Part shown: piece after piece, positions 1-64,000 of the stretch
Layout: each line of letters starts with the position of its first letter
Numbering within the stretch: position 1 is the first letter of the stretch
Assembly: GCA_958296105.1 (NCBI GenBank)
Contig: OY282441.1
Coordinates: 1,461,800-1,525,799 of the forward strand
Source of the DNA: an uncultured Dehalococcoidia bacterium
GTDB taxonomy: Bacteria; Chloroflexota; Dehalococcoidia; Lucifugimonadales; UBA1123
Reading direction: 5' to 3'
DNA length: 64,000 bases
Translations under genes and position numbers: made by a program
The notes under the pieces: generated by a model
The model's input: the letters and a program-made list of their open reading frames with translations, nothing else
Told to the model about the DNA's origin: nothing
Database searches by the model: none

Positions 1-2045
1 TCGCGCAGCGCGGAATAGATCGCGTATCCGTGTACATCCTGCGCCAGTTTCCGGAGGTCGAGAGCCGCGTTCTTGACTAGGCTGCGGTCCTGCCGTATCG
101 GAATCGGCGCGAATACGACCTTCCGCCCTCCGACGAACCGGTTGAGCAGACTCCATACCATATCGCTGCGTCGAGTATCCAAGCCGCCGATGGCGGGCGC
201 GGCGTTCGGGAACTCACGGAGCGCCTCGGCGTCGAATATGAAAGTGTTCGGGCCGCGGTTGGCTGATGGGAGCTGGGCGAGAGACGGGTTCTGCGCGGAA
301 GCGTGGGCGAGCGGTCGAAACACCTGAATTCCCCGCAGCATGTCAGGGGCGCGTTCGACCATCTCCGCGAACACCTGCGCCGCAGTCATGCCGTCAGCGG
401 AGGGCTGGTACCAGAACGGCGTCTCCAGGTGAGATGCGCCCTGTATGGAGAGGTCGTAGTAGAAATCCGGGCGCGTCGCGCGAGAGAGAGCGTTCTCACG
501 CTTCCTGTCCGGGAAGATGTCTTCGGGTTTCATGCGAGCGAGCGCTTCGAGGTTGTGGCAGAGATCGACAAGCTGCACCCTGATCGAGCTGCTGAACGGA
601 AGCGGAGGGTCGCCGGTCACTTCGCCAATGACAACATCGGGGGAAGCTCCGTCCGCAGAGATGGACCGCAGCAGCCCAACTACGTCGGGCTGTTCACGAA
701 CGACCGCGCCATCTTCACGGAGTACCAGACTGTCAAGTCGGCTGTCGTCGTCCAGTATCCAGACAATTCGCCTGTGGCGAACCGGTTCACTGGCGATCTG
801 GTAAAGATAATGTTGGAGCATCGTTCGCGCCATTGCTATGGATGCTCTGTCGGGCAGTTTGCGGTATCGGGAGCCGAATTTGCCGGCTGCGAGGTCTTCC
901 GCCTGCTTCTCGCGGCTGATGCGCGACACGATCAGCCCCCGATCCCCAGCCCGGTCTTCGACATTCGCGAGCCGATTTCCGGCGGCGTCATCCGCGCCGC
1001 CGTTTTCGAGCAGCAGCACGCTCAGGGTTACGTCGTCGCGATGGACGTAAGCGTCCGCAAGGTCGCTCAACAGACCCGCGACGATCTCGACATCAGGCGA
1101 TGTTATGACGCCGACTATCAGATCCAGCGGCTCCGAGTCGGGCGTTTCCGCATTGGCGGGCGCGTTTGCGACGTTCACGGGCTGCGTCAGAGTCGAACCC
1201 GTCCGCTCTTCCTGCGCGGGGTCATATCCGAACAGCCTACTCGCCCTGTCCATGAACCTTTGGCGCTGTTTTTCGGACATCCGAGAGCGATGCTTCCGAT
1301 AGAAGCGACGCAAGCCCTCGCGCTTGACTGCCGAACCGCGCGACGACAGCCGCTCGCGGTCCGGGTCTGCGTAATGCTCGACGAGGCACTCCGGGATCGG
1401 CGTGTAGCGTGTCTGCGCGAGGTCTGCGATTCGGATGCAAAGGTCACGGTCCGTCGTGCTTGGCATCGCTTCATCGAAGCCGCCCGCTTCCAGAAGCGTC
1501 CGCAGTCTGACGAACAGATTCGATCCCTGTATGTTCGGATTGCCGACCAAGAAATCGTCCGCGTCGAGACGGTCAGGCGCGGGCTGGAGCCTGCCGGGAT
1601 CGCCGCTGTACTCGTACCGAACGAGCCCCGCCGCGACCATATCCGCATCCGCCGCCAGCGCGGTCTCTTCACATCGTCGAAGATACGTCGGTCTCCAGGC
1701 GTCGTCATCATCGAGAACGGCGGCGAAGCAGCCCGGATTGGCGCGCTGGAGGTAGGCAAGCGCGGTGTTCCACGCGCCGGACGCGCCCGGAGTCCTGTAA
1801 TTCTCCAGATAGACGACCCGCGCGCGCTGCGCGGAGAAGTCGGCGACAACCTCCGCGTTGACGCGACGAACTCCGGCGTCGGAGTCATCGACTACGACGA
1901 GCAGATCCGGCGTCCGAGTCTGCGCCGCGACGGACGCCAGCGACCTATTGGCGAGATAACCTGGCCGGTTGCGAGTAGCCACCACCGCCGCGATCTGGAG
2001 GGAATTGGCGCGCGCTTCGTGCCTGCCTCGCTTGCTAATTGTCAT
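1..2045 (-). CDS. Two-domain GT2-type glycosyltransferase, C-terminus cut by window edge
   Basis: I read this frame directly on the minus strand. It is open from an ATG at 2045 to the window edge (681 codons) with no stop. Residues 15-270 look like a GT-A family 2 fold: an AVVATRNRP start, VVVDDSD near 51-56, GASGAWNTAL near 88-95 and an acidic LDDDDAW at 111-117. A second GT-A-like module follows from about 307, with ILDDDSR at 430-436. The start is supported by AAGGGA nine bases upstream. It lies 96 bases behind the SNF2 helicase gene on the same strand, so an operon is likely. The acceptor is unknown. Two DxD-type modules in one chain suggest a bifunctional or duplicated transferase. The opposite strand carries a long open shadow frame here. 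Confidence 0.75.
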   Translation of the reverse strand, partial: MTISKRGRHEARANSLQIAAVVATRNRPGYLANRSLASVAAQTRTPDLLVVVDDSDAGVRRVNAEVVADFSAQRARVVYLENYRTPGASGAWNTALAYLQRANPGCFAAVLDDDDAWRPTYLRRCEETALAADADMVAAGLVRYEYSGDPGRLQPAPDRLDADDFLVGNPNIQGSNLFVRLRTLLEAGGFDEAMPSTTDRDLCIRIADLAQTRYTPIPECLVEHYADPDRERLSSRGSAVKREGLRRFYRKHRSRMSEKQRQRFMDRASRLFGYDPAQEERTGSTLTQPVNVANAPANAETPDSEPLDLIVGVITSPDVEIVAGLLSDLADAYVHRDDVTLSVLLLENGGADDAAGNRLANVEDRAGDRGLIVSRISREKQAEDLAAGKFGSRYRKLPDRASIAMARTMLQHYLYQIASEPVRHRRIVWILDDDSRLDSLVLREDGAVVREQPDVVGLLRSISADGASPDVVIGEVTGDPPLPFSSSIRVQLVDLCHNLEALARMKPEDIFPDRKRENALSRATRPDFYYDLSIQGASHLETPFWYQPSADGMTAAQVFAEMVERAPDMLRGIQVFRPLAHASAQNPSLAQLPSANRGPNTFIFDAEALREFPNAAPAIGGLDTRRSDMVWSLLNRFVGGRKVVFAPIPIRQDRSLVKNAALDLRKLAQDVHGYAIYSALR

Positions 2046-2141
2046 ACTCGACCATCCCTTCGAGCAGTCCGCTCGTGTCGCCAACCCGCCGCTCCACCGT
2101 GCAGGGTGTCAATTTTGTGAAGGGCTGCGCACACGGGGGAT

Positions 2142-5045
2142 TCAGGGAGACTCTGCATCGCAGATATCCGCCGCTGCGAGAAGTACGAGGTCGTTCGGGT
2201 GGCGAAACTCGGAGCAGCGCCGCGCCAGTTCGGCCTCCGCCCGGGTCTTCATGCGCTTCAGGGTATCGCGTCGTACATTTGGCGGGGTCTGGTCTACGTG
2301 GCCAGCGCTCACAGCTTCGGATCGGAGCAGACTCCCAAAGAAATCGGGGTTGGCGCCCGCTCGCGCGCTGCCCCGTTCGGTGAAGATGGGGATGAGCGCG
2401 TCCCATCTGGGGACTCCCTGATCGTTCTGCCAGCGTATCTTGTACAGCGCGAGGGCGCCGGACACGGGTCCGCTCACGCTGGCGTACTCTCCCTCGAATT
2501 CGGGGGATTTTGCGAACTCTATCAGATCGCGGAAGAACGGGCTTGCGAAGTCCATAGGGACGACGTTCTGGCGTCGGACTGCTATCTGTCTGTCCACGGT
2601 GACGCGCGCTACGGTTGCGCGAGGCGGAAACTCAGAGTATCTGCCGCGCATCTCGTTCGGCAGCTGAATCTCCAACGTGCGCCCGTTGTGCAAACGGCTT
2701 CTGACCCTCACGCCCTTGAATGGGAGAATCCCCTCCAAGAACGCCAGGACGTCCTCTGGGCCAAACGTGTACAGGGCGGTCGCGGCTTGTGGGTCGTAGC
2801 CTTCGACATGGGCGAACAGAGTCTCTTGCTGGCGCTTTGCTTCCTCCGCTCGCTCGATTGCGCTGTCTATCTGATCTTCGGTGCGCTCCATGTTCATCGC
2901 CCTGCTGCTGGCGAGGATCGTCGCTATGTCGATGCGCTCCAGAAGGTCGCCGATGATCTCCGTCTCGAGTCCGTCTCTAAATTCGTCGCTGACTTCTGCC
3001 ATGTCCTGGGCGATGTTTTCCACCCGATCCAGCATCATTCCAAGCGTCTCGTTGTCAAAGCCGTCTTGTGACATTAGGTTGAATACGATGACCCTTTCCC
3101 GCTGGCCGTATCTGTACAGTCGTCCAGCGCGCTGTACCAGACGGCTGGGATTCCACGGCAGATCGTAGTTGACCAAGATATGACATCGTTCGTGCAGGTT
3201 GAGACCCTCGCCGCCCGCTTCGGTCGACACCATGAAATGCGCGGTTTCGTTGAAAGCGTCTATGCTGGCTCGTTTTTCCGCCAGCGACATGGAGCCGTTT
3301 ATCTGAACTGCCTGGCTGCGGGGGTATCTCTTCTTCAGCGCGCGCGCAAGGTAATCTTGGGTTCCTCGATATTCCGTGAAGACAAGCAGGCGCTGGTTCT
3401 GTTCGCGCAGCGGATCGACGATTTCGGAAAGGAAGTGGTTTAGCTTGGCGTCGTCTCGCTTCACCCGCTTCGCCGCAGACAGCAGCTCGACGATCTGGCT
3501 CTGCTCTTCTTCGAAGAATGGATTGGCGCCGACGTCGGAGGCGGCGATGTTGTCCGATATGTCCTCCAAGTCGTCCATGCCGTCCATCCCCTCATCGAAA
3601 GCGTCTTGCATCTCTTCGAGCGTTGGAGCGTTCGCATAGGGGACAAGATTCTGGTATTCGCCCTTCAGACGCGCCAGCCGCCGCTCTAACGCCAGCTCTA
3701 TTGCGGCGATGCTCGACGACGCCAGCTTTCGGTAGGTGGTCATGACGAAACCGATCGCCCTGCCTGTCACGCCGCCAGCCTCGGACGCCGCGTAGCCTTG
3801 TCGCAGGTATGACTGAAGCTGAAGGTCGAACGACCTGGCCATCTCCGAAAGCGGAACTTGCACCTTGTTCGTGGTCTGTCCCCTGAATATGAATCTTCCG
3901 TTGGCGTCGGTGACGAGGCTCTTGCGGTTGCGCAGAACCACTTCCGAGACAACGGAGGGGTCGCTGAAGATGCGGTAGAGCCTTCTATTCAAGTCTGGGC
4001 GCAGCAGCATAAGGAGATTGACGAACTGGGGTGTCCTGCCTTGGTGAGGCGTTCCAGTTAGGAAGATGAGGGAATCCGTCATGCCTTTGAGCTTCTCAGC
4101 CAGCTGGTAGCGTTGTGTCACGGCATGGCCTTCGATCTTGCTCAGATGGTGCGCCTCGTCGAACACGATGACGTCCCAGACGCCCGAGTCTCCGAATATG
4201 GGGCTGTGGCTGTCCGACTTGGCTCGGTCGATTGACACGATGACCTTGTCGAACGTCGCCCAGTGCGAGGGCTGGCTGATCTGAAAGTCAAGTCCATAGA
4301 TTCGGAAATCCTCGTTGAACTTGTAGCGCATCTCGTCCTGCCACTGGCGCACCACTCCAGCCGGGCAAACGACCAGAACCCGCCGCGCCTGACGTCTGCG
4401 CTTCATTGCGGCGAGCAGCAGACCGACTTCTATGGTCTTGCCAAGCCCAACGTCGTCTGCTATGAGCCAGTTCGACTGGTCGGATGTCATTATGCGGTGA
4501 ACGAGGTCGATCTGGTGCGGCAGAGGGTCGACGTCCAGGCGATCGAGCGCCCCCGTGACCTGATTCCACGAGTCCAGCGCGTATGCCAGCGCCTTTAGCC
4601 GGAATCTCTCCGGGCTGTCTGGCTCAGGGGCTTCCATTCTGGCGTACTTCATGGAAGCGTCCCTGATGCGTATGAGCTTTTCATAGGGAAGCCAACGGCT
4701 TTCGCCCGTGCTGTGCAGCTGGACCTGCACCATGTCACGTCCGGCGATTCTGCGATTGGTGAGCACGGTTGCGATTCCGAGCGTCTTTCGGGTGTTGGAC
4801 TTTGGCCTGTCATACACGACGTGGCCCGGTCTGAATCCGCTGCGCAGCTCTTCCACCGTGTGCCACTCGGTTGTTCTGGCACTTCCCCACTGCACCTCTA
4901 TTTCAGTCCGATTCCCCTCTCTTCGGCTGCTTGCCACCCGTCCCAAAGCGCCTTTGCGATCAGGATGCGACACCCAGCAGTCTTTCCCCGGTACGAGAGA
5001 GGATCGAGAGGGACTGTTCGACATGTCAGCGCTCGCCGCTACCAT
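2142..5045 (-). CDS. SNF2-family (RapA/HepA-like) helicase
   Basis: This 967-residue protein has a full SNF2 ATPase core: Walker A ADDVGLGKT near 196-204, DEAH box FDEAHH near 295-300, motif III LTGTPHQG near 330, and a helicase C domain ending in the motif VI stretch QRAGRLYRYGQ. Before the core are two small beta-rich segments (residues 20-125) like the tudor/SH3-type N-terminus of RapA. The C-terminal 300 residues are not recognised. Such proteins translocate on duplex DNA and remodel bound complexes. RapA recycles RNA polymerase, while related proteins (DpdE, DrmD) work in DNA modification and defence loci. The start overlaps the end of the upstream Trp-rich gene by 7 bases, so the two are probably translated together. 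Confidence 0.88.
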   Translation of the reverse strand: MVAASADMSNSPSRSSLVPGKDCWVSHPDRKGALGRVASSRREGNRTEIEVQWGSARTTEWHTVEELRSGFRPGHVVYDRPKSNTRKTLGIATVLTNRRIAGRDMVQVQLHSTGESRWLPYEKLIRIRDASMKYARMEAPEPDSPERFRLKALAYALDSWNQVTGALDRLDVDPLPHQIDLVHRIMTSDQSNWLIADDVGLGKTIEVGLLLAAMKRRRQARRVLVVCPAGVVRQWQDEMRYKFNEDFRIYGLDFQISQPSHWATFDKVIVSIDRAKSDSHSPIFGDSGVWDVIVFDEAHHLSKIEGHAVTQRYQLAEKLKGMTDSLIFLTGTPHQGRTPQFVNLLMLLRPDLNRRLYRIFSDPSVVSEVVLRNRKSLVTDANGRFIFRGQTTNKVQVPLSEMARSFDLQLQSYLRQGYAASEAGGVTGRAIGFVMTTYRKLASSSIAAIELALERRLARLKGEYQNLVPYANAPTLEEMQDAFDEGMDGMDDLEDISDNIAASDVGANPFFEEEQSQIVELLSAAKRVKRDDAKLNHFLSEIVDPLREQNQRLLVFTEYRGTQDYLARALKKRYPRSQAVQINGSMSLAEKRASIDAFNETAHFMVSTEAGGEGLNLHERCHILVNYDLPWNPSRLVQRAGRLYRYGQRERVIVFNLMSQDGFDNETLGMMLDRVENIAQDMAEVSDEFRDGLETEIIGDLLERIDIATILASSRAMNMERTEDQIDSAIERAEEAKRQQETLFAHVEGYDPQAATALYTFGPEDVLAFLEGILPFKGVRVRSRLHNGRTLEIQLPNEMRGRYSEFPPRATVARVTVDRQIAVRRQNVVPMDFASPFFRDLIEFAKSPEFEGEYASVSGPVSGALALYKIRWQNDQGVPRWDALIPIFTERGSARAGANPDFFGSLLRSEAVSAGHVDQTPPNVRRDTLKRMKTRAEAELARRCSEFRHPNDLVLLAAADICDAESP

Positions 5046-6235
5046 CTGAAATTGTCCAAACGCTCATCGGATAAGTATGGATGCCCCACATCGAGCGATG
5101 CGTATGATGACCAGCCTAAGTTGTCATGCCACTCTGCGAAGTCGTACCAGTCTTGCACAGAGAACCATAGGGGAGGGCCAGCGGAATGAGTCCTATAGAG
5201 GCTGCCATCTTCCCATACTGCGATTCTTCCGCTCCACGCGCTGGTGATGGATTGGAATTCATCACTTCCGGGGTTTCTCCAAAGCGTCATGGGCCTATCG
5301 ACTGCATCGGATTGGGCGCTGACGCGGCTCATCCAGTCTTCACCGGGATTCAATCCGGCGCGAAACAGCGCGAAGGACGCAAACGAGTAAAATCCGTGTT
5401 TCCACAAGGCGAGGCTATCCCACTCGTGGAACCAAGTCTCGTCTATGACTTCATCTGGCTGACAATCCAGTCGGCGCTGTATCAGCTCATAGCATTCGTC
5501 TCGGCTCAGGACTCCACGGCTAGAATATGTCCACCACTGATCGAGCCAGCGAGACCAGACAGAGTACTCCCACCACTGTGGAGTCTCACTCCACAGATCA
5601 TAGAATTGCAAGAATAGGAGGAGACTGTCGCCAGTCCACTCCTTGTCTTTCAGCCACAGCAGCCAGTTTCCCAGCCGCTTGGCGCTGAATTCTGACAGAA
5701 TCTCGAATATCTTATTGCGCTGGTCGCATGTTACGGACTCTATACCTGCGATCAGTGCGTCCAGTCTGAGAGTCTGGGAGGGGTTGGCGACTTCGCCATC
5801 GGAAGCATACAGCGCATCCGCAAGCTCGCTGTCGTACTCTGCCAGCGGCTCGGGCTCGTCCCAATAGTCGCCGTATGACTCCAGACCAGTCTCAGAACCC
5901 TCGTCCTCATCGTCGAACATATCGGACGCAGCCGGCTCGTCCTCCGCATCCCCGTCAACCAGCGTATCGCCCGTCTGAGCGCCGTTGGACGGAACAGTTA
6001 GCGGTGTGCAAGCTGCCTGATTGCTATTCTCATCGGCGTCGGCATCTGCGACGGCGGCATCAGTGTTCGTTAGGGATGACCGCGCCTGTACTGGCGCGCT
6101 ATGGACGACAGCATCATCATCGCCGCTCGGTTCGACGGACCATGGATCATCCTCGCTCTCATCCGCGCGAGTGGGGTCGATGAAGTCGCTGGCAATCCAA
6201 CCGTCTTCGAGCATATCCGCACCTGGGTCGCTCAT
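5039..6235 (-). CDS. Trp-rich acidic protein of unknown function, upstream partner of the SNF2 helicase
   Basis: The 398-residue product matches no family I recognise. Residues 1-150 are low-complexity and strongly acidic (Asp/Glu/Ser runs), probably disordered. Residues 160-398 look folded and are unusually rich in Trp and Tyr, with motifs such as NWLLWLKDKEW and SRWLDQWWTYSSR. There is no signal peptide or membrane segment. The stop overlaps the helicase start by 7 bases, which argues for a shared transcript and perhaps a physical complex. Trp-rich folds with acidic tails can be DNA mimics or adaptors, but that is speculation. Confidence 0.7.
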   Translation of the reverse strand: MSDPGADMLEDGWIASDFIDPTRADESEDDPWSVEPSGDDDAVVHSAPVQARSSLTNTDAAVADADADENSNQAACTPLTVPSNGAQTGDTLVDGDAEDEPAASDMFDDEDEGSETGLESYGDYWDEPEPLAEYDSELADALYASDGEVANPSQTLRLDALIAGIESVTCDQRNKIFEILSEFSAKRLGNWLLWLKDKEWTGDSLLLFLQFYDLWSETPQWWEYSVWSRWLDQWWTYSSRGVLSRDECYELIQRRLDCQPDEVIDETWFHEWDSLALWKHGFYSFASFALFRAGLNPGEDWMSRVSAQSDAVDRPMTLWRNPGSDEFQSITSAWSGRIAVWEDGSLYRTHSAGPPLWFSVQDWYDFAEWHDNLGWSSYASLDVGHPYLSDERLDNFRW

Positions 6236-6319
6236 CTCTACAACATACTTTCCACGTCAGGATGTGGAAATGCGCCGCTATATGGCTCTCACGCCGGCGC
6301 GCACATGAGTAAGCGCCGC

Positions 6320-7327
6320 CTACCTTTCCCACTCCTTCGCGCGCTTCATGAACACGTCAGGGTCGGCGAGCCATTCGGCGTAGCCTATGCTGCGGTTGTC
6401 TGTCAGGTAGTTGATTTTGGAGTCTATGCTGGCGAGCAGGTCTGTGTCTTCGACGGCTATGGCGAATCCGCCAAGCTCGACCTTGTCGTCCAAGGCGGCG
6501 ACTGCGAGCGCGTCGGACGATTCGGCGACGGCGTCTCGGTTGCCTATCTCTCCGCGCGCCACCGCGTCTATGTCGCCAGCTCGAAGCGCGTCCAAGAGCT
6601 CGTTTTCGCCCTCGACGTCGCCCAAGTAGATCACGCGGGGCATGTCGTCGCGCGGCGGGGTCAGGCTGCGCCTGCCCTCCATGTTGTCCGTCTGAAACGA
6701 GGACGTGATTACGTAGGCGTCGCTGCCGTCCGCCGTCAGCGCGCCGCCGGGCGTCTCTATCTGGACTCCCGAAGCCAAGACGCCGTCGCCGTCCACGTAG
6801 CCGACTATTTCGAGCAGGCGATGCTCTCCGGTGGTGCCGGCGAGCGCGCCCACGCGGTCTTCGCTCGTCAACGCATCGTACGAGGAGAGGCGATCTGCGT
6901 CTTCGGCGCGAGCCAAAAGCGACTGGCGAAAGGCTATGTGGCCGGACGTGAAGTCGACTACGGTTTCGCCGTCGTCGTTCTTGGTGCGCGATTCCAAGAT
7001 GGTGATTCCGCCGCCCACCATGTCGAACTCCGGTTTGACGGGGCTGAGCCAGATGTCGTCCCACAGCGCGATGGGCTTTCTGCTGAAGGACAGCCCGGCG
7101 CCGTCCATCGCCTCGATGGCGCTGAGCAGGTCGGATTCGTAGCCTAGATGGGTGTCGAATCCGTCCGAGTTCGGGTCTTCGTCCGCGCTGTGGCTGACGG
7201 GTGCGAAGTATGCGTAGAATCCGACGTTCACTTCTTCCTCCTGCTGGATGCACGCGGTCAGTGCGAGGCTCGCCAACGCCAGCGCAACAGCGCATGTGAT
7301 GGTTTTCAGATGGGTTCGAGAGAGCAT
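6320..7327 (-). CDS. Solute-binding-like lipoprotein (type 3 extracellular binding fold)
   Basis: The product is 335 residues with a lipoprotein signal: a hydrophobic stretch ending in LASLALTAC, lipidated Cys at 26. The mature part resembles ABC amino-acid-binding proteins: an ESDLLSAIEAMDG helix, MVGGGITI, and VDFTSGHIAFRQSLLAR like the FSxPY region. I chose the ATG at 7327 over in-frame starts at 7393 and 7480 because it begins the signal peptide directly, has AGGAG upstream, and keeps the palindromic repeat at 7381-7464 outside the gene. No permease or ATPase gene is adjacent, so its transporter is unknown or it is a stand-alone receptor. It ends 84 bases before the Trp-rich gene. Confidence 0.75.
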   Translation of the reverse strand: MLSRTHLKTITCAVALALASLALTACIQQEEEVNVGFYAYFAPVSHSADEDPNSDGFDTHLGYESDLLSAIEAMDGAGLSFSRKPIALWDDIWLSPVKPEFDMVGGGITILESRTKNDDGETVVDFTSGHIAFRQSLLARAEDADRLSSYDALTSEDRVGALAGTTGEHRLLEIVGYVDGDGVLASGVQIETPGGALTADGSDAYVITSSFQTDNMEGRRSLTPPRDDMPRVIYLGDVEGENELLDALRAGDIDAVARGEIGNRDAVAESSDALAVAALDDKVELGGFAIAVEDTDLLASIDSKINYLTDNRSIGYAEWLADPDVFMKRAKEWER

Positions 7328-7738
7328 CTTGGCTGCGATCTCCTGATGACGCCTCCGCAAGGTGGCTGATATGGGGGTATTCACCCTAACCATCTCCCTG
7401 CGAGGGAGAGGGGATCTGTTGGCTGTGATCTTCCTGCTAGTGAGAGGGGAGTTGTTGGCTGTGGGTATGGGCTTCAACATGCCGAAGTGTATTCGCGCGC
7501 AGTGGGGCTGTCAATCGTCAGTGACGCGCTGGAATTCAACGTCAAGGGCGCAATGATCAGCATGTTCGATAGCGGCTCAGCGGCGCTATCTATGGCGCTC
7601 CTGCTTGGGTTTGGAAGGGCGTAACATGGTAGAATCCAACTGTCAGGCGATGATACTCCGAAAGGCTTGGCGATTCTATGCGGAAACGGACGATTGGCGC
7701 GCGGTCGTTCGCGATACTCCGAAAGGCTTGGTGATTCT
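7328..7738. other. Intergenic region between divergent genes; repeats and a short upstream frame
   Basis: This gap separates the lipoprotein gene (-) from the ThDP gene (+). It holds a palindromic repeat with a partial direct copy (7381-7464) and a 44-bp direct repeat (7652-7695 and 7713-7756) with an 18-codon frame at 7678-7734. Promoters for both flanking genes must lie here, but I see no convincing paired -35/-10 boxes. Confidence 0.6.
7381..7464. repeat. Palindromic intergenic repeat (CTCCCTGCGAGGGAG core)
   Basis: The core at about 7394-7408 is a near-perfect palindrome of the type seen at six other places in the window. A GAGAGGGGA-TTGTTGGCTGTG segment occurs twice, about 36 bases apart. 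It is a REP-like or terminator-like element. Confidence 0.6.
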
Positions 7739-7756
7739 ATGCGGAAACGGACGATT
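7652..7756 (+). repeat. 44-bp direct repeat with 61-bp period at the ThDP gene start
   Basis: Positions 7652-7695 and 7713-7756 are identical except for one base. The second copy carries the chosen ATG (7739) of the ThDP gene. The first copy carries the same ATG and first six codons out of frame, giving an 18-codon frame (7678-7734) that stops 4 bases before the real ATG. Confidence 0.85.
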
Positions 7757-9463
7757 ACGGGGCATCCCTCGCGGGTCATGGTCGAGCAGCTGGCGGCTTC
7801 GGGCGTGAAGTACGTGTTCAACAATTCGGGGTCGAGGGAGGCGCTGTTCTTCGACACGCTGCACGCGCACCCGAATATCCACGGAATACTGGGGCTGCAC
7901 GAGGGCAGCGTTACTGCGATGGCTGGCGGATATTCGCAGGTGCGCGCCGATCCGGGCGTCATGGTCGTCCACCTGGGCGCGGGGCTGGCGCAGAGCATGG
8001 GGCAGCTGATCAACGTGTGGTGGGGCAGCCTGCCGGTGGTGGTGATCACGTTCGCAGGCGACACAGGCAGCTTCGCGGACAGGATCAGCCTCGACCTGAG
8101 CCACAGCTTCGGCCCGACGTCCATCGCCGCGCCCGTGACGAAGGAGAACTGGACGGTGGTCGAGCCGGAGGGACTGCCCGCCGCCATCGAGCGCGCTGTG
8201 CGCGTGGCGACCACGCCGCCCGTGGGTCCCGTCCATCTGGCGGTGTACGACAGTATGCTGGGAGCCGAGGCGATCACGACCGAGATCATAGAGGGCGGCG
8301 GCGCGGCGGTGCGCGCGGGCTATCCGTCCGACGATGATATCGAGCGGGTCGCGCTCGCGCTGCACGAGGCGGAGCGTCCGCTGATCTACGCCGGCGACGG
8401 CATCTGGAAGGGCGGCGCGGAAGCCGCCGTCACCGAGATCGCAGAGCGCTTCGGCGCGGCGGTGTCCACCGGACGCAATGACCTGCGCGGCGTGCCGATC
8501 AAGCATCCGCAGCACGCCGGCTACTTCGAGCGCGCCGTGGAGGCGCTGGAGCCAGACCTGATACTGGCGATAGGCTCACGGCACGGCGGAGCGGGGAGCG
8601 CGTCCGACTACGCGGGGTTCGGCGGCGGCGCGACTCTGATGGCGATTGGGGCGGACGTCGAAAACCTGAAGAACATGCCCGGCCTCGATCTTGCGATTCT
8701 GGCGGACGAGCGGCGCGCGATGGAGCGGCTGTCCGCGCTGGTGCGCAGCGAGACCACTCCGGGGCGATACGACTCTCGCCGACAGTGGGCGCGCGAAGGG
8801 GCGAAGAGTCTGCGAGACGAGCGGCGAGCGGCGCTCGGGACGGCGGCGCAGGGGGGCAGAGTGCGCCCGCTTGCGCTAATCGAATCGCTGGACGCCGAGC
8901 TGGAGCGCATCGGCGGCGGAATCGTCACCACCGAGCAGTTCGCGGTTCCGCAGGACGTGGTCGGCGGCGAGGATGGGGCGGGGAACAACATGTACATCCG
9001 TCCCGCCGGAGGTTCGGAGGGGTACGGCGTGGGCGCGCCAATCGGGGCGAAGCTGGCCGCTCCGGACACGCCCGTAGTCGGTCTGGTGGGGGATGGCTCG
9101 CTCTACTACGCGGACAGCGGGCTGTGGACGGCGGTTCATCACAGAATCCCGGTGCTGTACGTCATCACGAACAATCAGGCGTATGGGATAGTGGCGGGCG
9201 CGTTCGGGGGCGCGGAGGGCCACATGAAGGAGTCGGGCGACTACGGCGGAGTGGCGCTGACGGGAATGGACCCGACCAAGATCGCAGAGGGCTTCGGCAT
9301 GGAGGCGACCGATCTCGAAGACGAATCGAAGATCGGCGAGACGATTGCCAACGGGCTGCGAATCGTGGAGGAGGAGGGGCGGCCATTCCTGATCAACGCG
9401 CATCTGCCGATGGGGCTGCCGACGGGCGGAAGGCCGGCGAGCCAGTTTCTGCTCGCGGAGTAA
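7739..9463 (+). CDS. Thiamine-diphosphate-dependent enzyme, acetolactate synthase/benzoylformate decarboxylase-like
   Basis: The 574-residue product has the three-domain layout of the pyruvate oxidase/acetolactate synthase superfamily. The N-terminal domain carries the cofactor-activating Glu in LGLHEGSVTAMAGG. The middle domain has LIYAGDGIWKGGA. The C-terminal ThDP motif begins GDGSLYYADSG and ends NNQAYG. The substrate is not clear: it is probably a 2-keto acid decarboxylase or carboligase rather than true IlvB, as no small regulatory subunit is nearby. I chose the ATG at 7739; the frame extends to 7667, but the extra residues are repeat-derived. The SMP-30 gene follows 24 bases later on the same strand. 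Confidence 0.85.
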   Translation: MRKRTITGHPSRVMVEQLAASGVKYVFNNSGSREALFFDTLHAHPNIHGILGLHEGSVTAMAGGYSQVRADPGVMVVHLGAGLAQSMGQLINVWWGSLPVVVITFAGDTGSFADRISLDLSHSFGPTSIAAPVTKENWTVVEPEGLPAAIERAVRVATTPPVGPVHLAVYDSMLGAEAITTEIIEGGGAAVRAGYPSDDDIERVALALHEAERPLIYAGDGIWKGGAEAAVTEIAERFGAAVSTGRNDLRGVPIKHPQHAGYFERAVEALEPDLILAIGSRHGGAGSASDYAGFGGGATLMAIGADVENLKNMPGLDLAILADERRAMERLSALVRSETTPGRYDSRRQWAREGAKSLRDERRAALGTAAQGGRVRPLALIESLDAELERIGGGIVTTEQFAVPQDVVGGEDGAGNNMYIRPAGGSEGYGVGAPIGAKLAAPDTPVVGLVGDGSLYYADSGLWTAVHHRIPVLYVITNNQAYGIVAGAFGGAEGHMKESGDYGGVALTGMDPTKIAEGFGMEATDLEDESKIGETIANGLRIVEEEGRPFLINAHLPMGLPTGGRPASQFLLAE

Positions 9464-9487
9464 AGAAGGTATGCTTGGAGGAGCGCG

Positions 9488-10345
9488 ATGGAAGCCGAGA
9501 TTGCAGCGGACTACGGCGATCACGTGGGCGAAGGCCCGCTCTGGAACACTTTCGACAGCCGTCTCTACTGGGTGGATATTCCCAGGGGGCGCATCTACCG
9601 ATTCGATCCTGAATCGGGTCGGAGCGAGCGATTTTTCGAGGGGAGACCCATCGGCGGGTTCACCATTCAGGCGGATGGCTCGCTGCTGCTGTTCATGGAC
9701 CGCGGATCCATCGGCGTCCTGAAGGATGGCGAGGTCACTTACGTGGTCGACGAGATAGGCGAGGAGCGCGACACTCGCTTCAACGATGTCATAGCCGACC
9801 CCGCCGGAAACGTCTTCTGCGGCACGATGCCCACAGAGACGCGCCGCGCCAAGCTGTACAGGCTCGATAGGGACGGCAGCCTGAGCGTGGCGCTGGACGG
9901 CGTTGGACTCTCGAACGGGCTGGGGTTCACGCCCGACCGCTCACGTATGTACTACACGGACTCTTTCGCGCGGAAGATATATGTGTTCGACTACGATTCG
10001 GACACGGGCGAGATAGCCAACCGGCGCGTGTTCGTGGAGACGCCCGAGGGCGAAGGAATCCCGGACGGAATGACAGTCGACGCGGAAGGCCATGTCTGGT
10101 CGGCGCGCGTGGGCGGATCGGCGCTGTACAGGTACACGCCCGAAGGAGCGCAGGAGCTGGCAGCGCCGCTGCCGGCGAAGAAGGTCTCCAGCGTTGCGTT
10201 TGGCGGGGCAAGGCTGGACGAGATGTTCGTGACGACCATCGGCGGCGACAACAGGGCAGAGGAGGGGCCGGGCGCGGGCGCGCTGTTCAGGCTGCGCCCC
10301 GGCGTGAGGGGTCTTCCCGAATTCCACTCGAGGATAGGTCTCTGA
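9488..10345 (+). CDS. SMP-30/gluconolactonase family protein
   Basis: This 285-residue six-bladed propeller matches the SMP-30/regucalcin/gluconolactonase family. It shows HVGEGPLWN with the metal-binding Glu, TRFNDVIADPAGNVFCGTM, LSNGLGFTPD and IPDGMTVDAEGHVW, in the usual order and at the usual length. Members hydrolyse sugar lactones using one divalent metal. It follows the ThDP enzyme closely and may act with it on a sugar acid, but the substrate is inferred only from family. It converges with the NHL gene, with 6 bases between the stops. Confidence 0.9.
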   Translation: MEAEIAADYGDHVGEGPLWNTFDSRLYWVDIPRGRIYRFDPESGRSERFFEGRPIGGFTIQADGSLLLFMDRGSIGVLKDGEVTYVVDEIGEERDTRFNDVIADPAGNVFCGTMPTETRRAKLYRLDRDGSLSVALDGVGLSNGLGFTPDRSRMYYTDSFARKIYVFDYDSDTGEIANRRVFVETPEGEGIPDGMTVDAEGHVWSARVGGSALYRYTPEGAQELAAPLPAKKVSSVAFGGARLDEMFVTTIGGDNRAEEGPGAGALFRLRPGVRGLPEFHSRIGL

Positions 10346-10351
10346 GCGAGA

Positions 10352-11392
10352 TCAGAACTGAGTGTACAGCGTGGGTGATCTCTGGACTTCGGAGATCTCG
10401 TGCGGTTCGAGCGGGTAGGCTTCCTTCTGGTACACCTGCACGCGGTCTGAGCCGTAGTCTGCTATGTACATGGTCTGCCCGTCCACTCGCACCGACACGG
10501 GCCAGCGAACGCGCTTCTGCGGCTCCAGCGAAGCCATCTCGCGCAGGCGGAGCGCCTTGACGTTCGACTTCATATAGTGGTGCGCCTGCTTCGACAGCGT
10601 GGCGTCTCCTCTGAACAGCTCTACGAAGACGCCGTCAGGCCTGAACAGCTGCACGCGGCTGTTCGCCCAATCCGCCACGTATATGTCGCCATGCTCATCG
10701 ACCGCGACGCCTGACGGTCTGTTGAACTCTCCCTCGCCGTCTCCGGATCTGCCGATCCTAAAGAGGAACTCGCCGTCCGCCGTGAACTTCTGTATGCGGT
10801 CGTTGCGCCAGTCCGCCACGTACACGTCGCCAAGCTCGTCCACGTGGATGCCCCATGGCATGTTCAGCTGCCCGTCTTCGCTGCCGAAGCATCCGAACTG
10901 CATGAGGAACTCGCCGTCCCGCGTGAACTTCTGAATCCTGTGGTTCTGCGTGTCGGAGACGTACACGTTCTCATCCGGGTCGAGCGCTATGCCGCTCTGC
11001 CTGTCGAACTGTCCCTCGCCAGCCCCATGCTCTCCCCACTGCGCCTGAATCTCGCCGCGCTGGTCTATGACCGTTATCCGATTGGATCCTTCGTCTGATA
11101 TCCAAAGGTTTTCGTCGCGGTCCATGACCATGGATATGGGCCAGACGAACTCGCTGTCCACCGAGTGGGAGCCGCCTATCTGCGCTGCGCCGCCGGCGGC
11201 GAGGTTTATCGCGCCGAGGTCCTCGTCGTCCTGCGACAGCCGCCTGATGAACGATATGCCGCCGCGACACAGTATGTTGAGATCGCCTGTCTTCCCAACT
11301 GCCAGATCGACGGGCGTGTTGGTAAGCCGCCTCATTCCGAGAGTGCGATCGTATGTGAACCCGACTCTCAGAAGCGCGTAGGGTCTGCTCAT
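10352..11392 (-). CDS. NHL-repeat beta-propeller protein
   Basis: The product is 346 residues made of NHL repeats with the typical pattern PSGVAVDEHGDIYVADWxNxRVQ(L/K)F, at least five copies between about residues 80 and 330. There is no clear signal peptide. NHL propellers bind partners or ligands, and some are lyases. It is the last gene of a three-gene minus-strand run after DUF1800 and DUF1501, 30 bases behind the latter, suggesting a joint role, perhaps in a secreted or envelope process. A second NHL protein lies at 37926-38957. Confidence 0.85.
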   Translation of the reverse strand: MSRPYALLRVGFTYDRTLGMRRLTNTPVDLAVGKTGDLNILCRGGISFIRRLSQDDEDLGAINLAAGGAAQIGGSHSVDSEFVWPISMVMDRDENLWISDEGSNRITVIDQRGEIQAQWGEHGAGEGQFDRQSGIALDPDENVYVSDTQNHRIQKFTRDGEFLMQFGCFGSEDGQLNMPWGIHVDELGDVYVADWRNDRIQKFTADGEFLFRIGRSGDGEGEFNRPSGVAVDEHGDIYVADWANSRVQLFRPDGVFVELFRGDATLSKQAHHYMKSNVKALRLREMASLEPQKRVRWPVSVRVDGQTMYIADYGSDRVQVYQKEAYPLEPHEISEVQRSPTLYTQF

Positions 11393-11422
11393 CTCTTCAC
11401 CTCGTTCTCCTGCCGGTGGGCG

Positions 11423-12556
11423 CTATCCGCTGATTATCGGGATCTCCTCGAAGCGGCCGCCGACTATCGGCGCCGCCTCCACGCCCATCCAGCGCTCCAG
11501 CAGCGTGGTGTACAGGCCGCGGAAGTCGTAGGTGTGCGCCATGTCTCCGTCCGTTTGCTTGTCGATGTCGAGAGACGGATATTCGGCGTACAGCCCGCCG
11601 TTCACCCTCTCGCCGATCACGAACGAGCCGCCGCCAGCGCCATGATCGCATCCGCTGCCGTTGTCCTTGACGCGCCTGCCGAACTCGGTGAACACGAGCA
11701 TGACTACGTTATCCGCTGCCTCGTGGTCTCTGAGGTCTTGGAAGAAGTCCATGATCGCGCCGGACAGCTCTGTAAGCAGGCGTGGATGGTTGGGGACTTC
11801 GTTGGCGTGGGTGTCGTAGCCGCCGTGCTGGGTGTAGATGATCCTCGTTCCCAGATCGGCAAGGTGTACGCGGGCGGCGTCTCTGAGGCTTCTGGCTATG
11901 GGGTTGCTGGCGTACTCCACGCTGGAAGAGTACGACTCGGGCGCCTTTCTGAGAACGTCCGCGCCCCGCAGAACGTCCATGCCCGTCTGCGCCACGTACT
12001 CCTTGACGAGTCCGGTTCCGACTGCCTGCCCGTACATCTTCTCGAACACGTCCAGCGCCTGCCTGCGCTCGGCTTCGTCGGCGATGCCGCTCATCACGCC
12101 GTAGTTGTCCAGGTCGCCCACTGAGGTTATCGGCACTCCGGGCTTGGCCATGGCGCGCGGCAGTCCGCGCCCTATGTTCACGCACGTCAGCGGGTTCTCC
12201 CTCGCAGGGTCCATCCGAGCGACCGCCTGACCGAGCCAGCCTTCGGTGCCGATCCTGTCTGGCTCGGCGGTGTGCCAGATGTCGGTTCCTCGGAAGTGCG
12301 ACCTGCTGGAGTTGGGATAGCCCACTCCCTGCACTATTGCGACCATGCCCTCGTCGTAAAGCTCTTTGACTGGGGCGAAGCTCGGGTTGAAGCCGATACG
12401 GTCGTCTATGGGCAGGATCTGCTGCTGCGGGATCGCTATGACGGGCCGCGAGTCGTAGTAGATGTCGTTCTGATACGGAACGATGGTGTTCATAAAGTCG
12501 TTTCCGCCGCTGAGCTGGACGACCACAAAGACGGTGGGCTTGTCCATTGCCTCCAT
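11423..12556 (-). CDS. DUF1501 family protein
   Basis: This 377-residue protein has the DUF1501 signature: an N-terminal VVVQLSGGNDFMNTIVPY stretch, QGVGYPNSSRSHFRGTDIWHTAEP, QHGGYDTHANE and LVFTEFGRRVKDNGSG. The family belongs to the alkaline-phosphatase/sulfatase-like fold and is nearly always coded beside DUF1800, as here. The usual Tat signal is absent. The start at 12556 has GGAGG 6 bases upstream. The biochemical function of the family is not established; roles with extracellular polymers have been proposed. Confidence 0.9.
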   Translation of the reverse strand: MEAMDKPTVFVVVQLSGGNDFMNTIVPYQNDIYYDSRPVIAIPQQQILPIDDRIGFNPSFAPVKELYDEGMVAIVQGVGYPNSSRSHFRGTDIWHTAEPDRIGTEGWLGQAVARMDPARENPLTCVNIGRGLPRAMAKPGVPITSVGDLDNYGVMSGIADEAERRQALDVFEKMYGQAVGTGLVKEYVAQTGMDVLRGADVLRKAPESYSSSVEYASNPIARSLRDAARVHLADLGTRIIYTQHGGYDTHANEVPNHPRLLTELSGAIMDFFQDLRDHEAADNVVMLVFTEFGRRVKDNGSGCDHGAGGGSFVIGERVNGGLYAEYPSLDIDKQTDGDMAHTYDFRGLYTTLLERWMGVEAAPIVGGRFEEIPIISG

Positions 12557-12578
12557 TGCGAGCCTCCTACGATTGGCG

Positions 12579-13985
12579 CTAGGCTAACTGATACTCGACT
12601 GACGCCGCTATGAACTGCACCATGCGCGCGATGCGCGCCGCGCTGTCCTCTGTCTGGGCGTCCGTCTCGAAGCGCAGGTCTCCGCCGGCCGCGGCGTAGT
12701 CCACCAGCGCCTCGCGGGTGTGGTCATCCACGCTCATAGGCCCGACGAGGTCGAGCGTCCGATCCACGAACTCGCTCGGCGAGATGGGGGACTTCTCCGA
12801 AGCCAGCCTGTCTACGATGTCTCGAATGCCGGGCAGGGACTGGCTGGACAGCTGGTCGACCGCGAAGTTGACGCGCTCGGCGAGTGTGCCGCAGTCTATC
12901 CACTCGCGGCCCGTGTGCCAGCCCTCGACCGTGGGCGGCGTCATCAGATGCTGCCCCATCAGGCTGGCGGCGGCGGGCGCGCCGTGCAGCGAGGGCTGCG
13001 GGAAGGTGTGGCTGCCTGCCAGCTTGATCGTTCCCGCGACAAGCTCGGCGGGGCTCTTCACCTTCTCGAAGCGCGCGCGCTTGAAGAAATCAGAGTTGAA
13101 CAGGACTCTGAGCATCGAGCGGATATCTGCGCCCGAGTCGAAGTAGGCGTCTGTGAGGACGTCTATCGCCTGCGCGTCCTTCGGAGGAACGTCGTTCCAT
13201 GATGGCACCTGCGGCTCGTCCGCCACGAAGAAGTTGTACAGGTGGCGGGAGACGAACCTCGCGGTGGCGGGCTGCTCGATGATTATGGCGATGATGTCCT
13301 CGCCGCCGAAGCGCCCCGTCTCGCCGAGGAAGGTCTTCACGCCGTCATCGTGGTCTTCCTCCTTATATATGAACTCGGACGGGAAGCGGCCATAGGGGTC
13401 GAGCGGAATCGGCTGAGTGAACGTCCAGCCGGTGAACGCGCGCGATGCCATCTTGATGTCCTGCTCGGTGTAGTTGCCGACCCCCATCGAGAACAGCTCC
13501 AGCAGCTCACGCCCCCAGTTCTCGTTGGGACGGTCGCCGTAGTTCTCGCAGTTGTCCAGCCAGAATATCATGGCTGGGTCTTTGGCGAGGTCGACCAAGA
13601 CGGTTCGCATGTCCGCCATGGCGTTTCTGCGAAACAGGTCTATCTGCGCCTTCGAGGATGGCCCATGCTCGCTCTTTCCCACTGAGGTGGCGAACACGTG
13701 GTGCCAGAACAGCGCCATCTTCTCTTCCAGTGGCCGCTGCGTGTTGACCATGCGGTACACCCAGCGGGTGTTCCACGGCTCGACCGAGTCGGGGTTGTTG
13801 AGTTCGAGCCAGTAGCGAGTTACCACGTCGTCCGCCACTTCGGGGAAGCGCTCCGGGTGAAGCAGGTCTTCCACGATGTCCTCGTAGCTCTTGGCGGCGT
13901 GGGATTCTAGCTCGGCGCGAGTCGCCCCAAACCCCGCGCGACGCATCAGGTGGGCGATCAGTGCCAGGTCCGGTTGCGCTGTCAT
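12579..13985 (-). CDS. DUF1800 family protein
   Basis: The product is 468 residues with the DUF1800 layout: LIAHLMRRAGFGAT at the N-terminus, MALFWHHVFATS, NWGRELLELFSMGVGNYTEQDI, ASRAFTGWTF and a C-terminal PPTVEGWHTGREWI. It is paired 22 bases upstream of DUF1501, the standard arrangement. The start ATG has GAGGAG upstream. No enzymatic activity is established for the family. It heads the three-gene run DUF1800-DUF1501-NHL. Confidence 0.92.
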   Translation of the reverse strand: MTAQPDLALIAHLMRRAGFGATRAELESHAAKSYEDIVEDLLHPERFPEVADDVVTRYWLELNNPDSVEPWNTRWVYRMVNTQRPLEEKMALFWHHVFATSVGKSEHGPSSKAQIDLFRRNAMADMRTVLVDLAKDPAMIFWLDNCENYGDRPNENWGRELLELFSMGVGNYTEQDIKMASRAFTGWTFTQPIPLDPYGRFPSEFIYKEEDHDDGVKTFLGETGRFGGEDIIAIIIEQPATARFVSRHLYNFFVADEPQVPSWNDVPPKDAQAIDVLTDAYFDSGADIRSMLRVLFNSDFFKRARFEKVKSPAELVAGTIKLAGSHTFPQPSLHGAPAAASLMGQHLMTPPTVEGWHTGREWIDCGTLAERVNFAVDQLSSQSLPGIRDIVDRLASEKSPISPSEFVDRTLDLVGPMSVDDHTREALVDYAAAGGDLRFETDAQTEDSAARIARMVQFIAASVEYQLA

Positions 13986-14163
13986 GTTCTTCTCCTCGCT
14001 GCTCCGCGTATGCCGAAGACCAAGCTGGCGAATATTGTACTCGATTTTCCGCCAGAATCACACGCTCAACGGGGATAACATACAGGTATTCATCACGCCA
14101 AGAGACACCGAAAGACTCGCGCCGCCGCTTGCGGGCAGCGGTTCGGTGTTCCAAAATCAGCGG

Positions 14164-14193
14164 TTGATAAGAACGCGCCGATACAGCTAGAAT
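14164..14193 (+). promoter_or_regulatory. Sigma-70-type promoter for tRNA-Trp
   Basis: TTGATA at 14164-14169 and TAGAAT at 14188-14193 are 18 bases apart and end 20 bases before the tRNA. The rest of the gap from 13986 to 14213 shows nothing else I can name. Confidence 0.55.
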
Positions 14194-14213
14194 ATAGATG
14201 CCAGCATCCGCGC

Positions 14214-14290
14214 AGGAGCGTAGCTCAGGCTGGTAGAGCATCGGTCTCCAAAACCGAGGGTCGCGGGTTCGAATCCTGCCGCTCCTGCCA
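14214..14290 (+). tRNA. tRNA-Trp (anticodon CCA)
   Basis: The cloverleaf closes fully. The acceptor stem AGGAGCG pairs with CGCTCCT. The anticodon stem TCGGT/ACCGA encloses loop CTCCAAA with anticodon CCA. The T-arm has GGTTCGAATCC, and the discriminator G is followed by an encoded CCA. Confidence 0.95.
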
Positions 14291-14339
14291 CTTCCACCCC
14301 TCGATGTCAGCGCCCCTCCGCTGCGGTACACTGCGCCAT

Positions 14340-14975
14340 ATGAACACCGCCCCCGCCTATCCGCCCCACTTCTTTCGGCGAGTGGACGAGACCGAAGACA
14401 GGCTCTTCTACTCCGCGCCCCGTCTGGTGGCTCACATAGACGACCGCGCCATAGCCGCCATTGGCCGCTACCTCTCCGAGACGCTCCCCGAGCGCGGCTC
14501 GATCTTGGATCTGATGAGCTCGTGGCGCTCACACCTGCCGGCGGAGGTCTCCAAAGAGCGCGTGATCGGACTCGGACTCAACGAGGTCGAGATGCGCGAG
14601 AACCCGCAGCTTGGCAGCCACATAGTCCACGACCTCAACGCGGATCCGCGCCTTCCCATCCAAGACGAGACCTTCGAGGCTGCCATCGTCACCGTCTCGG
14701 TACAGTACGTGACCAGCCCAGTCGAGGTTTTCTCCGAAGTGCGCCGCACTCTGGCAGTGGGATCGCGCTTCCACGTCATATACTCCAATCGGATGTTTCC
14801 GACGAAAGCGGTGGCGGTGTGGCAAGCGCTGGACGACCGCCGACGTGGACAGCTGATCGCATCTTACTTCTCGGCAAGCGGAGGGTGGGAAGATCTGCGC
14901 GCGGACGACATCAGCCCCGGGCATGGATCCGATCCGGTCTACGTGGTATCCGCTCGCAAGTCTGGTGAAGTATAA
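14340..14975 (+). CDS. Class I SAM-dependent methyltransferase-like protein
   Basis: This 211-residue protein has a Rossmann methyltransferase outline. Motif I is altered (ILDLMSSWRSHLP in place of the glycine loop), followed by VIGLGLNEVEMREN, a motif II HDLNADPRLPIQDETFEAAIVTVSVQYV, and a C-terminal VFSEVRRTLAVGSRFHVIYSN. This variant, with a W-S-H in the SAM loop, is seen in a family of uncharacterised bacterial proteins. I chose ATG 14340 over an in-frame ATG at 14304, which lies close behind the tRNA. The substrate is unknown. Confidence 0.75.
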   Translation: MNTAPAYPPHFFRRVDETEDRLFYSAPRLVAHIDDRAIAAIGRYLSETLPERGSILDLMSSWRSHLPAEVSKERVIGLGLNEVEMRENPQLGSHIVHDLNADPRLPIQDETFEAAIVTVSVQYVTSPVEVFSEVRRTLAVGSRFHVIYSNRMFPTKAVAVWQALDDRRRGQLIASYFSASGGWEDLRADDISPGHGSDPVYVVSARKSGEV

Positions 14976-15031
14976 TGTCTTGTACATTTTTCGAGAAATA
15001 GTCGAATCTTCGCGGTGACGCCCCGCCTGCG

Positions 15032-15904
15032 GTGAACGTCAGGGAGGGCGAGCTGCTTCGGTTGGGAGAGCGCAGAGTGGACAGGATCATCCCGCTCAGA
15101 CGGTTCAGGTCCCTAGTGTACGTGTCAGGCCAGCGCGTCGACGTGGCTAGGGCCGCGCTCTACGTGGCCAAGTCCGAGTATCTCTGGCTGAACGTCGAGC
15201 ATGAGATTTTCACGTTCCAGCGTCTGGCAGGAGAGGTATCCAGCAAGCTAATCGAGGATGACGACCCTCTCTACTGCATGAACACCCTCAGCGAGTATCT
15301 CTTCGACGAACTCGGATTCAAGGGCAACCACGAGAACTACTACGACCCCAAGAACAGCTACCTCAACGATGTGCTGGAGCGGCGTATGGGAATTCCGATC
15401 ACACTTGCCCTCGTATATATGGAGGTGGGCAGGCGGCTGAAGATTCCGCTGGTGGGCATTGGAATGCCGGGCCACTTCCTCGTCCGCCATCGAGACGTGG
15501 AAGACATCTACGTCGATCCCTTCCACGGCGGCATCCTGCTGTCGAGCGACGAGTGCAGGCAGCTTCTGGACGAGCGCGCGGGGGGAGCTTTCCAGTGGGA
15601 GCGTACTCTGCTCGAGCCGGTCAGCAACCGCGAGATGCTGGCGCGCATCATCCGCAACCTGAAAGCCATCTACATGGACCGAGAGGACTACGTCCGCGCG
15701 CTCGATATTGCCAACTTCGCCCTCGCCCTCGACCCAAATTCTGCTCATAACAGGCGTGACCGCGGGATAGCTCACTACCGGCTTGGACACAGCGCCCAAG
15801 CCCTGGACGACCTCGCCTACTACCTCGATCGCGTCCCAAACAACTGGGACAGCGAGGGGCTTCACGCTCTGGTCGCCGAGCTTCGCGCCTTCTTGGACGA
15901 CTGA
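15032..15904 (+). CDS. SirB1-like transglutaminase-fold protein with TPR tail
   Basis: The 290-residue product fits the SirB1/Transglut_core2 family. Residues 30-190 include LSEYLFDELGFKGN, YYDPKNSYLNDVLERRMGIPITLALVY and GMPGHFLVRH, with His where the transglutaminase-like His is expected. The catalytic Cys of true transglutaminases is not obvious. Residues 200-290 form two to three TPR-like helices (DYVRALDIANFALALDPNSA). The start is GTG at 15032. Family members sit near translation genes, and here RsgA follows, but their role is not known. Confidence 0.82.
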   Translation: MNVREGELLRLGERRVDRIIPLRRFRSLVYVSGQRVDVARAALYVAKSEYLWLNVEHEIFTFQRLAGEVSSKLIEDDDPLYCMNTLSEYLFDELGFKGNHENYYDPKNSYLNDVLERRMGIPITLALVYMEVGRRLKIPLVGIGMPGHFLVRHRDVEDIYVDPFHGGILLSSDECRQLLDERAGGAFQWERTLLEPVSNREMLARIIRNLKAIYMDREDYVRALDIANFALALDPNSAHNRRDRGIAHYRLGHSAQALDDLAYYLDRVPNNWDSEGLHALVAELRAFLDD

Positions 15905-15978
15905 ATGGGAAGCCGCAAAGGTACAGTTTTCGAGGAGTGAGGAGACAGGCCGAGGCAGGACAGAAGCAAAAGAGAGCC

Positions 15979-17151
15979 ATGCCCAAGTTCCAGAAGAAGC
16001 GCCAGATTCGCAAAGCGAAGAAGACCCTCCGACGCAGCGGCAGCGTCAAGCGCATCCGCGCCCGCCAGAACGATTGGACAACCGCCGTCGGCTCCGACTG
16101 GGACGATCTGGACTACGAATCGCTAGAGCGAATCATGCCCAGGGACGAGCGCGACAGGCGGCGGCGCATCGAGGAGGCGATCATCGCGTCTCCGCAGGCG
16201 ATGGACAGCGCGCCGGCAGGCGATGCCGCGCCCAGCGCAGTGGGGGGCGAGACTGCGCTGGTTACTGCCGTCGCCGGCATGTCCGCCCGAATAGAGAAGG
16301 ACGGCGTCGAGCGGCAGGCGACCATCCGAGGGCTGCTGACCGAGATCGACGCCGGGTACATCAACCCGGTGGCTGTCGGGGATCAGGCCGTGGTCAGCGA
16401 GGACGGCGCCGGCGCGTGGGCTATCGAGAGCATCCTGCCCCGTCGCACGGTTCTGACGAGACCGGATCCATTCCTCGCGCCGCGCCAGCAGGTCATCGCC
16501 GCCAACGCGGACCAGCTGCTGATCGTCTCGTCATGGCACAGTCCAGACCTCTGGCTGGAGCTGGTGGACCGCTATCTGATCGCCGCCCAGCTGTCGCAGA
16601 TCGAGCCGCTCGTATGCGTCAACAAGGCAGACCTGATAGACGATCCGGCAGGGTACGAAGCCGCCACGCGAGTATATCGGCAGATGGGCCACAAGGTGCT
16701 GCCGACCTCGGCGATTACGGGGCAGGGGGTATCCGATCTGAGGGACGCCCTCGCCGACAGGCTGACCGTGTTGGTTGGTCTGTCCGGCACTGGCAAAAGC
16801 TCCCTGATGTCCGCCGTGCAGCCCGGCTTGGACATTCGGGTGGGCGAGATCAGCGAAGCTCATCGCCAGGGGCGGCACACCACCACGCAGTCTTCGCTGT
16901 ACAGGCTCGACGGCGGCGGGTACGTGGCGGACACGCCCGGCATTCGGGAGTTCGGGCTGTCGGGGCTGACGCTCGGCGAGCTGCCGCTGTACTTCCCGGA
17001 GATAGACGAGCTGGCTGCCGACTGCCGCTTCAGCAACTGCTCCCACGTGCAGGAGCCGGGGTGCGCCGTGGGCGCGGCGGTGGAGCGCGGCGACGTCTCG
17101 GCGCCTCGACTGGCATCGTACCGCGCCATCTTCGACGAGCTGGAGGTGTAG
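15979..17151 (+). CDS. rsgA: Ribosome small-subunit-dependent GTPase A (RsgA)
   Basis: The 390-residue protein has the circularly permuted GTPase order of RsgA: an OB-fold (about 105-165), G4 NKAD near 215, G5 TSAIT near 243, G1 GLSGTGKS near 267, switch RHTTT, and G3 DTPG near 318. A C-terminal zinc site follows with Cys/Cys/His/Cys in CRFSNCSHVQEPGC. RsgA assists late 30S maturation. It is longer than usual because of a basic then acidic N-terminal extension of about 90 residues (starts MPKFQKKRQIRKAKK), perhaps for rRNA contact. I chose ATG 15979; an in-frame ATG lies at 15937. Confidence 0.93.
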   Translation: MPKFQKKRQIRKAKKTLRRSGSVKRIRARQNDWTTAVGSDWDDLDYESLERIMPRDERDRRRRIEEAIIASPQAMDSAPAGDAAPSAVGGETALVTAVAGMSARIEKDGVERQATIRGLLTEIDAGYINPVAVGDQAVVSEDGAGAWAIESILPRRTVLTRPDPFLAPRQQVIAANADQLLIVSSWHSPDLWLELVDRYLIAAQLSQIEPLVCVNKADLIDDPAGYEAATRVYRQMGHKVLPTSAITGQGVSDLRDALADRLTVLVGLSGTGKSSLMSAVQPGLDIRVGEISEAHRQGRHTTTQSSLYRLDGGGYVADTPGIREFGLSGLTLGELPLYFPEIDELAADCRFSNCSHVQEPGCAVGAAVERGDVSAPRLASYRAIFDELEV

Positions 17152-17158
17152 CCGCGCC

Positions 17159-18229
17159 TCACAGTCCGGGCAGCCTTGCCTGCGCGGGCCGCTCTTCGAC
17201 GCTGTCATCGAAGCCCGATACACCCACGCCAACCAGTCGAAACAGCCTGCCGGGGGCTGTCTCCGCCTTCACCAGAGTGTCCGCCGCCGCCGCTATTTCG
17301 TCCGCCGCCTGCACCGGCTCGGCCATCGTGGTCTGGCGGGTGAACGTGGTGAAGTCCGAGAGTCTCAGCTTGACCTTGACTGTCCGCCCGCGCAGGTCGC
17401 GCCGCTCCAGCGAGCGGGACACGTCTCGGCTGAGCCTGCTGACCAGCTCGTGAAGCGCCTCCGCGTCGCCGGTGTCGCGGACGAGTGTCGTCTCCGAGCT
17501 TACGGACTTGGTATCCCGGTCTGTCTGCACGGGGCGGTCGTCCTGACCCATCGCCAAGCGCTTCATGTACGCGCCGTTGCGCCCGAACCTGTCTACGAGC
17601 CAGTCGACTGGACGGGAAGCGAGGTCGCCGACCGTCTGCACGCCCTCGGACTTCAGCCGCTCCTGAGTCTTGGGACCCACTCCCGGCAGCAGTCCGACCG
17701 GAAGGGGGGTGAGGAAAGCCGCCTCGCCGCCGGGCGTGACCACTGTTAGACCGTCCGGCTTCTCCAGATCCGAGGCTATCTTGGAGATCGACTTGCTTGC
17801 GCCCACGCCCACCGAGATGGTCAGCCCCAGCTCGTCTTTCACGCGGCGCTTGAGTCTGCGCGCGATCTCCGGCGCGCCGCCTTCGGCATCCGCTAGGCGC
17901 GTCACGTCCAAGTACGCTTCATCCAGGGACAGCGGCTCCACGAGAGGCGTTATCTCCGTGAACATCTCCATCACGCGGCGGGAAACGTTTCTGTAACGCC
18001 CGAATCGCGGGCTTACCCTCAGCAGACCGGGGCAGCGCTGCATGGCGGTTCGCATCGGCATTGCCGATCTGACGCCGAACTCGCGCGCTTCGTAGGACGC
18101 CGACGCCACGACGCCCCTCACCTGCGCGCTGCCGCCCACGGCAAGCGGCCTGCCGCGCAGCTCCGGATTGTCGAGCTGCTCCACGGATGCGTAGAAGGCA
18201 TCGAAGTCTGCATGAAGGATGTGACGCAT
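17159..18229 (-). CDS. dinB: DNA polymerase IV (Y family)
   Basis: The 356-residue product is a standard DinB: N-terminal HILHADFDAFYASVEQ with the first catalytic Asp, SYEAREFGVRSAMP steric-gate region, SLDEAYLDVT with the catalytic Asp-Glu, a helix-hairpin-helix (LLPGVGPKTQERL) and a little-finger domain. It carries out error-prone bypass synthesis. The C-terminus ends soon after the little finger and I see no clear beta-clamp-binding peptide. The start at 18229 puts the family motif at residue 2; an in-frame ATG lies 6 codons upstream. Confidence 0.95.
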   Translation of the reverse strand: MRHILHADFDAFYASVEQLDNPELRGRPLAVGGSAQVRGVVASASYEAREFGVRSAMPMRTAMQRCPGLLRVSPRFGRYRNVSRRVMEMFTEITPLVEPLSLDEAYLDVTRLADAEGGAPEIARRLKRRVKDELGLTISVGVGASKSISKIASDLEKPDGLTVVTPGGEAAFLTPLPVGLLPGVGPKTQERLKSEGVQTVGDLASRPVDWLVDRFGRNGAYMKRLAMGQDDRPVQTDRDTKSVSSETTLVRDTGDAEALHELVSRLSRDVSRSLERRDLRGRTVKVKLRLSDFTTFTRQTTMAEPVQAADEIAAAADTLVKAETAPGRLFRLVGVGVSGFDDSVEERPAQARLPGL

Positions 18230-18393
18230 AGCCCAATCATACCGCATCTAGCGACGGAAGGGAACATATGTGCCGACGCAGAGATGGTTCGGTTCGGGTT
18301 TGCGTATCTAGGCTGTGCAAAGTGCGGCGGTTGCAGCAGCCCAGCGCATTTCTAGCGACGCAGTTGTAGACGTCAATCGGATTGACTATACGG

Positions 18394-18996
18394 CTATGCA
18401 ATGACGTCGTAGATGCGCTCGCTGATCTGTTCTATGAAGTCGACCGAGTCAACCACCATTTGCCGGTCTATGGGCCAAAGATCTTCGTGGGGTGATGGAT
18501 TGCTATCGGCTTCGTGCGCAATCTGATTTCTTCTGTCTATAATGCTGCCTAGATACTCTCTAACTTCTTGAGGAGGCATGTTCATACGCCTTCCTACGTC
18601 ATCCCAGAGTGGAACATCCGATACCAATCGAACGGCTTCAGATATCCTGGCAGGAGATTGGAAACTTCTGCGCGCATTGCGAGTCCTGATTTGATCATCC
18701 AGCCATCGTTCCCCGCCACTCTCGGATATTCCGTTCAATACACTAATGAGAGATACTTGGAATCGTAGAAACGCTGGTGTGCGGATCCGATTGCCTCTGT
18801 AAGCGTCGAGCATACCAAGCCGCACCGCCTCGTGTACGAACTGATCCAGTGCGCTGACTGCCAGAACGAGCTCGGCCCTCAAAATGTCGGACAGATCCAA
18901 AGCATCCGTGGTCTGTGAATCCAGCGCGTCCACTATGGCGCCCAGGTTGCGGACTCGGTTTAGGTTCTCGCGGAATTGATTAATCGCTTCCTGCAT
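18394..18996 (-). CDS. HEPN-domain protein paired with a ParA-type ATPase
   Basis: This all-alpha 200-residue protein shows the HEPN ribonuclease motif R-N-x3-H (RNQIAH, residues 156-161) in its last third, and an N-terminal AELVLAVSALDQFVHEAVR helix typical of the RiboL-PSP/MAE_28990 type HEPN families. HEPN proteins are often RNases in toxin-antitoxin and abortive infection systems. The start overlaps the end of the upstream ParA gene by 17 bases, so the pair is co-translated. Whether the motif is catalytic here is inference. The gap to dinB (18230-18393) holds nothing I recognise. Confidence 0.78.
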   Translation of the reverse strand: MQEAINQFRENLNRVRNLGAIVDALDSQTTDALDLSDILRAELVLAVSALDQFVHEAVRLGMLDAYRGNRIRTPAFLRFQVSLISVLNGISESGGERWLDDQIRTRNARRSFQSPARISEAVRLVSDVPLWDDVGRRMNMPPQEVREYLGSIIDRRNQIAHEADSNPSPHEDLWPIDRQMVVDSVDFIEQISERIYDVIA

Positions 18997-20032
18997 CGCT
19001 CGTCAAGTCGATCACCTTGTCCGCGAGACCCGAGAATATCTCTCGGAAAGTGGCTTGGGATTTCTTGGTCTGTGCCAATACCGTTCCAGTCTGTCCGATC
19101 TGTTCGTCGGTAAGATCGTATATCGGCGTCCGAGCTTTCTGAGAGACGGCGATAAGCGAGTTGAAGTCGGGAATCATTGCAAGACAGTAGGCGTCCATCC
19201 CATTCCGCTGATATCTCTCGGCAGGCAGAGTCATTCCAAGCTGGCTCAAGGCAGGAAACAGCATGTCAGAGGTCTTGGACTTTATGTCGTCGATCCACCT
19301 CTGAAATCCCCTAGTCGGCTCACCGCTTCTGGGGCGATAGTTCTGGATGATGGTCCCGATGAATTTCGGCGTGACTTTTGGAAACGGGTAGGTCGCATTT
19401 TGCAGCACGAGCGACGCCTGCGCTCGCTTCGACCAGTCAATCCAGCTTGGTATCACTTTGGCAAGAGAGTCAATCGCCATTGCGGAATAGTAATCTGGGG
19501 CCGTTGGAACTATGAAGTAGTCGCTCGTTGCCAGCAGATTCTGATTGAACGAGCTCAGGCTTGGGTTCAAGTCGATCAAAATGTAGTCGGCATCGAACTT
19601 GTCGGCAGTTTTGTTCAGAAGACATGAAATCGCCCCGGGCAGATTCTGAAGCGTCTGTATGGAGCCTGACAACTCCTGCGCTATTCCCAGCGTGACTTCG
19701 TACTCGGACAGTCCAATGTGACCGGGCAGAAGAAAGAGACCGTCTCTGTTCTTCACGGGGAAGCAGTCGACCGCTTTCATTGGAGCAGGTCTTGACTCAA
19801 AGGCAGGCGCGAGCCCTGACTTCAGATTCCGGGACGACTCCTCGCGGTAGAAATCCTCCAGCTCCGGTGCCCCCCTGTACCCAAGTATCATCCCCGTCAG
19901 ATTCGACTGCGGGTCTGCATCCACCAAAACTACACGTTTGCCGGCCGAAGCCAGCCGCCACCCCAGATTGAACGTGGTGGTTGTCTTGCTAACGCCACCC
20001 TTATGGTTGAAAAGTGCGATTCGCTTGGTCAT
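18980..20032 (-). CDS. ParA/Soj-family ATPase, partner of the HEPN protein
   Basis: The 350-residue product has the deviant Walker A KGGVSKTTTT (residues 11-20), VVLVDADPQSNLTG as A-prime, and Walker B DYILIDLNPSL with a long insert between them. No ParB gene or parS-like array is visible, and the gene lies between uvrA and a HEPN gene, so chromosome partition is unlikely to be its job. ParA-type ATPases are known as sensors or switches in several defence and localisation systems. The 17-base overlap with the HEPN gene implies a two-gene unit. Confidence 0.88.
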   Translation of the reverse strand: MTKRIALFNHKGGVSKTTTTFNLGWRLASAGKRVVLVDADPQSNLTGMILGYRGAPELEDFYREESSRNLKSGLAPAFESRPAPMKAVDCFPVKNRDGLFLLPGHIGLSEYEVTLGIAQELSGSIQTLQNLPGAISCLLNKTADKFDADYILIDLNPSLSSFNQNLLATSDYFIVPTAPDYYSAMAIDSLAKVIPSWIDWSKRAQASLVLQNATYPFPKVTPKFIGTIIQNYRPRSGEPTRGFQRWIDDIKSKTSDMLFPALSQLGMTLPAERYQRNGMDAYCLAMIPDFNSLIAVSQKARTPIYDLTDEQIGQTGTVLAQTKKSQATFREIFSGLADKVIDLTSDAGSD

Positions 20033-20105
20033 TTCGGAGTCTCACCTTTCGAAGTCTCAGGGCAGTGTAGCATATCCATCGTCCGCTTCTACTCCCATCT
20101 TCCCT

Positions 20106-23021
20106 TCAGTCCGCGGCGCGCGCCGCCTCAAGCTCGGAGTGCGCGGCGCGGATGCCCAGCGCCTCGCGCAGGTAGTGGCCGGTGTGGGAGTGGTCGAGAG
20201 TCGCAAGGTATTCGGGGGTTCCCTCGGCTACTACGGCGCCGCCGCGGTGGCCGGCGCCGGGGCCGAGGTCTATGAGCCAGTCGGCGCTCTTGATCAGGTC
20301 CAGATGATGCTCTATCAGCACCACGCTGTTTCCGGCGTCTACCAGCCGGTGCAGCACCCTCATCAGGTGCGAGCAGTCCTCGAACGACAGGCCGGTCGTA
20401 GGCTCGTCCAAGATGTACAGCGTCTGTCCGGTGGCTCGCTTGGAAAGCTCCGTCGCCAGCTTGACGCGCTGAGCCTCGCCGCCGCTCAGCTGCGTCGCCG
20501 GCTGGCCCAGACGTATGTAGCCCAGCCCCACGTCGTACATCGTTTGCAGCTTGCGCCGCACTCTTGGAATGTTCTCGAAGTGCTGAAGCGCCTCGGTCAC
20601 GGTCATGCCCAGCACCTCGGCTATGTTCGCGCCCTTCCACTCTATCTCCAGCGCCTCGCGGTTGTAGCGCGCGCCCGCGCACATCTCGCAGGGAACCGTC
20701 ACGTCTGGCAGGAACTGCATCTCGATGTTGATGTAGCCGTCTCCGGCGCAGGCTTCGCACCTGCCGCCCTTGACGTTGAATGAGAATCGTCCCGGCTTGT
20801 ACCCTCGCGTTCGCGCCTCCGGCACGGTGGCGAACAGCTCGCGGATGGGGGTGAAGGTTCCGGTGTAGGTGGCGGGGTTCGAGCGCGGAGTGCGCCCGAT
20901 GGGGGACTGGTCTATGTTCACCACCTTGTCTATGTTCTCGATGCCCTCTATCGAGTCGCAGTCGCCGGGGCGCTCGCGCGAGCGGTAGAAGGTCTGCGAC
21001 AGCTTCTTGTACAGGATCTCGTATATGAGGGTACTCTTCCCAGAGCCGGATACGCCGGTAATGCACACCAGCTGACCCAGTGGTATGTCTACGTCTATGT
21101 TTCTGAGGTTGTTCTGGCGCGCGCCGCGAATGGTGATCGACTTGGCGATTCCCTCTCTGCGTTCTTCGGGAATGGGAATCTGCTTGAACCCGCCCAGGTA
21201 CTGGCCAGTCAGCGACTCCGGTTCGGAGATGATCGCTTCCACTGGGCCGGCGGCTACTATATGCCCGCCATGCTCACCCGCTCCCGGTCCGAGATCGACT
21301 ATGTGGTCAGCGGCGCGCATGATCGCCTCGTCATGCTCGACTATTAGCACCGTGTTGCCCAGGTCGCGCAGGTTCTTCAGGGTCTCGATGAGCCGATGGT
21401 CGTCCGCCGGATGCAGGCCGATGGACGGCTCGTCGCACACGTACAGGACGCCCATCAGCCCCGACCCTATCTGTGTCGCCAGCCGTATTCGCTGCGCCTC
21501 GCCGCCGCTGAGCGTCGAGGCGGTGCGCGAAAGCGTCAGGTAGTCCAGCCCTATGTTCAGGAGGAATCTCAGCCGCGCCTCTATCTCCTTCAATATCTGC
21601 TCGCCGATTGCCTTCTCCCGCTCGGTGAGAAGGTCATCCGGCCTCGTTCCGTTCGAGGGCGGAATCTCCCCGGAGATGGCCCTTATCCATTCGAGGGCCT
21701 GAGAGATGGACCTGTCGGTCATGTCGGTGATGTTGCTGCCGCCGATGGTTACCGCGAGCGACTCGGGCCTCAGCTTCTGACCGCCGCAGCTCGCGCAGGT
21801 GTTGGCGGACATGTACCGCTCGATCTCGGTGCGAACATGGTCGGACTCGGTATCCACGTAACGCCGTTCGAGGTTGTTCAGCACGCCCTCGAACTTGGTG
21901 TTCCACTGGTAGGTGCGCCCGCGCTGGGTCTTGTGGGTGACCTGTATTCGCTTGCCCCTGGTGCCGCGCAGAATCAGGTTCAGCTGGCGCTTGGTGAGGG
22001 ATTCGATAGGGTCTGTCATGCCGAAGCCGTACTCGCGTCCCAGCGCCTCCAGCTGGCTGAGGTTCCACGGGGCAACCGATCCCGTTCGCGCCCACGCCGC
22101 AATCGCGCCTTCGGATATGCTGAGGCTCTTGTCTGGAATGACCAGATCCGGGTCCACCTCCAGCTTGTAGCCCAGTCCGGTGCAGGTGGAGCAGGCGCCG
22201 TGCGGATTGTTGAAGCTGAAGGTGCGCGGCTCCAGCTCGCCGAGGCTGATTCCGCAGTGGACGCAGGCGAAATGTTCCGAGAACAGCATCTCCTCGCCGC
22301 CCGACACGTCCACCAGAACGATGCCGCCCGCCATTCTCAGAGCCGTCTCCACCGAGTCGGTGACGCGCCCGGGGTCGGCGCTGTCGCCCGTCACCAGACG
22401 ATCCACCACGATCTCGATGGTGTGCCACTTCTGCTTGTCCAGATCGAAGGTTTCGCTGAGGTCGCGTGTCTCGCCGTTTACCCGGACGCGGACGAACCCG
22501 GACTTGCGCGCGTTCTCGAACACTTCCTTATGCTCGCCCTTTCGCCGCCTCACCATCGGCGCGAGTATCTGAAGGCGCGTGCGGTCGGGCAGTCCGAGAA
22601 CCGAATCCACTATCTGCTGAACCGTCTGCCTTTCGACCGGGCGCGCGCACTTGTAGCAGTGCGGCCGCCCGACTCTGGCGAACAGCAGCCGCAGGTAGTC
22701 GTATATCTCCGTCACCGTCCCGACTGTGGAGCGCGGGTTGTGAGAGACGCCCTTCTGGTCTATCGAGATGGCAGGGGACAGGCCCTCGATGTACTCCACG
22801 TCCGGCTTGTCCATGCGCCCGAGGAACTGGCGCGCGTATGCCGAGAGCGATTCCACGTAGCGGCGCTGGCCCTCGGCGTATATGGTGTCGAAAGCCAGCG
22901 AGCTTTTGCCCGAACCCGATACGCCGGTGATGACGACCAGCTTGTTGCGCGGAATGGTGACGCTGACGTTCTTGAGGTTGTGTTCGCGCGCGCCGCGAAC
23001 GACTATGTTCTCAAGAGGCAT
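20106..23021 (-). CDS. uvrA: Excinuclease ABC subunit A
   Basis: The 971-residue protein is a full-length UvrA, the DNA damage sensor of nucleotide excision repair. It has two ABC modules: Walker [15 protein letters not shown] near residue 35 and [10 protein letters not shown] in the second half. Signatures are [19 protein letters not shown] and [15 protein letters not shown]. CxxC zinc motifs ([35 protein letters not shown]) are intact. No uvrB or uvrC is nearby. Its long + strand shadow frame is not a gene. Confidence 0.97.
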
Positions 23022-23314
23022 TTTCTGTAAAAGCCCTCCGGAAAGGGATGGGGGAGATGCTGCGGTCGCATGGCGGCCTATGCTCCACGATTAGATTCTA
23101 CCACCGCATGGCGGCTGTCGTCAGCCAGAATACAGACACGATTCGCGCAGATGTTCGCCAAGAGCTGCTGGATATGCTCCAACGGATCCCCTCTCCCTTC
23201 GAGGGGGAGGGGACTTCCATACCGCTGACCAAACTGGGACAGCCTCCAGCCGTCTGCGCGTTGCATCTTGGTAATCATCGTTGTGCTACAATCCAATCGA
23301 GGGAGGCGGATTCG
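23022..23314. other. Intergenic region upstream of the coiled-coil gene
   Basis: It holds a palindromic repeat (23187-23214) and, from about 23210, a stretch nearly identical to 26410-26515 upstream of the paralogous gene. The conserved part ends in an extended -10 and a strong ribosome-binding site. The duplicated module therefore includes its promoter. Confidence 0.7.
23187..23214. repeat. Palindromic intergenic repeat
   Basis: CCCTCTCCC-TTCGA-GGGGGAGGGG forms an imperfect hairpin, of the same family as six other copies in this window. Confidence 0.6.
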
Positions 23315-23317
23315 ATG
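23284..23317 (+). promoter_or_regulatory. Extended -10 and ribosome-binding site of the first coiled-coil gene
   Basis: TGCTACAAT (23284-23292) is an extended -10 box. GGGAGG follows, then the ATG at 23315. The arrangement is repeated base for base around 26485-26493 for the second copy, which supports function. No well-spaced -35 is seen. Confidence 0.5.
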
Positions 23318-24187
23318 GTGACCATAGATACACAGCAAGACTTTCTGCGGCTGCTCCGTGAGGACTCCGAGTTCAAGTCCGAGGTTCGCCGGATCATCCT
23401 GTCAGAGGAGCTGCTCAACCTGCCCGCAATGGTTTCTCGCATAGACGGACGTCTGGACGGCATAGACGGACATCTGAATCGGGTGGACGGACGTCTGGAC
23501 GGCATAGATGTCCGGATAGATCGCATGGAGACCCGGCAGGATCGGATGGAAGTCCGGCTGGACAGCATAGATGGCCGGTTAGATCGCATGGAGACCCGGC
23601 AGAATCGGATGGAAGTCCATCTGGACAGCATAGATGGCCGGTTAGATCGTATGGAGACCCGGCAGGAGCGCATGGCGACCCAGCAGGAGCGCATGGCGAC
23701 CCAGCAGGAGCGCATGGCAACTCAGCAGGATCGCATGAACGACACTCTCGGCGAACTCAAGGGAAACATGCTGGAGTTTCAGCTCCAGAACAAGCTGGTT
23801 ACGGTCATCAGCGACAAGATGGTGCTGCGCAACGGCGCGATCGTCAGGGGCGGACAGCTGACTTCGGCATCGAACGAGTTCAGTGACGCCATCTACGAGG
23901 CATACCAAAGCGGCGTCATCACCATGAGTGAGCGGAACAGGGTGAACGATACGGACTCCATCGTCCGAGCGACCAGCCGAGAGACGCTCAACGCCGTCTA
24001 CGTAGCAATCGAAGCGTCCTACGTGATCGACCACACAGATGTAAACCGAGCGCACCAGACCGCCGAGATCGTCGCGAAGATATTTCCTGAAGCAGAAGTC
24101 TTTGCGATGGTGTGCGGCAAGTCCATCAACTCCAACGGAGCGGACACGGCTCAGAATCTGGGCGTAGTCGTCTATGATTCGGTGTGA
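23315..24187 (+). CDS. Coiled-coil repeat protein with PD-(D/E)XK-like C-terminus (copy 1)
   Basis: The product is 290 residues. Residues 1-40 are helical. Residues 40-145 are an uninterrupted coiled coil made of 21-residue units ([21 protein letters not shown]) and three heptads ERMATQQ. Residues 150-290 form a mixed domain with [11 protein letters not shown] followed by [19 protein letters not shown], resembling the degenerate PD-(D/E)XK domains seen behind coiled coils in DUF3782-type proteins. A copy with most of the coil deleted lies at 26516-27142. Both are followed by a Thr-Pro-linker protease, so the two genes form a repeated module. Function is unknown; no signal peptide, so it is probably cytoplasmic. 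Confidence 0.75.
23507..23728 (+). repeat. In-frame minisatellites in the coiled-coil gene (63-bp and 21-bp units)
   Basis: 63-bp units lie at 23507-23569 and 23570-23632, with a partial third. Three 21-bp units follow at 23666-23686, 23687-23707 and 23708-23728. Both unit sizes keep the frame and the heptad phase. The paralogue at 26516 lacks nearly all of this tract, so the coil length varies by repeat gain and loss. Confidence 0.85.
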
Positions 24188-24206
24188 TTCGCATGTCTAC
24201 TACACG

Positions 24207-26360
24207 ATGACACACACGAGTAAATTGCGCCAGATAACGCGGACACATCCGAGCCTGCCGCTCGCCCTCGTCTTCTTCGCGTCGCTCATCGCATTCGCAT
24301 GTGGACAGCCGGATACAGCGCCTGATCTTGCATCCTCTCCGGTAGCTGCGCTCCAGTCGGAGGCAGTTGCCGCCGCCACGCCGGACATGCGTGCGACCGT
24401 AGTGGCGGAGATAACCACGACTGCCCTCGCCCAGCCAACAGCCACGCCGGACATGCGCGCTACGGTGGTGGCGGAGATAACCACGACCGCCCTCGCTCAG
24501 CCAACAGCCACGCCGGACATACGCGCCGCAGTGGTGGCGGAGATAACCGCTACCGCCCTCGCTCAGCCAACGAATACGCCGACGCCCGTTCCCACAGCCA
24601 CGCCAACGGATACCCACACCCCAATCCCAACCTTCACGCCAACGGCTACGGACACTCCAACCCCAACAGCCACGCACACGCCGACGCCCGTTCCCACAGC
24701 CACGCCAATGAATACGCCGACGCCCGTTCCCACAGCCACGCCAACGGATACGGCGACAAATACGCCGCGTCCCACTCCCAACGCTCCAACTCCAACCGGC
24801 ACGCCGACCATTGTGGAAATGGTGGAGCGGGTGACTCCCGGCGTAGTCCAGATAATTACGCCAGACGGCGGCACGGGAACCGGATTTGTAATCGCGTCCG
24901 ACGGGCGCATCGTGACCAACGAACATGTGGTGGGCGGCCATAGCCGCGTGACCGTGAGAATCCCGGGCGTTGGCAGTTACAACGGGCGCGTGCTGGGAGT
25001 GGACGCCATCGCCGACCTCGCCATAGTGGATATAGACGACGGCATCGGCTTCACGGTTCTCGACATGGGAGATTCGGACAGCCTTTCAATCGGGGAGAAC
25101 GTGGTGGCGATGGGCTTTCCGCTGGACGGCTCGCCGACCATAACGCGGGGCGTAGTGTCGTCCGTCAGGGAATTCGACGGCGTCGAGCATGTACAGACCG
25201 ACGCCGCAATAAATCCGGGCAACAGCGGCGGTCCGCTTTTCAACGAGGCTGGCGAAGTGATTGGAGTAAACACCTCCACCTATGAGAAAGATGGAGAGCG
25301 AATCATCGACGGAATAAGTTTCGCCGTATCCGTAAACGAAGTGAAGAAGCGGCTCGATTCTCTTGCGAGGGGCTACGATGTCCTGAGCAACACACCGACG
25401 CCACAGCCGTTCTCTACGCCAGCTCCGACCTTTGCAGATACATACCAGAACGGCAAGTATGGATACAGCGTAGATATAGCTTCAGGCTGGACATTGGATG
25501 AAGATGATGAGGCAGACGACTATGCTTCATTCTGGACGTCTGACAACATAGGTCTCTTTTCGGTCAGCGCGTATGACCTATCAGATTCGGATTCACTCAA
25601 AGAATTCGCGGATTGGTACCGGGATGAAGTCGAATCCTACGCACAGTTCTACAATGTATTTGAGATAATGTCGTTCCGAAAGATACAAGAAGGCGACCGC
25701 GAATTTTACGAGATAAGATATCGCTGGCAGGACTCTGCTGAATCCTGCGTGTCAAGCGATACCGAACGAATCTTCCTATCGTCATCCTATCCCAATAAAC
25801 CGCACGGATTCGTGATCACCGCCGGGATATGTGAGGAACAACTTCACAGATATTCCGAAGACACAGACGCAATGTTTGCCAGCTTTACTGAGTGGGAAAT
25901 ATATCAGAACAGCAAGTATGGCTACACGATGAACATCGCGCCCGGCTGGACACTGGATGAAGAAGGTGAGACAGATACATATGCTTCGTTCTGGGCGCCT
26001 AGCAATAAAGGTCTGTTTTCAATTCGCGCCTATGACCTTTCATCGGACTACACACTCAGAGAATTCGCCGAGTGGTACAGAGACGACTTGAAAGACAGAG
26101 CAGATGAGGATTCATCGGAAGTATTCGAGATAACTTCATTCCAGAAGAGACGCGAGAACGGGCGAGAATTCTACTGGCTGGCATACCGTCGTCAAAACTC
26201 AATCGAGTACTGCGTTTCAAGTAGAGTCGCGATAGTGGCTCTGTCCTCCTTTTACCCCAACAAGCCATATGGATACGTCGTCAGTACTGGCGTATGCGAG
26301 GGTAGCCTCGATCTCTACGATCGAGACAGATTGGACATGCTTGACGGCTTCCGATACTAA
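24207..26360 (+). CDS. HtrA-like trypsin-fold lipoprotease with Thr-Pro linker (module copy 1)
   Basis: The product is 717 residues. A lipoprotein signal ends in ASLIAFAC (Cys 32). Three 22-residue repeats and a long Thr/Pro linker follow, then an S1C (DegP/HtrA-like) protease domain. The triad is visible: His in TNEHVV, Asp in ADLAIVDI, Ser in [10 protein letters not shown]. There is no PDZ domain. Instead the C-terminus has two copies of a PsbP-like domain (Y-QN-KYGY-x4-A-x-GWTLDE) at about 425-550 and 575-710. It is probably anchored on the outer face of the membrane. I chose ATG 24207; it lies 19 bases after the coiled-coil stop. The in-frame ATG at 24174 overlaps that gene. Confidence 0.85.
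24375..24572 (+). repeat. Three 66-bp tandem repeats in the protease linker
   Basis: Units at 24375-24440, 24441-24506 and 24507-24572 each code for [22 protein letters not shown]-like 22-residue blocks. The paralogous protease has one such unit (27325-27390). Confidence 0.85.
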
Positions 26361-26373
26361 AGCTACGTTGGTC

Positions 26374-26416
26374 TTCACCCTCACACCCAGCCCTCTCCCT
26401 TCGAGGGAGGGGGACT
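26374..26416. repeat. Palindromic intergenic repeat
   Basis: CCCTCTCCC-TTCGA-GGGAGGGGG lies 14 bases after the protease stop and upstream of the second coiled-coil gene. It is the same family as the copy at 23187-23214 and could also work as a terminator. Confidence 0.6.
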
Positions 26417-26484
26417 TCCGTACCGCTGACCAAACTGGGACAGCCTCCAGCCATCTGCGCGTTGCATCTTGGCGATCATCGTTG

Positions 26485-26518
26485 TGCTACAATCGAATCT
26501 AGGGAGGCGGATTCGATG
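26485..26518 (+). promoter_or_regulatory. Extended -10 and ribosome-binding site of the second coiled-coil gene
   Basis: TGCTACAAT ends at 26493 and GGGAGG precedes the ATG at 26516, as in module copy 1. The preceding 100 bases are almost identical to 23210-23310. Confidence 0.5.
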
Positions 26519-27142
26519 GTGACCATAGATACACGGCAAGACCTTCTGCGTATCCTCAGTGAGGACTCCGAGTTCAAGTCCGAGGTTCGCCGGATCATCC
26601 TGTCAGAGGAGATGCTTAACCTGCCAGCAATGGCTTCTCGCATAGACGGACGTCTTCGTCTGGACGATATGGAAACTCGGAAGGATCGGATGAACGACAC
26701 CTACGACGAACTCAAGGGATACATGATGAAGCTGAAGCTCCAGAACAAGGTGGCTACCATCATCAGCGACATGATGGTGCTGCGCAACGGCGCGCTCGTC
26801 AGGGGGGGACATCCGACTTCGGCATCGGACGAGTTCAGCGACGCCATCTACGAGGCATACCGAAGCGGCGTCATCACCACGAACGAGCGGAATAGAATGA
26901 GCGATACGGACTACATCGTCCGAGCGACCAGCCGAGAGACGCTCAACGCCGTCTACGTGGCAGTCGAAGCGTCCTACGTGATCGACCGCACAGATGTAAA
27001 CCGAGCGCACCAGACCGCCGAGATCGTCGCGAAGATATTTCCTGAAGCAGAAGTCTTTGCGATGGTGTGCGGCAGGTCCATCAACTCCAACGGAACGGAC
27101 ACGGCTCAGAATCTGGGCGTAGTCGTCTATGATTCGGCATGA
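26516..27142 (+). CDS. Short paralogue of the coiled-coil protein (copy 2)
   Basis: The 208-residue product is nearly identical to copy 1 over its first 40 and last 140 residues, but the coiled coil is reduced to about 15 residues (RLDDMETRKDRMND). The C-terminal domain keeps [25 protein letters not shown]. It has the same upstream region as copy 1 and is again followed by a Thr-Pro-linker protease, 41 bases on. It shows that the C-terminal domain is the conserved core and the coil length is free to vary. Function is unknown. Confidence 0.75.
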   Translation: MVTIDTRQDLLRILSEDSEFKSEVRRIILSEEMLNLPAMASRIDGRLRLDDMETRKDRMNDTYDELKGYMMKLKLQNKVATIISDMMVLRNGALVRGGHPTSASDEFSDAIYEAYRSGVITTNERNRMSDTDYIVRATSRETLNAVYVAVEASYVIDRTDVNRAHQTAEIVAKIFPEAEVFAMVCGRSINSNGTDTAQNLGVVVYDSA

Positions 27143-27183
27143 TTCGCATGTAGACCACGTCATGACATGACACCCACGAGCAA

Positions 27184-29247
27184 ATGCGCCAGATAACGCA
27201 GACATGTCTGAGTCTGTCGTTCGCCCTCGCGCTCTGCTTGGCGGCAATCGGCTTGGCATGTACACAGCCCGCCCGGTCCGCCGCCCCATCCCTGCCTAGA
27301 CTCTCCACCCTCGCCCAGCCCACCGCCACGCCGGATATGCGAGCCACAGTGGTGGCGGAGATAACCGCGACCGCCCTCGCTCAGCCAACGAATACGCCGA
27401 CGCCCATTCCCTCCGCCACGCCAACGCCTACCGCCACCCACACCCCGATCCCAACCCTCACGCCGACGGCTACGGACACTCCAACCCCAACAGCCACGCA
27501 TACTCCGACGCCAACGCCCGTTCCCACGCCAACGCCTACCACAACCCATACGCCGGTTCCGACCGTCGCGCCCACTTCGGTTCCCATAAGTACCCTCGCG
27601 CCGACTTCGACCAGCGCCCCAACGCTGTCCGAGATGGTGAGCGAGGTCTCGCCCGGAGTCGTCCAGATAATCACCGACTCGGGCACGGGGTCGGGTTTCA
27701 TCGTCAGCGCGGACGGGCTGGTCGTGACCAATGGACACGTGGTAGCCAGCCATAGCCTCGTGACCGTGAGAATCCCGGGCGTGGGCAGCTACAACGGGAG
27801 CGTGCTGGGAGTGGACGCCATCGCCGACCTTGCGGTTGTGGACATAGCGGAAGAGGCAAGTTTTCACGTCCTAACTCTCGCGGACTCGGTTTCAGTCGGG
27901 GAGGACGTCGTCGCCATAGGATTTCCGCTGGGGGACATGCTCGGCCAGTCACCGACCATAACCAGGGGTATAGCGTCTTCCAAACGCCAGAGAAATGGCG
28001 TCGACCACATACAGACTGACGCCGCGATAAATCCCGGCAACAGCGGAGGCCCACTCTTCAATATGGCCGGCGAAGTGATTGGCGTAAACACGTTCGTCAT
28101 ACGGGACGTGGGCTGGGATGGCGGAAACATCACTGGAATAAACTTCGCCGTAGATATAGCCGAAGTGAAAAAGCGCATACCGTCCTTGTCCGCAGGCGAA
28201 AGCGTCTGGACAACCCCGACTCCGGATCCGACGTCCGGCGCGACCGCCACTCCGCAACCGCGCGAGAGCTCAGGCACGTTCTATCTCGAAAGCGGAGAAC
28301 TCCCGCATGACGATGACGGATCCATCGAGTCGCTAACCACGTTCCTGAACGTTCGCAACTTCATCATCAGCGCAGATTTCGAGGTTCCTTACTCAGAAAG
28401 CGTGGGCGATTGGAGCGTCGGATTCCTGTTTCGCCGTCATTCGGGCAGCAACCGTTCTTCTGTGGCGATGACGCATGACGGGCAATACAGCCACTATGAG
28501 GGACGCGATGGCGAAAGTACGAGACTCGATAGCGGTTACGCATCCACTTGGAACCGGAACGTCGGCAGCAAGAACAGTATAACTCTGGTCGTGGTCGAGG
28601 ATCGCGGCTGGCTGTTCGTGAACTCCGAGTATGTTTCGGACCTGGACGTGAGCGGATCCGGCGACGCGGGGAGTCTGGAGGTCGCAACCGGAATTTTCGC
28701 CGATAACGAAGTGTCGGGCGAGACTACCAGAGTGGGAAATATCACCGCGTCGGCGCTGGAAGAACTCCACGAACCTTCGTCCGGCTCGCTGACCAAAGAC
28801 GATACTCATATCGCTACGCGCAAAGCTAGCGTCGACGTAGATCTCGCGTATGTAAGCGCGGAATTCATAACGCCGGACAACACTGACGAGTGGAGCGCCG
28901 GACTGATGTTCAGAGATCGCGGCAGAGAGGACTACTTGATATTTCATGTATCTTCTTCGAGGTTGTGGGGGGTAAGTCACGCCACTCGCTCAGGCGAGAA
29001 CTGGCAGACCCTCGAAGAGGGCTATTCAATGGAGATCGTCATAGACGAGCCGATTCTAAATCGGATCGAGGTCTTCTTCGTTGGCAACGTGGCGTTTGTG
29101 TACGTAAACGGTCATTCGCTGGGCGTGGTCGATATAAGCTCCGTTCCCGGTTCGGGCGATGTTTCGCTCACATACGGCATCTACGCGGACGACGAACAAA
29201 GTACTGCGGGATACGAGAATTTCGTCGTCTGGGGGCTGCCTGAATAG
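27184..29247 (+). CDS. HtrA-like trypsin-fold lipoprotease with Thr-Pro linker (module copy 2)
   Basis: The product is 687 residues. A lipoprotein signal ends in LAAIGLAC (Cys 26). One 22-residue repeat and a long Thr/Pro linker precede the S1C protease domain, which has His in TNGHVV, Asp in ADLAVVDI and Ser in GNSGGPL. The protease domain is close to copy 1, but the C-terminus differs fully: two jelly-roll-like (LamG/DUF1080-type) segments around 360-520 and 540-685, with [12 protein letters not shown] and [11 protein letters not shown]. The same protease is thus joined to different probable binding domains in the two copies. It is probably extracytoplasmic and anchored. Confidence 0.85.
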
Positions 29248-29253
29248 CCGCTC

Positions 29254-30564
29254 TCAGCACGCCACCGCCGCTATGAGCGCTGCGCCAAGACCGGAGCCGT
29301 CTCTCAGATAGGCGACGGTGATCCGTTCGGCGCGGTCTTCGCCGAGTATGCGCGCAATGGCGCGCTGGACGCTGGACTGATATCCGGGTATGCCGCGAAA
29401 TACGCTGCCATCCACCGAGACGACATGCTCGCGATCGAGTCCCGGGTCTATGAACGTGGCGGTGGCGACTACGCTCATCGCCACCAGATACGCGGAGCGC
29501 TCCGCCGCCCGCGCGCATATTTCGCGCAGACGGACGCGCTCATCGAGCGACGAGCTCGGCGCGCCCAGCAGTCTGAGAATCATCGCGGTCGCTCTCAGGT
29601 CGCGGCTCTCATCGTGCAGGATGTCCGACAAACGCTCGGTGGTGAAGGCGTAGGGCGTGGCGAAGGCGCTGTCTTCGGAGACCCACGCGCGAAAGGCGCG
29701 GCCGCTCGCGGATATGGCCGCCACCTGCAATCGAACTATCTCGCCCAAGTAGCGGCCTGCGATCATCTTCTCTATCAGCTGCCCGTCCGTATCCGATTCG
29801 GCGTCCAGCCGCCTGTCTGTATCCGTCTGAATCGCGCGGACGCCGTCGAAGTTGCCGCACTCCATGTTGATCAGCATTTCGTTCGGGTCGCCGAGCGGAG
29901 GCGGGATATCCCGCTCCATCATCGTGGTGGGCAGTGCGAGGGCGAGGTTGGTTCCGGTGCCGACTATCAGCCCAACGTCGCATTTCGGGTCGAGGTACGC
30001 GCCGGCGGCGAGAACCCCGACGGTGTCGTTGGCGAGGGCGCTCACGCTCACGCCCTTCAGCGCGGGGAAGGTGTCGGACTTGCGCTCGATGGCGCGCTGG
30101 AGCAGCCCCACGACCTCCTCACCCTCCACGCCCTCGAAGGCGAACTCCTTCGTCCACTTGGTCAGCCTGCCCGCGCGAACTCCGAGCTGATCTATCGGGA
30201 AGGCGAAGATGAAGCCGACGCTGTACTCCTCTCCCTCGTCCAGCGTTCCGCCCAAGAATTCGGCGAGCGGGTCGAACAGGTCGGAGGCGCAGCCTGTGGT
30301 GGACGGAAGCCGAAACGAATCGCTGCGCAGGACATGGACGCCGTCCCTGCCGCGCAGGGCGACCACCGTCGAGCGCGCGTTCGTGCCGCCAAGGTCGAGC
30401 GCCACGAACCGCCCCGTCTCGTCCCCGCTCGGCCTGCTGACGAACGCAGGCTGCATCGAGATGGAACTCGGCCGCCCCGCCAGTCCTTCGCGCATCTGGG
30501 CGTGAAAGTCTTCTATCAGGGCGCGAGCGTCGAACTCGGCGGGGAAGTCGGAATCAGCAACCAA
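29254..30564 (-). CDS. Eukaryotic-type hexokinase family protein
   Basis: The 436-residue product belongs to the hexokinase 1/2 Pfam pair rather than the ROK or bacterial glucokinase groups. It has phosphate-1 ALDLGGTNARSTVVAL, FAFPIDQ, the sugar-binding LTKWTKEF, NDTVGVLAAGAY with the catalytic Asp, and VGTGTNLALALP. It probably phosphorylates a hexose with ATP. The length fits the 50-kDa class. The start overlaps the upstream DUF3800 gene by 11 bases, but a functional link is not evident. It converges with the protease gene, with 6 bases between the stops. Confidence 0.85.
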   Translation of the reverse strand: MVADSDFPAEFDARALIEDFHAQMREGLAGRPSSISMQPAFVSRPSGDETGRFVALDLGGTNARSTVVALRGRDGVHVLRSDSFRLPSTTGCASDLFDPLAEFLGGTLDEGEEYSVGFIFAFPIDQLGVRAGRLTKWTKEFAFEGVEGEEVVGLLQRAIERKSDTFPALKGVSVSALANDTVGVLAAGAYLDPKCDVGLIVGTGTNLALALPTTMMERDIPPPLGDPNEMLINMECGNFDGVRAIQTDTDRRLDAESDTDGQLIEKMIAGRYLGEIVRLQVAAISASGRAFRAWVSEDSAFATPYAFTTERLSDILHDESRDLRATAMILRLLGAPSSSLDERVRLREICARAAERSAYLVAMSVVATATFIDPGLDREHVVSVDGSVFRGIPGYQSSVQRAIARILGEDRAERITVAYLRDGSGLGAALIAAVAC

Positions 30565-31324
30565 GGGAAGCGAGCCAACCGCAGGCCACGCATCGACATG
30601 CCTCGGAAGTCCGGATGATGTGCTTCAGTCCATCAGGTGGATGATTGGGATTCCTTCGGTCAAATCGGGGCATGATTCTGGTGAGGAACTGATCGTCTCC
30701 ACGTTCGTAGTACCGGAAGACCGCGTAGGCTATGAGGTCTGCCAGCTGAAGCAGCCGCGTTTCGCTCGATTGACTGAAGTAGGGTATGTCAACTATGTTC
30801 CCAATATAGCCGTAGCGGGTGCCGTGTATTCTGAAGTCTGATATAAGCGTTCGGTAGCGAGCCTCAGTGCTTTGAGAACGATCAATGATGAGCAGTCCCT
30901 TCTGGGGGTTACTCTGATTGTGCAGCCGCACGAGGAACGTATTGACTCGCTGGACGACGTCTTCGAAAGTGTCCCTAAGCGCCTGATCTGAATTTCTCAC
31001 GGATGAGATGTGCATGGCAGTGGCGAATAGAACGGCATTAGGATAACAGGTCTGCGAGACCGCATCGTAAATAGCATCCAACATCCGCTGACGTTCGATT
31101 TCGGTGAGACTTCTGAAACGCTCACGGCCATTGTGTATATCCACCGCGTGGAACTTCAATGGAACTGGAATATCAAGGAAGAACTCTGCCTGTATGTCGT
31201 CCAGAATATTGCCGAGATGCCATATATGCCCTTCGTGAACTGCTATGCCACCAAGTACGAAGTGGTCTTGATTGTTGTTCCATCCGTTCGGGTCGCCAGA
31301 CTCATCCAAGTATATGACGTACAT
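30554..31324 (-). CDS. DUF3800 domain protein
   Basis: This 256-residue protein begins with the DUF3800 hallmark MYVIYLDESGDPN. Later come FHAVDIHNGRERF, LLIIDRSQ and QLADLIAYAVFRYYER, all in family order, which suggests an RNase H-like acidic active site. Many members lie in mobile or defence regions, but the activity is unproven. I chose the ATG at 31324 because the motif then starts at residue 1; an in-frame ATG lies at 31366. The tail of about 15 residues overlaps the hexokinase start and may not be conserved. Confidence 0.82.
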   Translation of the reverse strand: MYVIYLDESGDPNGWNNNQDHFVLGGIAVHEGHIWHLGNILDDIQAEFFLDIPVPLKFHAVDIHNGRERFRSLTEIERQRMLDAIYDAVSQTCYPNAVLFATAMHISSVRNSDQALRDTFEDVVQRVNTFLVRLHNQSNPQKGLLIIDRSQSTEARYRTLISDFRIHGTRYGYIGNIVDIPYFSQSSETRLLQLADLIAYAVFRYYERGDDQFLTRIMPRFDRRNPNHPPDGLKHIIRTSEACRCVACGWLASLGC

Positions 31325-31453
31325 ATCCCAATGCAGACCACCTTGCCCAATTAAAAGAAAAGGCAACCAGTTGTGGAAACCACAGCAGATCGAGACGTCG
31401 ACCTTCCTGATTGCCTTCTTATATTAGCAAAGAGGATGAAGCCTGTCAATCAG

Positions 31454-32299
31454 TTACAGCACCGCCTCCGCCATGCGCTCCAGCTGTTCGCCCATCTCGT
31501 GTTCCGTCTCGCGCACGTCCGGGCGAACCACCACCCTATCGGCTCCCGCGTTCAGGAAGTCTTGGGCGGTCTGGCGGTCGGCCGGCTGGCCATAGACCGA
31601 TATGCTGATGGACGCCGGATCGCGTCCTCGCTCATCGGCGAGCGCGTCTAGCTGTCGGCGGCTGTCCTCTATGACGGCGGGCGTCACCCTGTTGGGCAGC
31701 CAGCCGTCTCCCACCTCGACCACGCGGCGCAGCACCCTGGGCGCCATGCCTCCGATGAGAATAGGCGGGTGGGGCTTCTGCGCGGGCTTGGGGTACATGC
31801 GCACAGGCGGGAAGTCGTAATACTTGCCGTGAAACTCGGCTTCGTCCTTCGTCCAAAGCTCCTTCAGCGCCAGCAGCGACTCCTTCGCCTGCGTCCAGCG
31901 GTGATCGAAGTCGCCGCCCATTATGGTCGTCTCCTCGCGGTGCCAGCCTGTGCCGATGCCCAGAATGAAGCGGCCGCCGCTGAACAGGTCGAGCGTGGAG
32001 ACGGTCTTGGCGAGAACCAGCGGGTTGCGCTCGGGGATCAGCGTGATGCCGGTGCCGAGCTTGATCTTGCTGGTGACGCCGGACGCCTGCGCGAGCGCGA
32101 TGTACGGGTCGGCGAAGTGGGCGTATGTCCACGGTATCACTCCGTCCTCCGAACTGGGGAACGGGCTGTCGGAGTGTACCGGCAGGATTGGATGCTCCGC
32201 GTACCAGATCGACTCGAAGCCAAGCGATTCGGCTTTGGACGCCATGAACGCGGCGCTGACCTTGTAGGCGGGAAGCGGGGTGGATATTCCGATTGCCAT
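31454..32299 (-). CDS. LLM-class F420-type oxidoreductase
   Basis: The 281-residue product is a luciferase-like monooxygenase-fold protein. It shows SKAESLGFESIWYAEH, KLGTGITLIPERNPLVLAKTVSTLDLFSGGRFILGIGTGWHREE and PILIGGMAPRVLRRVVEVGDGWLPN, typical of F420-dependent members in actinobacteria and Chloroflexota. The substrate is unknown. The start at 32299 has AGGAGTGACAGAC before it. That same ribosome-binding stretch appears in the gaps behind the DUF4268-like genes just upstream, which is informative about how that array grew. Confidence 0.88.
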   Translation of the reverse strand: MAIGISTPLPAYKVSAAFMASKAESLGFESIWYAEHPILPVHSDSPFPSSEDGVIPWTYAHFADPYIALAQASGVTSKIKLGTGITLIPERNPLVLAKTVSTLDLFSGGRFILGIGTGWHREETTIMGGDFDHRWTQAKESLLALKELWTKDEAEFHGKYYDFPPVRMYPKPAQKPHPPILIGGMAPRVLRRVVEVGDGWLPNRVTPAVIEDSRRQLDALADERGRDPASISISVYGQPADRQTAQDFLNAGADRVVVRPDVRETEHEMGEQLERMAEAVL

Positions 32300-32325
32300 G
32301 TCTGTCACTCCTGAGATTTTGGATT

Positions 32326-33273
32326 TTAGCCGTGCGGCGATTGCGAGAGAACTCGGCGGTAGATTTCGAGTTTTTCGTGAAGCCAGTCTATGGCGATATG
32401 CCAGTTGCCGCGGTGGCTGACGTCGATTTCGAGGTACCACTGAGCGAGCCACTTTCCGATGAAGTTGGGACCGAACGAGGCGGGCGGACGTTCGGGGTCG
32501 ATGCCCAACTCTCTCATCAGATTGGGGATGTATGGTCTTATGCGTTCGCGCGTCGGCTCTATCGGCTGATTATGAGCGGATGTTATGTAGATGCCTACTC
32601 CTATATCCAGAGATACGAGCTGCGGTATTCGCGCTCGGACGTTCTCGATGACGGTGGAGTGAAACACGTTCGAGCCTCTGTGTCCTTTCGGAATTCCATC
32701 GTTCGGATGGCGCTCCGAGTATGTCGCCCAAAAATCGTGGCGGAGCGTCCCAAGTTCCGTAGGCTGGCCTCCGCGCGCTGCCTGAGATATGGCGCGAATC
32801 TGTCTATCCCAATCGCTTGGCCGCTCCAGAACCTCGAATCTAAGCGACAGCGGAGAGTCCCCAATCTTCACCACGACAGGACATATGGCGAAGAATTGGA
32901 ACGAGTCGGCGGTATTCTCGTTCAGCCAGCGGATGGCGGAGAGATGCGCTTCCGTGAATCCGCTGGCTATCCATATCACCGTCCGCGCTTCCAGCCCGGC
33001 GAGGTAGGTGAGTATCTGCCCCAAGTGGGTATGGTCTGACCCTTCGAGCTGGTTTTCGATGAGCACTATGCCGTCGTCCATCGGGTTGCGCGCTAGGATG
33101 TCTGCTGAGAACCTGCCAACCGGAACCTCGACTCCGACCGGATCAAGAGGGATGCCGATGGCGTCCGAAATGTAGTTTAGGTTCTTGGCGAGCCATGGGG
33201 TGAAGTCGTTCGCCTCATGCTGCCAGACTTCACGCAGGTTCACGTTTTCGAGGTTTCCGAATTCGATTGCCAT
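32326..33273 (-). CDS. DUF4268-like PD-(D/E)XK protein, array copy 1
   Basis: The 315-residue protein has a nuclease-like N-terminal half: Asp 58 in SADIL, then Glu 73 and Gln 75 in VLIENQLE, followed by DHTHLGQILTYLAGL. This is the D-(E/D)xK pattern with Gln in the Lys position. The C-terminal half (about 195-315) carries the DUF4268-like region ending WLHEKLEIYRRVLSQ. It differs from copy 2 by an extra stretch around residues 165-180 (DWDRQIRAISQAA). No partner gene of a known restriction system is adjacent. It is the last of four tandem copies and lies 26 bases upstream of the LLM gene. Confidence 0.75.
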   Translation of the reverse strand: MAIEFGNLENVNLREVWQHEANDFTPWLAKNLNYISDAIGIPLDPVGVEVPVGRFSADILARNPMDDGIVLIENQLEGSDHTHLGQILTYLAGLEARTVIWIASGFTEAHLSAIRWLNENTADSFQFFAICPVVVKIGDSPLSLRFEVLERPSDWDRQIRAISQAARGGQPTELGTLRHDFWATYSERHPNDGIPKGHRGSNVFHSTVIENVRARIPQLVSLDIGVGIYITSAHNQPIEPTRERIRPYIPNLMRELGIDPERPPASFGPNFIGKWLAQWYLEIDVSHRGNWHIAIDWLHEKLEIYRRVLSQSPHG

Positions 33274-33313
33274 GTCGTCTGTCTCCTCACGATATGCGCT
33301 TCAGCGGGGGCGG

Positions 33314-33344
33314 ATCCCCCTCTCCCTTCGAGGAAGAGGGGATT
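33314..33344. repeat. Palindromic repeat between DUF4268-like copies 1 and 2
   Basis: CCCTCTCCC-TTCGA-GGAAGAGGGG hairpin in the 111-base gap. The gap also holds a G5 tract and the GAGGAG ribosome-binding site of copy 1. Confidence 0.6.
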
Positions 33345-33384
33345 TGATGCTCTCGTTTCATGTTGTCATGTCTGTCACTCCATT

Positions 33385-34296
33385 TTATCCGTGCGGCGCT
33401 TGCGAGAGAACTCGGCGGTAGATTTCGAGATTTTTGTGAAGCCAGTCTATGGCGCTATGCCAGTTGCCGCGGTCGTTGACGTCGATTTCGAGGTAACGCT
33501 CGGCAATCCACGGTCCGCTGAAGTTGAAGTTGGGACCGAACGAGTCGGGTGGGCGTTTGGGGTCGATGCCCAACTCTCTCATCAGATTTGGGAGGTATGG
33601 TCTTATGTGTTCGCGCGTCAGATCGGTCAGCATGTTGGCCCTAGACGTGATGCAGATGCCCACTGATCCTTGAGCTATGTACTGCCTTATTCGCGCGTCG
33701 ACGCTCTTGATGTTGTGAGACACGTTCGAGCCTCTGAACCCTTGCCGTATTCCGTCGTTCGGATGGCGCTCTGAGTATGTCGCCCAAAAATCGTGGCGGA
33801 GCGTCCCAAGTTCCGTATGACCACGCTCTCCCGGTGACGCGGGGTATTCGAGGACCACGAACATCGGAGCCAGTGGCGAATCCCCAATCTTCACCGCTAT
33901 GACGTCGACTGCGAAGAACGAGAAATCGGCAGCGGTGTTCTCGTTCAGCCAGCGGATGGCTTCGAGATGCGCTTTCTCGAATCCGCTGGCTACCCATATC
34001 ACCGTTCGCGCTTCCAGCCCGGCGAGGTAGGTGAGTATCTGCCCCAAGTGGGTGTGGTCTGACAGTTCTAGCTGATTTTCTATCACCACGTTACTGCCAT
34101 CTTGCAAGTTGCGCGCTAGGATGTCCGCGTAGAACCGATCAACGGAAGCCTCGATTTCCAGCGTCTCCAGCGGGATGCCGATGGCGTCCGAAATGTATTT
34201 TAGGTTCTTGTCGAGCCATGGGGTAAAGTCGTTCGCCTCATGCTGCCACGCTTCGCGCAGGTCTACCACCTCAATTTTTCCGAACTCGATTGCCAT
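33385..34296 (-). CDS. DUF4268-like PD-(D/E)XK protein, array copy 2
   Basis: The 303-residue product keeps ADILARN and VVIENQLELSDHTHLGQILTYLAGL in the N-terminal half. The C-terminal half is of the copy 1 type (ELGTLRHDFWATYSERHPNDG). The predicted active-site pattern D-ExQ is intact. Its 5' region holds a run of 13 G at 34329-34341, only 33 bases before the start codon. The corresponding tracts are much shorter in the other copies. Confidence 0.75.
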   Translation of the reverse strand: MAIEFGKIEVVDLREAWQHEANDFTPWLDKNLKYISDAIGIPLETLEIEASVDRFYADILARNLQDGSNVVIENQLELSDHTHLGQILTYLAGLEARTVIWVASGFEKAHLEAIRWLNENTAADFSFFAVDVIAVKIGDSPLAPMFVVLEYPASPGERGHTELGTLRHDFWATYSERHPNDGIRQGFRGSNVSHNIKSVDARIRQYIAQGSVGICITSRANMLTDLTREHIRPYLPNLMRELGIDPKRPPDSFGPNFNFSGPWIAERYLEIDVNDRGNWHSAIDWLHKNLEIYRRVLSQAPHG

Positions 34297-34328
34297 GTCG
34301 CCGTTCTCCTCACGATATGCGCTTCAGC

Positions 34329-34341
34329 GGGGGGGGGGGGG
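34329..34341. promoter_or_regulatory. G13 homopolymer upstream of DUF4268-like copy 2
   Basis: Thirteen consecutive G bases (C on the coding strand) lie between the palindromic repeat and the ribosome-binding site. Equivalent positions have 5 G (copy 1), 6 G (copy 3) and an interrupted tract (copy 4). Such tracts mutate by slippage and can tune promoter or leader spacing. Confidence 0.6.
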
Positions 34342-34345
34342 CGAA

Positions 34346-34388
34346 TCACCCTCTCCCTAGCCCTCTCCCATCGAGGGAGAGGGGATTC
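34346..34388. repeat. Palindromic repeat between DUF4268-like copies 2 and 3
   Basis: CCCTCTCCCTAGCCCTCTCCC-ATCGA-GGGAGAGGGG; longer left arm with a doubled CCCTCTCCC. The surrounding gap is nearly identical to the gaps of copies 3 and 4. Confidence 0.65.
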
Positions 34389-34427
34389 GATGGTCTCGTT
34401 TCATGTTGTCATGTCTGTCACTCCATT

Positions 34428-35336
34428 TTATCCGTGCGTCGCTTGCGAGAGAACTCGGCGGTAGATTTCGAGGTTTTCGTGAAGCCAGTCAGCGGCTCGC
34501 GTCCAGTTGTCGGGGTTGGAGATGTCGATGTCCAGCCGTATGAAAGCATTGTCGCTCATTCCGCTCGGGTTCATGCCCAGCGCTTTCGCCAACGCTGGCA
34601 CGTAAGGCTTCACAAGCTCCTGCGCCGAGTCGAACGACCGGGCTTCCGGCGTGATGACCCACTGCCCCACCTGATTGCGCCCAGCATGATACCACCTGAT
34701 TATGAACTTCGTTCCTCGAACGGGGAATTGCGGGTTGCGCCCCGCGAATCCGCGCCGGAGGCCATCGCGCGGATAGCGGTCGGCGTAGTGCGCCCAGAAA
34801 TCGCGGCTGAAGCGCCCTTCCGAGGACAGGCTTTCGCTCCCTGTTGTCATGTCTGTCACTCCACGCTCTCCCGGTGGCGCGGGGCGTTCGACGACCGCAA
34901 ATAGCAGCGCCAGTGGCGAATCCCCAATCTTCGCCACACTGACGAGGAAGGCGGAGAACGAGAAATCGGCAGGGGTGTTCTCGTTCAGCCAGCGGATGGC
35001 GTCGAGATGCGCTTCCGTGAACTCGCTGGCTATCCATATCACCGTCCGCACTTTCAGCCCGGCGAGGTAGGTGGGTATCTGCCCCAAGTGGGTATGGTCT
35101 AACCATTCGAGCTGATTTTCTATCACCACGTTACTGCCATCTTGCGAGTTGCGCGCTAGGATATCTGCCGAGAACCGATCAACGGAAGCCTCGATTTCCA
35201 GCGTCTCCAGCGGGATGTCAATGATGTCCGAAATGTAGTTTAGGTTCTTGGCGAACCATGGGATGAAGTCGTTCGCCTCATTCGGCCAGACTTCGCGCAG
35301 GTTTACCACCTCAAGTTTTCCGAACTCGATTGCCAT
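34428..35336 (-). CDS. DUF4268-like PD-(D/E)XK protein, array copy 3 (chimeric C-terminus)
   Basis: The 302-residue product shares the N-terminal nuclease-like half of copy 2 (ASVDRFSADILARN, VVIENQLEWLDHTHLGQIPTYLAGL). After about residue 158 it changes to a diverged C-terminal half (RFSRDFWAHYADRYPRDG ... WLHENLEIYRRVLSQ). The junction codes for GVTDMTTG, from GGAGTGACAGACATGACAAC. This is the same sequence found as a ribosome-binding site plus start codon in the gaps of the array, which suggests fusion by recombination in that short homology. Confidence 0.75.
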   Translation of the reverse strand: MAIEFGKLEVVNLREVWPNEANDFIPWFAKNLNYISDIIDIPLETLEIEASVDRFSADILARNSQDGSNVVIENQLEWLDHTHLGQIPTYLAGLKVRTVIWIASEFTEAHLDAIRWLNENTPADFSFSAFLVSVAKIGDSPLALLFAVVERPAPPGERGVTDMTTGSESLSSEGRFSRDFWAHYADRYPRDGLRRGFAGRNPQFPVRGTKFIIRWYHAGRNQVGQWVITPEARSFDSAQELVKPYVPALAKALGMNPSGMSDNAFIRLDIDISNPDNWTRAADWLHENLEIYRRVLSQATHG

Positions 35337-35377
35337 GTCGCCGTTCTCCTCACGATATGCGCTTCAGCGGGGGGCGA

Positions 35378-35409
35378 ATCACCCTCTCCCATCGAGGGGG
35401 ATGGGATTC
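35378..35409. repeat. Palindromic repeat between DUF4268-like copies 3 and 4
   Basis: CCCTCTCCC-ATCGA-GGGGGATGGG with a G6 tract beside it, in a 112-base gap homologous to the other array gaps. Confidence 0.6.
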
Positions 35410-35448
35410 GATGGTCTCGATTCATGTTGCCATGTCTGTCACTCCATT

Positions 35449-36357
35449 TTATCCGTGCGGCGCTTGCGAGAGAACTCGGCGGTAGATTTCGAGGTTTTCG
35501 TGAAGCCAGTCAGCGGCTCGCGTCCAGTTGTCGGGGGAGGAGATGTCGATGTCCAACCGTATGAAAGCATTGTCGCTCATTTTGCTCGGGTTCACGCCCA
35601 GCGCTTTCGCCAACGCTGGCACGTGAGGCTTCACAAGCTCCTGCGCCGAGTCGAACGACCGGGCTTCCGGCGTGATGACCCACTGCCCCACCTGATTGCG
35701 CCTGGCATGATACCACCTGATTGTGAACTTCGTTCCTCGAACGGGGAATTGCGGGTTGCGCCCCGCGAATCCGCGCCGGAGGCCATCGCGCGGATAGCGG
35801 TCGGCGTAGTGCGCCCAGAAATCGCGGCTGAAGCGCCCTTCCGAGGACAGGCTTTCGCTCCCTGTTGTCATGTCTGTCACTCCACGCTCTCCCGGTGGCG
35901 CGGGGCGTTCGACGACCGTGAATCCCGGCGCCAGTGGCGAATCCCCAATCTTCGCCACACTGACGAGGAAGGCGGAGAACGAGAAATCGGCAGGGGTGTT
36001 CTCGTTCAGCCAGCGGATGGCGTCGAGATGCGCTTCCGTGAACTCGCTGGCTATCCATATCACCGTCCGCACTTTCAGCCCGGCGAGGTAGGTGGGTATC
36101 TGCCCCAAGTGGGTATGGTCTAACCATTCGAGCTGATTTTCTATCACCACGTTACTGCCATCTTGCGAGTTGCGCGCTAGGATATCCGCCGAGAACCTGC
36201 CAACCGGAACCTCGACGCCGTCCAGATCGAGAGGGATGCCGATGACGCGCGAAAGCCTGTCGAGGTTGTTGGCGAGCCATGGGATGAAGTCGTTCGCCTC
36301 ATTCGGACAGACTTCGCGCAGGTTTACCACCTCGAGTTTTCCGAACTCGATTGCCAT
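35449..36357 (-). CDS. DUF4268-like PD-(D/E)XK protein, array copy 4 (mosaic)
   Basis: The 302-residue product is almost identical to copy 3 from about residue 60 on, including the chimeric junction. Residues 40-60 (DGVEVPVGRFSADILARN) instead match copy 1. This mosaic indicates gene conversion between array members. The D-ExQ pattern is kept. It is the first gene of the array in transcription order. GAGGAG lies upstream of the ATG as in the other copies. Confidence 0.75.
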   Translation of the reverse strand: MAIEFGKLEVVNLREVCPNEANDFIPWLANNLDRLSRVIGIPLDLDGVEVPVGRFSADILARNSQDGSNVVIENQLEWLDHTHLGQIPTYLAGLKVRTVIWIASEFTEAHLDAIRWLNENTPADFSFSAFLVSVAKIGDSPLAPGFTVVERPAPPGERGVTDMTTGSESLSSEGRFSRDFWAHYADRYPRDGLRRGFAGRNPQFPVRGTKFTIRWYHARRNQVGQWVITPEARSFDSAQELVKPHVPALAKALGVNPSKMSDNAFIRLDIDISSPDNWTRAADWLHENLEIYRRVLSQAPHG

Positions 36358-36397
36358 GTCGCCGTTCTCCTCACGATATGCGTTTCAACGAGGGCGA

Positions 36398-36552
36398 ATC
36401 ACCCTCTCCCTAGCCCTCTCCCATAGAGGGAGAGGGGATTCGATGGTCTCATTTCATGCTTGGCTGCGGTTGAATACCCCTACAAGCTCAGCGAGGGAGG
36501 GGGGATTTGATGCTCTCGTTCCATGCTTGGCTTCGGTTTGCCTACCCCTGTC
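36398..36552. repeat. Palindromic repeat and a degenerate tandem duplication downstream of pepC
   Basis: The palindrome of the array type lies at 36398-36440. Behind it, a roughly 68-base unit (GATGGTCTCATTTCATGCTTGGC...) is repeated once in degenerate form (36431-36484 and 36499-36551). No gene is seen in the 200-base gap. Confidence 0.6.
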
Positions 36553-36557
36553 AGGCA

Positions 36558-37910
36558 TCACACAGCCAGCGCGCCCATCGGGTCCCACGGCGGCAGGACT
36601 ACCGGCTCGGTGTCGAGCGCGGCTAGAAGCTCGTCGGACAGGCAGCCGCGCGGGGCGGCGATCTCGAACATGTACTCGTCGAACCACGAGTCGTTCATCA
36701 GGAAGAAGCCCTTGTCTCCGACGGCTTCGCCGTAGCTGTTCTCCACGCGCCAGCGGCGGGGCGCGCCCTCCACCACATCTACCCCAGTGAACAGCATCGC
36801 GTGGGTCATCTGCGTCTGGCCATACTCCAGCCGAGCGGCCTTGTCCATGCCGAACTCGGCTCCATAGACGCCGGCGTAGTCGAACAGCTCCGCGTCCCAC
36901 AGTCCCAGCTTGGGGTGGTTCTGCTTGCCCGTGTCGCACCCCATCCACACGGGGCGACCGTCTTCGATCTGCCGCCGCGTGATGTCCTTCATCACCTGTA
37001 TCGGAACGTTCAGGTATCGCACCGAGCGCGCGCCTACGACATTGCCGAGATAGCCGATGGTGTACGTCTGGAAGTATGGGTGGTTGGGTCTAGGGTCGTT
37101 CACGAGGCACACCATATCGGAGTATGCCGTCGTCAAATACCTGTCCGCGAACTCCAGCGGCGTGAGCCTGCCTTCTCGGTGGAAGCCGCCGCTCTTGTCG
37201 CGCCACTGCCAATCTACGGCTGTTGGCGGGTCGCCCAAGTGTATGCACAGGATTCGGAAGACGGTCTTGAGCGCATCGAGCTTTGCCTGCCGCATTGCGT
37301 CCAGCCCGGCCTCCTGCTGGTAGAGACGACGGATTGTCGCCGCGCCCTGCCGCACCTGATAGTACAGCATGTCGTTCATCCGCCGCGTGCTGCCGGAGCT
37401 TTCGGTCTCCGGCATGGCCTGCTTGGGAACGACGCCGTACTTATCGACGAGGTTGACGAACATGTCCCACTGGCCCGCGTCCTCGACCGGCGCAGTCATC
37501 AGGTGGTGGACGATGCGGTCGTCCACCGGACGGTCGGCAGTCTCGATGACGGCTTCCAGCACGAAGTTGGCGCGCTCGATCTTGTCCCAGAACATCATGT
37601 AGCTCTGGCTGAACTCGAACTGCTTGACGTTCAGCTTCTTCATCGTGTCCACGCGGAACAGGTTGAGTCCGCTGAACAGCCAGCAGCGCCCGGACGCGCC
37701 CTGATGCGTGGGTGTCCAGTCGTCCAGCATCGTCGAGAACGTGTGCGTCGCGCCCGTGGCGATGCGGTGATCCAATGCGACCTCGTTGACGTCGCGCTGA
37801 GTGACCGTGTTCTGCATGAGCCGGTTGCGAGAGTCCGCCCTGAAGTCGTCAGCGAACGCGGATACGTCCTCCGCAGTCAGTGACTGATTGATTTCTTGCG
37901 CTGTTGTCAT
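36558..37910 (-). CDS. pepC: C1-like aminopeptidase, bleomycin hydrolase/PepC family
   Basis: The 450-residue product is a full-length bleomycin-hydrolase type cysteine peptidase. The catalytic Cys is in SGRCWLFSGLN (near 73), His in MTHAMLFTGV (near 375) and Asn in WRVENSYGE (near 395). It also shows FSQSYMMFWDKIERANF and WMGCDTGK. Members are cytosolic hexameric aminopeptidases. It lies 15 bases behind the NHL gene, last of five minus-strand genes. It is unusual to find it in one run with a phosphotriesterase and NHL protein. Confidence 0.93.
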   Translation of the reverse strand: MTTAQEINQSLTAEDVSAFADDFRADSRNRLMQNTVTQRDVNEVALDHRIATGATHTFSTMLDDWTPTHQGASGRCWLFSGLNLFRVDTMKKLNVKQFEFSQSYMMFWDKIERANFVLEAVIETADRPVDDRIVHHLMTAPVEDAGQWDMFVNLVDKYGVVPKQAMPETESSGSTRRMNDMLYYQVRQGAATIRRLYQQEAGLDAMRQAKLDALKTVFRILCIHLGDPPTAVDWQWRDKSGGFHREGRLTPLEFADRYLTTAYSDMVCLVNDPRPNHPYFQTYTIGYLGNVVGARSVRYLNVPIQVMKDITRRQIEDGRPVWMGCDTGKQNHPKLGLWDAELFDYAGVYGAEFGMDKAARLEYGQTQMTHAMLFTGVDVVEGAPRRWRVENSYGEAVGDKGFFLMNDSWFDEYMFEIAAPRGCLSDELLAALDTEPVVLPPWDPMGALAV

Positions 37911-37925
37911 ACGCTCATGCCTTTC

Positions 37926-38957
37926 CTAATCGCTCACCTTCACCAGCTTCTGCATGGAGCGCAGCTCGCGGGGCGGGTTCATCTTGCTGCCGTAGTCGCT
38001 CCACGACACTTCGGCGACGTAGATGTCGCCGCGTGAGTCGACGGCGATGCCGTGCGGGGAGTAGAATCTGCCGCTCTGGTCGCCGTAACTCTCGCGTCCG
38101 ACTCGCGCCAGCACCTCGCCTTTGGTGTTCATTATGGTGACGCGCGGGCCTAGGTCGGCGCCGATGTCGTTGGTGGCGATGCCTCCGAAGTACTCGCCTA
38201 TGTAGACCAGCTCGCGCTCGCCGCGCCCGTCTATGTATATCGCCGCCGCGCGCGACAGGTTCACCCACTGCGTTTCGTACTTCCCATCGGGGCTGAATAT
38301 CTGGATGCGGTGGTTCTCGCGGTCGGCTACGTACACCCATCCATCGCGGTCGGTGGTGATGTTGTGGACGATGTTGAACTCGCCCTCGCCGGTGCCGGAC
38401 TCTCCCCACGAGAACAGGTAGCCGCCGTCTGGGGTGTACTTGTGGACGCGGGCGTTCGAGTAGCCGTCCGCCACGTAGAACTCGCCGGTGCGCCTGTCTA
38501 TCGCCACGTGCGCCGGAACGCTGAACGGCTTCCCGCTCATCTTGGGCGCTGGCTGGTGGGCGACTCCGAGCGTCATCAGCAGCTTGCCGTCCGCCGTGAA
38601 CTTGCGCACGGTGCTGTCGCCGTTGTCCACGCAGAACACGGTATCGTCAGGCGAGATCGTGACTCCGTGCGGGTTGGCGAACACGCCTTCGCCCCACGTG
38701 TCGATGATGCTGCCTTCCGTGTCGAACACGATCATGGGGCAGGTGCCGCGGTTGAATACGTACACCTGATCCTTCGAGTTGACGTCCACCGCTGTGCCTT
38801 CCTTGTAGACCCACCCCTCCGGCAGGCTGCCCCAGTTGGCGCCGGACACCTCGTATATGAAGTCGCCCTCGCCCAGAGTGGCAGTGCCTTCGCCGCCTCC
38901 TTCGTGTCCCTCAGAGCGCAGCCCGTATTCCCAATTCTCGTCATGCGTGGTGGTCAT
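37926..38957 (-). CDS. NHL-repeat protein (6-bladed propeller)
   Basis: The product is 343 residues with NHL repeats resembling peptidylglycine alpha-amidating lyase-type propellers: PHGVTISPDDTVFCVDNGDSTVRKF, EGEFNIVHNITTDRDGWVYVADRENHRIQIF and SPHGIAVDSRGDIYVAEVSW. There is no signal peptide. The start codon overlaps the stop of the upstream small gene as ATGA, so translation is coupled. A distant NHL paralogue is at 10352-11392. A ligand or enzymatic role is not known. Confidence 0.85.
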   Translation of the reverse strand: MTTTHDENWEYGLRSEGHEGGGEGTATLGEGDFIYEVSGANWGSLPEGWVYKEGTAVDVNSKDQVYVFNRGTCPMIVFDTEGSIIDTWGEGVFANPHGVTISPDDTVFCVDNGDSTVRKFTADGKLLMTLGVAHQPAPKMSGKPFSVPAHVAIDRRTGEFYVADGYSNARVHKYTPDGGYLFSWGESGTGEGEFNIVHNITTDRDGWVYVADRENHRIQIFSPDGKYETQWVNLSRAAAIYIDGRGERELVYIGEYFGGIATNDIGADLGPRVTIMNTKGEVLARVGRESYGDQSGRFYSPHGIAVDSRGDIYVAEVSWSDYGSKMNPPRELRSMQKLVKVSD

Positions 38958-39337
38958 TGGTCTCTTCCTTCTCGTATGAGCGCTTCTGTCTTCGTTCCGA
39001 CGCGCTTGGGTGGATCGTCGTTCGTGGAATGGGTGAACTGGATGAACCAGCCCGCAGGTTTCAGTCTGTAGTCCTCGACGATGTCGAGCAGTCTTTTGAT
39101 CTCCTCCGGGGTGACGGGGGAGACTGCGGCGGCGTTCCTGTCAGGCTTTCCTCTTGGATCGAGGTCTTCTTTGACCGCCTGCGCTTCGACTCGCCCAAGG
39201 GTTTCAGGATCATCGAGGTAATGTAGGAACTGAAGATACCGCTTGACAGAGTGAAGCTCACTCTCAGGCAGGCTGTCGATCAAGTCGCTGATTTCTTCCC
39301 TAGCGAGTATCGGATCCCTCGTGGTTACTGTGGTCAC
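38954..39337 (-). CDS. Small protein of unknown function, paralogous to its upstream neighbour
   Basis: About 127 residues if started at the GTG at 39337; a longer in-frame ATG at 39436 would overlap the upstream gene by 44 bases. The GTG is preferred because the N-terminus (VTTVTTRDPILAREEISDLI) then aligns with that of the 72-residue neighbour. Shared pattern: ID-L-E-E-x-VxRYLxFL, similar to small DUF2281-type antitoxin-like proteins. The C-terminus (WFIQFTHSTNDDPPKRV) is not recognised. Its stop overlaps the NHL start by ATGA. Confidence 0.55.
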   Translation of the reverse strand: MTTVTTRDPILAREEISDLIDSLPESELHSVKRYLQFLHYLDDPETLGRVEAQAVKEDLDPRGKPDRNAAAVSPVTPEEIKRLLDIVEDYRLKPAGWFIQFTHSTNDDPPKRVGTKTEALIREGRDQ

Positions 39338-39392
39338 CAGTTTCGCTCTGGAAGAATACTCGACGCTCCAAGTCAAATCCCCAGCTCGCGCT

Positions 39393-39611
39393 CTATCTCC
39401 TCTTGGTATAGACTCTGCTCGGCTCGTCGTCGTCATCTAGGATGTATTCCTCGTCGGACAGTGGAGCTTCGGCCAGCGACATGGAGAGGCGGTCATCCAC
39501 AGAGCGGAGGAACAGGACGTATCGCGTGACGGCGAAGACATCGGCTTCGGACAGGTCGTCTATCAGGGCATTCAACCGTTGTGTGGCGCTGGCCTCGAAC
39601 AAGGTCGTCAT
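39393..39611 (-). CDS. Small 72-residue protein, antitoxin-like pattern
   Basis: The product has the pattern LNALIDDLSEADVFAVTRYVLFLRSV followed by a short acidic tail. This resembles small helical proteins found as antitoxins or adaptors, but no toxin gene lies beside it. The next gene carries a diverged copy of the same helix. It starts 14 bases behind the phosphotriesterase gene and appears to be in its operon. Confidence 0.6.
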   Translation of the reverse strand: MTTLFEASATQRLNALIDDLSEADVFAVTRYVLFLRSVDDRLSMSLAEAPLSDEEYILDDDDEPSRVYTKRR

Positions 39612-39625
39612 AATGGGTGTTCTCC

Positions 39626-40693
39626 CTATGCGCGCGGCTCCACGAACGCCAGTATCGAGGCGGGGTTTCTCACCAGTATATCTTGGATGGACTCCTCCGA
39701 GAAGTCCATCGAGCGCATGAGCGGGGCAACGTGCGCCAGAATGTAGTGGTAGCCGTGTCCGCCGTACTTTACCAGCCTGTGCCTGGAGCAGATGTCATGC
39801 GCTATCACTATCCTTTCTCCGTATCCCTCCGAGATCAGCCATGCGATGTCGGAGAGCTTGCCGCCGTCGTTCGGGTGCTGGATGGACGGGTCGAGACGGT
39901 AGTACGAGCTTTCGTTCCCGAACAGGTCCCACTCGAAGAAGCAGCCCGCCTGCCCTATGGCTGAAAGGGTGGCGCGCTCGAATACCGTCCTGTCGAGATG
40001 GCCGATGATCGTGCGGCTCAGATCGGCTCCGGCTTCGTCGAGTACGTCGATGATCCGAAGCGGTGACTCCTCGCCGCGTCCTGGATGTATCAGAATCGGA
40101 GCGCCCGTCACTCGCTGCGCCAGCGCCGCCGCCTTCAGAACCTTGCGCTCGTTCGGCGTCAGCGGCCACGAGCAGCCAACCTCTCCGATGACGCCCGAGC
40201 GGATGCCCGTTCCATCCACCCCTTCCGTCACGTCCGAGACGATCTGTTCCGCAAGCTCCTCAGCGGAACGCCGCCGCGCGTAGCCTGGGTGGGCGTCGTC
40301 CACGTAGAACGCCGCGCCCATGATCACGTTGACGCCAGTGGCGCGCGCTATCCGCGCCAGCCCGACCGGATCGCGCGCGATGCCGATGCTGGTGGCGTCC
40401 ACCACCGAGCCGCCGCCATGCTGCCTGTACAGCCCCAGCTCGTCTATCGCCGTGTCTATGTCCGTAAGGCGGTAGTTCTCCAGATTGGGCGCGTGATAGT
40501 GGCGTATCTGCGACAGCGTCTCGTGGGTGAGGGGGGCGTAGTAGACAGCGCGCGCGCTTGCCTCGTCCGGCGGAGCGAACAGCCTAGACAGGTCTATCAA
40601 CAGATGCTCGTGCGTGAGCGTAGCTCCGAGATCGGACGGATCTATCGGGCCCAGAACAGTCTGAACCCTGCCTGTCATGTCTGTCGTCGTCAT
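39626..40693 (-). CDS. Phosphotriesterase-family amidohydrolase
   Basis: The 355-residue product is a TIM-barrel hydrolase of the phosphotriesterase homology family. Metal ligands are visible: HxH in LTHEHLLID, Glu in GVIGEVGCSWPLTPNE (Glu in place of the carbamylated Lys of true phosphotriesterases), His in ILIHPGRG, His in IIGHLDR, and Asp in IVIAHDICSRH. Members with Glu here are often lactonases or esterases of unknown substrate. It heads the run of two small genes, NHL and pepC. Confidence 0.88.
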   Translation of the reverse strand: MTTTDMTGRVQTVLGPIDPSDLGATLTHEHLLIDLSRLFAPPDEASARAVYYAPLTHETLSQIRHYHAPNLENYRLTDIDTAIDELGLYRQHGGGSVVDATSIGIARDPVGLARIARATGVNVIMGAAFYVDDAHPGYARRRSAEELAEQIVSDVTEGVDGTGIRSGVIGEVGCSWPLTPNERKVLKAAALAQRVTGAPILIHPGRGEESPLRIIDVLDEAGADLSRTIIGHLDRTVFERATLSAIGQAGCFFEWDLFGNESSYYRLDPSIQHPNDGGKLSDIAWLISEGYGERIVIAHDICSRHRLVKYGGHGYHYILAHVAPLMRSMDFSEESIQDILVRNPASILAFVEPRA

Positions 40694-40872
40694 CTGCGCT
40701 GTGCCGTCCTGAGAAATTTGTGATGTGGGACGTCAGCAGGGCGGTTTCCGACGTGGCCATCTATCTCCGCTCCCGCTTTCTCACTCATCGGTTGTACAAC
40801 ATTGACGCCAGCAGGTCAAACGCGCTCCGCTGTGGTATCCTCAGCGCAAACAGCGGACTCTAGGGATACGCA

Positions 40873-42165
40873 GTGAAGATACTTCTCGCAGCCACCAATC
40901 AGGCAGATCGCTTCATGGATCGCATGGCGGTGCGCCCCGCTCCGATTGGGCTGGCGTACATCGCCGCGGCGGTGGACGTGGAACGCCACGAGATGCGCGT
41001 TCTCGACCTCATGTTCTCCGAAGACGGCGCGGCGGACGTGGAGCGCGCCATCCGCGATTTCGCGCCCGACCTCGTGGGGCTGTCCATCCGCAATCTCGAC
41101 AACCAGAGTTCCCTGAACCCCGTGTGGAACCTGCCCCGCGTGAAGGAGATAGTGGATCGAATCCGACAGTCGAGCGCGGCGAAGATAGTGTGCGGCGGAC
41201 CCGCCTTCAGCATCCTGCCCGCCGAGTGTCTGGAGTACGTGGGCGCGGACATGGGGGTGGTGGGCGACGGCGCGGAGGCTTTCGCCACACTCGTAGAGCG
41301 GCTCGACGCAGGTCAGGACTGCGCCGACGTCCCCGGCATCGCGCTTTGGAAGGATGGGAAAGTCGCAGTCAGCGAGGGCAGGTTCGCATCCGCTTTCCAC
41401 AACGCGCCGCGTCTCGACCTTCTCGACATGCGCCGATACAACGGATCGGGTTTCGGCGTGGGGGTGGTGACGAAGCTCGCGCGCGCCTACTATCCAACGC
41501 CCGATGGCGGGCCAACGCCCGATGGCGGGTTCGACAGCGAGGGCTGGCGCATCCGAGACCCGGATGACGTCATAGGCGAGGTACGCGCGCTGAACGCCGA
41601 TTTCGGCATCGACAAGATATTCTTCATAGATTCGGGCTTCAACATACCAGTGGACAGCGCCAAGTCGCTGTGCCGCGCGATAATCCAGTCGGATGTCGAG
41701 ATCAGGTGGAACAGCTACGTCCGCCCCGGGCATGGCGACGAGGAGCTGGCGCGGCTGATGAAGCAGTCGGGCTGCTCGCTGGCGCTGATGGCGGAGTCTG
41801 GAAGTGGAGGCGGAGACCTGTCCGAGCGGCTGGACGGGATCGGCGTCATGGGGCATCTCTTTCGGGAAGCCGGGCTGCCCTTCGCGCTGAACATCGGCTT
41901 CGGCGAGCCGGGAGAGACCGTCCAGACAGTCGAGATGAAGCTGAGCCTGCTGAAGCAGGTGGAGCCTGCGTTCGCCGCGCTGCGAGTTGGGACGCGCGTT
42001 CTCCCGAACACCGCCGTAGCCGGAGCCGCGCTCGATGAGGGACTGATAGCGTCCGAGTCCGATCTGATAGAGCCGGTCTTCTACATCGAGGCGGGCGTCC
42101 GAGACTGGCTGGCGGATCGCCTGAAAGCGGAAGCGGCAGACCGCCCCCGCTGGAATCTGTCGTGA
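40873..42165 (+). CDS. B12-binding/radical-SAM-like protein lacking the 4Fe-4S cysteines
   Basis: The 430-residue product has the layout of B12-dependent radical SAM proteins. A cobalamin-type Rossmann half (1-150) shows APIGLAYIAAAVD, VGLSIRN and KIVCGGPAFSILPAE. A TIM-barrel half shows WRIRDPDDVIGEVRALNADFGIDKIFFIDSGFN and SYVRPG. Between VVTK (198-201) and WRIRDP, where CxxxCxxC must be, there is only LARAYYPTPDGGPTPDGG with no Cys. The PTPDGG is coded by an exact 18-bp duplication at 41494-41529. The DxHxxG cobalamin motif is also absent. The rest is intact, so it may be a pseudo-enzyme or a recent decay product. Confidence 0.75.
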   Translation: MKILLAATNQADRFMDRMAVRPAPIGLAYIAAAVDVERHEMRVLDLMFSEDGAADVERAIRDFAPDLVGLSIRNLDNQSSLNPVWNLPRVKEIVDRIRQSSAAKIVCGGPAFSILPAECLEYVGADMGVVGDGAEAFATLVERLDAGQDCADVPGIALWKDGKVAVSEGRFASAFHNAPRLDLLDMRRYNGSGFGVGVVTKLARAYYPTPDGGPTPDGGFDSEGWRIRDPDDVIGEVRALNADFGIDKIFFIDSGFNIPVDSAKSLCRAIIQSDVEIRWNSYVRPGHGDEELARLMKQSGCSLALMAESGSGGGDLSERLDGIGVMGHLFREAGLPFALNIGFGEPGETVQTVEMKLSLLKQVEPAFAALRVGTRVLPNTAVAGAALDEGLIASESDLIEPVFYIEAGVRDWLADRLKAEAADRPRWNLS

Positions 42166-42250
42166 ACCAGTGGGGTGGTGGCCCCATCCCGCCGCCAAGC
42201 CGTCTAGCGCCGCCGCCCGATACGAGCGGCAGCCCCCAAGGGGAATCACC

Positions 42251-43180
42251 GTGACAACGACCCACGCAGTAACTGGAGCGACCGGCTACACCGGCAGATA
42301 CATCGCGCGCAGGCTTCTGGACAGGGGCGACAACGTGCGCTCGCTGACCGGACATCCTCACCGCACAAGCCCGTTCGACCGCCCCATCGAGACGATTCCG
42401 TACAACTTCGAAGACCCGGACGCGCTCGCTCTGAGCCTAGAAGGCGCAGACACGCTGTTCAACACCTACTGGATACGCCTCGCCTACAAGGCTATGACAC
42501 ACGAGCGCGTGGTTGGACAGCTGCGAACGCTCTTCGGCGCGGCGAAAGCCGCCGGCGTCCGTCGAGTGGTGCATATCAGCATAACCAACGCCAGCGCAGA
42601 CTCTCCGCTGCCGTACTTCAGGGGCAAGGCGATGGTCGAAGACGCGCTGCGCGAGTGCGGGCTTTCTTACGCAATGCTCAAGCCAACGGTCATCTTCGGC
42701 AGGGAAGACATTCTGCTGAACAACATCGTGTGGATGCTCAGGAAGTTCCCGGTGTTCCCGATTCCCGGCTCAGGCAATTACAGGCTTCAGCCCATATACG
42801 CAGAAGACATGGCGGATTTGGCGATCGACGTCTGCGACCGAGACGATGACATCGAGCTGGACGCCGTGGGGCCGGATGTCTTCACCTACTCGGATCTGGT
42901 GCGCCTGCTGATGCAAAAGTCGGGCGCGACATCGAGCTTGATCCACGTGCCGCCGTTCGTTGCCATGCTCGGCGCAAGGCTGATGGGCATGGCGGTGAAG
43001 GACATAGTGCTGAGCTGGGACGAGATGGAAGGCTTGGCAGGCGACCTGCTCGTCTCCAAGTCGGGCGAGCCGCCTCCCGGCAAGACCCACCTAACCGACT
43101 GGCTGGACGAGAACGGAGCGGGGCTTGGCATGAGCTACTCATCCGAGCTGGACAGGCACTACAGGCAGCAAGCGGGCTAA
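42251..43180 (+). CDS. NmrA/atypical SDR-type NAD(P)-binding protein
   Basis: The 309-residue product starts with a Rossmann motif AVTGATGYTGRYIARRLL and shows the atypical SDR pattern of NDUFA9/NmrA-like proteins: VRRVVHISITNASADSPLPYFRGKAMVEDALRE in segments, LKPTVIFG and IYAEDMADLAIDV. The usual YxxxK Tyr is replaced by the F-RGK pattern typical of the atypical group. It probably senses redox state or modifies a quinone/lipid, by family only. The start is GTG 42251 with AAGGGG upstream. Its last 4 bases overlap the convergent CoA-transferase gene. Confidence 0.82.
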   Translation: MTTTHAVTGATGYTGRYIARRLLDRGDNVRSLTGHPHRTSPFDRPIETIPYNFEDPDALALSLEGADTLFNTYWIRLAYKAMTHERVVGQLRTLFGAAKAAGVRRVVHISITNASADSPLPYFRGKAMVEDALRECGLSYAMLKPTVIFGREDILLNNIVWMLRKFPVFPIPGSGNYRLQPIYAEDMADLAIDVCDRDDDIELDAVGPDVFTYSDLVRLLMQKSGATSSLIHVPPFVAMLGARLMGMAVKDIVLSWDEMEGLAGDLLVSKSGEPPPGKTHLTDWLDENGAGLGMSYSSELDRHYRQQAG

Positions 43181-43857
43181 AGCCTGAAGTCGCCAAGATC
43201 CGGCGACACGTCGAGCCTCGCCTCCGTCAGCGCCTGCACGTCTTCCGCGCTCCAGCCGGGGGCGGTCTCCGTCAGGATCAGCCCGTCGTGGGCTACCTGC
43301 ATTACGGCTATGTCCGTCACTATCAGGCTAACGCATTCGGGCGCGGTGAGCGGGAAGGAACACTCCCGCACCACCTTGGGGCTGCCGCTCTTGTCCGTAT
43401 GCTCCATCGCCACTATGATTCGTCTGGCTCCGACCGCCAGGTCCATGGCTCCGCCCACGTTGCCGATTCCTCGATGCGGCAGCATCCAGTTGGCGAGATC
43501 GCCGCGCTCGGACACCTGAAGCGCGCCCAGCACGGCAACATCTACGTGGCCTCCGCGTATCATGGCGAAGCCCTCGACCGAGTTGAAGAAAGACATGCCC
43601 GGGCTGGGCGCGAGGAACTGACCGCCCGCGTTGATCAGGTCCACGTCCTCCTCGCCCGGCTCCGCCATAGGCCCGTAGCCCAGAACGCCGCTCTCGCTGT
43701 GGTAGGTCACGCTGCGCCCCTCGGGTACGAACTGCGAGCATAGAGTCGGAATCCCTATGCCGAGGTTTACTACGTCGCCGTCCCGAAGCTCACGCGCGAC
43801 GCGCATGGCTACGATCTCGCGGTCGAGTCTTTCCTTCTGCTGCATGGCGAGCCTCAA
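43177..43857 (-). CDS. scoB: 3-oxoacid CoA-transferase subunit B
   Basis: The 226-residue product is the catalytic subunit of a two-subunit family I CoA transferase. It has VNLGIGIPTL, the active-site Glu in YHSESGVLGYGP, INAGGQFL and GGHVDVAVLGALQVSERGDLANWM. The start overlaps the subunit A stop by 4 bases (ATGA). The pair moves CoA between succinyl- or acetyl-CoA and a 3-oxo acid; which acid cannot be told here. The symbol is by family. Confidence 0.9.
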   Translation of the reverse strand: MRLAMQQKERLDREIVAMRVARELRDGDVVNLGIGIPTLCSQFVPEGRSVTYHSESGVLGYGPMAEPGEEDVDLINAGGQFLAPSPGMSFFNSVEGFAMIRGGHVDVAVLGALQVSERGDLANWMLPHRGIGNVGGAMDLAVGARRIIVAMEHTDKSGSPKVVRECSFPLTAPECVSLIVTDIAVMQVAHDGLILTETAPGWSAEDVQALTEARLDVSPDLGDFRL

Positions 43858-44561
43858 GCGATCTCCACTATTCGGTCGACGTAGATTCCGGGGGTGTGAA
43901 CGGCGCCCGGGTCGATCTCCCCCGACTCGACGATCTCGTCCACTTCCATGATCACCGTGTCCGCGGAGGTCGCCATGACGCCGTTGAAGTTTCTGGAAGT
44001 GCCGCGATACTGTGTATTGCCCAGCGTATCGGCGCGATGCGCCCTGAGCAGAGCGAAATCCGCCTTCAGCGCAGTCTCCAAGAGATAGTCCCTGCCCTCG
44101 AAGCTGCGAACTTCCTTGCCCTCCGCCATCAGTGTGCCAACGCCGGTTGGGGTGTAGAACGCGGGTATGCCGGCTCCTCCTGCCCTTATGCGCTCCGCCA
44201 GAGTCCCCTGCGGGACTACCTCCAGATCGACCTTGCCTTCGAGGTAGGCGCGCTCGAACGCCGTTGGGCGGGATGGGGACGGCGACACCGGAAACGATGC
44301 GATGATCTTCGCCACCTGTTCGTTCTCCACCAAAACGCCGATGTCGGTTGGTCTGTCTCCGGGAATTGTGCCGAAGCCGATTACGGACGCCAGCCCCGCC
44401 GTGTTCGAGACTATGATCAGATCGCGCGCGCCGTGATCGCGCAGCGCGCGGATCAGGTTCTGCGGCGTGCCGCCGGGGCCTGCGAAGCCGTCTATCATCA
44501 GAACGGAGCCGTCAGGTACGTCGGCGACGGCCTCGCCGAATGTCGGGGCGACCTTGTTCAT
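43854..44561 (-). CDS. scoA: 3-oxoacid CoA-transferase subunit A
   Basis: The 235-residue product shows MIDGFAGPGGTPQNLIRAL, LIIVSNTAG, IPAFYTPTGVGTLMAEGKEVR and ALLRAHRADTLGNTQYRGTSRNFN in segments, the usual subunit A series. It is translationally coupled to subunit B. It is the first gene of the pair, and its promoter must lie in the gap before 44900. Confidence 0.9.
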   Translation of the reverse strand: MNKVAPTFGEAVADVPDGSVLMIDGFAGPGGTPQNLIRALRDHGARDLIIVSNTAGLASVIGFGTIPGDRPTDIGVLVENEQVAKIIASFPVSPSPSRPTAFERAYLEGKVDLEVVPQGTLAERIRAGGAGIPAFYTPTGVGTLMAEGKEVRSFEGRDYLLETALKADFALLRAHRADTLGNTQYRGTSRNFNGVMATSADTVIMEVDEIVESGEIDPGAVHTPGIYVDRIVEIA

Positions 44562-44900
44562 GGGTTGGATACTCCTTCATCCGTCGGACAGAGTAAGCCG
44601 CTCGGCGTACACGTTTGCGTCAGCGCCGTCCCCAGTCGGCGGGGTCTATGACCAAGCCCAAATCGAGAGATTGGCAATCTCCTTCGTCAGGACGGTCACG
44701 CACCGATACTTCCGCGGGCTTCAGACTGCCATCGCCCAAATCGAGCGCCGTTCGGTAAATGTATTTATCACATCTCGCGGCGTCTCGCCAGTGTCTGCGA
44801 ACGCAGGATATGGATGTATCCACATTGGAATACTACCTGCTAATCTGTCATGCTGAATCTTGGATGCTGCACTCATATTGATTTGGAGCGAACCGCTGCC
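44562..44900. other. Intergenic region between divergent CoA-transferase and propeller genes
   Basis: The 339-base gap must hold promoters for both sides. On the minus strand a 67-codon open frame (44620-44823) ends in LVIDPADWGRR and looks mildly protein-like, perhaps the end of a lost gene. I cannot identify it. Nothing else is recognised. Confidence 0.4.
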
Positions 44901-46286
44901 ATGCAGCCTGATGCCGAGACGAGCGGCGAGAGAGAATCCAATACGGTCGAGCGGTCTCGGCAAGCGCCGAGCCGCCCCATAGTGGCTGCGCTGTCTCGCT
45001 GGTGGTCCGCGCCGAGCGGGTCGGGCAGGCCCGCCCGCCGCCGTATGTGGGGCGCAGTCGCGTTTGCGCTCATCGTGTTGGTCTCCGCAACCGCCGCGAT
45101 GAGCGCGTGGAGCTACTGGGACTTGTCGCTGCCCATCAGCGATCCGGCAAGCGATATGTCTCAGATGCCGTCCACGCTGGAGCGCGCCCACGTCCCCCGT
45201 CCATCCGGCCTAGTCTTGTGGACATACGACGCGGTATCTGCCCTGCGCGCCTCGCCTACGGTTCTAGCCGATATGGTGTACCTCGTCGAGGGGCAGACTC
45301 CGCAGACGGGGCGAGTAACCGCGCTGGGCTTATCGGATGGGAGCGTGGCATGGTCTCGAAGTCTGGGCAGCATCTCCGACCACTCGCCGGCGGCTGCGGG
45401 CGATATGGTATTCACAGGCTCCAGATCGGGCTTGCTGATCGCGCTGGACAGGCGCAGCGGGGAGACGGTCTGGGAGTTCGACATGGGCGCGTCTGCGGTC
45501 GGCGCGCCGATCGTGGCGGACGGCGTGCTGTATTCGGCTTCCGACCGCGTCTACGCGCTGGATGCGCTGACGGGAGAGGAGCGCTGGCGAAACGAGGTCG
45601 GGGGCGGCGCTGCCAGAGGGCTGGCGCTTTCGGGCGAAGTGGTGGCGGCTATCGGCGGCGACGGCGATCTGAACATGATCGACGCATGGAACGGCGCGAG
45701 GCGGCTGACGTTTCCGCTGTGGTTCGGCACGTCGGCGGCTGCCATAGCGTCAGGTCGGCTGGTGGTGGCTGCCGGCGACGGCGAGCGCGTGCAGACGCTC
45801 GATCTCACACAGCGAGACGTTCCGGGTGAGAAGGCGCTGCGCTACTGGTGGACGAAGCTCTGGCTGTGGGGCATGGCTCCGCGTCCGCCCCTGCCGCGCG
45901 GATACGCATGGCAGCACAGGGGGGATGGAGGCGTCACGTCCTATCCGCTGGGCGCGGACGGCGAGAGGGTCTATCTGGCAGTCTCCGAGCGTGACGGATC
46001 GGGCGCGGCTCTGGCGCTCGACCTCGAAGACGGCGCGATCCGATGGCGGCGACGCTTCGAGACGGCGGCGCTCGCCCCTGCCGTCGAGACTGCGCGGACG
46101 CTGCTGATCGGAGAGGGAGGGGGAACGATCGTCGAGCTGGACAAGGAGAGCGGCGAGCCGCGCTGGGAGTATCGGATCGAGGCGGGCATGTCCGCCGCTC
46201 CGAGCGCGTCAGCCGAGGGCGTCATTCTAGTCCCAACGGCGGACGGGCGACTGCTGGCGCTGCGGCGGGGCGACTCGCTCCGCTGA
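44901..46286 (+). CDS. Membrane-anchored PQQ-like beta-propeller protein
   Basis: The 461-residue product has one N-terminal membrane helix (residues 49-72) after a short basic tail, then a propeller of PQQ-type repeats: VTALGLSDGSVAWSRSL, LIALDRRSGETVWEFDMG, VYALDALTGEERWRNEVG, ALALDLEDGAIRWRRRF and IVELDKESGEPRWEYRI. It lies outside the membrane, like BamB or PQQ-dehydrogenase-type scaffolds, but has no enzymatic residues I recognise. I chose ATG 44901 over 44850. The role is likely binding or assembly. Confidence 0.8.
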   Translation: MQPDAETSGERESNTVERSRQAPSRPIVAALSRWWSAPSGSGRPARRRMWGAVAFALIVLVSATAAMSAWSYWDLSLPISDPASDMSQMPSTLERAHVPRPSGLVLWTYDAVSALRASPTVLADMVYLVEGQTPQTGRVTALGLSDGSVAWSRSLGSISDHSPAAAGDMVFTGSRSGLLIALDRRSGETVWEFDMGASAVGAPIVADGVLYSASDRVYALDALTGEERWRNEVGGGAARGLALSGEVVAAIGGDGDLNMIDAWNGARRLTFPLWFGTSAAAIASGRLVVAAGDGERVQTLDLTQRDVPGEKALRYWWTKLWLWGMAPRPPLPRGYAWQHRGDGGVTSYPLGADGERVYLAVSERDGSGAALALDLEDGAIRWRRRFETAALAPAVETARTLLIGEGGGTIVELDKESGEPRWEYRIEAGMSAAPSASAEGVILVPTADGRLLALRRGDSLR

Positions 46287-46422
46287 GGGACTGCCAAGCC
46301 TTTCAGCGCGTCTTCGAGTGCAGCCGAGCTGCGCTCTACACCCGGAGGCGAGGGGTATAGTGACTGCATTATGTCTAAAGGCTATTCACGGGCTGCATGT
46401 GCCATCGGAGGGGAGGCGAGAG

Positions 46423-47172
46423 ATGACGGATGCGCCAACTGCGGTGCGCGGAGTCATCTTCGACTCTGGCGACGTCCTAGCGCGGCCGGTGGCGGGGAGC
46501 GATGCGCCATCTGCCGAAGCGTGGCGACGCTGGTTCCCCGGCGGGAGGTTCTACGAGATCGTCCGCGCGCGCCTGCCGTCTCTGTCGCTGGACGGCATGG
46601 ACGACGCGATCGACAGGGGCATGGAGTATCTGGACGAGCGCCACCGCCAGCCGATGATGTCCACAGCGGAGGAGCGCGATCTGTTCACCCGCTTCTATGC
46701 AATCGTCCTAGAGTCGCTTGGGTCCGAGGGTCACTCGCCTTCACTGCCGCGCGAGCTTGCCCTCGCCAGAGTCGACGGCGAGCAGATGGAGCCGTTCCCC
46801 GAAGTGCCGGACGTTCTCGAACGGCTGCGGGCGCGCGGACTCCGCTTGGGCGTTCTCTCAGAGGCGTGGCCGTCTCTCGCAGTCAACTACGAGCGGCTCG
46901 GACTGCGGCATCTGTTCGAAGCGTTCGTGATCTCGGCGCAAGAGGCGCGTCTCAAGGACGACCCGATTCTGTTCGCCATCGCCCGCGAGCGGCTCGGGCT
47001 CGCTGCCGAGGAGATTCTGTTCGTGGACGACTGGCCGCCATACGTACAGGTCGCCATCGGCGCCGGAATGCAGGGGGCGGTTCTGGCACGAGAGCCGGAC
47101 GTTCCAGTCGTACAGGGGCTTAGCTACGTCCGCGATCTGAACGAAGTGGAGAATCTGGCAGTCTTTGGGTAA
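46423..47172 (+). CDS. HAD-superfamily hydrolase (subfamily IA)
   Basis: The 249-residue product has motif I VIFDSGDVLARPV, motif II LGVLSEAW, motif III Lys in SAQEARLKDDP and motif IV ILFVDDWPPYV, with a helical cap between. The FDxGxVL form of motif I is shared with YihX-type sugar phosphatases. The start at 46423 has GGAGGGGAGG upstream. The dipeptidase-like gene follows, separated by a small remnant frame. Confidence 0.85.
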   Translation: MTDAPTAVRGVIFDSGDVLARPVAGSDAPSAEAWRRWFPGGRFYEIVRARLPSLSLDGMDDAIDRGMEYLDERHRQPMMSTAEERDLFTRFYAIVLESLGSEGHSPSLPRELALARVDGEQMEPFPEVPDVLERLRARGLRLGVLSEAWPSLAVNYERLGLRHLFEAFVISAQEARLKDDPILFAIARERLGLAAEEILFVDDWPPYVQVAIGAGMQGAVLAREPDVPVVQGLSYVRDLNEVENLAVFG

Positions 47173-47305
47173 GCTCGTACTGGTACGCCATTCACAGCCT
47201 CGCATAGAGCCGAACAGGCCGGCGTCCGCGTCGTTCGTGGTTCTGAATCTGCCGGACATGCGCCCGATCCCCAACGAGTATCCAGCCGAACGGAGGGTAC
47301 ATTGA
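47165..47305 (+). pseudogene. Internally deleted histidine phosphatase (phosphoglycerate mutase-like) remnant
   Basis: A 46-codon frame reads GKLVLVRHSQPRIEPNRPAS, which is the RHG/RHS active-site start of histidine phosphatases. It then jumps to FVVLNLPDMRPIPNEYP, like a C-terminal end. The middle of about 150 residues is missing, in frame. It begins at a TTG inside the HAD stop region and its TGA overlaps the TTG start of the dipeptidase-like gene as TTGA. The remnant may survive because it couples translation of the next gene. Confidence 0.55.
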
Positions 47306-48306
47306 CAGCCAGAAACATCGAGACGGACATCTACGGCCGGTCGGTCGTCTTCGACGGGCTGAACGTGAGCAACTGGGACAGCCCCGAAGTCTACCGCAGC
47401 TTGGACGCGGGGAGGGTGACGGGCATCAACGCCACCATCGCCATCTGGGAGGGGTTCGCGCAGACTATGGACAACCTCGCCGCGTGGGTACACAGGTTCG
47501 AGACTCGCGCCGACACGCTGGTTCAGGCGAGAAGCGCGGGGGATATTCTGCAAGCGAAGGAGCAGGGCAAGACGGGCGTGGTTCTGGGCTGGCAGAACGC
47601 ATCTCCGATAGAGAACGACCTCGACAGGCTGGCGCTGTTCCACGCGCTGGGAGTGCGTATCGTTCAGATCACCTACAACGAGCGCAACCTAGTCGGCAAC
47701 GGCTGCTACGAGCGCAGCGACGACGGCCTGAGCATGTTCGGGCAGGACGTGGTCAGAGAGATGAATCGGCTCGGAATGCTGATAGATCTGTCCCACGTTG
47801 GGGACAGGACCACTCTGGAGGCGGCGGAGCTGTCGGATCAGCCGGTTGCCTGCACCCACGCGAACGCGCGCGCGTTCTTCGAACACCCTAGGAACAAGAC
47901 CGATGAGGCTCTCAGGCTGATAGCCGAGCGCGGCGGGGTGATAGGCGCCAACGCCTTTCCGCCATTTCTGCGCAACGGATTCGATTCGACTATGCAAGAC
48001 TATGCAGACGCTATCGAAGACCTGATAGAGAGGGTGGGGATAGACCACGTGGGCATCGGGACGGACTACACGCAGGCGCAGCCCAAGGCGTTCTTCGATT
48101 GGATATTCTCGCAGCAGGGGACGAAGCGCAGGGACGTCTCCGACGGCTATCCGGAGAACCTGCTCCACCCCAAGGGGATGGAGACGCCCGACAGCCTAGA
48201 CAGCGTAGCCGCAGAGCTTCTGCTCAGAGGATACTCCGAAGCGGACGCTGCCAAGCTGCTGGGCGGCAACTGGCTGAGGCTGTTCGGGCAGGTCTGGGGC
48301 GGCTAG
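47302..48306 (+). CDS. M19 dipeptidase-like protein with incomplete metal site
   Basis: The 334-residue product is a renal-dipeptidase-fold protein: FHALGVRIVQITYNERNLVGNG, MLIDLSHVGDRTTLEA, PVACTHANARAF and IDHVGIGTDY are in family order. The first metal-binding pair HxD (canonical DGHND) is replaced by DGLNV at 18-22, and the bridging Glu region (EGG) by GWQN near 97. The two later His are kept. It may bind one metal or have another activity. The start is TTG 47302 with GGAGG before it. Confidence 0.8.
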   Translation: MTARNIETDIYGRSVVFDGLNVSNWDSPEVYRSLDAGRVTGINATIAIWEGFAQTMDNLAAWVHRFETRADTLVQARSAGDILQAKEQGKTGVVLGWQNASPIENDLDRLALFHALGVRIVQITYNERNLVGNGCYERSDDGLSMFGQDVVREMNRLGMLIDLSHVGDRTTLEAAELSDQPVACTHANARAFFEHPRNKTDEALRLIAERGGVIGANAFPPFLRNGFDSTMQDYADAIEDLIERVGIDHVGIGTDYTQAQPKAFFDWIFSQQGTKRRDVSDGYPENLLHPKGMETPDSLDSVAAELLLRGYSEADAAKLLGGNWLRLFGQVWGG

Positions 48307-48959
48307 AACCCCGCGCCTTCGGCGGTGGCATCGCGCGGGTCGGCGTCTATTCGCTCGGCGCAGTCGGCGGGTGTCAGATCGCACATCCTACATTCGAGCG
48401 CGCTCGGCGTCCTGCGCGCGGGGGCGTCGCTCACGATGCGCCCGATCAGCCCGTACAGGTTCGCCCTGAACGAGTCGTCTATCGCGCTGGCGGGAATATC
48501 CACCTCGTGGCCGCTGGCGTAGATCAGCTTTCCGTCCAGCTGCCTGCCCCTGTGCTGTCCGATATAAGGCAGCGCGTACATGTAGATCATCACCTGCGCG
48601 GCGTCCGATGCTCGCTGCTTGCCAGTCTTGACATCGTAGATCGTCCCGCTGCCGTCTTCATCCACTGTGACCAGATCGGGCTTCCCGCCAAGCACCGCGC
48701 CGGACGATCCGCGCAGGGTGAAGTAGTTCTGGCTCTCGACGAAGACGGCGCGCCCCTCGCGCTCCAACCCGTCCCTGACGTCGTTCAGAAGCGAGGTGTG
48801 AGCGATCTGCCACTGCGCCATGTCGAAGTCGCTGGGCATACGCTCGTAGCTCTTGTGGCGCGCCTTGAACCAAGCCGCCCACTCGCAGGAGAAGCCTCCC
48901 GCCAGCAGACGAGACAGCCAAGTCACCCAGATGTACGGGCCCGCTCTCAGTTCGGTCAT
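48303..48959 (-). CDS. Cas4-like PD-(D/E)XK nuclease with four cysteines
   Basis: The 218-residue product has a complete RecB/Cas4-type active site: His 54, Asp 95 in GGKPDLV, Asp 109 and Lys 111 in YDVKTGK, and QxxxY at 122-126. Cys 25, 190, 193 and 200 are placed as in Cas4/AddB 4Fe-4S nucleases. There is no CRISPR array or cas1/cas2 in the window, so it is a solitary family member, perhaps in repair. It lies 21 bases behind glyA on the same strand and overlaps the convergent dipeptidase-like stop by 4 bases. Confidence 0.85.
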   Translation of the reverse strand: MTELRAGPYIWVTWLSRLLAGGFSCEWAAWFKARHKSYERMPSDFDMAQWQIAHTSLLNDVRDGLEREGRAVFVESQNYFTLRGSSGAVLGGKPDLVTVDEDGSGTIYDVKTGKQRASDAAQVMIYMYALPYIGQHRGRQLDGKLIYASGHEVDIPASAIDDSFRANLYGLIGRIVSDAPARRTPSALECRMCDLTPADCAERIDADPRDATAEGAGF

Positions 48960-48980
48960 GCCGCCTGCCTGTCAACGCTG

Positions 48981-50225
48981 TCAGAAATCTATGCCGGGAA
49001 CGGGGAATCCGGCGGCGATGTGCAGGACTTCGTCTCGGACCGCCGCCTGCGTCTGGGCGTTGTCCACGTCTTCCAGGACTCGCAGAATCAGAGCGCCCAC
49101 GCGCCGCGTTTCGTCTTCCCCGAAGCCTCTGGACGTGATGGCCGCAGTACCGAGTCGGACGCCGCTCGCCGTTCTCGGCGGCTTGGGGTCGTATGGTATG
49201 GCGTTTCGGTTGACCACGATGTTGGCTTTCCCGAGCGCGTCCTCCGCCTGCCGTCCAGTGACGCCCGCAGAGCGCAGATCCACCAAGACCATGTGGTTGT
49301 CGGTGCCGCCCGAGACGAGCCTAAGCCCGCCTGCCGCAAGCGATTCGCCGAGCGCGGCGGCGTTGGCGCGCACTTGGCGGGCGTAATCCCTGAACTCCGG
49401 CGTCATCGCTTCGCCAAAGCATACCGCCTTTGCCGCTACGACATGCTCCAGCGGGCCGCCCTGCATGTTGGGAAACACCGCCCTGTCCACGGATCTGGCG
49501 AGATCTTCGTCGCTCAGTATCATGCCGCCGCGCGGACCTCTCAGCGTCTTGTGGGTGGTGGACGTGACGATCTGCGCCCTGCCCACCGGGGACTGGTGTT
49601 CGTCCGCCGCCACGAGTCCGGCGATGTGCGCCATGTCCGCCATCAAGATGGCGTCCACCTCGTCTGCGACTTGGCGGAACTTGGCGAAGTCTATCTCTCG
49701 CGTGTACGCGGTGGCGCCCGTGACGATCAGCTTGGGCCTATGCTCTTTCGCCAGCCGCTCGACCTCGTCGTAGTCGATCAGCTCCAGCTCGCGGTCCACG
49801 CTGTACGGCACGAAGTCGTACAGCGTGGACGAGAAGTTGACGGGGCTGCCGTGTGTGAGATGGCCTCCGTGATCCAGGCTCAAGCCCATCACCGTGTCGC
49901 CCGGCTGGAGCGCGGCGAAGTAGGCTGCCATGTTCGCCTGCGCGCCGGCGTGTGGCTGAACGTTGGCGTGGTCGGCTCCGAACAGCCTCTTGGCGCGGTC
50001 TATCGCCAGCTGCTCTGCCACGTCCACGAACTCGCAGCCGCCGTAGTAGCGTCTGCCGGGGTAACCTTCGGCGTACTTGTTGGTCATTACCGACCCCTGC
50101 GCTTCGAGGACCGCGCGGCTGGCGTAGTTCTCGGATGCGATCAGGTCGATGTTCTCGCGCTGCCTGCGTATCTCGTTCTGAATGGCGGCGGCTATCTGCG
50201 AGTCTAGCTCTGCGAGTGTGGGCAT
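48981..50225 (-). CDS. glyA: Serine hydroxymethyltransferase
   Basis: The 414-residue product is a standard SHMT converting serine and tetrahydrofolate to glycine and methylene-tetrahydrofolate. It has [36 protein letters not shown], the PLP Lys in [14 protein letters not shown] and NRNAIPYDP. The start lies inside the frameshifted 3' end of hpf (22-base overlap with the C-terminal frame), so the two genes were once closely packed. It is followed by the Cas4-like gene. Confidence 0.97.
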
Positions 50226-50796
50226 GTAATCTCGCTCGTCTCCCAGACTGGTTCAGGCTCTGTCACGCCGCAGTCGCCATAGAATCGGCGGCAGGTCACG
50301 CTGTATTCGTTCGTATCCATGTCGGAGAACAGGAAGAGATGGCGGATGGCGTCCTCGACCGACATGGGGGGGGTCATGCCGCGCTGCTTGGCGCGGACGA
50401 CTTCGCCGATGCCTTCGAGCGCCTCCTGCGCGACAGGCTCAGGCTCGTATCCGCGATCTCCTCCACAGGGATATCTCGGAAGCCCATGCCCGACCGCCTA
50501 GCCTGCGCCGAGTGATAGACCTTGCCCTTGAATCTGCGCCCCTGCCTGTCCATCACGTCCGCCGCGGCGTTCACAGCTGCGAAGAGGTTGACGCCGCTGC
50601 CCTGTCCGCGCAGTATGCGGCCGCTCACGTAGAGCGTCATCCGCGCGCGAACGCGCTTCTGGTCCGTGCGCGAGACTTCTATCTTGGCGCCCCTGATGTT
50701 GCGGAGGTGGCGCTGAATTCGCTCGAACTTCTTCTGGATGTAGATTTCGTCTGCCGGGTCGAGGTCCAAGTTTCTGGCGTGAATGTCTATGTTCAC
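50204..50796 (-). pseudogene. hpf: Ribosome hibernation promoting factor, long form, frameshifted
   Basis: The first frame (50796-50374, 140 codons, GTG start, AAGGAGG before it) gives the N-terminal HPF domain: IDIHARNLDLD, KFERIQRHLRNI, AADVMDRQGRRFKGK. After about 50446 it turns into an Arg/Ser-rich tail and stops. From 50446 another frame reads EPEPVAQEALEGIGEVVRAK, then [37 protein letters not shown] and ends at 50204. This matches the C-terminal dimerisation domain of long HPF. One base is missing near 50446-50450. Either a real mutation leaves a short HPF, or the assembly has an error. Confidence 0.8.
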
Positions 50797-50878
50797 AGTG
50801 ACAACCTCCTTAACTTGGGGCTTGTCGACTAATTGTATGCGCGCCCGGCGCGGCGGACAAGGCGAACTGCCCCCGAAC

Positions 50879-50908
50879 TTGTCACCAAGTGACGCTGTAA
50901 GGTAGAGT
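50879..50908 (+). promoter_or_regulatory. Sigma-70-type promoter for tRNA-Ser
   Basis: TTGTCA at 50879-50884 and TAGAGT at 50903-50908 with an 18-base spacer. It points towards the tRNA, about 55 bases downstream. Confidence 0.45.
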
Positions 50909-50962
50909 AGTTCGTACCTGATTCGGCGTGAGACGCTCAGGCGAGGATGCTCGAATTGTAAC

Positions 50963-51054
50963 GGACAGGTGGCCGAGCGGCTGAAGGCGCGCCCCTGCTA
51001 AGGGCGTAGGGTCTCAAAAGGCTCTCGTGGGTTCGAATCCCACCCTGTCCGCCA
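50963..51054 (+). tRNA. tRNA-Ser (anticodon GCT)
   Basis: Acceptor GGACAGG pairs with CCTGTCC. The anticodon stem CGCCC/GGGCG holds loop CTGCTAA with anticodon GCT. A long variable arm typical of tRNA-Ser follows, then T-arm GGTTCGAATCC, discriminator G and encoded CCA. Confidence 0.95.
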
Positions 51055-51151
51055 TCTGACATTCAACCGAAGTCATACGACGCGAGGACCGGTCTTTCCG
51101 AATGACATTCTCGCCCCTGAAGCGCCCCCTTCTATTAGTAGCATCGCACTC

Positions 51152-52207
51152 ATGACAAAAGGCGTACTCGAAAAGTATCGCAGCTATCTGCCGCTAACCG
51201 ATGACACGCCGATGTTCTCGCTCGGAGAGGGAGACACGCCGCTGGTGAAGTCACGCGCCATCGGGGAGATGGTCGGCTGTGATGAATTGTACTTCAAGCT
51301 GGAGGGCTGCAACCCTACGGGTTCGTTCAAAGACCGGGGAATGGTGGTGGCGGTGGCGAAGGCTCTGGAGGGCGGGGTAACCGGCATCGCCTGCGCATCC
51401 ACCGGCAACACCAGCGCATCCGCCGCCGCCTACGGAGCGTACATGGGAATCCCGACCACGGTCATAGTGCCGAAGGGCCACGTATCCAGAGGGAAGCTGG
51501 CGCAGGCAATCGCCTACGGCGCGCGCATCATGCTGATACGCGGCAGCTTCGATCATGCCCTGGACCTGGTGCGCGATCTGACCGAGCGCAACCCCATAAT
51601 ACTGGTGAACTCGATCAACCCCAACCGCATCCAAGGACAGAAGACCGCCGCCTTCGAGATCGTGGAGGATCTGGGCGCAGCGCCCGATCTCCTGTTCATC
51701 CCCGTCGGAAACGCGGGGAACATCACGGCGTACTGGATGGGGTTTCACGAGGCGTTCATCAACGAGTGGACTTCGACACGTCCCAAGATGATGGGGTTCC
51801 AGGCGCAGGGCGCAGCGCCGATAGTGCGTGGCGACGTGGTGCCGGACCCCGAGACCATCGCATCCGCCATTCGGATCGGCAATCCCGCAAGCTGGAACAG
51901 CGCGATCCGCGCCCGGGACGAGTCGGGCGGAACTATCGACATGGTTTCGGACGAAGATATCCTGGACGCCTACAAGCTCATGGCGAGCAGAGAGGGCATA
52001 TTCTGCGAGCCTGCGTCCGCCGCCGGCGTCGCGGGGCTGCTGAAGCACGCGCGGAACGGGCTGGAGATGGAGGGCAAGCGCGCGGTGTGCGTCATCACCG
52101 GATCGGGGCTGAAAGACCCCGATCTGGCGAACGAGATCGAGCCGGAGTGGATGGAGGAGTACCCTCCTGACGTGGCTGCGGTCGAGCAGGCGCTGACCGT
52201 TGGCTAA
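51152..52207 (+). CDS. thrC: Threonine synthase
   Basis: The 351-residue product is a PLP fold-type II threonine synthase of the short class: FSLGEGDTPLVKSR, the PLP Lys in CNPTGSFKDRGM, ASTGNTSASAAAYGAYMGI, PVGNAGNITAYWMGF and CVITGSGLKDPD. It converts O-phosphohomoserine to threonine. The next two genes follow closely on the same strand, but homoserine kinase is not here. Confidence 0.93.
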   Translation: MTKGVLEKYRSYLPLTDDTPMFSLGEGDTPLVKSRAIGEMVGCDELYFKLEGCNPTGSFKDRGMVVAVAKALEGGVTGIACASTGNTSASAAAYGAYMGIPTTVIVPKGHVSRGKLAQAIAYGARIMLIRGSFDHALDLVRDLTERNPIILVNSINPNRIQGQKTAAFEIVEDLGAAPDLLFIPVGNAGNITAYWMGFHEAFINEWTSTRPKMMGFQAQGAAPIVRGDVVPDPETIASAIRIGNPASWNSAIRARDESGGTIDMVSDEDILDAYKLMASREGIFCEPASAAGVAGLLKHARNGLEMEGKRAVCVITGSGLKDPDLANEIEPEWMEEYPPDVAAVEQALTVG

Positions 52208-52228
52208 CGCTCGACTACGTGGGGAGAG

Positions 52229-53236
52229 ATGGGCGCACGCGCCCCCAGGGGGTGGCTGTTGACAGCTGTGGTTAGAGAAGAGACTTTCGATTCCATTTGG
52301 GACGGGTGGGAGCGGATACTTCCCAACTGCGCCACGGACACGGTCTTCGTAACCCCGTGGTGGCACAGGACTTGGTGGGACAACTTCGGCGGCGCGCGCG
52401 CGCCGCGCATACTGTCGGTCAGCTGCGGAGGCGAGCTCGTGGGAATCGCGCCGCTCATGCTGGACGGCGAATCGCTGACCTTCTTGGGCGACCGCGACCT
52501 GTCGGACTACTTCGACTTCTTGGTTCCAGAAGGGTGCGTCGAGAGCTTCTACCCGGCGCTGTGGGACCACGTGCGCGGCATGGACTGGGAGACGCTCGAT
52601 CTGCCGTCTCTTCCCGCCGCGTCGCCTACGCTCGTCCACCTCCCGCCGCTTGCCGAGTCCGACGGCATGAAAGTCGGCATACGCGAGGACGAGACCACGC
52701 CGAAGGCAGAGCTTCCCGACAGCTGGGACGATTTCCTTCTGGGGCTGAGAAAGAAGGATCGCCACGAGCTGCGGCGCAAGCTGCGGCGGCTAGACCGCGA
52801 GAGTGAACACCGCCAGTACGCCGCCGAGACGGGCGAGGCGCTCGATGGCTCGATGGCGGACTTCTTCCGCCTGCTGCGCGCGAGTCGAGACGACAAGCGC
52901 GCGTTTATGACCGAAGAGCGCGAGAAATTCTTCATCGACATCGCGCGCGAATCTTCCGAGCGCGGCATCTTCAGGCTCTACATCTTGGAGGTGGACGGTG
53001 TGAGCGCGGCAGGCTGCATATGCTTCGACTACGGCGGCCACTATCTTCTGTACAACAGTGGCTACGACCCGAGCTACTCGCGGCTCAGCGTTGGTCTGCT
53101 AAACAAGGCGCTGAGTATGCAGTCCGCAATCGAGGAGGGCCGCAAGGTCTTCAACTTCCTCAAGGGCGACGAGAGATACAAGTACAACCTCGGCGGCCGC
53201 GATGAGCCTGTATTCGATCTGACCATCACACGGTAG
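52229..53236 (+). CDS. CelD/BcsL-type GNAT acetyltransferase-like protein
   Basis: The product, 335 residues from ATG 52229 (or 325 from a TTG at 52259), matches the FemAB-like/Acetyltransf_6 group. It shows FVTPWWHRTWWDNF, ILSVSCGGELVGIAPLM, LGDRDLSDYFDFL, DFLLGLRKKDRHELRRKLRRL, FRLYILEVDGVSAAGCICFDYG and a C-terminal FNFLKGDERYKYNLGG. Members of this family act on cell-surface or polysaccharide substrates. The GT4 gene starts 2 bases after its stop, consistent with a glycan-related pair. Confidence 0.8.
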   Translation: MGARAPRGWLLTAVVREETFDSIWDGWERILPNCATDTVFVTPWWHRTWWDNFGGARAPRILSVSCGGELVGIAPLMLDGESLTFLGDRDLSDYFDFLVPEGCVESFYPALWDHVRGMDWETLDLPSLPAASPTLVHLPPLAESDGMKVGIREDETTPKAELPDSWDDFLLGLRKKDRHELRRKLRRLDRESEHRQYAAETGEALDGSMADFFRLLRASRDDKRAFMTEEREKFFIDIARESSERGIFRLYILEVDGVSAAGCICFDYGGHYLLYNSGYDPSYSRLSVGLLNKALSMQSAIEEGRKVFNFLKGDERYKYNLGGRDEPVFDLTITR

Positions 53237-53238
53237 AG

Positions 53239-54477
53239 GTGTATATGTGTAGCAGTCTGGCGCTGTTGAGTCTCCACGGATGCCCCGTCGCAAGGCTGGG
53301 AGAGAAAGACACGGGCGGGATGAACGTGTATGTCCTCCAGCTGGCCAGGGAGCTTGCGCGCAGAGGCCGCCGCGTGGACGTGTTCACCCGCTGCCACGAT
53401 CCGGACGATCCGCAGATCGTGCAGCTCGAAGACGGCGCCAGAGTGATACACCTGAAGGCCGGCCCTTATGATACAGGCAAGTACGAGCTGGTCAACTACA
53501 TCCCCGAGTTCCTGGACGCGCTGTACGGATTCCAGCGAGCCGAGCAGTCTCGATACGATCTGATTCACACCCACTACTGGCTGTCAGGGCGCGCGGGCAT
53601 GATCCTGAGCCGCGAGTGGGACTGTCCGCACTTCACCACGTTCCACACTTTAGCCAAGACCAAGCTCAGAGCGCGCGCGGGTGAGCGCGAGCCGCTGCTC
53701 AGGGAAGACATCGAAACTCTGGTGATGTCGGACGCAGACAAGATCGTCGTGTCCACCGATGAGGAGCGTGAGGACGTCATCAGGCTGTACGGCGCGCCGG
53801 AGCGGAAGATCGAGACAGTGCCGGCCGGCGTAGATCTAAGCGTCTTTTCCCCTGTGGATCAGCGCGCGGCGCGGCGCGATCTGGGCATAGAGGAAGAGAA
53901 CGTCCTGCTGTACGTGGGCAGGATAGAGCCGCTGAAGGGCATAGACGTTCTGCTGCGCGCCGCGCCGCTGATGGAGTGCAGCGAAGATCTGCGCCTGCTC
54001 GTGGTCGGCGGCAGCCCCGGAAGCGACGCGGAGCTGGACAGGCTGAAGTCGCTGGCTTCGGAGCTTGGCATCGACGACTCGGTTACGTTCACGGGATCGG
54101 TGGCGCAGAGCGAGCTGCCGACCTACTACAGCGCGGCGGACGCCTTCGTCCTGCCGTCTCACGCCGAGAGCTTCGGACTCGCCGCGCTGGAGGCGATGGC
54201 ATGTGGCACGCCGGCGGTGGTGTCCAGAGTGGGCGGACTCAAGACGTTCATAGACAGCGGCGTGAGCGGATACCTGGTGCCGTGGCGATGCCCCGAGTCG
54301 TTCGCGCAGCGGCTGGACGTGCTGGTGGCCAGCCCCGACCTGAGAGACGCGATGGGCAGGGCCGCGAGGAAGAAGGCGCTGAGCATGGGCTGGGGGCATG
54401 TGGCAGAACGTCTGCTCGACCACTACGCCAGCAGTCTCACGGCTGACGCCTGCTGGCAAGAGATGGCTGGGGACTAG
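53239..54477 (+). CDS. GT4-family glycosyltransferase, MshA/sucrose-phosphate-synthase-like
   Basis: The 412-residue product has the GT-B layout: GEKDTGGMNVYVLQLARELARRGRRVDVFTR split around the nucleotide-sugar site, DLIHTHYWLSG, VPAGVDLSVFSP, LLYVGRIEPLKGIDVLLRA and HAESFGLAALEAMACGTPAV with the E-x7-E motif. The GGMNVY motif is typical of MshA and related D-inositol/sucrose-type transferases. The acceptor is not determined. No mshB/mshC is visible here, so mycothiol synthesis is not implied. Confidence 0.88.
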   Translation: MYMCSSLALLSLHGCPVARLGEKDTGGMNVYVLQLARELARRGRRVDVFTRCHDPDDPQIVQLEDGARVIHLKAGPYDTGKYELVNYIPEFLDALYGFQRAEQSRYDLIHTHYWLSGRAGMILSREWDCPHFTTFHTLAKTKLRARAGEREPLLREDIETLVMSDADKIVVSTDEEREDVIRLYGAPERKIETVPAGVDLSVFSPVDQRAARRDLGIEEENVLLYVGRIEPLKGIDVLLRAAPLMECSEDLRLLVVGGSPGSDAELDRLKSLASELGIDDSVTFTGSVAQSELPTYYSAADAFVLPSHAESFGLAALEAMACGTPAVVSRVGGLKTFIDSGVSGYLVPWRCPESFAQRLDVLVASPDLRDAMGRAARKKALSMGWGHVAERLLDHYASSLTADACWQEMAGD

Positions 54478-54705
54478 GGGAGAGGGGAGAGGCCGCCGCG
54501 TTCGCCCTGCGCTCACCATCCGCCAATGATCACGACGGTCAAGCTGGAACGCAAGCCGCTCAGCGCGTCTCTTGGGACGATTCCCACTCGTGGGCGAGTT
54601 TGGAGCGAACCGAGCGAGCGCAACGCGCCAGATGGCTGCCCTCCACAGTCCGCAGAAGGCGCAAAGCGAAGCCCCCGCTGCGCGAAGCAGACGCGCCGGC
54701 GACCG

Positions 54706-55554
54706 CTAGGGCATGGCCTCCGGCGTCGAATCCACCCCGTAGTAGCGGTGTGTGATCGCGTCTTCTCTCATGCTGACGACCCTGATACCTGACGGATCTT
54801 CCCCAAGCGGGTAGCCCACCGCGCCGGTCGTGACCATCATCAGCCCGGCGTCTTCGGCGTACTGGTTCATGTGCATGTGTCCGGCGAACACCGCTGAAGC
54901 GCCGTAGTCTCGCAGGATGCTTACGATCTCGTCTCGCCGCTCTGCCGGCACGCACCAGCCGCTGCCGATTTCGTCCGCGCTGCGCTCGAACAGCGGATGA
55001 TGAGTGAACAGTACGATGTGCTGAGCGCCACGCCGCCGCGCCGCGCTCAGATCGTCTATCAGGAACTGCGTCAGCCGCCTCCACTCCAGCGGGACGTTGA
55101 CCGGGTCGAATGCGACCGAGCTGTTGATAACTGCAAAGTGGCAGTCGCCGCAGTCGAACGAGTAGCTGTCCGAGCCGAAGCGCTCTCTGTAGATGGCGAG
55201 CGACTCGGACGTGGGCGCCTCGCCGACGTCGTGATTGCCCGATACGAAGTGGAGCGGTATGTCGTCGTCCAGCAGCGCGCTGACGCGGAAAAGCTCTTCG
55301 ATCTGCGACTGGTCCGAGGCGTCATGCACCATATCGCCGCAGACGACCGCGAACGCGGGTCTGAGACGGTTCACAGACTCGATGGCGGCGGTGTACAGGC
55401 GCGTCTCGTCCGCGAAGCCCGTGATCGGCGCGGGCGCCTTCCGAACGTTCAGCCCTCTGGCGCGGCGCTTCGCCACGTCCTCATCGGTGTATCTGCTCAC
55501 AGAGGCGAACATGCCGAACTGCGGATCCGCCATCTGGACGAAGTGGAACGACAT
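54706..55554 (-). CDS. Metallophosphoesterase (calcineurin-like)
   Basis: The 282-residue product has the five-block metallophosphoesterase series: MADPQFG (Asp, but Gln where His is usual), VVCGDMVHD, VSGNHDVGE, LFTHHPLF and FAGHMHMN. The DPQ form is common in the CPPED1-like branch. It acts on a phosphoester or phosphoprotein of unknown identity and has no signal peptide. The 228-base gap on its left (54478-54705) shows nothing I recognise. Confidence 0.88.
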   Translation of the reverse strand: MSFHFVQMADPQFGMFASVSRYTDEDVAKRRARGLNVRKAPAPITGFADETRLYTAAIESVNRLRPAFAVVCGDMVHDASDQSQIEELFRVSALLDDDIPLHFVSGNHDVGEAPTSESLAIYRERFGSDSYSFDCGDCHFAVINSSVAFDPVNVPLEWRRLTQFLIDDLSAARRRGAQHIVLFTHHPLFERSADEIGSGWCVPAERRDEIVSILRDYGASAVFAGHMHMNQYAEDAGLMMVTTGAVGYPLGEDPSGIRVVSMREDAITHRYYGVDSTPEAMP

Positions 55555-55602
55555 GTCTGCCTCACTTTGGCTGGAATATGTGTTTGGAAACGTTCTTCCG
55601 GT

Positions 55603-56415
55603 CTAGTGTTCCATCACGGAGCCGCCGTTGATGTTGATGGACTGGCCATGAATCCACGAGGCGGCTTCGGTGCACAGGTACACGCAGAACTCGCCGGTTT
55701 CGTCATCCGTGCCGTTGCGACCGATGGGCGTGGTCTCCGCCATCTCGACCCAGCGCGTTTCGCGGTCTATGTCGTCCATGCGGTGCGTGTCCACCGCGCC
55801 GGGGCAGACGCAGTTGACGTTGATTCCCATTGGCCCGAACTCGCGCGCCATGGACTGGGTCATGCCCACTATGGCGAAGTTGGCGGCGTTGTACGCGAGT
55901 GTGCTGGCGCTGCCGCGCTTGCCCGCAGTGGAGGATATGTTGACGATCTTGCCGCCGTGTCCCTGCTCTCTGAGCGCGCCCACGAACGCCTTGGTGCAGA
56001 GATACGTGCCGGTTATCTTGATGTCGATTACCCGTTGGAAGATATCGTCGTCTAGGTCGAGGACCGGCACGCGATCCGGGCCGCGCGCGTATGCGGCGTT
56101 GTTGACGAGCATATCGACGCGGCCAAACTCTGCCACCGCCTGATCGACCATGTTCTGGACATGCTCTTTGCTGGTCACGTCCGCGATCAGCGGAAGCGCC
56201 CTGACGCCGTGCGCTTCGATCTGCTCGGCGACGCTGTGGATGTCGCGCCAGCCCACCGCCTTCTCGTCGTCCGGGAACGTGGAGGGGTCTCGGCCTGTTC
56301 CGGTTATGACCACGTTCGCCCCGCGCTTGGCGAAGCTCACCGCCGCCGCGCGGCCTATGCCCCTGAGCCTTCCTGCCCCAGTGACTATCGCAACTTTTCC
56401 GTCGAACTCACCCAT
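55603..56415 (-). CDS. Short-chain dehydrogenase/reductase-fold protein, catalytic Lys replaced
   Basis: The 270-residue product is a classical SDR: AIVTGAGRLRGIGRAAAVSFA, LVNNAAYARGP, KIVNISSTAG with the catalytic Ser, and the C-terminal SININGGSVMEH. The Tyr of the YxxxK motif is present (LAYNAANFAIVG), but Lys is Asn. This should weaken or abolish ordinary oxidoreductase activity. No sequence damage is seen elsewhere. The metallophosphoesterase gene is 48 bases downstream. Confidence 0.85.
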   Translation of the reverse strand: MGEFDGKVAIVTGAGRLRGIGRAAAVSFAKRGANVVITGTGRDPSTFPDDEKAVGWRDIHSVAEQIEAHGVRALPLIADVTSKEHVQNMVDQAVAEFGRVDMLVNNAAYARGPDRVPVLDLDDDIFQRVIDIKITGTYLCTKAFVGALREQGHGGKIVNISSTAGKRGSASTLAYNAANFAIVGMTQSMAREFGPMGINVNCVCPGAVDTHRMDDIDRETRWVEMAETTPIGRNGTDDETGEFCVYLCTEAASWIHGQSININGGSVMEH

Positions 56416-56518
56416 TGAGCATCCTTTCTCGCAAGCGGACTTGGCATCCTGTGAATTGCAGTCGTGCCGCTGAGTATATCGCGCCCCTGCGGAATTTGGA
56501 ATAGCGCGCGGCGGATTA

Positions 56519-56641
56519 CTACCCGCTTACCGTGTACTCCGCCCCCCATATGCGGCCCTCGCCGGGGACGAAAGCGACGCGCTTGGCAGAGACGTCTGTG
56601 TGGCGTCGAGTTCCTACTAGCGCATCGAATGACGCTTTGCA
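56519..56641 (-). pseudogene. Possible 3' remnant of an unidentified gene
   Basis: A 40-codon frame without a start ends in VSAKRVAFVPGEGRIWGAEY and reads like the end of a protein. Stops occur just upstream. The 256-base gap (56416-56671) holds nothing else I can name. The identity is unknown. Confidence 0.25.
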
Positions 56642-56671
56642 CTATAGCGATCTGTTGGCTGAATCGGACAG

Positions 56672-57436
56672 CTAAAGCGACTCTCGAATACGCTCTAACT
56701 CCGCTTCCGCCCTCGCCGCGCGTTCCTCAGCATCCGCTCTCGCCGCTCGCTCGGACTCAGCGCGCTCTTCCGCCTCGGCTCTGACCGCTCGCTCGAACTC
56801 AGCGCGCTCTTCCGCCCTCACAGCGCGCTCTTCAGCCTCCGGAAGATTTCGCAGGTACTCTCCGCGCTCAGGATCGTAGAAGCGCAAACGGCCTCGATCC
56901 CAGCACAGATTCAGATTCAGAATCGGGCTGTACCCCCAGATCACACCGTCCGACTCGTGGTGAATCTCTATCGGGACATACTCGCCATCCACAAGAGCAT
57001 CGCCTGCCAGGGGCCGGTCGTGATACAGGCCGCCGCTGGCATCGAAGCGCCAGTACTCCCCAGCCCCCAGGTCTCGGTAGCCATCTCGCTTGACCGTGTA
57101 GTCTCTCGCGCCCGTCGTCTCCGAGGCTATCTCCAGAACGAACTCCGGCGGCTTTCCCACATCGCTTACGGTGTAGCCGTTGGCGCTCTCTATCGCTTCG
57201 GCATCCACGCCGAATGCGATTATGCAGTCGGGTACCAGATACCCGCGCCGGTCTCGAGCGTCGCGCCGCAGGTAGCCGGAGCCGCTTACCAAAGTGGATG
57301 GGCTGCCGAAGCGCCGTTCGAGCATGGTGTGAGTGTGTGAGATGTGCTTGTGCTGAAGCATGTCGGGCGTCTTGGGGGGGTCGGGCAGCTTGGCGTATGG
57401 CTTGCGCCGTCCGGGGGTAGTCGCTGTGGTGGTCAT
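56672..57436 (-). CDS. Uma2-family PD-(D/E)XK protein with coiled-coil tail, array copy 1
   Basis: The 254-residue product has a Uma2 (DUF820) core. Asp 70 lies in LVPDCIIAF and Glu 102 in FVLEIASETTGARD, where the Lys position is Ala as in many Uma2 proteins. GEYWRFDASGG follows. After residue 195 comes a charged coiled-coil tail of repeats like EERAEFERAVRAEA. It is the last of four tandem copies. The core is almost identical in all four, while the tail differs in repeat number and order. The function of Uma2 proteins is unproven. Confidence 0.85.
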   Translation of the reverse strand: MTTTATTPGRRKPYAKLPDPPKTPDMLQHKHISHTHTMLERRFGSPSTLVSGSGYLRRDARDRRGYLVPDCIIAFGVDAEAIESANGYTVSDVGKPPEFVLEIASETTGARDYTVKRDGYRDLGAGEYWRFDASGGLYHDRPLAGDALVDGEYVPIEIHHESDGVIWGYSPILNLNLCWDRGRLRFYDPERGEYLRNLPEAEERAVRAEERAEFERAVRAEAEERAESERAARADAEERAARAEAELERIRESL

Positions 57437-57497
57437 GGTGGGCCTCTTGCCGCTTGGCGGGAGCGCGGAGACTATCAGATATTTGGGGCCGTTCGTC

Positions 57498-58286
57498 CTA
57501 TTCCAAATCGCCGAATAATCGCCTCATCCGCTCTCGAACACGCTCTAACTCCGCTTCAGCCTCCGATCTCGCCGCCCGCTCGAACTCAGCCCGTTCCTCA
57601 GCCTCCGCTCTCGCCGCCCGCTCGAACTCAGCGCGCTCCTGCGCTTCCGATCTCGCCGCCCGCTCGGTCTCAGCGCGCTCTTCAGCCTCCGGAAGATTTC
57701 GCAGGTACTCACCGCGCTCAGGGTCGTAGAAGCGCAGGCGGCCTCGATCCCAGCACAGATTCAGGTTCAGCATCGGGCTGTATCCCCAGATCACACCGTC
57801 CGACTCGTGGTGAATCTCTATCGGGACATACTCGCCATCCACGAGAGCATCGCCTGCCAGCGGCCGGTCGTGATACAGGCCGCCGCTGGCATCGAAGCGC
57901 CAGTACTCCCCAGCCCCCAGGTCTCGGTAGCCGTCTCGCTTCACCGTGTAGTCTCTCGCGCCCGTCGTCTCCGAGGCTATCTCCAAGACGAACTCCGGCG
58001 GCTTTCCCACATCGCTTACGGTGTAGCCGTTGGCGCTCTCTATCGCTTCGGCATCCACGCCGAACGCGATTATGCAGTCGGGTACCAGATACCCGCGCCG
58101 GTCTCGGGCGTCGCGCCGCAGGTAGCCGGAGCCGCTTACCAGCGTGGAAGGGCTGCCGAAGCGCCGCTCTAGCATGGTGTGAGTGTGTGAGATGTGCTTG
58201 TGCTGAAGCATGTCGGGCGTCTTGGGGGGGTCGGGCAGCTTGGCGTATGGCTTGCGCCGTCCGGGGGTCGTCGCTGTGGTGGTCAT
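57498..58286 (-). CDS. Uma2-family PD-(D/E)XK protein with coiled-coil tail, array copy 2
   Basis: The 262-residue product has the longest tail of the four (ERAETERAARSEAQERAEFE blocks), ending in RVRERMRRLFGDLE. The core (residues 1-195) matches copy 1 almost residue for residue, including Asp 70 and Glu 102. The 61-base gap to copy 1 has the same leader (AAGCGGCAAGAGG) as the others, so each gene keeps its own ribosome-binding site. Confidence 0.85.
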   Translation of the reverse strand: MTTTATTPGRRKPYAKLPDPPKTPDMLQHKHISHTHTMLERRFGSPSTLVSGSGYLRRDARDRRGYLVPDCIIAFGVDAEAIESANGYTVSDVGKPPEFVLEIASETTGARDYTVKRDGYRDLGAGEYWRFDASGGLYHDRPLAGDALVDGEYVPIEIHHESDGVIWGYSPMLNLNLCWDRGRLRFYDPERGEYLRNLPEAEERAETERAARSEAQERAEFERAARAEAEERAEFERAARSEAEAELERVRERMRRLFGDLE

Positions 58287-58343
58287 GGTGGGCCTCTTGC
58301 CGCTTGGCGGGCGGAGACTATCAGATACTTGGAGTCGTTCGCC

Positions 58344-59099
58344 CTATTCCGAATCGCCGAAGAATCGTCTCATCCGCTCTAACTCCGCTTCCGCCCTCGT
58401 CGCCCGTTCCTCAGCCTCCGATCTCGCCGCCCGCTCGAACTCAGCCCGTTCCTCAGCCTCCGATCTCGCCGCTCGCTCGGTCTCAGCCCGTTCCTCAGCC
58501 TCCGGAAGATTTCGCAGGTACTCTCCGCGCTCAGGGTCGTAGAAGCGCAGGCGGCCTCGATCCCAGCACAGATTCAGATTCAGCGTCGGGCTGTATCCCC
58601 AGATCACACCGTCCGACTCGTGGTGAATCTCTATCGGGACATACTCGCCATCCACGAGAACATCGCCTGCCAGCGGCCGGTCGTGATACAGGCCGCCGCT
58701 GGCATCGAAGCGCCAGTACTCCCCAGCCCCCAGGTCTCGGTAGCCATCTCGCTTGACCGTGTAGTCTCTCGCTCCCGTCGTCTCCGAGGCTATCTCCAAG
58801 ACGAACTCCGGCGGCTTTCCCACATCGCTTACGGTGTAGCCGTTGGCGCTCTCTATCGCTTCGGCATCCACGCCGAACGCGATTATGCAGTCGGGTACCA
58901 GATACCCGCGCCGGTCTCGGGCGTCGCGCCGCAGGTAGCCGGAGCCGCTTACCAGCGTGGATGGGCTGCCAAAGCGCCGTTCGAGCATGGTGTGGGTGTG
59001 TGAGATGTGCTTGTGCTGAAGCATGTCGGGCGTCTTGGGAGGGTCGGGCAGCTTGGCGTATGGCTTGCGCCGTCCGGGGGTAGTCGCTGTGGTGGTCAT
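58344..59099 (-). CDS. Uma2-family PD-(D/E)XK protein with coiled-coil tail, array copy 3
   Basis: The 251-residue product has the same core, and a tail with three repeat blocks ending LERMRRFFGDSE. A duplicated end of the upstream hydrolase gene lies in the gap just before its 5' flank (59130-59299). Confidence 0.85.
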   Translation of the reverse strand: MTTTATTPGRRKPYAKLPDPPKTPDMLQHKHISHTHTMLERRFGSPSTLVSGSGYLRRDARDRRGYLVPDCIIAFGVDAEAIESANGYTVSDVGKPPEFVLEIASETTGARDYTVKRDGYRDLGAGEYWRFDASGGLYHDRPLAGDVLVDGEYVPIEIHHESDGVIWGYSPTLNLNLCWDRGRLRFYDPERGEYLRNLPEAEERAETERAARSEAEERAEFERAARSEAEERATRAEAELERMRRFFGDSE

Positions 59100-59129
59100 G
59101 GTGGGCCTCTTGCCGCTTGGCGGGAGCGC

Positions 59130-59299
59130 GCGGAGACGATCAGATCCTTGGGGGCGGAGCGTGGATGGCGTCCGCCTCTCCCAAGCAGTGTATCATGCGA
59201 ATGCGCGACTCATCACGATTTCAGCATCGCCCTCAGCCAGTCGAGCAGCATATCGCGCAGCTCGTCCCTGAACTCTGTCAGTCCGTGTTCGACGTCGGT
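59130..59299 (-). pseudogene. Duplicated 3' end of the alpha/beta hydrolase gene between Uma2 copies 3 and 4
   Basis: The stretch matches about 60080-60245. Its codons read VEHGLTEFRDELRDMLLDW and stop at 59213, corresponding to the last 25 or so residues of the hydrolase at 60160-60882. The flanking Uma2 leader is included in the match. It marks the unit that was duplicated: hydrolase 3' end plus leader plus Uma2 gene. Confidence 0.85.
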
Positions 59300-59311
59300 G
59301 GGGCGTTCGCC

Positions 59312-60049
59312 CTATTCCGAATCGCCGAATAATCGCCTCATCCGCTCTCGAACACGCTCTAACTCCGCTTCCGCCCTCGCCGCTCGTTCTTCCGCTTCCA
59401 CTCTCGCAGCTCGTTCCTCAGCCTCCACTCTCGCCGCCCGCTTTTCCGACTCCGGAAGATTTCGCAGGTACTCACCGCGCTCAGGATCGTAGAAGCGTAG
59501 GCGGCCTCGATCCCAGCACAGATTCAGATTCAGCATCGGGCTGTATCCCCAAATCACACCGTCCGACTCGTGGTGAATCTCTACCGGGACATACTCGCCA
59601 TCCACAAGAGCATCGCCTGCCAGCGGCCGGTCGTGATACAGGCCGCCACTGGCATCGAAGCGCCAGTACTCCCCTGCCCCCAGGTCTCGGTAGCCGTCTC
59701 GCTTCACCGTGTAATCTCTCGCGCCCGTCGTCTCCGAGGCTATCTCCAAGACGAACTCCGGCGGCTTTCCCACATCGCTTACGGTGTAGCCGTTGGCGCT
59801 CTCTATCGCTTCGGCATCCACGCCGAACGCGATTATGCAGTCGGGTACCAGATACCCGCGCCGGTCTCGGGCGTCGCGCCGCAGGTAGCCGGAGCCGCTG
59901 ACCAAAGTGGAAGAGCTGCCGAAGCGCCGTTCTAACATGGTGTGAGTGTGTGAGATGTGCTTGTGCTGAAGCATGTCGGGCGTCTTGGTAGGGTCGGGCA
60001 GCTTGGCGTATGGCTTGCGCCGTCCGGGGGTCGTCGCTGTGGTGGTCAT
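59312..60049 (-). CDS. Uma2-family PD-(D/E)XK protein with coiled-coil tail, array copy 4
   Basis: The 245-residue product has the shared core (Asp 70, Glu 102) and a shorter tail of a distinct repeat (RAARVEAEE, twice), ending LERVRERMRRLFGDSE. It is the copy nearest the intact hydrolase gene and first of the array in transcription order; the hydrolase ends 110 bases upstream. Confidence 0.85.
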   Translation of the reverse strand: MTTTATTPGRRKPYAKLPDPTKTPDMLQHKHISHTHTMLERRFGSSSTLVSGSGYLRRDARDRRGYLVPDCIIAFGVDAEAIESANGYTVSDVGKPPEFVLEIASETTGARDYTVKRDGYRDLGAGEYWRFDASGGLYHDRPLAGDALVDGEYVPVEIHHESDGVIWGYSPMLNLNLCWDRGRLRFYDPERGEYLRNLPESEKRAARVEAEERAARVEAEERAARAEAELERVRERMRRLFGDSE

Positions 60050-60159
60050 GGTGGGCCTCTTGCCGCTTGGCGGGAGCGCGGAGACTATCAGATACTTGGG
60101 GCGGAGCGTGGATGGCGTCCACCTCTTCGGGTCAGTGTATCATGCGAATGCGCGGCTCA

Positions 60160-60858
60160 TCACGATTTCAGCCTCGCTCTCAACCAGTCGCGCAGCATAT
60201 CGCGCAGCTCGTCCCTGCACTCTGTCAGCCCGTGTTCGGCGTCGGGGTAGATGATCAGCTCTTTGGGGTCGTTCGCCCATGAGTGAATCTGCTCGGAGCA
60301 GCGGGGCGGCAGCCGCGTGTCCGCGCCGCCGTGCGCGAGCAGGAGGGGACGCGGGGATACGAGGGCGGCGTTCTGCGCGCCGTATGTCTGGCTGGACAGC
60401 GCGGCGACTGCCTTTACGTCCTCGCTGAACGGCGCGGCGGATATGACGACCGCGCCGCCGAACGAGTGACCCACCAGCGCGATCTCGCTGTGTCCAGTAC
60501 CCGTTAGGAACGAGACGCCCACGAGGGCATCCAAGACGCACTCAGGTATGACGTTGGGCATTCGGTAGTCGACGCGGAGCGAAGTAATCTCTCCGGCGAG
60601 GTCCTCGGCGAGATCGCGGTACAGACCCTCGGCAGGCCCAGCGAATCCGCCGCGCGCGCCCCACACCCACACGATGCCCTTGGACGTTCGCCCGCGCTGG
60701 TCGTTGTGGACGATGGCTCTAACGTGGCCGCGAGTCGTTCTCAAAGTCACGCCCCGCCCCGTCTCGCCTTCCCCGACCTGCCAGGGTTCGACGCCAACGA
60801 TGCGGATGGAGATATCTTTGGGCTGATTGGGCTGTCGCATTAGCGCCTCTACGTCTCG
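60160..60858 (-). CDS. Alpha/beta hydrolase (dienelactone-hydrolase-like)
   Basis: The product is about 232 residues. The nucleophile elbow is LVGHSFGGAV, the acid Asp lies in HGGADTRLPP and the His in PDAEHGLTE. The N-terminal WVWGARGGFAG probably forms the oxyanion side. The usual length is kept. I place the start at the ATG at 60858; an in-frame ATG at 60882 is possible. It lies just downstream of gatA on the same strand, with a 31-base gap. Confidence 0.8.
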   Translation of the reverse strand, partial: RDVEALMRQPNQPKDISIRIVGVEPWQVGEGETGRGVTLRTTRGHVRAIVHNDQRGRTSKGIVWVWGARGGFAGPAEGLYRDLAEDLAGEITSLRVDYRMPNVIPECVLDALVGVSFLTGTGHSEIALVGHSFGGAVVISAAPFSEDVKAVAALSSQTYGAQNAALVSPRPLLLAHGGADTRLPPRCSEQIHSWANDPKELIIYPDAEHGLTECRDELRDMLRDWLRARLKS

Positions 60859-60889
60859 CATTGCGCCGCGCGCAACAGGCATCGGGCGA

Positions 60890-62356
60890 TCAGAGCTGCG
60901 GCGTCTGGCCGTTCCAGTCCGAAGCCTGCTCGAAGGCGTGGGCTATCCTGAACATAGTCTGCTCGCCCAAGGCGGCGGTCAGTATCTGGAAGCCGATTGG
61001 GAGTCCGTCTTTGGAAAGCCCAGATGGGACGGAGATGCCCGGAATTCCGGCGATGTTCGCGGGAAGGGTCAGCACGTCCGAGAGATACATCTGAACGGGG
61101 TCGGCGGTCTTTTCGCCCAGCCTAAAAGCCGTGGTCGGCGACGTCGCGGAAACGATGGCGTCGAACCGCTCGAACGCGGTCTGAAACTCCTTGCGGATGA
61201 TCGTTCGCACCTGCTGCGCCTTCAAGTAGAAGGCGTCGTAGTATCCGGCGGAGAGCGCGTACGTGCCGAGCATGACACGCCGCTTCACCTCCGGACCGAA
61301 CCCCTGCGCGCGCGTGCGCTCCAGCGCATCCCACATCGAATCGGCATCCTGATCGGAGAAGCCGTACTTGACGCCGTCGTAGCGCGCGAGGTTTGCCGAG
61401 CATTCGGAGGGCGCGAGGATGTAGTACACCGCCAGCGCGTAAGACGTGTGTGGTAGCGACGTCTCCTCGACCTCCGCGCCCAGACGCTCCAGCAGGGCAA
61501 TGGACGCGCGCGTGGAGCGCTCGACTTCGGGGTCCATGCCGTCCACGAAGTACTCGGTGGGTACACCGATGCGCAATCCGCGCAGATCCTTGCCCAAGCT
61601 CTCGGTGTAGTTGGGCGGATTCACACTCAGCGAGGTCGAGTCCTTGGGGTCGTGTCCGGCGATGGCGTTGAGTACGAGCGCGCAGTCTGCCACGTCTTTG
61701 GTGATCGGCCCTATCTGGTCGAGCGAGCTGGCGAACGCCACGAGACCGTAGCGAGACACGAGGCCGTAGGTGGGCTTGAGGCCCACCACTCCGCACAGCG
61801 AGGCGGGCTGGCGGATGCTGCCGCCGGTGTCGGAGCCGAGCGAGTAGAGACACTCGGACGCTGCGACCGCCGCCGCCGGTCCGCCGCTGCTGCCGCCGGG
61901 AACGCGGTCGAGGTCCCATGGGTTGCGGGTGGGGAAGAATGCGGAGTTCTCGGTGGAGGATCCCATGGCGAACTCGTCCAGATTTCCCTTGCCCACCAGA
62001 ACGGCGGCCTGGTCGTAGAGGCGGCGGGTTACGGTGGCGTCATACGGAGGAACGAACCCTTCGAGCATACGGGACGAGCAGGTCGTGGCGACTCCGCGCG
62101 TGGCCATGTTGTCTTTGAGCTGCATAGGCACGCCTGTCAGGGGCGCGGAATCGCCCGCAGCGATGCGTCTGTCCGCCTCGCGCGCCTGAGAGATGGCGAG
62201 TTCGGGCGTGACAGTGACGAAGGCGCGAACGCGCTCTTCCAGATGTCCGATGCGGTCGAGCGCGGCGCGTGTCAACTCCTCTGAGCTGACCTCGCGGCTG
62301 TCGAGAAGGCTTCTGGCCTCGTGGACGGTCAGGCCGACTGGCGTTGAGGCGTCCAC
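60890..62356 (-). CDS. gatA: Aspartyl/glutamyl-tRNA amidotransferase subunit A
   Basis: The 488-residue product is a full GatA with the Ser-cisSer-Lys triad: Lys in [10 protein letters not shown], cis-Ser in [13 protein letters not shown] and the nucleophile region [13 protein letters not shown]. It releases ammonia from glutamine for the GatCAB complex. The GTG start overlaps the gatC stop by one base (TAGTG), so the two are coupled. gatB is not in the window. Confidence 0.96.
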
Positions 62357-62646
62357 TACTCCAGCACCGCCTTGACCCTAATGAAGTCGCCGTCTCGGTT
62401 GGGCGCGTTGGCGAGCATCTCTTCGATCTCCACCGAGTCCCGCGCCTCGTCCTCGCGCATGACGGACACGAGATCGACCGAGTGGCCTGTCGGCTCCACC
62501 TCGCCAGTGTCCACGCGGTTCAGCACGTCTATGTTGTCGAGGATGTTGGACATCTGCTCGCGCATCACGTCCACTTCGTCGTCGCTCATGGCGATGCGAC
62601 ATAGCAGCGCGAGGTGTCTGATTTCGTCTGATGTGATTCTGGTCAT
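62356..62646 (-). CDS. gatC: Aspartyl/glutamyl-tRNA amidotransferase subunit C
   Basis: The 96-residue product matches GatC in length and pattern: ITSDEIRHLALLCRIAMSDDE, MSNILDNIDVLNRVDT and the C-terminal DFIRVKAVLE. It stabilises the GatA-GatB complex. I chose ATG 62646, which fits the family N-terminus; an in-frame ATG lies 25 codons upstream. Confidence 0.94.
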   Translation of the reverse strand: MTRITSDEIRHLALLCRIAMSDDEVDVMREQMSNILDNIDVLNRVDTGEVEPTGHSVDLVSVMREDEARDSVEIEEMLANAPNRDGDFIRVKAVLE

Positions 62647-62819
62647 TTCGGATTCCAAGACGATGGCTCGTCGGAAGTGTAGCAGATGCGGATTGGATGC
62701 GTCTTGCGAAGCGCGCGTCATTAGTCTAGCCGTTGGTCATAGCCACCAGTCATAGCCATTGGCCATTAGCCAATGATCATCGCCACCGACTTTTGACAGC
62801 GCCCGTCTGCGCGCATAAC

Positions 62820-63647
62820 ATGGGCGGTATGGACAGGCGCGAGCTGAAAGTGGGAATAGCGGGCTGCGGGACGATAGGGCGCAAGGTGGCGTCCGAGCTG
62901 GACTGCGGCTTCGTGCCGGGCGCGAGGCTTGGCGGCATCAGCAGTCGGAATCTCGCCCGCGCCAGGCGGTTCGCCTCGAATCTAAACTGCTGTCCGCCGG
63001 TGGTTGGATTGGAGCGGCTCGTGGAGATGGTCGATCTGGTGGTCGAGGCCGCGCCCGCGAGCGCGTTCGACTCCATCGCCAAGCCTACGCTCGGCGCGGG
63101 CAAGGATATCATGGTTCTGAGCGGCGGCGCGCTGCTGGACAGGGACGATCTGTTCGCGCTGGCAGAGCGGACGGGGGCGACCATCTACGTTCCATCCGGG
63201 GCGATAGCGGGGCTGGACGGCGTGGCAGGAGCGGCGGCGGGACGCATAGACTCGATCACGATGATCACTCGCAAGCCGCCGTCGGGTCTCAGGGGCGCTC
63301 CGGGGGTGGAGAAGGCTGGAATAGACCTCGACGCGCTCACCGAGCCGACAGTCGTGTTCGAGGGGCCTGCGATCGAGGCGTGTATGCTGTTTCCCGCCAA
63401 CGTGAACGTATCTGCGGCCCTGAGTATGGCGGGGGTCGGGCCAACGCTCACGCGCATCCGCATCTACGCCGACCCGACGGTGGATAGGAATACTCACGAC
63501 ATAGTGGTGGAGGGCGAGTTCGGGCGTCTGAGCATCAGGATCGAGAACGTGCCTTCAGCTGCCAACCCGCGCACCGGCGTGCTGTCGGCGCTGTCCGCGC
63601 TGGCTGCGCTGCGCCGAATCACTTCCCACGTCAGGGTTGGGACGTAG
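62820..63647 (+). CDS. nadX: L-aspartate dehydrogenase
   Basis: The 275-residue product shows the Rossmann start VGIAGCGTIGRKVASEL, LVVEAAPASAF, IYVPSGAIAGLDG, FPANVNVSAALSMAGVGP and the catalytic His in DRNTHDIVVEGEFG. This is the NadX series. The enzyme makes iminoaspartate for NAD synthesis. No nadA or nadB is visible. The start may be 62820 or 62829. The next gene is a CinA-type amidase, also linked to pyridine nucleotides. Confidence 0.9.
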   Translation: MGGMDRRELKVGIAGCGTIGRKVASELDCGFVPGARLGGISSRNLARARRFASNLNCCPPVVGLERLVEMVDLVVEAAPASAFDSIAKPTLGAGKDIMVLSGGALLDRDDLFALAERTGATIYVPSGAIAGLDGVAGAAAGRIDSITMITRKPPSGLRGAPGVEKAGIDLDALTEPTVVFEGPAIEACMLFPANVNVSAALSMAGVGPTLTRIRIYADPTVDRNTHDIVVEGEFGRLSIRIENVPSAANPRTGVLSALSALAALRRITSHVRVGT

Positions 63648-63702
63648 GCGGAACGGACGCTGAGAACCGCTGGACGCCGTTTAGCGCAACAGGAGAAGTG
63701 AC

Positions 63703-64000
63703 ATGGAAGTCGAACAGATCGCTGAAATGCTGTCAGCTCGCGGGCAGACCGTATCCGTGGCGGAGGCGGACACCTGCGGCCTAGTGGGGTACATGTTCAG
63801 CACGGTTCCGGGAAGCTCGCGCTGGTTTCCCGGCGGCGTCATCGCCTACACGGGCGGGCTGAAGCAGAAGGTGCTGGGCGTGTCCGATGAGCTCTACGAG
63901 TCGAAAGGCACCGTCAGCCCGGAGATGGCGAAGGCTATGGCGACGGGAGCTAGAGACCTCACAGGCACGGACTACGCCGTCTCGGTGACGGGAATCGCAG
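63703..64000 (+). CDS. CinA-family nicotinamide-nucleotide amidohydrolase, start only (cut by window edge)
   Basis: The frame is open from ATG 63703 (AGGAGAAG upstream) to the edge, 99 codons. It reads VSVAEADTCGLVGYMFSTVP, WFPGGVIAYTGGLKQKVLGV, SKGTVSPEMAKAMATGARDL and DYAVSVTGIA. This is the CinA C-terminal (PncC) domain as a stand-alone protein. The usual AESCTGGL is altered to AEADTCGL. It lies 55 bases after nadX, which suggests a shared NAD-related role. Confidence 0.85.
   Translation, partial: MEVEQIAEMLSARGQTVSVAEADTCGLVGYMFSTVPGSSRWFPGGVIAYTGGLKQKVLGVSDELYESKGTVSPEMAKAMATGARDLTGTDYAVSVTGIA

What the first reader, a model, noticed from the sequence alone, without database searches (positions are those of the whole stretch)
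32326..36357. Four-copy DUF4268-like array with mosaic gene conversion
Copy 4 matches copy 1 at residues 40-60 (VEVPVGRFSADIL) and copy 3 after that. Copies 3 and 4 share a C-terminal half unlike copies 1 and 2. The gaps (92-131 bases) are nearly identical. The array is being recombined while the D-ExQ core is kept. The pattern is like that of contingency loci or variable effector cassettes.
Basis: seen in the sequence. Interest (0 to 1): 0.6.

Follow-up and report, generated by a model that had tools for sequence, protein, structure and literature searches.

The report
Shuffled array of candidate defence nucleases
Four side-by-side copies of a predicted virus-defence DNA-cutting enzyme have been duplicated and re-mixed, keeping one cutting part but carrying two different versions of the second part, and a stray copy of the next gene's start signal left in the joints shows how the mixing happened.

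Summary
Four tandem minus-strand genes (c1-c4) are strongly mosaic (8 runs of informative sites against 31.6 expected; no shuffle of 20,000 that low). They are not Pfam DUF4268 members by score. All four match PADLOC's single-gene defence candidate PDC-S11 over their full length. AlphaFold gives an N-terminal PD-(D/E)XK nuclease of NucS/EndoMS type (D58, E73-x-Q75) and a variable C-terminal domain.

The same peptidase-LLM locus holds four copies here, one in a same-genus genome and none in another (60-bp gap). The 15-mer GGAGTGACAGACATG, start signal of the downstream gene, occurs six times in the genome, all here: its own gene, the three gaps, and inside c3 and c4 at the N/C junction. Thus one illegitimate duplication founded the array, and a gap was later built into the chimeric genes. 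Between c1/c2 and c3/c4, N domains are 71-77% identical, C domains 28-33%, last 25 residues 76-84%.

Related genomes carry free-standing N-only and C-only genes. The in-frame start inside c3/c4 lies where C-only genes begin, so c3/c4 may also make the C domain alone. Defence activity and current recombination are untested. 'Contingency locus' is not supported.

The parts
32326..33273 (-). copy 1 (c1): PDC-S11 nuclease, C-module type 1
   Evidence: ORF; PDLC04911 E 9e-81 over residues 1-311
33385..34296 (-). copy 2 (c2): N-module like c3/c4 in parts, C-module type 1
34428..35336 (-). copy 3 (c3): C-module type 3 joined through a gap-derived linker
35449..36357 (-). copy 4 (c4): as c3, plus a foreign block in the N domain
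36198..36268 (-). c4 block (residues about 30-54) unlike c3; second half c1-like
   Evidence: 13 consecutive 14|23 sites at columns 257-291
34491..34850 (-). c3 C-module, from internal ATG to shared tail
   Evidence: 28-33% identity to c1/c2, with shared flanks; AF2 pLDDT 88
35512..35871 (-). c4 C-module
   Evidence: 94% identical to c3 C-module
34848..34862 (-). GGAGTGACAGACATG inside c3, in frame (Met163): fossil and possible working internal start
35869..35883 (-). GGAGTGACAGACATG inside c4, in frame (Met163)
33367..33381 (-). GGAGTGACAGACATG in gap c2/c1 (followed by ACAACATG)
34410..34424 (-). GGAGTGACAGACATG in gap c3/c2
35431..35445 (-). GGAGTGACAGACATG in gap c4/c3 (keeps ATGGCAA as in the downstream gene)
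32297..32311 (-). the source: ribosome-binding site and start codon of the downstream LLM (luciferase-like) gene
34349..34383 (+). dispersed palindrome in gap c3/c2 (shorter forms in the other gaps)
   Evidence: the gap sequence has about 80 further short matches in the genome
36402..36436 (+). same palindrome upstream of c4
34329..34341 (+). 13-bp poly-G tract upstream of c2 (shorter in the other copies)
31454..32299 (-). downstream flank: LLM class luciferase-like oxidoreductase
   Evidence: PF00296 E 1.9e-54
36558..37910 (-). upstream flank: Peptidase_C1_2
   Evidence: PF03051 E 1.1e-159

Best explanation
A local cluster of four paralogous single-gene nucleases of the candidate defence family PDC-S11. 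Each protein has an N-terminal PD-(D/E)XK nuclease domain (inferred to cut DNA) and a C-terminal alpha-beta3-alpha-beta-alpha domain (inferred to recognise the target or control the nuclease). One illegitimate tandem duplication, whose joint contains the start region of the downstream LLM gene, founded the array. Later homologous exchange and at least one further illegitimate joining shuffled N and C modules. The result is a kept nuclease with two C-module types, which would widen or change what the set recognises. Shown: duplication joint, mosaic blocks, 0/1/4 copies at one locus in the genus, two C-module types, conserved active-site residues. Inferred: DNA cleavage, anti-phage role, C domain as specificity part, selection for diversity.
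For: PDC-S11 full-length matches. Invariant E20, D58, E73, H83-L84-G85 and near-invariant Q75 across 34 relatives. N-domain fold nearest to NucS/EndoMS, Z 11.5, rmsd 2.2 over 103 residues. Same locus with one copy in G002 and none in G003. GGAGTGACAGACATG six times in 3.18 Mb even with one mismatch allowed, all here. Gap c4/c3 keeps ATGGCAA like the LLM gene; the other two gaps and both internal sites share ATGACAACA, so the internal sites descend from a gap. N-domain tree: c1-c4 one clade (97/98) and c3+c4+G002 rejected (p-AU 0.013); C-domain tree: c3/c4 with G002 (92/88). Between genomes, N domains 64-77% alike go with C domains 23-52% alike. Homologues lie on plasmids, a provirus and IMG/VR contigs.
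Against: No activity has been shown for PDC-S11; a 2026 genomic study treats PDCs as unvalidated (PMC12813430). The immediate neighbours are metabolic genes, not a defence island. dN/dS between the closest copies is near 0.85, which fits relaxed constraint as well as diversifying selection; c3 and c4 carry 5 and 3 departures at conserved positions, though none at catalytic ones. The C-domain tree does not formally reject one clade for c1-c4 (p-AU 0.108). The runs test ignores relatedness.
Confidence: 0.62

Rival explanations
1. Neutral birth-and-death: the duplicates are drifting paralogues, and the mosaic is a by-product of RecA-dependent exchange and repeat-mediated duplication without selected function.
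For: dN/dS near 0.85 for c3-c4 and for the c2-c3 N domain. Truncated copies exist elsewhere (G016 L066 N-only piece, G554 and G553 N-only genes). The dispersed palindrome in the gaps is common in the genome.
Against: All four ORFs are intact with catalytic residues kept; c1-c2 N-domain dN/dS is 0.30; tandem PDC-S11 genes recur in other genomes.
Confidence: 0.22
2. A contingency or phase-variable locus in which recombination or poly-G slippage switches expression or specificity within a population.
For: Module mosaics with homologous flanks; 13-bp poly-G upstream of c2, 3-6 bp in the siblings; the genome has about ten tracts of at least 13 bp against about one expected.
Against: No recombinase recognised near the array and no strong inverted repeats flanking modules; divergence between modules is old (28-33% identity); most long poly-G tracts have a different flank consensus.
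Confidence: 0.08
3. DNA-repair or mobile-element-linked nucleases (NucS-like function) rather than anti-phage defence.
For: The nearest fold is the repair endonuclease NucS/EndoMS.
Against: No match to NucS by sequence, reversed domain order, patchy presence (26 of 98 relatives), presence on plasmids and a provirus, full-length PDC-S11 profiles.
Confidence: 0.1

Closest known systems
PADLOC defence candidate PDC-S11 (PDLC04911, 04912, 04914)
   Same: Full-length profile matches, E 1e-70 to 1e-81 with PDLC04911
   Different: Listed as a single-gene candidate; here four tandem mosaic copies with two C-module types
Pfam DUF4268 (PF14088)
   Same: Relatives with the same N domain carry it as their C domain (L017 E 1e-21, L013 E 3.5e-14)
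   Different: c1-c4 C domains fall below detection
NucS/EndoMS repair endonuclease (2vld, 5gke)
   Same: Nuclease-domain fold, Z 11.5
   Different: Nuclease domain is N-terminal here, and the motif is E-x-Q
Type I restriction HsdS target-domain shuffling (PMC3077401, PMC6265443)
   Same: Works alike: a kept part and exchangeable domains recombined at conserved flanks
   Different: No methylase, no site-specific inversion, nuclease and variable domain in one protein; specificity untested. The comparison rests on abstracts and general knowledge
Shedu (SduA) nuclease domain (8ti9, 8ps5)
   Same: PD-(D/E)XK fold of a defence protein, Z 6.5-6.6
   Different: Z within the common range; no sequence match found

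Membership tests
PDC-S11 (PADLOC) | full-length profile match | tested here: met
   E 1e-70 to 1e-81, residues 1-298/311; all 34 family members too
PDC-S11 (PADLOC) | location in a defence neighbourhood | tested here: inconclusive
   neighbours metabolic; SNF2 helicase 27 kb away and an Uma2 array 20 kb away
PDC-S11 (PADLOC) | anti-phage activity | not testable with these tools
   needs experiment; PDCs described as unvalidated
DUF4268 (PF14088) | Pfam gathering score | tested here: not met
   no match at E<=1 for c1-c4
DUF4268 (PF14088) | related fold of the C domain | tested here: inconclusive
   c1 and c3 C domains share one order of elements; L042 weakly matches PF14088; no DUF4268 member was folded
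PD-(D/E)XK nuclease superfamily | D...ExK-like active site on the core fold | tested here: met
   D58, E73 invariant, Q75 near-invariant; fold matches
NucS/EndoMS | sequence homology over the whole protein | tested here: not met
   PDB sequence search with the family profile finds no NucS; only residues 15-144 align by fold
Contingency (phase-variable) locus | switching recombinase or inverted repeats next to the variable modules | tested here: not met
   none recognised
Contingency (phase-variable) locus | variable-length tract or configurations within a population | not testable with these tools
   no reads; one poly-G13 tract upstream of c2

The most novel reading that the evidence does not exclude
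N and C domains are interchangeable, separately encodable parts. c3 and c4 each make two proteins from one gene, the full nuclease and a free C domain started at the embedded GGAGTGACAGACATG. The free C domain, as in the C-only genes of relatives, would work as an adaptor, inhibitor or partner for the nucleases of the array.
Probability: 0.22. Interest if true: 0.7.

Novelty: new variant of a known kind. Interest (0 to 1): 0.55.

Why it matters
PDC-S11 is a candidate defence family with no described mechanism in the papers searched. This locus gives a natural experiment: the same nuclease with two C domains, a one-copy orthologue and an empty site. It makes the role of the C domain directly testable by swaps. 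It also shows, with a unique sequence tag, how a bacterial defence-type gene can be duplicated and rebuilt in place, including a ribosome-binding site turned into coding sequence at a domain boundary.

Tried and rejected
Pfam and NCBIfam give no family for c1-c4. The C domain alone gives no convincing solved relative: best Foldseek E 0.16; VIA Z 6.8 to type III secretion chaperones and 4.6 to the MotA C domain and a restriction-enzyme DNA-binding domain, all within the common range, so no fold claim is made. An internal start at the linker is not a family feature: an SD-like site with ATG at the domain linker was found only in c3 and c4; L040 has only a GTG there. Promoter and terminator scans are at chance, and the gap hairpins are not significant. 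Tandem copies in 71 viral contigs: none within the flanks held. Literature for PDC-S11 and DUF4268: only incidental mentions.

Full report
WHAT IS THERE. Four tandem minus-strand genes of 302-315 codons lie between a Peptidase_C1_2 gene and an LLM luciferase-like gene. The gaps are 111, 131 and 112 bp. The genome is a single 3.18-Mb contig, 97% complete. By its relatives it is a Dehalococcoidia bacterium: the best named hits are Dehalococcoidia MAGs, and one same-order genome has a contig of the length of one of them, OY282565.1. A fifth, lone family member lies at 86 kb of the same chromosome.

IS THE MOSAIC REAL. Yes. Informative sites fall in 8 runs against 31.6 expected under shuffling, with no shuffle of 20,000 that low. 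The test ignores relatedness, but the blocks are large. c4 carries 13 consecutive c1-like sites at residues 42-54, is preceded there by sequence unlike all three siblings, and is 100% identical to c3 over the following columns 361-540. The C domains fall into two types: 70% within c1/c2, 94% within c3/c4, 28-33% between. The last 25 residues are 76-84% alike between the pairs. Pairs between genomes with N domains 64-77% identical have C domains only 23-52% identical. So c1-c2 (N 74, C 70) and c3-c4 (N 87, C 94) share modules, while c1/c2 against c3/c4 look like different species in the C domain and like close paralogues in the N domain and tail.

HOW THE ARRAY AROSE. GGAGTGACAGACATG, the ribosome-binding site and start codon of the downstream LLM gene, occurs six times in the genome even with one mismatch allowed, all here: the LLM gene itself, each of the three gaps, and inside c3 and c4. 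In the gaps it is joined to the sequence that lies upstream of c4 (CATGAAA..GAGACCATCGAATC), so all gaps share one duplication joint. Gap c4/c3 keeps ATGGCAA as in the LLM gene; the other gaps and the two internal sites share ATGACAACA. The simplest order is: one illegitimate tandem duplication; a G-to-A change; then a gap fused to a C module and built in frame into the linker of what are now c3 and c4 (GERG-VTDMTTGSES). The order is inferred by parsimony. Around it, the same locus has one copy in same-genus G002 (short gaps, no palindrome) and none in G003 (60 bp between the flanking genes); more distant members of the bacterial family have other genes there.

TREES. On N domains c1-c4 form one clade (97/98), and a clade of c3, c4 and the G002 gene is rejected (p-AU 0.013). 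On C domains c3/c4 sit with G002 (92/88), apart from c1/c2. The C-tree alternative of one c1-c4 clade is not formally rejected (p 0.108), so the conflict is good but not absolute.

WHAT THE PROTEIN IS. All four match PADLOC PDC-S11 over their full length (E 1e-70 to 1e-81). Across 34 family members E20, D58, E73 and H83-L84-G85 are invariant and Q75 nearly so. The AlphaFold model of c1 (pLDDT 87) has a nuclease core closest to NucS/EndoMS, Z 11.5. The E-x-Q form is known from active enzymes such as BglII (own knowledge, not tested). The C domain of c3, folded alone (pLDDT 88), shows the same order of elements as in c1 (H-EEE-H-E-H) but no convincing solved relative.

MODULARITY ELSEWHERE. In the same order, C-only genes of 138-176 codons exist, several with clear ribosome-binding sites (L214, L215, L216, and one in tandem with two full genes in G016, start L065:6782). 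N-only genes of 154 and 205 codons lie between two full-length genes in G554 and G553. Aligned, the internal ATG of c3/c4 falls where these C-only genes begin, a few residues before the conserved FW. Thus the C module of c3/c4 may once have been, or may still be made as, a free protein. The internal start was not found in other family members at this place.

HOW IT PROBABLY WORKS. Inferred: the C domain senses or binds the invader's DNA or another infection cue, and the nuclease domain cuts. Holding several C types with one nuclease type would widen the range, in the manner of HsdS domain shuffling, but without a methylase. Presence on plasmids, a provirus and IMG/VR contigs fits a defence role; patchy presence (26 of 98 relatives) fits too. 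Against: no tested activity, metabolic neighbours, and dN/dS near 0.85 between the closest copies.

VERDICT. Observation confirmed, interpretation partly supported. A new variant (recombining multi-copy array) of a known candidate kind. Contingency switching is not supported.

Noticed in passing
window 56672-60049 (-): A second tandem array in the same window: four Uma2-family (PF05685, PDC-S03) putative nucleases, 95% identical, differing in the number of C-terminal E/R/A-rich repeats.
   Followed up: partly
window 2142-5045 (-): SNF2-type helicase matching BrxHI/DrmD/HmaA defence profiles (best E 2e-96), without an obvious partner system checked.
   Followed up: no
G000:C1 297245, 637075 (rev), 869987, 949244, 965836, 1339133, 1775507, 1786065, 1788619: Poly-G tracts of 12-17 bp, most followed directly by TA; tracts of at least 13 bp number about ten against about one expected from composition. 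Possible slippage loci.
   Followed up: partly
gaps of the array and about 80 other places in the genome: Dispersed palindromic repeat CACCCTCTCCCTAGCCCTCTCCCATCGAGGGAGAGGGGAT, perhaps REP- or MITE-like; may supply homology for duplication.
   Followed up: no
L209 2512-2976 (-) and L210 1990-2607 (+): N-only PDC-S11 nuclease genes sandwiched between two full-length genes in two same-order genomes.
   Followed up: partly
L065 start 6782 (-): C-only gene that keeps the first codons of the full-length gene (MATKTELV) and lacks the nuclease domain, in tandem with two full-length genes.
   Followed up: partly
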